Below the pieces are notes generated by a model. It was given only the letters and a program-made list of their open reading frames with translations, made no database searches and was not told where the DNA came from. Source: Planctomycetaceae bacterium (lineage in GTDB: Bacteria > Planctomycetota > Planctomycetia > Pirellulales > UBA1268). Taken from it: a stretch of 35,351 nt of DNA. Location of the stretch: assembly GCA_947449135.1 (NCBI GenBank), contig CANFQO010000029.1:1-35351 (forward strand), read 5' to 3'. Shown in pieces: positions 1-35,351 of this stretch. The position numbers and the translations under genes were made by a program. Numbering within the stretch: the stretch's first letter is position 1; every line of letters begins with the position of its first letter.

Positions 1-2
1 AA

Positions 3-143
3 CTGCTGGGCCTGGCCGACATGGTCGAGGTGCTGGAGCCCGACGACATCCGTGACCGGCTGCTCGAGGCCGCACAGCGGATCGCCGCCCTCTACATGTG
101 CCGTCATATCCGCGAATTCGAGGCACTGCGCGTTGGTGGTTGA
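3..143 (+). CDS. WYL-domain transcriptional regulator, C-terminal end (partial)
   Basis: Only the last 46 codons are inside the window; the gene enters from the left edge in the frame that begins at base 3 and stops with TGA at 141-143. The visible tail reads LLGLADMVEVLEPDDIRDRL and then an alpha-helical stretch ending in RIAALY. This is the usual C-terminal extension of WYL-domain DNA-binding regulators (helix-turn-helix followed by a WYL ligand-sensing domain), in which a VEVLEP-type strand precedes the last helix. The helix-turn-helix and WYL core lie outside the window, so the assignment depends on the tail alone. The next gene starts about 100 bases downstream on the same strand. Confidence 0.6.
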   Translation: MLGLADMVEVLEPDDIRDRLLEAAQRIAALYMCRHIREFEALRVGG

Positions 144-245
144 TTCATCTCCTCCGCCCGTCGCCTGCGGGCACCGGGGCGGTGTCGGCCGATCAGGCAG
201 TGGGTTGTACAGCACTGGTTTCACAACATTGGAGTGACATCGCTC

Positions 246-752
246 ATGCGTTGGTTTTGGATCGATCGATACACCGAGTTTGTCCGTTGCCGTCGGGCCC
301 GGGCCGTCAAGGCGGTGACCTTGGCCGAGGAGCATCTGCACGACCACTTCCCTGGTGCGGCGATGATGCCGGCAACACTCGTGCTGGAGGGGATGGCCCA
401 GACGGCAGGCCTGCTTGTTGCCGACGCCCTCGACTACCGGCGGCAGGTCGTGCTCGCCAAGGTGGGGGGCATGCGGCTGGCGTTCGAGGCAGTGCCCGGC
501 GACACGATTGAGTATCTCGCCGAGATCGTGGAGCTCTCAGAGCTGGGATCCGTGGTGAAGGTGACCAGCCGGATCGGCGATCGCGAGCACGGCGAAGCGG
601 AACTCTATTACGGTCATCTCGAAGCGGGCACGACGGTGCCGAAACTATTCAAGAACGATGAGGTAATGCGCTGGCTCGATTCCCTGCGGATCTTCGACGT
701 AGCGGTCAACGAGGACGGCACGCGGGTCATCCGGGGTTCCGGGCCGCCCTAG
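246..752 (+). CDS. FabZ-like 3-hydroxyacyl-ACP dehydratase (hotdog fold)
   Basis: A 168-residue protein of the FabZ/FabA-like hotdog family, which dehydrates beta-hydroxyacyl-ACP in fatty acid or related acyl-chain synthesis in the cytoplasm. The diagnostic segment is HDHFPG followed by MMPATLVLEGMAQTAG: the HFPG histidine and the glutamate of LEGMAQ match the catalytic His/Glu pair. The N-terminus MRWFWIDRYTEF is typical of the planctomycete version. I start at ATG 246, which has GGAG at 231-234; an in-frame GTG at 234 would add four residues. Planctomycetes usually carry several paralogues, so a role in a specialised acyl pathway instead of bulk fatty acid synthesis is possible. The stop codon overlaps the palindromic repeat at 751-837. 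Confidence 0.85.
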   Translation: MRWFWIDRYTEFVRCRRARAVKAVTLAEEHLHDHFPGAAMMPATLVLEGMAQTAGLLVADALDYRRQVVLAKVGGMRLAFEAVPGDTIEYLAEIVELSELGSVVKVTSRIGDREHGEAELYYGHLEAGTTVPKLFKNDEVMRWLDSLRIFDVAVNEDGTRVIRGSGPP

Positions 753-837
753 AAAATGGGGACGGGACTGATTTTCCGTTTAGTTACAAGGTACGTCGGG
801 AGTTGAAAAGGGAAAATCAGTCCCGTCCCCATTTTCT
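751..837. repeat. 27-bp perfect inverted repeat (REP/BIME-like) between convergent genes
   Basis: Arms at 751-777 and 811-837 are exact reverse complements, separated by 33 bases. The core is GGGGACGGGACTGATTTTCC on the left and its complement on the right. Each arm also contains a small inverted repeat (GAAAAT...ATTTTC), so the element is a nested palindrome like a BIME built from two REP units. It begins inside the TAG stop of the FabZ-like gene (750-752) and includes the TGA stop and the last five codons (K-W-G-R-D) of the maltokinase. It can fold into a strong hairpin on either strand, so a bidirectional terminator role is plausible. Mobilisation by a REP-associated tyrosine transposase is an inference from its form; no such transposase is in the window. 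Confidence 0.85.
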
Positions 838-2286
838 TATTTTCTCCTCGATGGCGGCCAGGGGCACGTCGATCCAGTCGGGGCGGTTGTTCAATTCGTA
901 GGCGAGTTCATAGATCGCTTTGTCGAGCTTGAACACCGCCAGCAGGGTGTCGGCAGTCGCGCGGTCAGCTGGCCACCAGGGCTGGTCAGCGGCCACCTCG
1001 CGATAGGCATCGAGGTAGCAGGTCTCCAGCCGCTCGAGATCGTCCGTGGCATACGGCCTGCCCGTCGACTTCGCCACGTGTCGCAGCAGATAGTCGAAGG
1101 ACCGGCACATGCCGGCCACGTCCTTGGCGGCGGAAGTCTTGGCGCGGCGTTCGGTAAGCGATCGGCCCGGCTCTCCCTCGAAGTCGATCACGAGCACCTC
1201 CGAGTGCTCCGCCGCGAGATGCTGGGTGTCGTGCTCCGCCACGAGGACCTGGCCCAGATGGTAGTCGCCGTGAACCCGGATATTGGTGGTGGCGCCGACG
1301 ATGCTCGGCAGACTGTCAAAGCGGCTCATCAGCCTCGACCGCGCCGAGAGCACTGCCGCAAGTCGGGATGCGATCGCCGGCTCGAACTGAGTAAGCCGTG
1401 ATTCGATCAGCGTAAACACCTGCTCTGCATGAGCAGCCATCGCCATCGCTGTGGACTGCCGGCCCGCCGGCACCGTCGACTCTGGCGCGAAGGCCGGGAT
1501 GTCGGGCCGTGCGGCCAGTGCTCGATGCATCTGACCCGTGGCCCGGCCGAGGCCCGCGACGATCGCGAGGACCGTACCGCCGGTTGCACCCGCCAGTTGT
1601 TCTTCAACCGAAGGTGAACTCGAGAGCAGGCCGACGAGCCGGTCCCAGCCGGTCGTGTAGCCCGACTTAAATTCGTGCACCGTGGCAATCGCCGTCGAGC
1701 CGACAGCACGATGGCCGTCTGCGGACACGTATTCCAGCCAGCCGCAGAGCCGGGGTGTGCCTGGCCACGGCGATGCAGCGGCGAAGAAGTCACCAAGTTC
1801 CACCTCCGGCTGGATGCCCTCGCGGCAGCGGCGAAATAGCTTCACGATCCAGCCGGCTGAACGAGATCGCACGACGAACGACGTGTTGGAGGCGTCACCA
1901 CCAATCGGCATCACGTTCAGGGCATCGGTGGGAGGAAAAGCCCCTGCACTTGTTTCTATGCCGCCGACGCGATGGCCAACGATGTTCCCATTCCGTCCGG
2001 CGAGCGAACTCCCTGTAATCGTCATCTCTACCAGCCGGCCTGCCGCGGCCGGCGTGGCTGCGGCGTCGACTCCATCCGGACCGATTACCGCGACATACCT
2101 GGGCGTTGGATCGCGGTCGGCGAGATGAACGTCTGCCAGCACCAGTTGGACCGGGCCGTCAGCCGTAAGCGTGACCCGCTCGTGCAGGATCACACTCCCG
2201 ATCGTCGCCGCCTTGTCTGCGAACCACCGCGCGGTCGGCAGCGACCGGGTCAGGCGGGACGCGATCGTGGCGTCATCGAGCGTCAT
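817..2286 (-). CDS. mak: maltokinase (GlgE pathway)
   Basis: A 489-residue maltokinase (Pep2/Mak family), which phosphorylates maltose with ATP to give maltose-1-phosphate, the substrate of GlgE. It has the aminoglycoside-phosphotransferase-like kinase fold. Residues 339-346 are HGDYHLGQ, with D341 as the likely catalytic base, and residues 368-373 are DFEGEP, the metal-binding motif typical of maltokinases. KDVAGMCRSFDY follows near residue 388, another family signature. The start is ATG 2286, which overlaps the glgE stop as ATGA, so translation is probably coupled; an upstream in-frame start would intrude about 100 bases into glgE. The last five codons and stop come from the 751-837 palindrome. 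No trehalose synthase domain is fused or adjacent. Confidence 0.9.
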   Translation of the reverse strand: MTLDDATIASRLTRSLPTARWFADKAATIGSVILHERVTLTADGPVQLVLADVHLADRDPTPRYVAVIGPDGVDAAATPAAAGRLVEMTITGSSLAGRNGNIVGHRVGGIETSAGAFPPTDALNVMPIGGDASNTSFVVRSRSAGWIVKLFRRCREGIQPEVELGDFFAAASPWPGTPRLCGWLEYVSADGHRAVGSTAIATVHEFKSGYTTGWDRLVGLLSSSPSVEEQLAGATGGTVLAIVAGLGRATGQMHRALAARPDIPAFAPESTVPAGRQSTAMAMAAHAEQVFTLIESRLTQFEPAIASRLAAVLSARSRLMSRFDSLPSIVGATTNIRVHGDYHLGQVLVAEHDTQHLAAEHSEVLVIDFEGEPGRSLTERRAKTSAAKDVAGMCRSFDYLLRHVAKSTGRPYATDDLERLETCYLDAYREVAADQPWWPADRATADTLLAVFKLDKAIYELAYELNNRPDWIDVPLAAIEEKIRKWGRD

Positions 2287-4259
2287 GCCGCTGGCGTCTC
2301 TGGAGTTGTGGTGGCCACCGGGGAGAGCCGAAACACCCGCACAGGCTCTTCGGGAGTGCACGTAATCCGGATAGCGTCGATCGCCCACTCCTGCTCGGTA
2401 TCATCGAGCAGGTCGTGTGCCGTGAGGGCTGTGACCGCCTCGAAATCGAGTGAGGTGCGTCCAAGCGTGAGTCTGGCCTGCCGCGGCTCGTGTGGCTGCA
2501 TGTTGACCACCACGAGCACGCGGTTGCCGCTGAGCGGATCGTGCCGGCACCAGGCCAGGAGGTGCGGGTCGTCGATTTCCTGAATGAGCGGCGGCCGCAC
2601 GCGAGCCAGGCTCGGCTCAGCACGGCGGATCTCGTTCAGGCAGCGGATGAAGGGGGCCAGGCTGTCGGGGCTGTCGAGGTTCCACCGTTTGATCTCGTAT
2701 TTCTCGGAGTCGAGATATTCCTCACTGCCGGGCTCCCGCGGAGTCGCCTCGAGCAGTTCCATCGCCGGCCCGTAGATGCCCCAGTTGCCGACGGAGAGCG
2801 CTGCCAGCGCCAGCCGCACGAGAAACATCGGGCGGCCACCCTGCTGAAGCGTCTCGTGGAGGATATCGGGGGTGTTTGGCCAGAAATTCGGCCGGAAGAA
2901 ATCCGCGATCGGTGGCGTGGTCACCTCGGCCAGATAGTCGGCTGTCTCCTGCTTCTCCGTCCGCCATGTGAAATAGGTGTAGGACTGCGTGAAGCCGAGC
3001 TTGCCGAGCCGATACATCGTCTTCGGTCGCGTGAAGGCTTCCGCCAGAAAGAGCACATCGGAGTGCGTGCGGTGAATGTCGGCGATCAGCCATTCCCAGA
3101 AGGCGAACGGCTTCGTGTGTGGGTTGTCGACGCGAAAGATCCGCACGCCCTTTTCCACCCAGAACCGCACGACGCCCCCGAGCGCCTCCCAGAGCTGCCG
3201 CCACTGCTCGCACTGGAAGTCGAAGGGGACGATGTCCTGGTATTTCTTGGGAGGGTTCTCCGCGTATTGGATCGTGCCGTCGGCCCGGTGACGAAACCAT
3301 TCCGGGTGTTCCCTCACCCATGGATGGTCGGGCGAGCACTGCACCGCGAGGTCGAGGGCCAGTTCGATGCCGAACGTTTCGGCCCGTTGCCGGAGCTGCT
3401 CGAAATCCTCGAACGAGCCGAGCTGTGGATGGATCGAGGTGTGGCCGCCGTCGACACTGCCGATGCCCCATGGACTGCCAACGTCGTTGCTTGCGGCGTC
3501 GAGGCCGTTGTTGCGTCCCTTGCGAAAGGCCTGGCCAATCGGGTGGATCGGCGTCATGTAGAGCACATCGAAGCCGAGCCAGCGGATGTAGTCGAGACGA
3601 TCAGCCAGATCGGAGAGCGTGCCATGTTCTCCAGCGATGCGGCCCCATGATCTGGGAAACACCTCGTACCAGCTGCTGAACCGGGCACGGGCACGGTCGA
3701 CCCAAATGGGCCGCGGCTGGTCGAGCCGCGTTTCGTCCCGCCGGTCGGCGTAGAGCGTCATGAGCTCCCGCAAGCGGTCGCTATGGACGACGTCCTTCCA
3801 GGACGGCAAGCGGAGCTTGATGGCGAACTGCTCGATCTCTACGGCGATCCCCGCGGGGGCGGAATGGGCCGCAGCGGCCACGATCTGACTGCCGGCGATG
3901 AGTTCGACCTGCAGGTTGTCGCCAGCCTGCTCACGGCGGCCGAGATCGCGAAGCCATGTGGCGAATGTGTCGATGCGGGCTGTGATAAAAAAGTGCCAGA
4001 GTCCGATCCGATCGGCGATAAACGATGCCTTCCAGAGATCGTTGCCCTCGCACGCCATCGGCATCACGGTCCACTGGCCCGTCTCGCCATGCCGCACGTG
4101 CAACCGACAGTCGAGTTCCTCATGGCCATCGCAGATGATGTCGGCCTCGACTACCACCTCGTCGCCCCGGACCCGCTTGACGGCGAAGCGACCGCCATCG
4201 ACATCGGGGCCCACGCGATCGATCGCCACGCGGCGTCTGAGTTGGTTGGATAGTTCCAT
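2283..4259 (-). CDS. glgE: GlgE, alpha-1,4-glucan:maltose-1-phosphate maltosyltransferase
   Basis: A 658-residue GH13 maltosyltransferase that extends alpha-1,4-glucan by maltosyl units from maltose-1-phosphate. The N-terminal part (about 1-130) is the beta-sandwich domain seen in GlgE (DUF3416-like), followed by the (beta/alpha)8 barrel from about residue 190. GVRIFRVDNPHTKPFAFWEW places the catalytic nucleophile at D378, and FLAEAF places the acid/base at E407. VLYMTPIHPIG and GSVDGGHTSIHPQLGS are further GlgE hallmarks. Its length matches the family. ATG 4259 is preceded by GGAAGG at a short distance. It is the first gene of a two-gene unit with the maltokinase and is divergent from the esterase at 4349, so a promoter should lie in 4260-4348. 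Confidence 0.95.
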   Translation of the reverse strand: MELSNQLRRRVAIDRVGPDVDGGRFAVKRVRGDEVVVEADIICDGHEELDCRLHVRHGETGQWTVMPMACEGNDLWKASFIADRIGLWHFFITARIDTFATWLRDLGRREQAGDNLQVELIAGSQIVAAAAHSAPAGIAVEIEQFAIKLRLPSWKDVVHSDRLRELMTLYADRRDETRLDQPRPIWVDRARARFSSWYEVFPRSWGRIAGEHGTLSDLADRLDYIRWLGFDVLYMTPIHPIGQAFRKGRNNGLDAASNDVGSPWGIGSVDGGHTSIHPQLGSFEDFEQLRQRAETFGIELALDLAVQCSPDHPWVREHPEWFRHRADGTIQYAENPPKKYQDIVPFDFQCEQWRQLWEALGGVVRFWVEKGVRIFRVDNPHTKPFAFWEWLIADIHRTHSDVLFLAEAFTRPKTMYRLGKLGFTQSYTYFTWRTEKQETADYLAEVTTPPIADFFRPNFWPNTPDILHETLQQGGRPMFLVRLALAALSVGNWGIYGPAMELLEATPREPGSEEYLDSEKYEIKRWNLDSPDSLAPFIRCLNEIRRAEPSLARVRPPLIQEIDDPHLLAWCRHDPLSGNRVLVVVNMQPHEPRQARLTLGRTSLDFEAVTALTAHDLLDDTEQEWAIDAIRITCTPEEPVRVFRLSPVATTTPETPAA

Positions 4260-4348
4260 GAATCCTTCCGGCTTGGGTACTCATGCTGTTGTTCTGTGTC
4301 GCGAAAGTGTAGGAATGACGGCGTAAAAACGCGACAGCAGCGACTGCC

Positions 4349-5254
4349 ATGACTGACCGAGAGCCGATGTTCAGCACGATTGCCTGCGATGTCCCGGTGG
4401 GGTCGCGGCAGCGCACCGCCACGGCCTGCGTGCCGGTGGTGCCACCTCCGGCGGCGGGCTGGCCGCTCGTGCTGGCGTTTCACGGCGGCCAGAGCCATCC
4501 GGAGCTGATGCGACGGTTTTCGGGGCTCGACGCGTTGGCAGCCTCCGGTCGTGCGGTAGTCGTTTTTCCCGCCGGGACCGGCTCCCGGGAGGGACTCTTC
4601 ACCTGGAACGGCGGCAACTGCTGCGGCGAGGCGCGGGCCGACGACTCGGATGACGTGGGGTTTGTTGCCGCGATTATCGACGCGATCGTAGCCCGGCTGC
4701 CGATTGATTCGCACCGGGTGCATGCCACGGGCATGTCGAACGGGGCGATGATGGCCTACCGTGTGGGGGCGGAACTCGCCGACCGGATCGCGTCGATCGC
4801 ACCGGTGGCCGGCCCGCTGGCGCTGGCCTCGATCACGCCCTCGCGACCGGTGCCCGTGCTGCATTTCCACGGCACGCTCGACCAGTTCACGCCATTGGAC
4901 GGGGGCGTGGGACGGCGAAGCATCACCCGGGTGTCGCATCGGCCTGTGATCGAGGGTCTCCTCGAATGGGTGCACGCGAATGGGTGCGATTCGGAGCATG
5001 CACGCGAACCCATCCCCTGCTCCGACGAAGGGATCACGGTCGAGCGTCTGCGCTGGGGCCGCAGCGGATCAAATCCGACGGCGGAGGTCGGCGAGGTCGT
5101 CTTCTACCGGATCGCCGGTGGTGGCCATACCTGGCCCGGTCGGCGGCCGGATTCGTTCTTCCTGGGCCCCTCGGCCCTCTCGCTCGACGCCAATACGATC
5201 ATCTGGGAGTTCTTCGAGCGGCATCCGCGCTCCCAGTTGCGGGAACGGGGTTAG
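4349..5254 (+). CDS. PHB depolymerase/LpqC-type alpha/beta-hydrolase esterase
   Basis: A 301-residue alpha/beta hydrolase of the LpqC/polyhydroxybutyrate-depolymerase group (COG3509), which also contains feruloyl-esterase-like enzymes. The catalytic triad is visible: S130 in GMSNGAMM (GxSxG), D178 in HFHGTLDQFTP and H260 in GGGHTWPG. LAFHGG near residue 43 supplies the oxyanion hole, and WNGGNCCG is a family-specific loop with a cysteine pair. There is no clear signal peptide from ATG 4349, so it may be cytoplasmic or use an atypical export route; a second ATG lies six codons further in. The true substrate cannot be told from the sequence. It is followed 53 bases later by a FAH-family gene on the same strand. 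Confidence 0.8.
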   Translation: MTDREPMFSTIACDVPVGSRQRTATACVPVVPPPAAGWPLVLAFHGGQSHPELMRRFSGLDALAASGRAVVVFPAGTGSREGLFTWNGGNCCGEARADDSDDVGFVAAIIDAIVARLPIDSHRVHATGMSNGAMMAYRVGAELADRIASIAPVAGPLALASITPSRPVPVLHFHGTLDQFTPLDGGVGRRSITRVSHRPVIEGLLEWVHANGCDSEHAREPIPCSDEGITVERLRWGRSGSNPTAEVGEVVFYRIAGGGHTWPGRRPDSFFLGPSALSLDANTIIWEFFERHPRSQLRERG

Positions 5255-5307
5255 GAACGTCATCCTGTGGTCGTATCGCTCAAAAAAGGTCGCGGAGAAA
5301 TCAGCCT

Positions 5308-6159
5308 GTGAAGCTCATTCGGTTTGGAACACGCGGTGCCGAGAAGCCGGGCCTTGTCGCGGCGGATGGCACCATCAGGGACTGCTCGGCGCACGTGACC
5401 GACTACGACCATGCGTTCTTCGCCGGCGGCGGACTGGAGCGACTTCGGGCAGTGGCGGCACGCGCCGACGTGCTGCCCGCCGCCCCCGTCGGCGTGCGGG
5501 TCGGTGCGCCGATTGCCCGGCCCAGAAACGTGTTTGCAATCGGTCTCAACTACTCAGACCACGCCAAGGAGACCGGTGCCGCAGTGCCGGCCGAGCCGAT
5601 CCTGTTCATGAAGGCCACCAGTGCCGTCTGCGGCCCCTATGATCCGATCCTCATTCCTCGCGGCAGCGAGAAGACCGACTGGGAGGTGGAATTGGGCATC
5701 GTGATCGGCCGCGACGCCCGCTACCTGCCCTCGAAGGAGGCCGCCCACGGCGTGATCGCGGGCTACTGCGTGGCCAACGACGTCTCGGAGCGGGCATTCC
5801 AGATCGAGCGGGGCGGCCAGTGGAGCAAGGGCAAGTCGAGTGAAAACTTTCTCCCGCTGGGGCCCTGGCTCGTGACCGCCGACGAAGTTCCCCAGCCGCA
5901 GAGCCTCGGCCTCTCGCTCGATGTCAACGGCCGACGTCGGCAGACCGGCAACTCGTCCACGATGATTTTCGATGTCTGGCAGATCGTGCACTACCTCTCG
6001 CAATTTCTTCTGCTTGAAGCAGGCGACCTCATCATCACCGGCACGCCGCCCGGCGTCGGGATGGGCTGCAAGCCGCCGGAATATCTGAAGGTGGGAGACG
6101 TCGTCGAGTTGAGCATCGACGGCCTTGGCTGCCAGCAAAGCGTCTGCCAGCAGGCATGA
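5308..6159 (+). CDS. fumarylacetoacetate hydrolase family protein
   Basis: A 283-residue member of the FAH superfamily (COG0179), which cleaves or hydrates 2-oxo or 2,4-diketo acids with a divalent metal. The metal site is visible as DWEVELGIVIG (E126, E128) with a later aspartate in VANDVSERAFQ (D158). NVFAIGLNYSDHAKE and ITGTPPGVGMG are standard family blocks. I choose GTG 5308 because GGAG at 5294-5297 is 10 bases upstream and the protein then begins KLIRFGTRG, the normal FAH-like N-terminus; the longer open frame upstream overlaps the esterase and is not coding. Candidate activities are 2,4-diketo-3-deoxy-sugar-acid hydrolase or 2-oxohept-3-enedioate hydratase; neighbours do not decide between them. 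Confidence 0.88.
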   Translation: MKLIRFGTRGAEKPGLVAADGTIRDCSAHVTDYDHAFFAGGGLERLRAVAARADVLPAAPVGVRVGAPIARPRNVFAIGLNYSDHAKETGAAVPAEPILFMKATSAVCGPYDPILIPRGSEKTDWEVELGIVIGRDARYLPSKEAAHGVIAGYCVANDVSERAFQIERGGQWSKGKSSENFLPLGPWLVTADEVPQPQSLGLSLDVNGRRRQTGNSSTMIFDVWQIVHYLSQFLLLEAGDLIITGTPPGVGMGCKPPEYLKVGDVVELSIDGLGCQQSVCQQA

Positions 6160-6184
6160 GGCATCGCGTCGCGAGACGATGGCC

Positions 6185-7900
6185 TTAGGCGGCGGCCCGC
6201 ATAAGTGCCGGTGATGCGGTCGGTTCGGCAGAGGTGTCGCAGCCACAGTCGCGGATCACGTCCATCATCGTCAGGAGCACCTCCTCGCGGATGGCGAGGT
6301 GCTCGTCGTCGTCGCTGGTCAGTGCGACGGCCGAGACATCCACGCTGATGGCGCTGGGTGTGGCCGATGCTAGCCTTGCGTTGGCGGGCTCGTTGGCCAG
6401 CCGTTTGTGATCCACGAGCACCCGCTGCAGGCGATCGAGTAGCTTCCGCAATGTGCGCGGGGCAATGTTGGGCTGCAACGTGAGTGTGAAGGCGAGCGGG
6501 ATGTGGTCGCGCTGCGTGTAGTTCACGAGTTGCATCTTCGCAAACTCCGCATTGGGCACGGAGATCACCGAGCGGTCGGCGCCGCGGATCCGCGTTGACC
6601 GCAGGCCGATTCTCTCCACATGACCGCGAACCGAGCCAAACTGGCAGTCGTCGCCTATCCGCACGGGCTTGTCGGTGAAGATCACGATTCCGGCGATGAG
6701 GTTTTCGATCGTGTATTGCGAGGCGAGCGCCACCGCGAGGCCGCCCGCGCCAAGCCCGGCCATCAGCGGCGTCACGGGGATGCCGATCGAGTCGGCGGCG
6801 TTGAGGAGAATCCAGGCGATCAGGATGAACGTCGATACCTTACCGGCCAGCCGAATGAGCTGGCTGTCGACCGCCTCCGGCCGGAGTCCCTTGGCGTTGA
6901 TCAGCAGATCACACAGCCATGACATCGCTACCAGCACGCCGCCAAGCACGCCCACCAGCATCACGACATGCAGACCGATCTTGATCGCGAGCAGTTTGTC
7001 GCCGGTGATGCGGATCTGGTAGGTCAGCAGCGTGTCGCTGGCCACACTGACGGCAACCAGCACGGCCGGGAACAGGAGCCGGCCCGCGAAATCCCTGGTC
7101 CGCACGCCGTCGGCGTGCACGCGTCGCCTCCAGGCACGCCGCACCAGCGAGAATGAACCCAGGAACACAAGCGTCATGGCGATCCATTGCCAGACCGTCT
7201 CGCCGAGGATCCGCATGTGGGCCCACGCAGGCAATCCGCGGATCAGCGACTCGGGGATCATCCAGCCGCCGAGGGTGACGTAGGCCTCATGCAGGCCTGG
7301 ACTGCCGGCATCAGCACGGTACGGGATGTGGCGGACGAGGTCGTAGAACCGCTCGGCCTGAGCCACAGTCTCCGCGCTGAAGATAAAGTCGCCTTCCCGC
7401 GGGCCGTCTGCGATTCGAGAGAGGGTGATCTCGGTGCCGGGGAGCCGCCAACGCTTGAGTCCGGCGGCCTTGACGGCGGCGGCATCGGGAATCTCATCGG
7501 CGGGCGGCAGAGGAACGCGGTCGAGCACTTCCTTCAGGCAGACAATCGCCTGACGGCTCTCGGAATCGACCAACGACGAGGCGATGCCCGAGAGGTCGAG
7601 GCATGTCACCGTCTGCATGAGCAGCCGTCGAGTCTCCAGCCGTTCCTTGAGTGTGTGCGTTTTGGCCGTGAAGTTGGCGTTGATGCGGTCGACGGTGTCA
7701 CAGAAGCTTCGCAGTGTGGCGCGGGGGCTGGACGTATCGAGTGGAGCCAGTGGGTTGCTGGCGGCAGCGGCGGTCGGTCCGGCGTTGATCTCGCCGTCGG
7801 CCCAGATGACACCCCGTTGCAGTGACAGCACGACCAGCGGCGTCAGGACCATGATCCTGAACCAATCCGGGAGGCGATGTCTCGGCGGGAGTGACAGCAC
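6185..7900 (-). CDS. MscS-family mechanosensitive ion channel
   Basis: A 571-residue small-conductance mechanosensitive channel with a long N-terminal extension. A signal-like hydrophobic segment (about 13-30) is followed by about 200 mostly soluble residues, probably periplasmic, then transmembrane segments near 236-253, 272-293, 303-333 and 354-370. The pore helix and beta domain begin at LMAGLGAGGLAVALASQYTI (379-398), with KPVRIGD at 411-417 and SVPNAEF near 447, all standard MscS motifs. The start is GTG 7900, with ATG 7852 as an alternative; neither has a strong ribosome binding site. The gene is convergent with the FAH gene, 25 bases apart. It likely releases osmolytes on hypo-osmotic shock. 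Confidence 0.88.
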   Translation of the reverse strand: MLSLPPRHRLPDWFRIMVLTPLVVLSLQRGVIWADGEINAGPTAAAASNPLAPLDTSSPRATLRSFCDTVDRINANFTAKTHTLKERLETRRLLMQTVTCLDLSGIASSLVDSESRQAIVCLKEVLDRVPLPPADEIPDAAAVKAAGLKRWRLPGTEITLSRIADGPREGDFIFSAETVAQAERFYDLVRHIPYRADAGSPGLHEAYVTLGGWMIPESLIRGLPAWAHMRILGETVWQWIAMTLVFLGSFSLVRRAWRRRVHADGVRTRDFAGRLLFPAVLVAVSVASDTLLTYQIRITGDKLLAIKIGLHVVMLVGVLGGVLVAMSWLCDLLINAKGLRPEAVDSQLIRLAGKVSTFILIAWILLNAADSIGIPVTPLMAGLGAGGLAVALASQYTIENLIAGIVIFTDKPVRIGDDCQFGSVRGHVERIGLRSTRIRGADRSVISVPNAEFAKMQLVNYTQRDHIPLAFTLTLQPNIAPRTLRKLLDRLQRVLVDHKRLANEPANARLASATPSAISVDVSAVALTSDDDEHLAIREEVLLTMMDVIRDCGCDTSAEPTASPALMRAAA

Positions 7901-7973
7901 GGCGGGCTCTGTGGGGGCTGGGGCTTCTGGGGGCGGGAGAAATAGCAGGAGCCTGTTTTCCGGGCAAGCCCGT

Positions 7974-9317
7974 TCAGGCCCGGCTGGCTGCGCCTGTGGC
8001 TATCGGAAGGGCCCAGGCTGCCGCCGCGGGCAGAGCTGCGGCCAGCTGAACCGCCCCCGACACAAGATTCGAGTGACGGACCCCGCGGGCCACCCACCGG
8101 CAGCGGGCGTGATGGGCAGCGAACAGCCGCTTGTGCAGGAGCGGGTATCTCTCGGCTGCCGCGACGATGTCGGTCGTGGTGAGCGGTTCGCCTGTGGCTT
8201 CATCGCCGAGTAGCGATTCGGCCAGGAGCCGGCCGCTGGCCAGTGCCCAGCCGATACCTTCGCCTGTGAACGGCTCCACGTAGCTGGCGGCATCCCCCAC
8301 GCGGAAGATCCGCTGTGATCGGCCTGCGATTCTGGGCGAGGAATGCGTAAGCGGAGGGGTGGCCCGGAACGTGGCTGTAGCAACCGCTTCGAGCGCGTCG
8401 TCGAACGCGGCGGTGGTCCAGCGGTCGCCACCAGCCAAACGGATAAGATTCACAATCCCAGCCGCCGGTCCACCCGCAGCCGCAAGCACATGTCGGTCGA
8501 CAGCTGCGGCCAGATCGAGCCGGCCGTCCTCCAGCCGGACGAGGCCGCAATAGCCGTGGCGAGCGACCGCCATCACGAGTTCGCCGGGCGGCAGATCGAT
8601 CGCTGAGGGCAGACTTGCAGCAGACGCGGCGCTCAGTGTCGTGCCCACTCCGATGCGACTGCCCGACGCCACGCGGCGGTCGCGCGGCGTGTGGGCCTGG
8701 GGGTTGGCGGTGGCCAAGCCGCGACCGTCGGCCGGGACGACGTGGATCGTATCGGCGAGGCCGGCGGCGATCACCACCATGCGACTTCGCAACTCCGCGG
8801 CTTCCTGCTGCTGTAACGTCGTGGCTCGAGCCACGACCGTGACGGATTCGACGTCGTGACCTGCTGGGGGCTCGTGAATGGCGTCTACCGTCAGGTTCGG
8901 CAGCCATTCCGCTCCGGCAGCGATCGCCTGCCGCACGAGTGCCGTGTCGAGCGATTCTCGCGACAAAACGCCGCCGCCCGGCATCGGGATATTGGCCGAC
9001 CTGCCTGCTGATACGAGCCGCACGGTCGTCAGCGGCAGCGCCGCGGAGAGCGAATGAGGCGGACAGATGGCCGCGAGTTCGGCGCGTGCCAAGGGAGACA
9101 GGCAGCAGCCACAGACCTTCGGCCGGGGCATTTTCGACCGGTCGACCAACAGCACGCGCAGGCCCTGGCGGGCCAAGCGAATCGCGACTGCCGAGCCAGC
9201 TGGACCTGCACCGATGACGACGCAGTGCCAGTTAATCAGAGTGGCGGCCACCGGCGTGATCGTCGGCAGCACTGCGGCGGGCTCGCTTGAAGAGCCGAGG
9301 GCAGCGGGGGCGGTCAT
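7974..9317 (-). CDS. FAD-dependent oxidoreductase, geranylgeranyl-reductase-like
   Basis: A 447-residue flavoprotein of the geranylgeranyl reductase/FAD-dependent monooxygenase group. CVVIGAGPAGSAVAIRLARQ (32-51) is the Rossmann FAD-binding motif, VLLVDRS ends the second strand, and RPKVCGCCLSP (65-75) is the CG-loop typical of geranylgeranyl-reductase-like enzymes. A second FAD motif, RVGDAASYVEPFTGEGIGWA, appears in the C-terminal third. ATG 9317 overlaps the stop of the upstream methyltransferase as ATGA, so the two are probably co-translated. This pairing of a methyltransferase with an FAD reductase is known beside type III polyketide synthases or isoprenoid quinone genes; no such synthase is inside this window, so the substrate is unknown. 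Confidence 0.82.
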   Translation of the reverse strand: MTAPAALGSSSEPAAVLPTITPVAATLINWHCVVIGAGPAGSAVAIRLARQGLRVLLVDRSKMPRPKVCGCCLSPLARAELAAICPPHSLSAALPLTTVRLVSAGRSANIPMPGGGVLSRESLDTALVRQAIAAGAEWLPNLTVDAIHEPPAGHDVESVTVVARATTLQQQEAAELRSRMVVIAAGLADTIHVVPADGRGLATANPQAHTPRDRRVASGSRIGVGTTLSAASAASLPSAIDLPPGELVMAVARHGYCGLVRLEDGRLDLAAAVDRHVLAAAGGPAAGIVNLIRLAGGDRWTTAAFDDALEAVATATFRATPPLTHSSPRIAGRSQRIFRVGDAASYVEPFTGEGIGWALASGRLLAESLLGDEATGEPLTTTDIVAAAERYPLLHKRLFAAHHARCRWVARGVRHSNLVSGAVQLAAALPAAAAWALPIATGAASRA

Positions 9318-10123
9318 GCAGTTCCCGGCACGGTGGACAGTGCCGGCTCGATGTCGGGTCGCGTCCAGACGATGATCGCTCGCTCCGGCCATGCCCAGCG
9401 GATCGTAGCACCGTGGAGGCCGGCGCGGTCGAGCAGCGTGCGGTATTCGCGGGGTGTGCGGGCGGCCCGCACGGAAAGTGGTCCATCCACTCGGGCCACC
9501 CGCGACCGCGATAGCACCGCCGTACCCACCACGGCGAGTGCGAGCCCTGCTGCGGTTCGCAGCAGGTCTGACACGACGATCCCGATCCGGGCCGCACGGG
9601 ACAGCGACGCGAGCACATGGACCGCGTCATCGTCGTCGAGGTGATGCAGGAAGAGCGAGACCGTGGCAATGTCGCAGGGCGGACAGGCGTCGGCCAGGAT
9701 GTCGTGCACGGTGAAAGACACGTGTGCTGAACCGGTCCGCCGATGCGAATGACGCTCCGCCCGCGCGACGGCGCGTGGGCTCTTGTCGAGGCCGGTCACA
9801 TGCACCGCTGGCCTGCCCACTGCTGCGGCGGACAGTCGTCGGCTGAGCCTGCGGGCGACCGCTGCGGTCACATCGCCGCCACCACAGGCGACATCGACAA
9901 CATGGAATGGCTGGTGCTCACGACAGGCATGACGTGTTGCAGACAGGGGCGGGCGGTGGCTGGCCTTCATGCGGGCAATCGCCCGGACCACCTGCGACGA
10001 AGTCAGCGACAGCATGTTGATGCGGGCCAGGGCATCGAGAGCATGCATGTGGTCGGCCGCCGGCAGTGCCGGGTCGTCCATCAATTCAGACTGTCGAGTA
10101 CGAGGGATCGACCAGAACGGCAC
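9314..10123 (-). CDS. class I SAM-dependent methyltransferase
   Basis: A 269-residue Rossmann-fold methyltransferase. VVDVACGGGDVTAAVARRL (near 74-92) is motif I that binds S-adenosylmethionine, VTGLDKSPRAV is motif II, and ATVSLFLHHLDDDDAV is the post-motif region usual in UbiE-like and polyketide-tailoring methyltransferases. The N-terminus SELMDDPALPAADHMHALDA resembles methyltransferases found beside type III polyketide synthases; that comparison is from memory of the family. Start is GTG 10123, with GGAG 10 bases upstream on the minus strand. It overlaps the downstream FAD oxidoreductase by 4 bases, so the two form a coupled unit. The substrate is probably a lipid phenol or quinone-like compound, by inference. 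Confidence 0.8.
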   Translation of the reverse strand: MPFWSIPRTRQSELMDDPALPAADHMHALDALARINMLSLTSSQVVRAIARMKASHRPPLSATRHACREHQPFHVVDVACGGGDVTAAVARRLSRRLSAAAVGRPAVHVTGLDKSPRAVARAERHSHRRTGSAHVSFTVHDILADACPPCDIATVSLFLHHLDDDDAVHVLASLSRAARIGIVVSDLLRTAAGLALAVVGTAVLSRSRVARVDGPLSVRAARTPREYRTLLDRAGLHGATIRWAWPERAIIVWTRPDIEPALSTVPGTA

Positions 10124-10222
10124 GGCTTTGAGTCTCCACCGCGGATGGCACGAGTGATCTACTCGGCCATCATACGACGTTTCGTCGCGGCGGACGGTCT
10201 GTCGAAAGATTCAGGGGCTTGT

Positions 10223-10669
10223 TCAGGGGCCCGGTGGGCACGGCGGCGTCTGCCCACTTCCGTCAATCATGGTGACGGGCACGGCGGCACCGCCTACGAC
10301 CATGCCGTCTGCCGAGCACGGCGGGCAGTCGCCACCGACTGCCGGCACGATCATGCCGTCGGTCGTCATCGGAGTACCGGACACGACGGCGCCGGGCGGC
10401 AGGCTCCCCGCCGGCACGGCACTGGCAGGAACGCCAGCCGCAGCATAGGCGGCCGGTTGGGCAGGCATCTGCACCTGGGGTTGCTGGGGCTGCGGGTAGA
10501 CCGGCGGCGCATACGGAGGCGCGTAGGCATATTGATCCGCGCGGTGATGGGCACAACCGACCGTGACCAGGCAGCAGGCTGTGAGCCAGATCGTCAGCAG
10601 GTGAGTCCACGTCCCACACACCGCGGCCATCACTCCGCACAAAGTGCTGCAGAGCCAGCGAATTCGCAT
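10223..10669 (-). CDS. small proline-rich lipoprotein, unknown function
   Basis: A 148-residue protein with a long hydrophobic N-terminal segment that ends in LVTVGC, a lipobox, so it should be a lipid-anchored envelope protein after processing. The mature part is of low complexity: Tyr/Pro/Gln-rich (YAYAPPYAPPVYPQPQQPQ), then Ala/Gly/Pro-rich with several cysteines (GDCPPCSADG, QTPPCPPGP). No enzymatic domain is recognised. ATG 10669 is preferred because GGGAG lies 9 bases upstream on the minus strand; the much longer open frame above it is not supported. It lies between the FIST gene and the methyltransferase on the same strand, with about 85 and 100 bases of spacing. Confidence 0.65.
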   Translation of the reverse strand: MRIRWLCSTLCGVMAAVCGTWTHLLTIWLTACCLVTVGCAHHRADQYAYAPPYAPPVYPQPQQPQVQMPAQPAAYAAAGVPASAVPAGSLPPGAVVSGTPMTTDGMIVPAVGGDCPPCSADGMVVGGAAVPVTMIDGSGQTPPCPPGP

Positions 10670-10754
10670 GCGCACCGTCTCCCTTCGAGTCGGTGGACGG
10701 TAGGCCGAGGGATTCAGCAGGGCAAGGCCAGAACGGCCCCGCCCTTCTGGCGGC

Positions 10755-11966
10755 TCATTCGCCTCGCTCGAATAAGGCGATGCTGGCGGTGAACCCGTGC
10801 AGGCAGTTGCGCCGGCCGATTGGGCCGATCTCCCCTTGCGCAAAGAACCCGGCGGCCGGGACGGGGCCGATGGTGTCCTGCAGACAGCGGGCATCGTGGC
10901 TGGCCTCGGCGAACAGCCGTGTGCCGCGGCCGTTGCAGCTGAAGACGAGCGCGCCGGCCGGCGTTGCGCCGCGGTCCTTCTCCTGGGCCAGAAGGAGGGC
11001 CAGATCATCGTGGGCGCTCTTCGCATCGCGAACATGGAACTGGATCGTCTGGCCCGTTCGAACCAGATCCCCCACCGCTATCACTCCCGAGTCCGGATCG
11101 GCGCCCACGACGTTTCGCACCAGGAAGTCGCCTCGTTGGAAGTGGTCCTGATATTCGCTGGCCACGCGGCCGACATGAAGCGACGTGCGGACGAGCTCGC
11201 GGTCGGCGGGATCGAGTTCGCCATACACCTCCCGCAGTCGCTCGAGCGCGGGCTTGCCGCCGAGTTCGACGATGACGTTCTCCTCCGATTTCGTGATCAC
11301 CATCGGCCGGCCGATCGGCCGGCAGCCCTGCGACACGACCGGCCGGACGCGGGCTGCTCCGCCGATGAGAAACCCAACCGCTCCTGAGTCATACGACCGT
11401 GAGTCGACGACGAGCGTGTTGCTGCCGGGTTGGTGACCGCCGCTCGCCATGCCACCCACGATCGGCACGCCAGGGTGGTCCTCTTCGACCCGCTTGATCA
11501 GCGCGTCGACTGGAAAGGAAAACGGGTCGGCGAACAGCACGATCGCGGCGTTGTCGGGCCAGATGCCATCGAGTGCGGAAGGCCAGCCGACAAACATGCC
11601 GCCGTCGGGCGTCTGCGTGTATTCGAGCGCGAAGGGCACCACGCTAGCCCCGGGCAGACGGGCCAGCCAGACGGCCACCGCCGGCCCTGATTCAAACTCA
11701 ACGTCGGCGGCGAGCAACGCCTCGGCGGTCGTGGCGACCACGGTCCGTGCCCCAAGCACCTCACTGAGGCCTTCCATCGCGGGCCGGATTGCTTCGCCAT
11801 AGCCCGCAGAGACGAACACCACGGCCACGTCGGCTCCACCTCCGAGCTGCCGTGCCGCAGCCTCCGCTGCGTCGCGAATCGCTTGGTCGATCCGCGGATC
11901 GGTCGATGACGCGACGGCGCAGCGAATTCCAGTGGTTGGGGGCGGCGCTATCGGCTCAGCGGGCAT
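10755..11966 (-). CDS. FIST-domain signal transduction protein (FIST_N + FIST_C)
   Basis: A 403-residue stand-alone FIST protein. The N-terminal half (about 35-230) is FIST_N, with DVAVVFVSAGYGEA, a VVATTAEALLA strand and the VPIVGGMASGGHQPGSNTLV block; the C-terminal half (about 240-385) is FIST_C, with the PAGALVFSCNGRGTRLF and VPAAGFFAQGEIGPIG signatures. FIST domains are thought to sense small ligands such as amino acids, and often sit in front of kinases or cyclases; here there is no fused output domain and no transmembrane segment. It starts at ATG 11966 without a clear ribosome binding site. The downstream gene is the small lipoprotein, and the methionine salvage genes lie upstream on the same strand. 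Confidence 0.88.
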   Translation of the reverse strand: MPAEPIAPPPTTGIRCAVASSTDPRIDQAIRDAAEAAARQLGGGADVAVVFVSAGYGEAIRPAMEGLSEVLGARTVVATTAEALLAADVEFESGPAVAVWLARLPGASVVPFALEYTQTPDGGMFVGWPSALDGIWPDNAAIVLFADPFSFPVDALIKRVEEDHPGVPIVGGMASGGHQPGSNTLVVDSRSYDSGAVGFLIGGAARVRPVVSQGCRPIGRPMVITKSEENVIVELGGKPALERLREVYGELDPADRELVRTSLHVGRVASEYQDHFQRGDFLVRNVVGADPDSGVIAVGDLVRTGQTIQFHVRDAKSAHDDLALLLAQEKDRGATPAGALVFSCNGRGTRLFAEASHDARCLQDTIGPVPAAGFFAQGEIGPIGRRNCLHGFTASIALFERGE

Positions 11967-12026
11967 CGGATGGGACCATTATTATGTGGGGCATGTTGTC
12001 GGAATTGAGGGCCGGGGGCTCGGCTG

Positions 12027-12740
12027 TCAGGTGACGATCTCGGTAAACGACACGAGCGACTCGTGTTCGAGGCGGCCACCAGGGTCACGGTTACCTGGCC
12101 GGATGGCCAACGCCGTGGCCATGCCGGCCTGTCTCGCGGCGTCGAGCTCCTCTCCGATGTCGCTCACGAACAAGATCTCGCGGGGCTCCATCGCCATGTC
12201 GGCGGCGATCGCCCGGTAGCTGGCAGCTTCCCGCTTCGGCCCGGTGGTCGTGTCGTAGTGGCCGCGGAGATGAAGCGTGAGGTCGCCAACGCCGGTGTGC
12301 GAGAAAAATAGCTTCTGGGCCTCGATCGAGCCCGACGAGTAGATCCGCACGTCGAGTCCGGAATCGGCCCAGTGAGCGAGCGTCTGCGGCACGTCGTCGA
12401 ACACGTGCGACACCAGTTCACCCGACTCGAAGCCACTCCGCCAGATCATGCCCTGAAGCGTTTTGAGGGGCGTGCTCTTCACATCGCGGTTCATCAGATC
12501 GATGGCGGCAAGCGCCAGCCGTGTCGCACCTTCGGCAGTGGCGAGCGTCGCATCAGCTTCGCCCGTTTCTGCGGCCAAGGCCGCGGCGGCCGCCTGCACC
12601 GTGGGGTCGAGCCGGTTCTGCACGAGGAAATCGCCTATGTGCTGGCGGGCAAATGCAAACAGCACGTCGTAGACGAACGAGATCGACGAGGTGGTGCCCT
12701 CGACGTCGAGCAGGATCCCACGGCCCCCAAAGACGATCAC
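12027..12740 (-). CDS. mtnC: enolase-phosphatase E1 (methionine salvage)
   Basis: A 237-residue HAD-family bifunctional enzyme that enolises 2,3-diketo-5-methylthiopentyl-1-phosphate and removes the phosphate to give the acireductone. [20 protein letters not shown] (9-28) carries the DxEGTT motif, with D12 as the nucleophile and E14 in place of the usual second Asp, which is specific to E1. IYSSGS is HAD motif II and [13 protein letters not shown] the motif IV region. I choose GTG 12740: AGGAAGGA lies 7 bases upstream and the start overlaps the mtnD stop as GTGA; the longer open frame would run into mtnD. It is the last gene of the mtnB-mtnD-mtnC unit. Confidence 0.92.
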
Positions 12741-13306
12741 GGAGCAGTCCTTCCTGCACCGGGGATCCACGCCGGCCCCATGCAGAGCGGCTCGTAGCCG
12801 CCATGGACGCCGTCCTCGAGGTAGTGAGGCGTCCAACCGCTCGTGTCTTGGAAGAGGCGGATGGCGCGGATGCGGCGATCGGTGCAGAGATCGAACCAGT
12901 GCCGCGTGCCCAGCGGCACGCTGATCATGTCGCCCGCCCAGACCTCGATGGCATACACGGGGCCATTGACCGGGTTGATGTGAAACACCCCCCTGCCCTG
13001 CAGGATGAACCGCACCTCGTCTTCGGTGTGCGTGTGTTCCTTGCTGAACTTCGCGAGCATCGTGTCGAGGTTGGGCGTGTCCGGATAGACGTCGATCACA
13101 TCGGCGGTGACGAAGCCGCCGCGGCGCTTGACTTCCGCGATCTCGGGATCGTAGGCGGCGAGAATCTCTGCGGCTGGCGCGGCCGGATCGACCCTGTCTG
13201 CCAGCGGCCAGACGCTGTAGTCGATGCCCTGGCTCTTCAGGAACGACGTGATCTCGGCGGGATCGGTGATCTTTCGTGACTCAGCGGGAACGGTGACGAT
13301 CGCCAT
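12737..13306 (-). CDS. mtnD: acireductone dioxygenase (methionine salvage)
   Basis: A 189-residue cupin that oxidises acireductone with O2; the iron form gives the keto acid precursor of methionine and formate, the nickel form an off-pathway product. Metal ligands are visible as H91, H93 and E97 in [10 protein letters not shown] and H136 in GTRHWFDL, matching the family pattern. [19 protein letters not shown] precedes the first ligands, as usual. Length is typical. It sits between mtnB (51 bases upstream) and mtnC (4-nt overlap), which supports co-transcription. Metal choice, and so the product, cannot be read from the sequence. Confidence 0.94.
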
Positions 13307-13357
13307 GGCGAGGCCTCCTGCGTGTAGGTGGGGATGATGCTGCTTTTGTCGATCATG

Positions 13358-14050
13358 CTAGGGGTGCATGGCGGCCGCGAGCATCCGGCTCCGCGCGGTC
13401 ACCTCGAAGAGAAACTCGTAGATTTCAACGTGTCGGCGAGCCTCGGCAAGGGTCTGTCCCCAGGTGTAGAGGCCGTGTCGGGAAAGGAGAAAGCCGTGGC
13501 AGGGAGGCCGCTTCGGGTTGCTCCAGTCGGCCGCGGTGAAGCGGTTGCGGATGCGTTGCGACAATTCAGCCATGTCTTGCCCGTTGGCGAAGATGGGCAC
13601 CTCTTCGCAGGTCTCATGGGTGCCAATGCCCTCGAGGCCCTTGAGCATCTCGTAGCCCTCGATGCGGAGGCCCCCGTTGGCGAGATCGGCGCCGGAGAGG
13701 ATCGTGCTCCAGACGGAATGGGTGTGGAGCACCGCGCCCACCGGATTGCCGCCGAGCGACGGAACCAGCTCAGCGATCAGGCAGTGAAGGAGCGTCTCGG
13801 CAGAGGATTTCCGAGACGAGCCGTCGATCACGCGGCCGGCGGCATCGACACTGACGAAGTCGTCGGGTCCGAGAGCCGACTTGTCCTTGCCGCTGGCGGT
13901 GATGAGGAGTTCGAGTGGATCGCGTGACGTGACCACGCTGTAGTTGCTGCTCGTGCCGAGCGACCACGAACGGGCGTGGAACTCACGGCCGACCGCCCGC
14001 AGTTGGTCGACCATTTCAGCGGCGGGATCAAAAAGATGAAGGGTTGTCAT
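13358..14050 (-). CDS. mtnB: methylthioribulose-1-phosphate dehydratase (methionine salvage)
   Basis: A 230-residue class II aldolase/adducin-fold enzyme that dehydrates 5-methylthioribulose-1-phosphate. GTSSNYSVV (32-40) is the phosphate-binding region, zinc ligands appear as H109 and H111 in VLHTHSVW, and H192 lies in SRHGLYTWG. Start is ATG 14050, which gives the normal MtnB N-terminus; an upstream in-frame codon at 14086 would only add a poorly conserved tail. It heads the mtnB-mtnD-mtnC unit. The isomerase MtnA and a kinase or nucleosidase for methylthioribose are not in the window, so those steps must be encoded elsewhere. Confidence 0.92.
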   Translation of the reverse strand: MTTLHLFDPAAEMVDQLRAVGREFHARSWSLGTSSNYSVVTSRDPLELLITASGKDKSALGPDDFVSVDAAGRVIDGSSRKSSAETLLHCLIAELVPSLGGNPVGAVLHTHSVWSTILSGADLANGGLRIEGYEMLKGLEGIGTHETCEEVPIFANGQDMAELSQRIRNRFTAADWSNPKRPPCHGFLLSRHGLYTWGQTLAEARRHVEIYEFLFEVTARSRMLAAAMHP

Positions 14051-14131
14051 GGAGCAGAATTTAGGGTGTTGGCCGCGGGCTGACAACGACCGCGGAAAAG
14101 TGCCTTGCCTCCGTGGTCGTGTTTTTCGTGA

Positions 14132-15631
14132 TCACAGATAGGGCGAGAAAAGCCGGGCGATGCCGTCACGGAGGCGGACCGGCAGGCTGCGGGCATCAAC
14201 CTCGGCCAGTGTCTTGCGGCGCGAGCCCGCGATCACGGACGAGATGTGCCGATCGAGGCGTTCGGCCAGTTCGCGGTCGTAGGTCTCCACGTTGAACTCG
14301 AAGTTGAGCCGCATGCTGCGGTCGTCCCAATTGCCGCTGCCGAACATCGCCCAGCGACCGTCGACGACCATCAATTTGGTGTGGTCGAAGGGAGGCGGTG
14401 ACATCCAGACGTTGCAGCCCCGCCCGAGCACCTGCCAGAGCATCGCCGTCGATGCCCAACTGACCAGGGCCAGATTGTTCTCGTCCGGAAGCACGATATC
14501 GACGGTAACGCCCCGCATCGCCGCCACGTCGAGCGCCTGGCAGACGGCGTCGTCGGGCAGAAAGTAGGGCGTCATGATCCGTACCGACTTCTGCGCGGCG
14601 GCCAGAGCCCCCACGAGCACGAGCTTGATTCGGCCGATGTCGGGATCGTCGGGTCCATAGCGGATGCCGCGGGCCAGCATTTCGCCCGCGAAGGTGGTGC
14701 TCGTCGTCCAAGCGGCGTTGGCTTCGGCGGTCGCACCGTCGCCCGCAAGCACCTCGTCGGCGGCGAAGGCCCAATCTTCTGCGAAGACCTCGAACAGTTG
14801 CGTGACGACCGGGCCACGGAGCTGGAAATGCATGTCGCGGACGGGGTGCCGGGGCTGGTGCTCGAGCCAGCATCCGTCACGGATGTTGAGCCCACCCGTG
14901 AAACCGATCATGCCGTCGACGACGAGTATCTTGCGGTGATTGCGGAGGTTGGCGTAGGGAAAATAGACCGGCACGCTCGTGGGCAGGAACCGCTCGGCCG
15001 GCACGCCCTGCTGCGACAGCACGCCCACGATCGTGGGCCACGTATAGCGAGAGCCGATGCCGTCGATGAGCACACGGACGGCGACACCGCGCTTGGCCGC
15101 CCGGGCCAGCGCGGCGGCGAAGAGCTTCCCAGTAGGATCGTTGTCGAAGATGTAGGAGGCCATGCCGATGCTGCGGCTGGCGGCATCGATCGCTGCGAGC
15201 ATGCGAGGATAGGCCTCGTCGCCGCCGAGGAGAGGTTCGATATGGTTGCCATCGACGAGTGGCCGGCCGGTCACCTCGCCCACGAGCGTGGCCAGGGACC
15301 GCAGCGGGGCGTGGTCGGATCCGGTGGAGGCGGCGAGCCGCTCTGGAGTGGGCACGGCGGCCCGCAACTCATGAATCACGGCAAGTTGGCCGGCCCGCAA
15401 CTGGCCAGCCCGCGATCGGATGCGGTTCACTCCCAGCACGGCGTAGGCAATGGCGCCAAAGACGGGCGAGAGCCAGATCAGGCCGACCCAGCCGATCGTC
15501 GATCGGGTGTCTCGCTTGACGAGGATCGCGTGAGCCGACGCGCCGATGGTGATGGCGAGAATGGCGGTGGCCAGCACGTGCGGCCAGAGCACGAGCCACC
15601 ACTGCCACGCCGTCGACACGAGTGCTTCCAT
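14132..15631 (-). CDS. cls: cardiolipin synthase (PLD family)
   Basis: A 499-residue membrane phospholipase-D-family enzyme that joins phosphatidylglycerol molecules into cardiolipin. Two N-terminal transmembrane segments (about 12-36 and 46-68) contain the usual STIGWVGLIWLSPVFGAIAY sequence. Both HKD motifs are present: H232-x-K in NHRKILVVDGMIGFTGG, and H417-x-K in DHTKLMVVDGRWAMFGSGNW. Length and order match ClsA-type enzymes. The ATG at 15631 has AAAAGG close upstream. It is followed on the same strand by mtnB after about 80 bases and is preceded by an unknown membrane protein. Confidence 0.93.
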   Translation of the reverse strand: MEALVSTAWQWWLVLWPHVLATAILAITIGASAHAILVKRDTRSTIGWVGLIWLSPVFGAIAYAVLGVNRIRSRAGQLRAGQLAVIHELRAAVPTPERLAASTGSDHAPLRSLATLVGEVTGRPLVDGNHIEPLLGGDEAYPRMLAAIDAASRSIGMASYIFDNDPTGKLFAAALARAAKRGVAVRVLIDGIGSRYTWPTIVGVLSQQGVPAERFLPTSVPVYFPYANLRNHRKILVVDGMIGFTGGLNIRDGCWLEHQPRHPVRDMHFQLRGPVVTQLFEVFAEDWAFAADEVLAGDGATAEANAAWTTSTTFAGEMLARGIRYGPDDPDIGRIKLVLVGALAAAQKSVRIMTPYFLPDDAVCQALDVAAMRGVTVDIVLPDENNLALVSWASTAMLWQVLGRGCNVWMSPPPFDHTKLMVVDGRWAMFGSGNWDDRSMRLNFEFNVETYDRELAERLDRHISSVIAGSRRKTLAEVDARSLPVRLRDGIARLFSPYL

Positions 15632-15676
15632 AAACCTTTTAGAAAGAGCGTCAGTCGATGGGGGCTGGCATCCGAA

Positions 15677-16507
15677 TCAGGATTTGGGGAGAGGAGTGCG
15701 ACGGACGCGGGGCCAGTAACGGACCAAGGCAATCACGCCGGGAATGACGAGGAGCCAGCCGCCTCCGTGGAGGAAATCCCGAACGGGAAGCGGCAAGTGA
15801 CTCGTCACCGGATCCAGCACGTCGTAAAGAGGCTGCAACTGCTTGTTGGCCGTCACCCAGCGGCCACAGAGCCGGCGAACCAGAGGGCCTTCCTCCACGC
15901 CCAGATTCTCGATCCGCATCTGCATACCTTGAAGGCCGCCTGGGTCCGCCGTCATCGAGCGATTGTTTGCGTGCATGCCGGCCCGCTGGCGGGGATGGCC
16001 CTTGGCGACGGCCCCCTCTTGCACGCCGACAAAGAAGCTGAAGACCAGTGACAGCATCGCCATGGCGAAGATATCGATGATCAACTGGCCGACAAAGACG
16101 ACGAGCGCCTGCCGAAACGGGATTTTCCAGAGAAGGATCTGGACGATCGCCCCAGCGCACAGGCCGAACATCACGGGCAGGTAACGGATCATCGGCACAA
16201 AACCGAGCACGTGCCACTTCAGGCTCAGCGGCTCCCGGATCCAGTTCCAGTAATGGTAGCGCGGCGGAAAGGTAATCCCCAGCTGCGGGTCCTGCATCGC
16301 GGAGGCCAGCACATATCCCGAGAGGTCGTAGGTGAGAAAGACGGCGACCGCCATGACGAGAATCGTCTTCACGGCGCCCGATACCGTTTCCGGCCCGTCA
16401 TCCGCCAAGAATCCAGTGACCCGAATGAGCACGATAATCGCGATCGGGATCATGCAAAGCCAATAGAGAATCGTCAGCAGGCTGGAGTGTTCAACGACGG
16501 GAATCAT
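15677..16507 (-). CDS. multi-pass membrane protein, unknown function
   Basis: A 276-residue protein with several hydrophobic segments: about 8-32, 45-68, 97-126, 133-162 and one near the C-terminus (about 246-265). Between the last two lies a soluble loop of about 80 residues containing GMHANNRSMTADPGGLQGMQ. No known domain is recognised. GAGG lies 6 bases before ATG 16507. It is between the unknown lipoprotein (upstream) and cardiolipin synthase (downstream, 45 bases), all on the minus strand, so a membrane-linked role is a fair inference but nothing more specific. Confidence 0.6.
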   Translation of the reverse strand: MIPVVEHSSLLTILYWLCMIPIAIIVLIRVTGFLADDGPETVSGAVKTILVMAVAVFLTYDLSGYVLASAMQDPQLGITFPPRYHYWNWIREPLSLKWHVLGFVPMIRYLPVMFGLCAGAIVQILLWKIPFRQALVVFVGQLIIDIFAMAMLSLVFSFFVGVQEGAVAKGHPRQRAGMHANNRSMTADPGGLQGMQMRIENLGVEEGPLVRRLCGRWVTANKQLQPLYDVLDPVTSHLPLPVRDFLHGGGWLLVIPGVIALVRYWPRVRRTPLPKS

Positions 16508-16627
16508 GCCGCACCTCGCGTTGGAGAATCAGGACGCTGCTGAAATCGGCCCCCGCCCGCTATCACTCGAAGCCCGTATCGTACCCTCATTCGGCACGGC
16601 TCCCGCCACGTTGAAATGGGGCGAGTG

Positions 16628-17386
16628 TCAGTTTGTTGCCGGGGCGGGGTCCTGTCCGGCTTCTGGCGGGGCAGCCGCCGCGGCCGGCTTGGGCTCCGGC
16701 ATCAGCTCGACAGTACGGGAGACGAGAGACGCCAACTCATTCAAAGGCACATCCGCGGCCAGTTCCTCGGGAACACGCCAGACGAGCACCGCCGAGACCT
16801 TGCTCTCGGGGTTCGACGAGACCCAGATCTGGGTCTCGCCGTTCGTTTCTTTCGACTCCGTAACGCTGGCGATTTCCCGTTCAAAGGGCTGCTGCCCCTC
16901 CAGTTTCAATATCGACCACGCCGGCTTGCCGCCACCATCGGCTTGAGGCTCGACCGTCTGCCAGTCCACCGTCTCAAACGGCGCTTTCCGGACCGCATCA
17001 CGAATTTCAGTTTTTATCGTGTCGAGGCTGCGCTCCCCATCGGTCACCGCCCACACGGTGAGCGTGGCCCACAGCTTCTCGTTGTTGAGGTCCCGAACGC
17101 GACGGTAGCCGATACGAGTGCCCGGGAAATCATTGAGAATCGGTGGCTTTGACCACTCCTTGTTCCCGTCCTGGTCCTCATCGGCAAACAGTTTGGGAAA
17201 GCGAAACTGTAGGCGGCCTCCGAGCAATTTCTTCGGCTCTTTGTGCAATCGCTGGAACTCGCTCTCTTGCCGATAGCGGTCCACGCTTTTGCTATAGGCC
17301 TCTTCATAGCTGCCCGCGAAGCATCCAGAGGCTGCGAGCAGACCGATGGCAGCCAAGCAAAATGAGCGGCGAACGATTGTTTCCAC
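16628..17386 (-). CDS. predicted lipoprotein, unknown function
   Basis: A 252-residue protein with an N-terminal signal ending in the lipobox LAASGC, so probably a lipid-anchored envelope protein. The mature part has no domain I can name; it includes RFPKLFADEDQDGNKEWSKP and a long mixed alpha/beta region, and ends in an Ala/Pro-rich tail. The start is GTG 17386, with GGAG 8 bases upstream on the minus strand. That ribosome binding site and start are part of a 14-bp tandem duplication (17374-17401). It is upstream of the unknown membrane protein on the same strand, 120 bases away. Confidence 0.65.
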   Translation of the reverse strand: METIVRRSFCLAAIGLLAASGCFAGSYEEAYSKSVDRYRQESEFQRLHKEPKKLLGGRLQFRFPKLFADEDQDGNKEWSKPPILNDFPGTRIGYRRVRDLNNEKLWATLTVWAVTDGERSLDTIKTEIRDAVRKAPFETVDWQTVEPQADGGGKPAWSILKLEGQQPFEREIASVTESKETNGETQIWVSSNPESKVSAVLVWRVPEELAADVPLNELASLVSRTVELMPEPKPAAAAAPPEAGQDPAPATN

Positions 17387-17401
17387 GCGATTGTCTCCAC
17401 G
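17374..17401. repeat. 14-bp tandem duplication at the start of the lipoprotein gene
   Basis: Two head-to-tail copies of CGATTGTTTCCACG / CGATTGTCTCCACG, one mismatch. On the minus strand each copy reads as a GTG-GA-ACA start-like string. The upstream copy now supplies GGAG as a ribosome binding site for the GTG in the downstream copy. Because 14 is not a multiple of three, only one of the two GTG codons is in frame with the lipoprotein. Confidence 0.7.
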
Positions 17402-17538
17402 CGACCGGGGCAGAGTATTGAAAGGACCGGACTTGGGACCTACCAGCGGAGCAGATTGTGACAGATTTATGGAATTCGCAACCGCGTCTTCCCGTGGGGC
17501 TCGCCCAAGTCTGATAGGCAGGAGCCGCCAGCGGCACC

Positions 17539-19470
17539 TTATTCAAGCGGGCGATCGCTGCGTTTCATCGCCGCGGCCTCTCTGGCCTCGGCGGTCAACA
17601 CGTTGATGTCAGGATGCCTGGGATCGAGCTGCGCGGCGATCCGCAATTCCACCAGCGCCGCCTCCGGTTCGCCGGTCATGAGGAGCAACCGCCCCAAGCG
17701 TGCACGCGGATCCGCACTGCGAGGCTGTAGCGACACGAGCCGGCGACAGGCGGCCATCGACTCCGAAAGGTTGCCGAGCATGGCGTGGGTGACCACGAGG
17801 TTGTGAATCGCGTCAACGTCGGTTGGATCGGACGCTGCGAGCGCCGTGAACTGTTCGAGTGCCTCGGCTGGACGACCGCTGCTTGCCAGAGCAATACCGA
17901 TGTTCGTGAGAGCGAGGCGGTTTGTGGGGTCGAGTGACACCGCCTGTGCAAACTCCTCGTCAGCCTCTGCAACACTGCCACCATCGCGAAGCGCCACGCC
18001 CAGGGCGTTATGCACGGCACTCCGTTTCTTGGCACTGACCGGCAGTCCCTCCATCGACTGCAGCGACTGGCGTAACTCCGCCACAGCCGTGGGCAGGTCT
18101 CCCTCGCGCCGGAGGATTTCGCCGTATTGAAAGCGGGCGATGAAATTCCCGGAGTCAGCCGCGATGGTGTGTTGGAAAAGTGTCTTGGAATTCTTCCAGA
18201 TGCCGATCTGCGATTCGTCGATGACGACGTAGGTGCAGACCAGCACTGCAAGAGCCGCGGCGCAGGCCCAGGTGAAGAACTTCCGTTCGGCAGGGCTGCG
18301 GCCCTCGTCGACGACGGAGGCCACTGACCAGACGACCGCCAGCATCAGGCCGATGTGAGGGATGTAGGTGAAGCGATCGGCGTAGGGTGCCACGCCGACA
18401 CGGCCCAGAACCCCGAGCGATGGCAGGAGCGCCACCAGAAACCAGGCCAGGCCGACGCCGACCGCGGGTCGAACGGACGGCCGGATCAGGGCGATCCCGA
18501 TGGGGATGAGAACCGGAAGGCTCGCGATAGCCACTGCGACAATCGACAGCAGCGGTTCGAGGTGGTGGTGCATCGGATGGAGGCCCGTCGGCCGGAGCGT
18601 GTGGAGGAGATACCACGCAAGCGAGTTGAACGCGTGACCGAACCTCGCGGTGGTGGGCTGGGCAGCGACCGTGGTGTCGATCGCATACGAATGGGTCACC
18701 AGCGTGATGGCCGTGAAGATGGCCGACAGTCCAAAGAGCGGCAGTTTCTCGATCAGAAGCGGCCGGCACGACGTGAGGCATTCGGCCCAGTTCACTTGCT
18801 TTGTTCCGGCGTTGCGTGAACGATTGGGGCTCGCAACACGGGCGAGCGGCCAGACATCGAGAAGCAGCAGGAGAACGGGGAGTGTGACGAGTGAGGACTT
18901 CGCCAGGCAGCCTGCCAGCATGGCGAGGAAGACGCCGCCAAACCGGGCTGCCGAGGGCTGTCGCCAATACCGCGAGTAGGCCAGCAGGGAGAGCGTCAGG
19001 AAGAATATCGCCAACACATCCTTCCGCTCAGCAATCCAGACCACGCTTTCTGCCCGCAGCGGGTGCAAAGCAAAGAGCAGCACGGTCACAGCACAGCGGC
19101 GAGGTGCCCCTGTCATACTGACCAGGGCCATGTAGAGAAGCCCGGTCGAGGCTCCATGGAGCAGGACGTTGGTCAGGTGAAAACCCCATGGTGCATTGCC
19201 GAAGAGGGTGGCATCGAGCTGTAAGGACAAAATCGTCAGCGGCGCCCAGAAGCCGAACACAACACGTGTGCAGGCGTCGCGAATGCCGGTGATAGAGAGT
19301 CCGCCCATCACCAGTGGGTTTTCAAAGACGTAGGCGCCGTCATCCCAGTCGACGAAACCGCAGCGTATGGCCGGCAGGAAGACCAAGCATGCCATCATGC
19401 CCAGCAGGCAGCCAGTGAGCCGGGCGCTTCGAGGATCAGCTCCCAGCCAGGTCTGACGCGTGGTGGTCAT
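17539..19470 (-). CDS. TMTC-like membrane protein with C-terminal TPR repeats
   Basis: A 643-residue polytopic protein resembling the bacterial TPR-containing relatives of TMTC/O-mannosyltransferases (GT-C fold). The N-terminal two thirds contains about ten hydrophobic segments. After the first comes CGFVDWDDGAYVFENPLV (near 38-55), with the acidic WDD loop expected at the catalytic site, and HPLRAESVVWIAERKDVLA (about 156-174), a signature of this family. From about residue 435 there are TPR-like repeats, including AVHNALGVALRDGGSVAEAD and LALTNIGIALASSGRPAEAL. A glycosyl transfer role is inferred from the family; donor and acceptor are unknown. Start is ATG 19470; 266 bases without a recognisable gene separate it from the MBL gene. 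Confidence 0.82.
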   Translation of the reverse strand: MTTTRQTWLGADPRSARLTGCLLGMMACLVFLPAIRCGFVDWDDGAYVFENPLVMGGLSITGIRDACTRVVFGFWAPLTILSLQLDATLFGNAPWGFHLTNVLLHGASTGLLYMALVSMTGAPRRCAVTVLLFALHPLRAESVVWIAERKDVLAIFFLTLSLLAYSRYWRQPSAARFGGVFLAMLAGCLAKSSLVTLPVLLLLLDVWPLARVASPNRSRNAGTKQVNWAECLTSCRPLLIEKLPLFGLSAIFTAITLVTHSYAIDTTVAAQPTTARFGHAFNSLAWYLLHTLRPTGLHPMHHHLEPLLSIVAVAIASLPVLIPIGIALIRPSVRPAVGVGLAWFLVALLPSLGVLGRVGVAPYADRFTYIPHIGLMLAVVWSVASVVDEGRSPAERKFFTWACAAALAVLVCTYVVIDESQIGIWKNSKTLFQHTIAADSGNFIARFQYGEILRREGDLPTAVAELRQSLQSMEGLPVSAKKRSAVHNALGVALRDGGSVAEADEEFAQAVSLDPTNRLALTNIGIALASSGRPAEALEQFTALAASDPTDVDAIHNLVVTHAMLGNLSESMAACRRLVSLQPRSADPRARLGRLLLMTGEPEAALVELRIAAQLDPRHPDINVLTAEAREAAAMKRSDRPLE

Positions 19471-19736
19471 AGGTTTGTCGATCCAGACTCAGCCTGAAGT
19501 CACGACCTCAGGACTCCCGTGGACCCGATGGGTTGTCGAAGCCGCTGTATCGTACGTGTGTCATGACGCCGCCTTTCCAAACTAAGCTACTGGAATCCAT
19601 CGTGCCGACAAACGGTTTCCCACAAATGCTTCGTGTCGACTGTCACGAACCGATTCGGCCGGAGCGACTTATTCGCCAGCATTGCGGGCCTTGCCGGCGC
19701 TGACGCTCGACGCCCTACCCAAGGTCGACAGGTGTA

Positions 19737-20855
19737 TCAGCGGGGGCTGACTTCCAGAGTCGTGGCGGCCTTTGCGGCGAACCGGTACGTCGTGCCGATC
19801 GCCGACTGGCTGACTCGATCGCCGTAGGCGTTGGCCAGTGCGTGGACTGCCCGCCAGCCGGTGCAGTGGCCGGGGATGAGGAACGGGATGTCGAACGGCT
19901 CCAGTCCGGCGACCGTCTCGGGGATGATCCGCTCCATCGCGCCGCCGAGATGGAGCCCGCCAAGGACGGCGTGGATCGGAACACCCGGAAACAGCCAGCG
20001 AACCTCCGTGCAGACGTTGACGATCCCAGCATGCGAACAGGCGCTGAACACGACAAGGCCGAGATCCTTGACGTGAACGACCACCATCCGCTCGTCCATC
20101 AGGAGCGGGTCTGGCTGCCAGTCGCCCCCCGCTGGCCTGCAGAGATGGTCCGACCGCCCCTTCTCAAACGCTGACACGCGGGGGATCTCGCCGCTGTAGT
20201 AGAAGTGCCCATCGAGAATCGCGCGGGCTTCATGCGAGTTGACGACCGTTGCTCCGGCCTCTTCCATCCGCTCCGCGGAGATGACCTTGTCGGCCGGCAC
20301 GATCCGGCCATCGGGCAGACGGAGGCCGCGCTCCACGAACATGTCAGGATTGACGTGGACCGCTACCCTGCCCCGCCCTCGCTTGGCGACGATTACGGGC
20401 AGCGTCTGCGGCAGGGCGCCCATGTGGTCCCAGTGTCCGTGGGTGATCGCGATCGCCTCCACCTCGGCAAGATCGACCCCGAGCGCCCGGCAGTTGTGCA
20501 GAAACGCGTTTCCCTCCGTGCCGACGTCGAACAGGAGCACGTGCTCGGTGTCGCCGACGCGGGTGCGGAGTCGCAGCCCGTAGCCAAGGTTGGCGACGCA
20601 GAGGGTCTCGCCCGACACGACCGTGGCTCCGGCGGTGACGATGTTCGACAGCTCCGAGGTCGCAAAGGGTGTCTTGGTGACGTAGGTGTCGCTGACGTCA
20701 TCGGAGAGCACGTCGATGACGAGCGACTCAACCGCGACGAGCGGCGGATGGTTTGACGGTGCCGTTTCGGCCGCCCAGGTCAGGCTGTTGGCTGCGGTGG
20801 CGAGCGAGAGGGAGATAGAGAGCACGAAGACAGCAAAACGCAGCATTCTCATCAT
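19737..20855 (-). CDS. secreted MBL-fold metallo-hydrolase
   Basis: A 372-residue metallo-beta-lactamase-fold protein. An N-terminal hydrophobic segment (MMRMLRFAVFVLSISLSLAT...) looks like a signal peptide. The metal motif THGHWDHMG is the HxHxDH signature, followed by FSACSHAGIVN and IPGHCTGWRA, which supply further ligands. The arrangement resembles the COG1237 group (dihydropteroate-synthase-related MBL proteins), though a signal peptide is unusual for that group. I start at ATG 20855; an ATG directly after it is equally possible, and the open frame extends further upstream without support. The hairpin at 20997-21030 separates it from the fasciclin gene, so it probably has its own promoter in 20856-20996. 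Confidence 0.82.
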   Translation of the reverse strand: MMRMLRFAVFVLSISLSLATAANSLTWAAETAPSNHPPLVAVESLVIDVLSDDVSDTYVTKTPFATSELSNIVTAGATVVSGETLCVANLGYGLRLRTRVGDTEHVLLFDVGTEGNAFLHNCRALGVDLAEVEAIAITHGHWDHMGALPQTLPVIVAKRGRGRVAVHVNPDMFVERGLRLPDGRIVPADKVISAERMEEAGATVVNSHEARAILDGHFYYSGEIPRVSAFEKGRSDHLCRPAGGDWQPDPLLMDERMVVVHVKDLGLVVFSACSHAGIVNVCTEVRWLFPGVPIHAVLGGLHLGGAMERIIPETVAGLEPFDIPFLIPGHCTGWRAVHALANAYGDRVSQSAIGTTYRFAAKAATTLEVSPR

Positions 20856-20996
20856 CGCCGTCGATCCCAGAGGAGTCGCTCTCGAAGGGGTTTCGTGTGG
20901 TGGGCTGGGGTGAGGGCACCAGACCGGATTGTGCAACGGCAACGTAGCAGAAGCGTGCGGCTGAGCGAATCCGCTGCCGGATGTCGCTGAAACACA

Positions 20997-21030
20997 GACG
21001 CCCCGCAGGAGCGAAATCCTGCGGGGCGTC
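20997..21030 (-). terminator. hairpin terminator downstream of the fasciclin gene
   Basis: A perfect 14-bp stem, GACGCCCCGCAGGA paired with TCCTGCGGGGCGTC, around a 6-base loop (GCGAAA). It lies 38 bases after the stop of the fasciclin gene on the minus strand and is followed by a short T-containing run (CTGTGTTT). The stem is strong; the T run is modest, so intrinsic termination is likely but not certain. Confidence 0.7.
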
Positions 21031-21067
21031 GTGGCAATTGAGAAGGGGGAAAGTGCCGTTGTTCAGG

Positions 21068-21694
21068 TCAGGGCAGAATCACGGAGTCGATCACATGGAT
21101 CACGCCGTTACTTGCCTTGATGTCGGTCTTCGTGACGTTGGCCTTCCCAGTGGCCGTGCCGACCTTCACGCCGCCGTCGGTCGAGATACTGACGGTCTTG
21201 CCGCCGGCGGTTGTGGCCTCGGTCAGCTTGACGACATCGGCGGCGTAGACAGTGCCAGGCACCACGTGAAGCAGCAGGATTTCCTTGAGCTTGTCCTTAT
21301 TTTCGGGCTTCAGAAGTGTCTCGACCGTGCCTGCAGGCAGCTTTGCAAAAGCCTCGTCAGTCGGCGCGAAGACTGTGAATGGCCCGGGACCCTTGAGCGT
21401 TGAAACAAGGTCTGCCGCCCCGAGGGCTGCGGCCAGGGTCTTAAACGTCCCTGCCCCGACGGCCGTGTCCACGATGTCTTTCGGTGCTTGCTGCACAACC
21501 ACCTGATGAACCGGTTGAGACACCACCCGTTCATGGATGATGGTCTCATGGACGACGGTCGGGTGAACGACCCGGGATGATTGCACGGCATTGCCACGGC
21601 TGCCCTTGCAGGGCGCCGCCCACGTGGGGGAAGCCAGCAGGGCCAAGGCAGATGTGGAAATCGCGAGAACCGCACAAAGTCGGGTCAGTTTCAT
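21068..21694 (-). CDS. secreted fasciclin (FAS1) domain protein
   Basis: A 208-residue secreted protein with one FAS1 domain. The signal peptide (about 1-26, ending SPTWAA) is followed by a His/Val-rich linker ([17 protein letters not shown]) and the FAS1 domain from about residue 75. The FAS1 H1 and H2 boxes are visible: [17 protein letters not shown] and the C-terminal [12 protein letters not shown], with LLLHVVPG between. Such domains mediate adhesion or matrix binding. GGAG lies 8 bases before ATG 21694 on the minus strand. It is divergent from the DUF1080 gene, with 298 bases between them in which I see no other gene, and has its own hairpin terminator. Confidence 0.92.
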
Positions 21695-21992
21695 AGAATG
21701 AGCTCCAAGAAAAGCTGGACAAGATCGGTCAGAGGGCCGTTTGCTGCAGAAGAAACACACCTTCTACCATACTAGACCGCACTCCCGCAGCGGGGCTAAC
21801 CGACTCAGGCGGCGTGGGTTCAAAATAATTCGGTGCTCGGGAGCGGTGCGATTGATGCAGCGGTCGTGACCGGGCTATTCTTGGCTCGTCGCCGCGCCAA
21901 AAAATACGGTTGCGGTTGGGCCGTCTGTCGTGGGATTTGCCGGGCCGCGAGGCAGTTCCCTCTGGAGTATCTGTTCCGAGGAGAAGCGTGTG

Positions 21993-22643
21993 ATGATGAG
22001 GACGTTGGCATCGATCGTCTTGGCGTGTCTGCTGATGGCCGCAGCGCATGCGGAACCGAATGCTCCGGCACTGGTGCCGGATGGCGACGGCTACCTCCCC
22101 CTGTTCAATGGCCGGGATCTGACGGGCTGGCAGATCTGGAAGAATAAGGCTGATTTTCAGATCAAGGATGGCATCGTCCGCTGCCAGCGTGGCGGTGACG
22201 GACAGTTCATGCTCTATATGGGCCGTGAATTCGCCGACTTCGAACTGGTCGTGGAATGGCGGGTCTCGCCGAAGGGAAACAGCGGTGTGTTCATCCGCTC
22301 TCCTTTCCGGGAATGGCCGTGGGATACGGGCTATGAGGTGCAGATCTCCAACGAGCAGCCGCCCCGCGACGACATGCATTGCTCAGGCTCGCTCTACGGG
22401 TATGCCGGCGTTCAGCCCCGCCCTGACGAAACTCCCGAACGATGGCGGACCTATGTCATTCGCGCCGTGAAGAATCGGATCACGGTGACCGTCGACGGCA
22501 CGCAGGTAGTCGACTTCGATCAGACCACCACCGACAAGACCCGTGACAAGTCGCTGAAGGGATTCATTGGTGTGCAAGACAGCCACTCCGGAGACGAGGG
22601 CACCTGGGTGGAATACCGAACCATCAAGGTGAAGCCTCTGTAG
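21993..22643 (+). CDS. secreted DUF1080 (3-keto-disaccharide hydrolase) protein
   Basis: A 216-residue exported protein with a signal peptide (LASIVLACLLMAAAHA) and one DUF1080 domain, a concanavalin-like beta-sandwich common in planctomycetes and associated with sugar hydrolysis. Family blocks are visible: YLPLFNGRDLTGWQIW, FELVVEWRVSPKGNSGVFIR, YEVQISNEQPPRDDMHCSGS and ERWRTYVIRA, and the end WVEYRTIKVKPL. I choose ATG 21993 (a second ATG follows directly) because GAGGAG lies upstream at 21978-21983. It is convergent with the large dehydrogenase gene, 53 bases away, and may work with it on extracellular sugars; that link is inference. Confidence 0.9.
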   Translation: MMRTLASIVLACLLMAAAHAEPNAPALVPDGDGYLPLFNGRDLTGWQIWKNKADFQIKDGIVRCQRGGDGQFMLYMGREFADFELVVEWRVSPKGNSGVFIRSPFREWPWDTGYEVQISNEQPPRDDMHCSGSLYGYAGVQPRPDETPERWRTYVIRAVKNRITVTVDGTQVVDFDQTTTDKTRDKSLKGFIGVQDSHSGDEGTWVEYRTIKVKPL

Positions 22644-22696
22644 GTGCTCGCTTCGGCTTGCCCCTACTCCCTGCTCCCTTCGCGGGTCGCATAGCG

Positions 22697-25600
22697 TCAG
22701 CGGGCGGCGGGAGAGGCCTGTGACCTGAGATACCGGATCAGGTCGATGACATCGGTGTCAGAGAGGTTGGCGAGTAGTCCCTCGGGCATGAGCGAGGTGC
22801 TCGCGATCTCCCGCGACTCGATCTCCGCGACGGAAATCGTGATGGGCTCCGGCTGGTTTGCCACCCGCAGCCTGAGCTGATGCTCGTTCTCCTCCGCGGG
22901 AATGCCGGAATAGACCCGGCCATCGTCAAGCAGGATGACCTGCATGCGGTAGGCATCCTGAATGACCTCGCTGGGGGTCAGGATGTTGCTCAGCAGATAT
23001 TCCAGATTGCCGCGATTCGCCCCGGTGAGTTCGGGACCGATTTCACCGCCGTTGCCATGAAGCCTGTGGCAGCTAGCGCAGGCCCGGCTGTAGACCGCCT
23101 TGCCGTTCGCCAGATCGCCCTTCTCGATCGCAGCGTCGGTGAGCAGCCCACGGTACTTTGCATAGGCCGCTTCCTTGTCGGCCGGCAAGACATCGATCGG
23201 CCCCCAGACATCGACGAACGTCGGTCCAAGAATCCGCTGCAACTGTCTTGTCAACTGGGCCGGCACGTCCTGCTTCGGGATCCGGCCCGTGCGGATCGCC
23301 TCGGTCAACAGCCGGCCGTGACTGCTCCGCGCGGCGAGTGAATACACCGCCTCCCGTCGCTCGTCTTCGGAGAACGACGGGTAGCGTTCGAGTAACGCTG
23401 TTGCGATCGCAGGATCATCGTAGGCGGCCACTGCACGGATCGCCTCCCGTCGCAGGGCCGCATCGTCGAGCAGACTCACGAGCCTGTGCCCAAGCGAGGG
23501 AGCCTTTCTCCCGGCGAGCGTCGTGATCGCCCGACCACGGCGGGCAGACGTGGCCGCAGGATCGTCGATCGCCTGCTCGAGCGTGGCCAGGACCTGCGAG
23601 TCGCCGAACTGCTGCGACAATTCGACGGCGATCTCCGCGGTCCTTCCTCCGGCGGCAACGAGCTGGTCGCGAACCTCGCCCCAGGCCGGTGGCGGCTGCA
23701 TGTCGGCCCGCCCATCGACCGCGTCCCGCACGCCGAGCAACATCGCTTCACGTCGCCCCGTCTCAGCCGTGGCGATTGCCCTTAGGAGCAACTCGAACTG
23801 TCCGGCCGTAGCGAGCCTCCGTGCGACATGCCGTGAGAGCAGCGAAATGTCGGTCGATGTCGCCAACCGCACGGCCGAGTCGATGTTGCCGAGAACGAGC
23901 GGCTCGAGGCCAAACCAGATCAGCTTTGGAATGTTGTGGTCATCCCGATCCTCCGCATGCGTGGCCAGCCCCTCGATGATCGGCCAGGCGGCGTCAGGCG
24001 ACAGTCGCTGGATCGCCGAGGCGAGATAGAGCCGCACGACAGGCGACGGGTCGCTTTGTGCAAGCCGTGCGAAGGCGGCGGCCTCGGCGGGCGTGGCGTC
24101 GCGGTCTTCGCAGAGGAGTTGGATCGCCCAGCCACGGATGAATTCGTCAGGGTCGTCGAGGGCTGCCATGAGCTCATCACGGCCGATCGCTCCGGTGACG
24201 TGGAGTGCCCAGAGGCCGCGCAGCCGCATGTCGACGTCCTTCGAGTTGCGAAATATCTCCTTGAGTTGCGCGACTGCCCGCGGGTCGATAGGTGCCGGTC
24301 GGGCCGCGTCGCGGCGACGCTCTGCCGCCCGATGCTGCAGGATCGTCCGCGCCTGCGTTGCATGCCAGACGCTTGGGGCCTGTTGCAACGCAGCCAAGGC
24401 GACGTCGTTGAGCGATCCCAGGTCGGCGTCGCGATTCGGGAAGGCTGTGGCGGCGGAGTTCTCCGCGGCGATTCGGTAGACGCGGCCGGTGTCAGGATGC
24501 TCCACCTTGGAGCCGCAGATGTCGGCATCGTGCCAGTCGAGGGCGTAGACCGACCCATCCGGGCCGATGTCGACGCTGAAGCCGACCCAGTGCTCGTTGT
24601 TGGCGAGGAGAAACTCGTCGCCGTGCCTGCCAAAGTAGCCGCTCCCCTGCCGCTCGAGGATATCGGTGAGGATGGCGTGCTGGTGAATGTTGGCCATAAA
24701 GATGCGGCCCCGGTATGGCTCGGGAAACGCATCCGACTGATAGATCCGGGCACCGCCATGCGCCGACGCGTGGGCGTGGTCGGCGATCGTGCGGATGTCG
24801 GAATACACGTGCGGGCTGATGTGGCTGCCGCCCTGACGGTGATAGATGCCGCCGGGGATGACGTGCCAGAGGTGCGGAATCACGCACGCCGTGATGAACA
24901 GCTGGCCCTTGGCGTTGTAATCGATGCCCCAGGGGTTGCTGAACCCGTGAGCCACGACCTCGAAGCGGTCCTTCACGGGATGGTAACGCCACACGCCGCC
25001 ATCGATCTTCACGGGCGTGTCGGCATACTCGTGCTGCTCTGGGAACGGCTCCTTGTGCGTATAGATGCGGCCCTTGCCGACGGGGCGGCCGACGTTTGAC
25101 GGCGTCGCGAAGCCCTGCAGACCGTAGAGCCAGCCGTCGGGGCCCCAGATGAAACTGTTGAGCGTTTCATGACGGTCGGCGATGCCCCAGCCCGTCAGGC
25201 GAACCTCGATGGCATCCATGTCGGCCTGATCATCGCCGTTTCGATCGGGCACGAAGAGTAGATTGGGGGGCGCACCGAGCCAGAGTCCGCCAAAACCGAC
25301 CGCGATTGCCGAGGGAAACGGAATGCCTTCAAGAAACACCTTGCGGCTGTCGGCCGTGCCATCGTGGTCGTTGTCCTCCAGGATGATGATCCTGCTTCTG
25401 CCGATATTGGAAAAGCCGTGGCCGCGGCTCTCGTAATCCCGATTCTCGGCGATCCACATCCGGCCCCTGGCATCAAAGCAGAACGCAAAGGGCTGGCTAA
25501 TCATCGGCTCGGCGGCGAAGAGGCTCGCTCGGAATCCTGGCGGCACCGTCATCGCGCCGACCGCCTCGTCAGGGGTGAGAAATTTCGCCGCCCGGGCCCG

Positions 25601-25735
25601 CTCCTGGGCCTGCTTCCAGTCTGCCGGCCCGGGCACGGCGACCTCGTGCGCAGCCGCCGTGATCCAGCAGGCAAGAACAAGAACCACTGCAGAGACAGCG
25701 ATGGCGCTCCAGCGGCTGCTTAGCGGCGTGCTCAT
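22697..25735 (-). CDS. PVC-type secreted dehydrogenase with HEAT repeats and cytochrome c domain
   Basis: A 1012-residue planctomycete-type membrane-bound/secreted dehydrogenase. After a signal segment (about 8-30), residues about 50-450 form a PQQ-dehydrogenase-like beta-propeller: PPGFRASLFAAEPMISQPFA, MWIAENRDYE, GPDGWLYGLQGF and NPWGIDYNAKGQLFITAC are the usual blades. HEAT-like helical repeats follow (about 480-850). The C-terminal cytochrome c domain has the heme motif CASCH at 886-890 and the usual ILTPSEVIQDAY segment; the methionine of SLMPEG is the probable distal ligand. ATG 25735 has AAAGG 7 bases upstream; an earlier ATG at 25750 lacks one. Substrate is probably a sugar or polyol, as inferred for the family. 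Confidence 0.92.
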   Translation of the reverse strand: MSTPLSSRWSAIAVSAVVLVLACWITAAAHEVAVPGPADWKQAQERARAAKFLTPDEAVGAMTVPPGFRASLFAAEPMISQPFAFCFDARGRMWIAENRDYESRGHGFSNIGRSRIIILEDNDHDGTADSRKVFLEGIPFPSAIAVGFGGLWLGAPPNLLFVPDRNGDDQADMDAIEVRLTGWGIADRHETLNSFIWGPDGWLYGLQGFATPSNVGRPVGKGRIYTHKEPFPEQHEYADTPVKIDGGVWRYHPVKDRFEVVAHGFSNPWGIDYNAKGQLFITACVIPHLWHVIPGGIYHRQGGSHISPHVYSDIRTIADHAHASAHGGARIYQSDAFPEPYRGRIFMANIHQHAILTDILERQGSGYFGRHGDEFLLANNEHWVGFSVDIGPDGSVYALDWHDADICGSKVEHPDTGRVYRIAAENSAATAFPNRDADLGSLNDVALAALQQAPSVWHATQARTILQHRAAERRRDAARPAPIDPRAVAQLKEIFRNSKDVDMRLRGLWALHVTGAIGRDELMAALDDPDEFIRGWAIQLLCEDRDATPAEAAAFARLAQSDPSPVVRLYLASAIQRLSPDAAWPIIEGLATHAEDRDDHNIPKLIWFGLEPLVLGNIDSAVRLATSTDISLLSRHVARRLATAGQFELLLRAIATAETGRREAMLLGVRDAVDGRADMQPPPAWGEVRDQLVAAGGRTAEIAVELSQQFGDSQVLATLEQAIDDPAATSARRGRAITTLAGRKAPSLGHRLVSLLDDAALRREAIRAVAAYDDPAIATALLERYPSFSEDERREAVYSLAARSSHGRLLTEAIRTGRIPKQDVPAQLTRQLQRILGPTFVDVWGPIDVLPADKEAAYAKYRGLLTDAAIEKGDLANGKAVYSRACASCHRLHGNGGEIGPELTGANRGNLEYLLSNILTPSEVIQDAYRMQVILLDDGRVYSGIPAEENEHQLRLRVANQPEPITISVAEIESREIASTSLMPEGLLANLSDTDVIDLIRYLRSQASPAAR

Positions 25736-26133
25736 GAATAGACCTTTCATCCTGCAGGGAGATCGCATGATACCGGCTTTAGAAGCCTTTGTTCGAAGTC
25801 GCCGGCACTGTGACGGATCGGCCGAGGTCATCCGCATGGCGTAGCCAGTGTCCGGCTGCACAGAGTTCGTATTTCAGGGCTGCAGTCATGATGAAAGCAA
25901 CGTCGCGACCCTCGTCTGAGAATGAAAGGGCCAATGGCACCTCCGCAGTCGCTTGCCGATCGGTGAGCCACGGAATGTGTCTTTTGATAGCGCGGTCCTG
26001 GATACACTGGTTCGCCAGACACCCCAAAGAGATATGCACATCGCTATGCCGAACAGGCGTGGCTGCGCACCCTTTTCACTGCCACATCGCAACGCATATC
26101 ATCGAAGTCGCCTGTTCGAGAGGACGTGATGCG
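25736..26133. other. 398-bp gap without a recognisable gene
   Basis: No gene is assigned here. A minus-strand open frame of 86 codons ends at 25779 and encodes DEGRDVAFIMTAALKYELCA and similar sequence; it matches nothing I know, has no clear ribosome binding site and could be a decayed fragment. The segment lies upstream of both the dehydrogenase (minus) and the MNT gene (plus), so it should contain their promoters. Base composition is less GC-rich than the flanking genes. Confidence 0.4.
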
Positions 26134-26508
26134 ATGATTCGTACCTCTTTGACGCTAGATCTCACTGCCAGCGATCGTAAGACCGTCGAGGAGTTGGCGG
26201 CCTTGCTGCCCTCCCGTTGGCCCGTCGATTCGCTCGTACTGTATGGATCGAAGGCGCGAGGAGACGACACCCCCGAATCAGACATCGACCTGCTCGTGCT
26301 GACCGGCCGTCCGCTTGCTCCGGAAGAGATCGGCGACATGCGAGCGGTGTCGCGTCGAATCGGTCTCGCGCACGGCACGTGGCCCGAGCTTTACATTCGA
26401 ACGAGCGAGGAATGGTGGCGTGGCGTCTACCAGGCTGCTCCGATTCGCAAGGAAATCGACGCCGAGGGCGTTGACATACCTCTTTCCCTGCCTGGGGAAC
26501 GCCGATGA
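26134..26508 (+). CDS. MNT-type minimal nucleotidyltransferase (antitoxin-like)
   Basis: A 124-residue minimal nucleotidyltransferase. LYGSKARGDDTPESDIDLLV (37-56) contains G38-S39, ten residues, then D50-x-D52, the GSx10DxD pattern of MntA-like antitoxins, which modify their HEPN toxin partner by adding AMP groups. GAGAGGA lies 9 bases before ATG 26134; the longer open frame upstream is not supported. The coding region looks intact. Its stop overlaps the start of the next frame as ATGA, the normal coupling for MNT-HEPN pairs, but that HEPN gene is broken (26505-26668), so the antitoxin seems orphaned. Confidence 0.85.
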   Translation: MIRTSLTLDLTASDRKTVEELAALLPSRWPVDSLVLYGSKARGDDTPESDIDLLVLTGRPLAPEEIGDMRAVSRRIGLAHGTWPELYIRTSEEWWRGVYQAAPIRKEIDAEGVDIPLSLPGERR

Positions 26509-26668
26509 CGGAAGACGAATCCCGGCAGAAGATCGTCTCGCAGCAGATGCTGACGCCGACTACGGCGATTTTGTCGACATCCCAAGGGAACAGGTTGCCA
26601 ATACGCTCGAAACCGCCCGCCGGTTCGTCGCCGTAATGGAGACTCTCGTCCAAGGGCATGCTCGGTAA
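26505..26668 (+). pseudogene. HEPN-domain toxin remnant (collapsed by internal deletion)
   Basis: ATG 26505 overlaps the MNT stop and starts a frame reading MTEDESRQKIVSQQM, like a HEPN N-terminus. A different frame then reads ADYGDFVDIPREQV and NTLETARRFVAVMETLV to a stop at 26668, which matches the usual HEPN C-terminus (DYGDFV...). Intact HEPN proteins have about 120-140 residues, so most of the helical core, including the RxxxH ribonuclease motif, is missing and the frame is shifted. The simplest reading is an internal deletion of about 200-250 bases that is not a multiple of three. A sequencing or assembly error is a less likely alternative because so much is missing. Confidence 0.65.
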
Positions 26669-26719
26669 CTACAGTCACAGCGTTACTGGTTGCCCGCAGG
26701 GGCGATCACAGCGGGCCGG

Positions 26720-27547
26720 CTACGTCCCGGCGGTGTCTAGGCCGGCGGTTCCCCGAGCGAAGATCTCCCGCAGTCGCAACGCGGTCGAACGGCCGATCAC
26801 AAGCGGCTCAAGGTCAACTGCAAACGTCACAAGCGTCTCGTCACGTGACCTCCACTCCGTTTCCTGGATCGCAGCGGCCTGCACCACGAGCGACTTGCCG
26901 AGGCGCTCAAAGAGGTTGCTGGGAAGCTCTCGCTCCCAGTCGCCCAGCCGACGTCGGAAGAGGATGATGCGCCCCGGATCCTTGAGGCCGACGCGGGTGA
27001 AGTTGCGTAAGCCCTCGATCCAGCAGATGTCGCCGATGGTCACGATCGACGTGCGTCCCTTCTCCGGCAGTGGAACGGTGATCGTATCGGTGAGCCCTAG
27101 CGCTGTCGTGCTGGCGCGGTTGGCTACCCCGTCGATGACATCCTCGTCCTGGTCGTCGGGCTCGGGCGTGATGGTTGCCTTCAGCCGCAACAGCGACGCC
27201 ATCTTTTGCAGGCGGCGCACCGTCTCAGAGAGCCGCTCGAGATCGACCGGCTTCACGAGATAGTCGAGAGCGCCCGCCGCAAAGGCATTCACCGCATAGG
27301 TCTCGTGGGCCGTTACAAACACCACCTGCGTGCTGCGTGGCATGCTCGGTAGCAGTTCAAGCCCTGTGGCACCGGGCATCTCCACGTCAAGAAACACCAC
27401 GTCCGGCCGCTGCGTGTCCAGGATCGCCTGCGCCTCCTGCACGCTACTTGCGGTGGCGATGACCTCAATCCCACCGTGCACGGCCAAGAGCTTTCGCATC
27501 CGTTCGTTGGCCGGCCGTTCATCATCGACGAGGAGAGCGGAGAGCAT
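26720..27547 (-). CDS. LytTR-family response regulator
   Basis: A 275-residue response regulator. The receiver domain (1-120) has D8/D9, phospho-acceptor D54 in VVFLDVEMPGATG, T79 and K99 in DYLVKPVD. The C-terminal part (about 165-265) is a LytTR DNA-binding domain: TSIVTIGDICWIEGLRNFTR and LPSNLFERLGKSLVVQAAAI are typical. The start at ATG 27547 gives a normal N-terminus (MLSALLVDDERPANE). It follows its cognate kinase by 43 bases on the same strand, forming a LytS/LytR-like pair. The signal is unknown. Confidence 0.93.
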   Translation of the reverse strand: MLSALLVDDERPANERMRKLLAVHGGIEVIATASSVQEAQAILDTQRPDVVFLDVEMPGATGLELLPSMPRSTQVVFVTAHETYAVNAFAAGALDYLVKPVDLERLSETVRRLQKMASLLRLKATITPEPDDQDEDVIDGVANRASTTALGLTDTITVPLPEKGRTSIVTIGDICWIEGLRNFTRVGLKDPGRIILFRRRLGDWERELPSNLFERLGKSLVVQAAAIQETEWRSRDETLVTFAVDLEPLVIGRSTALRLREIFARGTAGLDTAGT

Positions 27548-27590
27548 CGCAGAGTATTCCAGGGAATATGAAGAACGCTGTTGTGAGCGT

Positions 27591-28778
27591 TCAGGTTCGC
27601 TCGGGGGCCAGTGCCGGTGGCGGGGTGTATGTGAGATTGGCAGGAAGCCGGACCACGATGCGGACCCATCCTCCGTCATGTTCCGGCTCAAGATGCGTGT
27701 CGACGGTGGCGGCGTGCCCGACCAGCAGTTCCAGCCGTTTCCTCAGTGAGCGGATGCCTGTGCCTGGTGACTGCGTGCTGCCCGGCGGCATCCAGCGGCC
27801 TGAGTTCGCGACGACCACCTCCAGCATGCCGTCCTCCACGCTCGCCCGCACGTTCACCTTGAGCGGCATGCTGCTTGTCTTGACGCCGTAGTGCAGTGCG
27901 TTTTCCAGCAGCGGCTGGATCAGCATCGGTGGCACGAGCACGCCCTGTGCTGCCCGGTCGGCTACGACACGGCAGACGAGGTTGTCGCCAAACCTCGCGT
28001 GCTGCACGGCGAGATACGTTTCCAGGGCCTGTAGTTCCCGGGAGAGCGGCTCAAGCGTGCGGGCTTCGCGGAGGACGAACCGCAGATAGTCGGAGAGATC
28101 CTGCGACACCCGTTCAACAGCCGCAGGATCGTCCTTGCTGGCCATCACAGCGTTGAGCGCGTTGAACAGGAAGTGCGGGTTCAGCTGCTCCTGCAACTGC
28201 CGCATCTCATGTTGCCTCGCGAGCGTCTCGGCCTTCAGGGCCCGGATTTCGATGTCGCTCGCGGCCGCCTTCACCCTTACCTGCTCCATTTCGGACTCGT
28301 GGAGATCATTCAGCAGGTCGAGGCCAAAGTAGATCGCGCACCACATCCCCGCCGCGACCAGCCTCGGCACGATGGGCCCGATCGTGGTCTCGCCGCTCCA
28401 GTTTGTCGGGCCGCCGATCTGCAGCACCATCAGAAATCTCACCGACGCCACCAGCGCCACGGCTGCCACGATCACGATGAGCGTCCAGCGTTGAGGCCGT
28501 GGCATCGCTCGCAGGAACGGCCGTTGAAACAACCAGTGGGCGAGGCTCGTGACTGCGAAACCTGTAGCGGTGCGGATCATCATCGGCATCCACGGCGTCG
28601 GGGCGTCAGGTCGTAGCGCTGTGGATAACCCCAGCACCGCCGCGCCGATCCCCAGCCAAAACATCACCTGGAACGACCAAAAAATCTGATCGCGGCGCCA
28701 ATACATGAGTCGCTGCGATCCGGCATCGACGGTCGCTTCATCGTGCTCTGGGCGATGTGTGAGGGGAGCTTGAGGCAT
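27591..28778 (-). CDS. LytS-type sensor histidine kinase
   Basis: A 395-residue membrane histidine kinase of the His_kinase (PF06580)/LytS-YehU type. Four hydrophobic segments (about 34-52, 66-84, 98-120, 136-154) precede a coiled-coil linker (about 160-196) and the phospho-acceptor region LQEQLNPHFLFNALNAV, with H202. The ATPase part has VPPMLIQPLLENALHYGVK (N box) and a GTGIRSLRKRLELL G-box. I choose ATG 28778; ATG 28706, just before the first membrane segment, is a possible alternative, and neither has a clear ribosome binding site. It has no extracellular sensor domain, so it probably senses through the membrane region. It is transcribed just before the LytTR regulator. Confidence 0.9.
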   Translation of the reverse strand: MPQAPLTHRPEHDEATVDAGSQRLMYWRRDQIFWSFQVMFWLGIGAAVLGLSTALRPDAPTPWMPMMIRTATGFAVTSLAHWLFQRPFLRAMPRPQRWTLIVIVAAVALVASVRFLMVLQIGGPTNWSGETTIGPIVPRLVAAGMWCAIYFGLDLLNDLHESEMEQVRVKAAASDIEIRALKAETLARQHEMRQLQEQLNPHFLFNALNAVMASKDDPAAVERVSQDLSDYLRFVLREARTLEPLSRELQALETYLAVQHARFGDNLVCRVVADRAAQGVLVPPMLIQPLLENALHYGVKTSSMPLKVNVRASVEDGMLEVVVANSGRWMPPGSTQSPGTGIRSLRKRLELLVGHAATVDTHLEPEHDGGWVRIVVRLPANLTYTPPPALAPERT

Positions 28779-28890
28779 CGATGCACACAGGAAAAACGGA
28801 GCCACGATCAACTGCCAGTATGGCACGCGTGGTAGGACGTCGCACATCTGAACGCGGGTGCGGAGTTCCAGTGTTGTACCGGTCTCCGCT

Positions 28891-29592
28891 TCAGCCCGGC
28901 GAAGAAAGCCCTTTCGAGGCGTCGGTATCGGTGAAGAGGATCGCATTGTCCTGGGTGACACGACCGGCCGGGATGGTCGAATCCATGGCCAGAAGACGCG
29001 TTACCATCGGGATTTTACCGGCGCCTGTCGCCAGCCAGAGAATCCGGCGTGACCGGTTGATGATCGGAAACGTCAGCGTCATTCGTCGCCGGTTTTGGTA
29101 GACACCGGTCAGCGCCACGTCGCGATCATGGCAGTCGAGCACGGAATCGTCGGGCACAAGCGATGCCGTGTGGCCGTCGGCACCGAGCCCCAAATGAATC
29201 AGGTCGAGCACAGGTGGTGTGCCGGCCCATCTCACGAGCGTCTCTTCGTAGTCCCGGACCCCGTGCGTAGGGTCGGCCGTGGTCACCGGCATGGCGTGGA
29301 TATTGTCGGGCGGAATCGGAGCATTTCCCAGCAGGCTCGCGTGGAGGTGTGTGAGGTTGCGGTCCGGATCTCCATCCAACGCGAGCCGCTCATCCACTTG
29401 GAACACGTGCACGTTCGCCCACGGCACGTCCTCTGCGGCGAGATCCTTGAGCATCGCCCATGGAGTCTTGCCGCCGCTCACCGCCATCAGGAAACGGCCG
29501 CGGGCTGCGACGGCTGCACGGGCTTCCGCAGCGATCAGCTTCGCGGCAGCGGCGGCGACGGCGGGCTCATCGGCAAAGATTTCATAGTTCAT
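28891..29592 (-). CDS. pgl: 6-phosphogluconolactonase
   Basis: A 233-residue NagB/RpiA-fold lactonase of the oxidative pentose phosphate pathway, hydrolysing 6-phosphogluconolactone to 6-phosphogluconate. FLMAVSGGKTPWAML, VDERLALDGDPDRNLTHLHA and LIHLGLGADGHTASLVP are the family signatures. ATG 29592 gives the standard start MNYEIFADEPAV. It is divergent from the HAD relic and rpiA (pentose phosphate pathway too), so the two units likely share a control region at 29593-29766. Confidence 0.93.
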   Translation of the reverse strand: MNYEIFADEPAVAAAAAKLIAAEARAAVAARGRFLMAVSGGKTPWAMLKDLAAEDVPWANVHVFQVDERLALDGDPDRNLTHLHASLLGNAPIPPDNIHAMPVTTADPTHGVRDYEETLVRWAGTPPVLDLIHLGLGADGHTASLVPDDSVLDCHDRDVALTGVYQNRRRMTLTFPIINRSRRILWLATGAGKIPMVTRLLAMDSTIPAGRVTQDNAILFTDTDASKGLSSPG

Positions 29593-29646
29593 GGCTGCAC
29601 TCCACACGCCTGTCATCGATCACATAGAGTGACACACGGGACCGTT

Positions 29647-29671
29647 TGTAGTGTCATCGCAGTAGACTACA
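29647..29671. promoter_or_regulatory. inverted repeat in the pgl/rpiA divergent region (possible operator)
   Basis: TGTAGT (29647-29652) and ACTACA (29666-29671) form a 6-bp inverted repeat with 13 bases between, in the AT-richer part of the divergent region. The spacing is compatible with a dimeric regulator site. The arms are short and could arise by chance. Confidence 0.2.
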
Positions 29672-29766
29672 CTTTTCACGACCTTCTGTGATCTGGTTGT
29701 GGCAGCAAGTCGTATCTGAGTCTTATCTATGGATCGCCGGTTTATCGGCTTCGTCGGTGGTGCCAC

Positions 29767-29923
29767 GCGCGACTGGCGATCACGTCTGAGGAGATTGCCA
29801 CGATTGGCGATGGGCAATGCCTCAGACCACTTCAAGGCGACCGCCAGCGTGACGGCCGAATCCTTCGCTGTTGAGGGGTTTGCCAAGGCGATCGAGCGGT
29901 TCATCCAGGGCGACGCGACATGA
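29767..29923 (+). pseudogene. Cof-type HAD phosphatase remnant, C-terminal end
   Basis: Two neighbouring frames together resemble the C-terminus of Cof/HAD-IIB phosphatases. The first (29767-29811) reads ARLAITSEEIATIGD, the usual run-up to the HAD motif IV aspartate. Directly after, another frame reads MGNASDHFKATASVTAESFA and VEGFAKAIERFIQ to a stop at 29923. The intervening conserved part (normally GDxxND...MF) is missing, and the two ends meet at GGCGATG (29806-29812), a sequence likely present on both sides before the deletion. The remaining stop overlaps the rpiA start as ATGA, so the ancestral gene was probably coupled to rpiA. The upstream part of the gene is not recognisable. Confidence 0.7.
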
Positions 29924-30642
29924 GCAGCGACGCCAACCCTCACGCCGCCTGGAAGCGGGCTGCAGCCTATGCCGCCGTCGAACTCGTCACCGACGGCATG
30001 ATCGTCGGCATCGGGACCGGATCGACCGCGACTTTTGCTATTCATGCGCTCGCCGATCGGATGCGTGCAGGTCTCCGGGTTCTCGGCATTCCCTCCTCTG
30101 ACCGCAGCGCCGTTCTGGCCACATCGCTCGGAATTCCTCTGACCACGTTTGCCGACCATCCGCGGATCGACGTGACGATCGACGGCGCCGATGAGGTGGA
30201 ACGCGGCACGCTGAATCTCATCAAGGGGCACGGCGGTGCCCTCCTACGCGAGAAGATCGTCGCCGTTGCCAGCCGCCGCCTCGCGATCATCGTCGATGGT
30301 ACGAAACTGGTCGACCGGCTGGGGGAGCGCTCGGCGGTCCCCGTGGAGGTCGTTTCCTTCGGCTGGGAGGCGACGAGGGGCCGACTCGAAGCTCTGGGCG
30401 CAACGGTCGATCTGCGGCGCTCCGCAGACGGCAAGCCATTCTGCACCGACAACGGTAATAGGATCCTCGACTGCCGCTTCGGCCCAATCGCCGACCCAGC
30501 AAGGCTGGAGGAACAGATTGGCCGGATCGTCGGTGTCGTCGAGTGTGGGCTGTTCGTCGGCATCGCCGATGTGGTCTTTATCGGTGACGCGGCGGGCGTC
30601 ACTCGCTTGGAGCGGAGTCCAGGGCCGTCGGCGGGTAGGTAA
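29920..30642 (+). CDS. rpiA: ribose-5-phosphate isomerase A
   Basis: A 240-residue RpiA, which interconverts ribose-5-phosphate and ribulose-5-phosphate. IGTGSTATFAIHAL (31-44) is the phosphate-binding loop, DGADEVE (88-94) and KGHGGALLREK (102-112) hold the catalytic residues, including E111. Length is near the family norm, with a slightly longer C-terminal tail. ATG 29920 overlaps the stop of a broken HAD gene, so the original translational coupling may be impaired; a promoter in the divergent region with pgl could still drive it. Its 3' end overlaps the convergent DUF488 remnant by 44 bases. Confidence 0.93.
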   Translation: MSSDANPHAAWKRAAAYAAVELVTDGMIVGIGTGSTATFAIHALADRMRAGLRVLGIPSSDRSAVLATSLGIPLTTFADHPRIDVTIDGADEVERGTLNLIKGHGGALLREKIVAVASRRLAIIVDGTKLVDRLGERSAVPVEVVSFGWEATRGRLEALGATVDLRRSADGKPFCTDNGNRILDCRFGPIADPARLEEQIGRIVGVVECGLFVGIADVVFIGDAAGVTRLERSPGPSAGR

Positions 30643-30853
30643 TCCGCGTTCCCACGACGTGGACGATCGACGTGAGTTTGTGAGGCCGGGCTCTTGAAGG
30701 CCCGTAGATGTCGTTCACCGCGACGCCGCGGACCAAGAGCGAAACCGCGATCAACGACCGGTGGCACCGCCACGGCTCGGCTTCAGCGCACAATATCGCC
30801 GTCACACCCTGACGGGCCCGCACGAGCAACGCGTTGAGGCTGGCCTGGAAATC
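30599..30853 (-). pseudogene. DUF488 protein remnant, N-terminus lost
   Basis: The frame reads DFQASLNALLVRARQGVTAI, LCAEAEPWRCHRSLIAVSLL, then ARPHKLTSIVHVVGTRITYP and a stop at 30599. CAEAEPWRCHR is the C-terminal signature of DUF488 proteins. Intact members have about 150-180 residues and begin with a TIGHS/VDVRSxP region; this is absent. The frame stays open to 30916, but that upstream part overlaps the remnant of a NADH dehydrogenase in the other direction. The N-terminal part was probably lost in the same deletion that removed the front of the NADH dehydrogenase. Confidence 0.72.
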
Positions 30854-30854
30854 C

Positions 30855-31070
30855 GCAGTGATCATCGCCGACGGCATGGCAGCCTGCACCGGCAAGCCGT
30901 TCAGCGACGTCGTCAAGTGGACGATGGCGACGATCGGCCGCGGGGCGGCCGTCGTGGAGCTGGCGTTTGGTCAGACGCTCACCGGCACCGTGACCTGGCT
31001 GGCATGGCGTGGCGTCCACCTGCTTCTTGTGAGCGGAACTCAGGAGAAAAGCACCGTGTTCCTTAAATGA
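30855..31070 (+). pseudogene. type II NADH dehydrogenase (NDH-2) remnant, C-terminus only
   Basis: The frame reads SAVIIADGMAACTGKPFSDV, VKWTMATIGRGAAVVELAFG, then TVTWLAWRGVHLLLVSGTQE to a stop at 31070. This matches the C-terminal membrane-anchoring end of NDH-2 (usual pattern: PFRYxDKGTMATIGRxxAV...WLxWxxVHLxxLxG). The FAD and NADH domains (over 300 residues) are missing and no start codon with a ribosome binding site precedes it. Some conserved positions have changed (DKG to VKW). It begins where the reverse-strand DUF488 remnant ends, so both lost their front halves at one junction near 30854. Confidence 0.68.
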
Positions 31071-31179
31071 GGCTGGAGTCTGCTGGCACGCAAACACGGG
31101 AAGCGGATCATCCTGGGTCAGTCCACTGTCGGCACGGGGCGGGAGTAGGCCGTTTCTGCAGGAGGGCAGGCGTTCCAAC

Positions 31180-31335
31180 GTGAACAGCACACTCGCGGTC
31201 GACATCGGCGGCTTGCACGTGAAGATCCGGATTCCGTCCGACCCTGAAAAGAGGCATTGTGACAGCGGTTCCGCGCTCACACCGCGGCAGGTGGTCGACG
31301 GCGTGCCGGTGCACGACGAAGGCCGTAGCCGGTAA
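31180..31335 (+). pseudogene. ROK-family/polyphosphate-glucokinase-like remnant, N-terminus only
   Basis: A 51-codon frame from GTG 31180 reads NSTLAVDIGGLHVKIRIPSD, then HCDSGSALTPRQVVDGVPV and a stop at 31335. It resembles the first 45 residues of ROK-type polyphosphate glucokinases, which start with an ATP-binding DIGGTHVK and continue SGPxLTPxQMVxGV. The phosphate-binding threonine is changed to leucine here, and the remaining 200 or so residues are missing. The sequence diverges right after VDGV, suggesting another deletion end. A short functional peptide is possible but less likely. Confidence 0.55.
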
Positions 31336-31541
31336 AAGGCGGCGTCACTGCCCGTTTGGTGCGCCAGACGCCCGTTTTGTGCGCGCCAACAGACTTGTTC
31401 GTACCAAATTCTTGACGGCAGCCGGTTTTCAAGCTTTCCTAGAGCCGGTCTGAGCCAGCAGACAGGCCGCCTCAAGGGGCCTTTCGAAATCGTGACATCC
31501 CAAAGTTGCTTCAAGCAATTGAGTCTTTGAAAAGGACTTCT
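31336..31541. other. non-coding stretch before the DUF1254/1214 gene, with an imperfect tandem repeat
   Basis: No gene is recognised. Two copies of GCCCGTTT(G/T)GTGCGC lie 20 bases apart at 31350-31364 and 31370-31384. Downstream, the sequence becomes AT-richer (from about 31390), consistent with a promoter for the surface-protein gene at 31542; TTGACG at 31412-31417 could be a -35 element but no good -10 follows at 17 bases. Confidence 0.35.
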
Positions 31542-33797
31542 ATGCCATCCCCTTTCGGGCAGACCATAGCCCAGGTCTCATGCAGCACTGGCGTTCGACC
31601 CCGACGCGACCGCAGGAGACTGACTGGTAAGCCGCTCCGACTTCCTGCTGCCTTCCGCCTGGAGCAACTCGAGCCACGGCTCGCGCTCTCAGCATCGAGC
31701 GGGATTCACCCCGCTGCCAGCCAGGCGTCCGTCGCCCACCAATTGGCCGCCATCACGAAGCTGGCCAAGGATGCCTATGTCTGGGGTCTCTGCCCGGAGT
31801 CGGTCTACCGCTTCGGCAAATACAACGAACTCATTTCGGACCCGGTGAACCAACTCGCGCATGTGACGACCCCGGCGGCATGGAACAACGCCTCGACGAA
31901 CGCCGGTGACTCGTCGGTGCTCTACATCAATGCGGGACTGGACCTCACGACAACCGACCTCGTCTACACCATCCCGCCCACGAATGCGCAGTTCCAGGTC
32001 AGCCAGATCATCGATGCCTTTACGAATACCGTCGCCGATCCTGGCACCCGCACGACGCCGTCGGACACAGCGGCATCATTCCTGCTCGTAGGCCCCAACT
32101 CCCGCTATTCGCACCAGACGAGCGCCGTGATCAACGGGTTCAACTTCAAGGTGATCACGATCGACACGAACCGCGGCGAACTGCTCGTGCGACTGCGGGC
32201 CAACAGTCTCGCCGACGCGGCGAGCCCGCAGGCGGCCCAGAATGTCTATGACCAAGTGGATACGAAATTCTACCTAAACACGCTTCAGGAGTTTGTGGCA
32301 AATGGCAACAAGCCTGTCGCCCCTGCGCAGCTGACGTGGACCCCCACCGAAGCGCAGCTGCACGAGGCCCAAAAGTGGCAGAACAAGCCGAGTGACGCCG
32401 TCGCCTTCTTCAAGCAGGTCGGAGAGGCGTTGAAGCTCAATCCGCTGCCGACCAGACAGACCGGTATCGCCGGAACGCCGCTGCGGCAGGTGCCTGCCTA
32501 CGTGATACCGCAGCCACGCGCGAACCAGTCCGACAACCCGAAGGGCGTGTATTTCGCACCGTCTTCCGGTCAGCAGGCCGCGCTCGCCGCCCTCAAGCCG
32601 CTCGGTCTCACGCAAAACGGATTTACGATTCCCAAGGGCTGGGGGTCTGCCCAGATCGACGCCCTTCAGAAGGGCTACGAGTTGGGGCAGCACTACATCG
32701 ATTTGGAACTGCAGAAGCAGATCGGCAGCGCCGCGTCGACGAACTACTGGGTGTCCAACAACACCACCTTCGGCGTGTTTCCCAGCACGCCCGAGGGCTA
32801 CAAAAACCGCAGCATAAGTACGACGGCAGGCGGATTCACAGAAATGCCGGAGGACGGCTTCTACGCGGCTGCTTTTACCAATAACGCGAGCGGCACCACT
32901 CTCACCGGCGACAGCACCTACTCAATCACGTTCACGCAACCCCAGAGTAGTTACACGTATAGCCAACTACCCGCCAGCGGCATCATTCCGCCGATGGTAA
33001 AGAATCCCGATGGGTCGGTGGCCGGGTTCTGGTCGGTCACCGTCTACCAGCCGGACAACGCTGAATCGGCGGCGCCCTTCCTCTCGCAGGCGGCGGTTTT
33101 GAACACCGCCTATTCGAAGGCCGTGGCGCCTGTGATTTCCATCGATCCGACTGCCGACACGATCACCGTGCCCAAGTCTGCTGTCGGTCCGCTGAAGGCG
33201 AACACGCCGATCATGTTCGGAAGCAATGCGGACACGTACGGTCTCGTCGCCAACACCGCCTACTACATCGCGACGCCGCCGGCGCAGAGCGGCGACACCT
33301 ACACGTTCCAGATTTCAACGCAGTGGAAGCAGACGCTCACGAGCAGCGGGGTGCCGATCCAGTTTTCAGGCAGCGCCGGGACATCCGTGGATTTCACCAC
33401 GGCGCTCGTCGGTGGCTCACCGCTGACATACGGCGTCGTGCAGCAGGTGTCGCAGCTCGGCTCGATGCAGGTGGCGGACGGCTCGCTGAAGCAGAACGAC
33501 GGCACTAACCCGGCGTTCCCCAAGGGTTCCTACACGATCTGGCTGTCGCCGACGCTGCCGGCAGGCGTGCCGGCCACGAACTGGATCCCGACACCATCGA
33601 CGGCCTATCTGCAGTCGATCTACGGCTCAACCACGACGGTCAACACAACGATCGAGCCGATCCTGCGGATGTACTACCCGCAGCCGGGCAACCTTCCGCC
33701 CTCGGCACTGCCTCTGCCCCGTGGTTATGGCAGCCCGAAGAATCCGAAACTGCCCTCCACCTATGTCATCCCGCCGATCGTGACCCAGGCCGGTTGA
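31542..33797 (+). CDS. DUF1254/DUF1214 protein with LEPR-type N-terminal motif and inserted beta-rich module
   Basis: A 751-residue protein. The N-terminus is Arg-rich without a classical signal peptide and contains LEQLEPRLALSAS (40-52), the LEPR-type motif of planctomycete extracellular proteins. DUF1254 covers about 65-215 (AKDAYVWGLCPESVYRFGKY, INAGLDLTTTDLVYTIPPTN). DUF1214 covers about 455-715 (GFWSVTVYQPDN, YTIWLSPTLPAG, TNWIPTPSTAYLQ, EPILRMYYPQPG). Between its two halves, about 526-632, is an insertion: IDPTADTITV, GLVANTAYYIATPP, YTFQIST, SSGVPIQFSGSAGTSVDF, resembling a module found in large adhesins (GLxxGxxYYV...). AGGA lies 5 bases before ATG 31542. DUF1254/1214 function is not established. 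Confidence 0.85.
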   Translation: MPSPFGQTIAQVSCSTGVRPRRDRRRLTGKPLRLPAAFRLEQLEPRLALSASSGIHPAASQASVAHQLAAITKLAKDAYVWGLCPESVYRFGKYNELISDPVNQLAHVTTPAAWNNASTNAGDSSVLYINAGLDLTTTDLVYTIPPTNAQFQVSQIIDAFTNTVADPGTRTTPSDTAASFLLVGPNSRYSHQTSAVINGFNFKVITIDTNRGELLVRLRANSLADAASPQAAQNVYDQVDTKFYLNTLQEFVANGNKPVAPAQLTWTPTEAQLHEAQKWQNKPSDAVAFFKQVGEALKLNPLPTRQTGIAGTPLRQVPAYVIPQPRANQSDNPKGVYFAPSSGQQAALAALKPLGLTQNGFTIPKGWGSAQIDALQKGYELGQHYIDLELQKQIGSAASTNYWVSNNTTFGVFPSTPEGYKNRSISTTAGGFTEMPEDGFYAAAFTNNASGTTLTGDSTYSITFTQPQSSYTYSQLPASGIIPPMVKNPDGSVAGFWSVTVYQPDNAESAAPFLSQAAVLNTAYSKAVAPVISIDPTADTITVPKSAVGPLKANTPIMFGSNADTYGLVANTAYYIATPPAQSGDTYTFQISTQWKQTLTSSGVPIQFSGSAGTSVDFTTALVGGSPLTYGVVQQVSQLGSMQVADGSLKQNDGTNPAFPKGSYTIWLSPTLPAGVPATNWIPTPSTAYLQSIYGSTTTVNTTIEPILRMYYPQPGNLPPSALPLPRGYGSPKNPKLPSTYVIPPIVTQAG

Positions 33798-33867
33798 TCA
33801 CGTCTTCACCCTGCGACTCATCCCAACTCTTTTCGGCCCTTCCACGAAGCACGCACTAGGATCATCA

Positions 33868-35351
33868 ATGTCGCCTTTCATTCGCCCCCGACCCACGTCG
33901 CTTCGCACGGCTCACCCCAACCGACGCCGTTCCCGTCATGACGGTCGCGGCCGAGGTCCTAGCGCCGGCAGCCGCTCTGCCCGTGGTCCGTTGACGCTTG
34001 AACAGCTCGAGGGCCGGCAGGTGCTGGCGGCATTCGTCGCCTCGGAGACCTACGTGGTCAACACGCTCGCCGACTCGGGGCCCGGCTCGCTCCGTGAGGC
34101 AATCATAGCTGCCAACAAGCACAAGGGCGTTGATGCGATCGACTTCAGTGTCGCGGGCACGATCTCGCTAAAGTCGGCGCTGCCTGCCGTCACGGACTCG
34201 CTCGAGCTTGATGGCTCGTCCGCCCCGGGGTACGCCGGCAAGCCGATCGTGACGCTTGATTTCCAGAACAATGCCGGCCTCGTCGTCTCCGTGGGTGCCG
34301 ACGGCTCGGTGATCCAGTCGCTCTCGCTGGTCGATTCGAGCGGCGCGGGAATCAGCCTCTCCGCGTCTGCAGTGACCGTGGCGGGCAACTACATCGGCCT
34401 GCGGGCGGATGGCTCGACGATCGAGAGCAACCGCGGCGATGGCGTGGCGATCCTGGACGGCTCGCACGACAACCTGATCGGCAACGACGACAGCACGTCC
34501 GCGTTCGCGCTTTCCAACGTGATCTCAGGCAATCGCGGCAACGGCGTGAGCATCACGGGCGTCGGTGCGACGAAGAATATCGTCTCCATGAACTATATCG
34601 GCACCGATATCAGCGGCACTCGGAACCGTGGCAATGGTGGCAACGGCGTGGTGATCACGGCCAACGCCACCGGCAATCTCATCGGCGGCGAGGCGACCGG
34701 TGGCAACGACCCGACGAAGGGCGTGTTCGTCCGGCCGCCGCAGGGCAACCTGATCTCGGGCAACTACGCCAACGGCGTGCTGATCAGCGAGGGGGCGGAG
34801 TCCAACCAACTGAGCGGCAACTATGTCGGGACGACTGCCTCGGGCCTCGCCCCGCTCGGCAACGCCCTCGATGGCGTGGCGATCGTGGGAGCCGACAACA
34901 ACAGCCTCCTCGGCACCACGCTGAACCAGAATCCGTTCGTCTTCTACAACGTGCTTTCGGGCAACGGCGGCAACGGCCTGCGGATCACCGACTCGGACAA
35001 CACCACGGTCTACGCCAACTTCATGGGCCTTGGTCGCAACAACAAGACGCCCGTGCCCAACGGCGGCAATGGCCTGCTCGTGTCGGGTGACTCGCAGGGC
35101 GTCACGCTCGGCGGAGTGATCCCGCTGGGCAACGTGATCTCGGGTAACAAGGGCAATGGCATCGAGATTCGCGACACCGCCAGCGGCGTGAATTCGTGGA
35201 ACAGCTTCGTGGGCATGGTGGCATTCGGCGGAGCGGTCGCGAACGGCAAGAACGGCATCCTGATCACGTCCAGCAATCCCGCCTTTGATCTGAATCATCA
35301 GCAAACCTGGAACATCATCCGCACGTCGCTGATCGGCGGCAATGTCGGCAA
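33868..35351 (+). CDS. giant parallel beta-helix surface protein, N-terminal part (partial)
   Basis: Starts at ATG 33868 (AGGA 6 bases upstream) and stays open for 494 codons to the window edge, so it is truncated on the right. The first 40 residues are Arg/Ser-rich, followed by LEQLEGRQVLAA (44-55), a variant of the LEPR-type motif. VNTLADSGPGSLREAIIAAN (64-83) is the typical opening of planctomycete and related autotransporter-like beta-helix proteins. The rest is right-handed beta-helix repeats with N-x-IGTD/N-x-ISGN turns (for example NLISGNYANGVLISEGAESN and NYIGTDISGT). It probably forms an extracellular adhesin or surface fibre. It is 70 bases after the DUF1254/1214 gene, which carries the same motif. 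Confidence 0.85.
   Translation, partial: MSPFIRPRPTSLRTAHPNRRRSRHDGRGRGPSAGSRSARGPLTLEQLEGRQVLAAFVASETYVVNTLADSGPGSLREAIIAANKHKGVDAIDFSVAGTISLKSALPAVTDSLELDGSSAPGYAGKPIVTLDFQNNAGLVVSVGADGSVIQSLSLVDSSGAGISLSASAVTVAGNYIGLRADGSTIESNRGDGVAILDGSHDNLIGNDDSTSAFALSNVISGNRGNGVSITGVGATKNIVSMNYIGTDISGTRNRGNGGNGVVITANATGNLIGGEATGGNDPTKGVFVRPPQGNLISGNYANGVLISEGAESNQLSGNYVGTTASGLAPLGNALDGVAIVGADNNSLLGTTLNQNPFVFYNVLSGNGGNGLRITDSDNTTVYANFMGLGRNNKTPVPNGGNGLLVSGDSQGVTLGGVIPLGNVISGNKGNGIEIRDTASGVNSWNSFVGMVAFGGAVANGKNGILITSSNPAFDLNHQQTWNIIRTSLIGGNVG
34516..35170 (+). repeat. degenerate coding repeats in the beta-helix gene
   Basis: At least four copies of a roughly 40-base unit, AACSTGATCTCGGGCAAC followed by GGCAACGGC, start at about 34516, 34747, 34948 and 35131. 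Each encodes N-V/L-I/L-SGN-x(2-3)-NG, one turn pair of the beta-helix. The irregular spacing (231, 201 and 183 bases) shows longer repeat blocks of different length around a conserved core. Confidence 0.6.

Follow-up and report, generated by a model that had tools for sequence, protein, structure and literature searches.

Tails of a DUF488 gene and an NDH-2 gene left head to head, probably by one 3.5-kb deletion, beside rpiA in a Planctomycetaceae genome

Beside rpiA in Planctomycetaceae bacterium GCA_947449135.1 (genome G000), the 3' pieces of two genes on opposite strands adjoin head to head. A single deletion of about 3.5 kb very probably produced this arrangement, taking the head of a DUF488 gene, the whole of glgX and the front of ndh-2 and leaving only the two tails. 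The window analyzed here is a stretch of 35,351 nt of contig CANFQO010000029.1, in which remnants of four genes lie within ~1.5 kb around rpiA.

The intact rpiA (ribose-5-phosphate isomerase A; 29920-30642, plus strand; PF06026, E 1e-60) provides the left synteny anchor. On the minus strand, the frame 30916-30599 matched PF04343 (E 2e-7), with profile positions 80-118 present in place of the full-length 121-position DUF488 domain; the remnant keeps the signature CAEAxPWRCHRSLIA and the C-terminal half of the protein. When the intact DUF488 protein of a relative, G067, was used as a tblastn query, its residues 99-185 aligned to window 30865-30605 with 75% identity. The remnant (30605-30865, minus strand) comprises codons 99-185 of 186, its head deleted. 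On the plus strand, the frame 30834-31070 matched PF22366 (NDH2_C) with an E value of 6e-6, one bit below the curated cut-off, and residues 338-422 of the intact G067 NDH-2 aligned to window 30864-31127. In the search of 72 family genomes, the NDH-2 remnant was recovered with E 1e-30 and one TGA. We place this remnant, covering approximately residues 338-422 of 427, at about 30866-31127 on the plus strand. The C-terminal domain alone is left of a functional NDH-2, the Pyr_redox_2 FAD/NAD domains being absent.

The preliminary description had proposed a beheaded DUF488 gene and a beheaded NDH-2 gene lying head to head, and both the profile matches and the intact G067 proteins bear this out. Its junction at 30853/30855 correctly captured two abutting homologies but was some 10 bases off, as the protein homologies meet at ~30865. 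Likewise, the NDH-2 identity of the plus-strand fragment stands but its end at 31070 does not: the in-frame TGA at ~31068, at a position where every aligned intact homologue has Trp, interrupts a homology that continues to 31127.

The intact counterpart was found by a DNA search of relatives. G067 belongs to the same family as the genome of the window and to another genus. Window 29920-30865 corresponds to G067 C17:33383-34328 and window 30895-31306 to C17:37827-38242, in the same order and on the same strand. The left-hand DNA match (E 0; 82% identity) ends at 30865 and the right-hand one (E 1e-97; 79% identity) begins at 30895, with ~80% identity at the main junction; such a two-sided match exceeds chance by far. 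In L032, the sequence of contig C17, positions 5271-6329 align to window 29807-30865. The collinear genes of L032 are all complete: rpiA (5384-6106, plus); DUF488, convergent with rpiA (6626-6063, minus; full PF04343 domain); glgX of 703 codons (6680-8791, plus; TIGR02100 above cut-off); ndh-2 of 427 codons, 3 bases past glgX (8795-10078, plus; Pyr_redox_2, PF07992, and NDH2_C, PF22366); and ROK (10117-10779, plus; ROK family match). Judging from spacing and strand, glgX, ndh-2 and ROK probably form one operon. The record CAMBSN010000017.1, a contig of G067, is titled Candidatus Kuenenia stuttgartiensis; the genome set puts G067 in the family of the window, and the title looks wrong.

Between the two flank matches, G067 has 3,498 bases (L032 6330-9827) and the window has 29; the intervening segment is absent at the junction (30865-30894). 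Relative to G067, the window has lost the whole of glgX (703 codons) and ~340 of the 427 ndh-2 codons, along with 98 of the 186 codons of DUF488 and the 53 bases of the divergent promoter region. The 29 junction bases can be read, weakly, as codons of NDH-2 (IADGMAACTGKPF versus LAEGKPAEPF) with a 3-codon insertion. This places the left breakpoint at 30865, give or take a couple of bases; the right breakpoint falls within 30866-30894, an uncertainty of ~30 bases. A single deletion beheading both genes, as the preliminary description had predicted, is supported by the presence of both G067 flanks without the middle. Its picture of two neighboring divergent genes with a common promoter was mistaken, since a whole glgX lies between them in G067; the promoter partner of DUF488 there is glgX, and ndh-2 follows glgX in the same operon. 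The search for a relative with intact DUF488 and ndh genes did find both, in the expected orientation, but not adjacent.

We considered whether glgX and the missing front parts of DUF488 and ndh-2 could instead have been lost separately, in several successive deletions. The locus did suffer more than one deletion, as the ROK core and the head of a HAD hydrolase are also gone, and the ~29 junction bases align poorly with both parents. Yet hardly any sequence separates the two homologies, and the only trace of the 3.5 kb in the window is a 21-base match elsewhere, at chance level. One event is enough. We therefore regard a series of losses as unlikely and infer that the large segment was lost in one event.

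The long form of the locus is the ancestral one: other families of the order have NDH-2 of the same type at full length (G180, G210, G177 and G159; 65-68% identity), and no insertion could have rebuilt two or three whole genes. In the proposed course of events, an ancestor would have carried DUF488 to the right of rpiA and, divergent from DUF488, an operon of glgX, ndh-2 and ROK. The deletion of ~3.5 kb, reaching from codon 98/99 of DUF488 to near codon 338-345 of ndh-2, would have occurred in one event, after which relaxed selection would have let the DUF488 and ndh-2 remnants decay. The core of the downstream ROK gene would have gone in a second deletion, of roughly 0.5 kb. The mechanism may have been illegitimate recombination, perhaps aided by mobile elements of the kind that accompany these genes in relatives.

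In G052 (L036 1-1465), DUF488 has a 49-codon rpiA tail on one side and IS91-type (Y2_Tnp) and ISL3 transposase fragments on the other, as if it might have been carried off by a mobile element. The IS91-type piece of G052 also adjoins a ROK 3' fragment in G067 C145, and a longer copy is present in G001 (PF04986, E 2e-22). That the same piece abuts DUF488 in one genome and the 3' end of ROK in another hints that the block moves. The DUF488-glgX-ndh-2-ROK cassette might then be a mobile accessory block, moved between the genera of the family with the aid of IS91-type (Y2 transposase) rolling-circle elements, with the window representing its stepwise loss; we consider this unlikely. Searches of the window gave no convincing match to the IS91-type piece of G052 and G067 C145, and searches of G000 gave none. 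Plasmid records contained no similar sequence. A role for insertion sequences in the deletion seen in the window is speculation.

We next return to the single deletion and the fate of the tails it would have left. In the NDH-2 C-terminus, 62 columns are invariant in four outgroup sequences; in these, 13 changes were found only in the window and 0 only in G067 (p 0.0002), as opposed to 7 and 21, respectively, for rpiA in the same comparison. Together with the TGA, the 13 versus 0 count points to relaxed constraint on the NDH-2 remnant. For DUF488, the relative-rate counts of 11, 6 and 5 lack an outgroup and are uninformative, and 11 versus 6 is at most suggestive. Against G067, dN/dS came to 0.17 for rpiA (83% amino acid identity) and was higher in the two tails (DUF488, 0.30; NDH-2, 0.32), although the intervals overlap. 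Assuming an omega of 1 after the deletion and of 0.17-0.26 before it, the neutral phase would comprise about 8-18% of the total synonymous distance between G000 and G067. This is a rough relative age and not a date; the preliminary claim that the locus dates the loss of NDH-2 was therefore too strong, although the gene is indeed lost from G000.

From their sequences, the DUF488 and NDH-2 tails appear to be non-functional relics. The NDH-2 remnant cannot be an enzyme, because its FAD/NAD-binding domains are deleted and its C-terminus is stopped by the TGA. Could one of the short forms nevertheless be a real small protein? Open frames of 105 (minus strand), 78 (plus strand) and 51 codons (ROK remnant) exist, and omega is still below 1, but omega also reflects the long period that preceded the deletion. 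The ROK remnant has lost nearly everything past its first 42 codons and NDH-2 its Pyr_redox_2 domain, and a check for conserved short proteins, suggested beforehand, found such forms in no other of the 72 family genomes, which makes a functional short form very improbable. It is likewise very improbable that unrelated contigs were joined by an assembly or binning artefact. A single genome, a 169-contig draft assembly, shows the junction, but order and orientation agree with G067 on either side of the gap, and the fragments have since decayed (TGA, 13 versus 0), as intact genes joined in a chimaera would not have done.

We also evaluated what the genome has lost and kept. An intact NDH-2 of the G067 type was found in 1 of 72 family genomes, G067 itself, and its remnant in G000 only; DUF488 of this type occurs in G067 and G052 and as the remnant in G000. 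Complex I (NuoD-type, PF00346), in contrast, is present in all 72, G000 included. Searches of the G000 genome found no second NDH2_C match, hence no intact NDH-2 elsewhere, no other DUF488 and no NQR. G000 has a resident glgX-type gene (C1:43471-45144) with 53% identity to the lost glgX. Given that NDH-2 is present in one genome and Complex I in all, this is not the loss of an ancestral respiratory component. The lost genes were accessory, and the cell retains a main NADH dehydrogenase.

The closest known counterparts are bacterial pseudogenes formed by deletion, as in Shigella gene decay (PMC3218036; reviewed in PMC11078800). The locus resembles them in its truncated tails, premature stop, relaxed constraint and patchy accessory genes being lost. 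It differs in that one deletion would behead two opposite-strand genes and remove a third between them, and nothing marks the host of the window as a pathogen or symbiont. The NDH-2 fragment corresponds to the C-terminal domain of a protein whose nearest intact copy is in G067, and the DUF488 remnant to the family's signature and C-terminal half with codons 1-98 missing. Titles and abstracts revealed no literature specific to this locus. This is ordinary bacterial gene decay, but with an intact relative at hand to compare with the sequence on either side of the scar. It serves as a worked example of a deletion predicted from raw sequence by tool-free reading and then confirmed by such a relative. 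It also shows that an accessory NADH dehydrogenase, encoded in a probable operon together with a second glycogen debranching enzyme and a ROK-type sugar kinase, was once present in this lineage and was lost while Complex I was kept. General views of respiration or genome decay are unchanged.

Two further broken genes flank these remnants. Upstream, a HAD-IIB (Cof-type) hydrolase that is complete in G067 (TIGR00099 above cut-off) is reduced in the window to a tail of ~39 codons directly before rpiA (29804-29922, plus), which aligns to G067 and is itself a weak Pfam match. The same-genus genomes G001 and G002 have an even shorter piece of this gene and different neighbors beside rpiA, so the main junction was not seen twice. 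Downstream, the ROK (polyphosphate-glucokinase-like) remnant (31180-31335, plus) carries an in-frame internal deletion: codons 1-42 (31180-31305), which match codons 1-42 of the G067 C17 ROK, are joined to the last approximately ten codons (VPVHDEGRSR) and the stop. This 3' part has its counterpart on G067 C145, where the end of a second ROK copy and the DNA downstream of it match window 31292-31386. At the ROK junction, GTGC is common to both parents and is short enough for chance. In the same downstream DNA, two 15-base copies of GCCCGTTTNGTGCGC (31350-31384) start 20 bases apart; the spaced pair recurs at G000:C124:362-396 and, with one mismatch, at G000:C18:28602-28636 and G067:C145:5744-5778. 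Farther right, several overlapping copies in parts of G067 C145 match window 33862-35281 with 81-91% DNA identity; this region looks like a repetitive gene cut off by the end of the contig.
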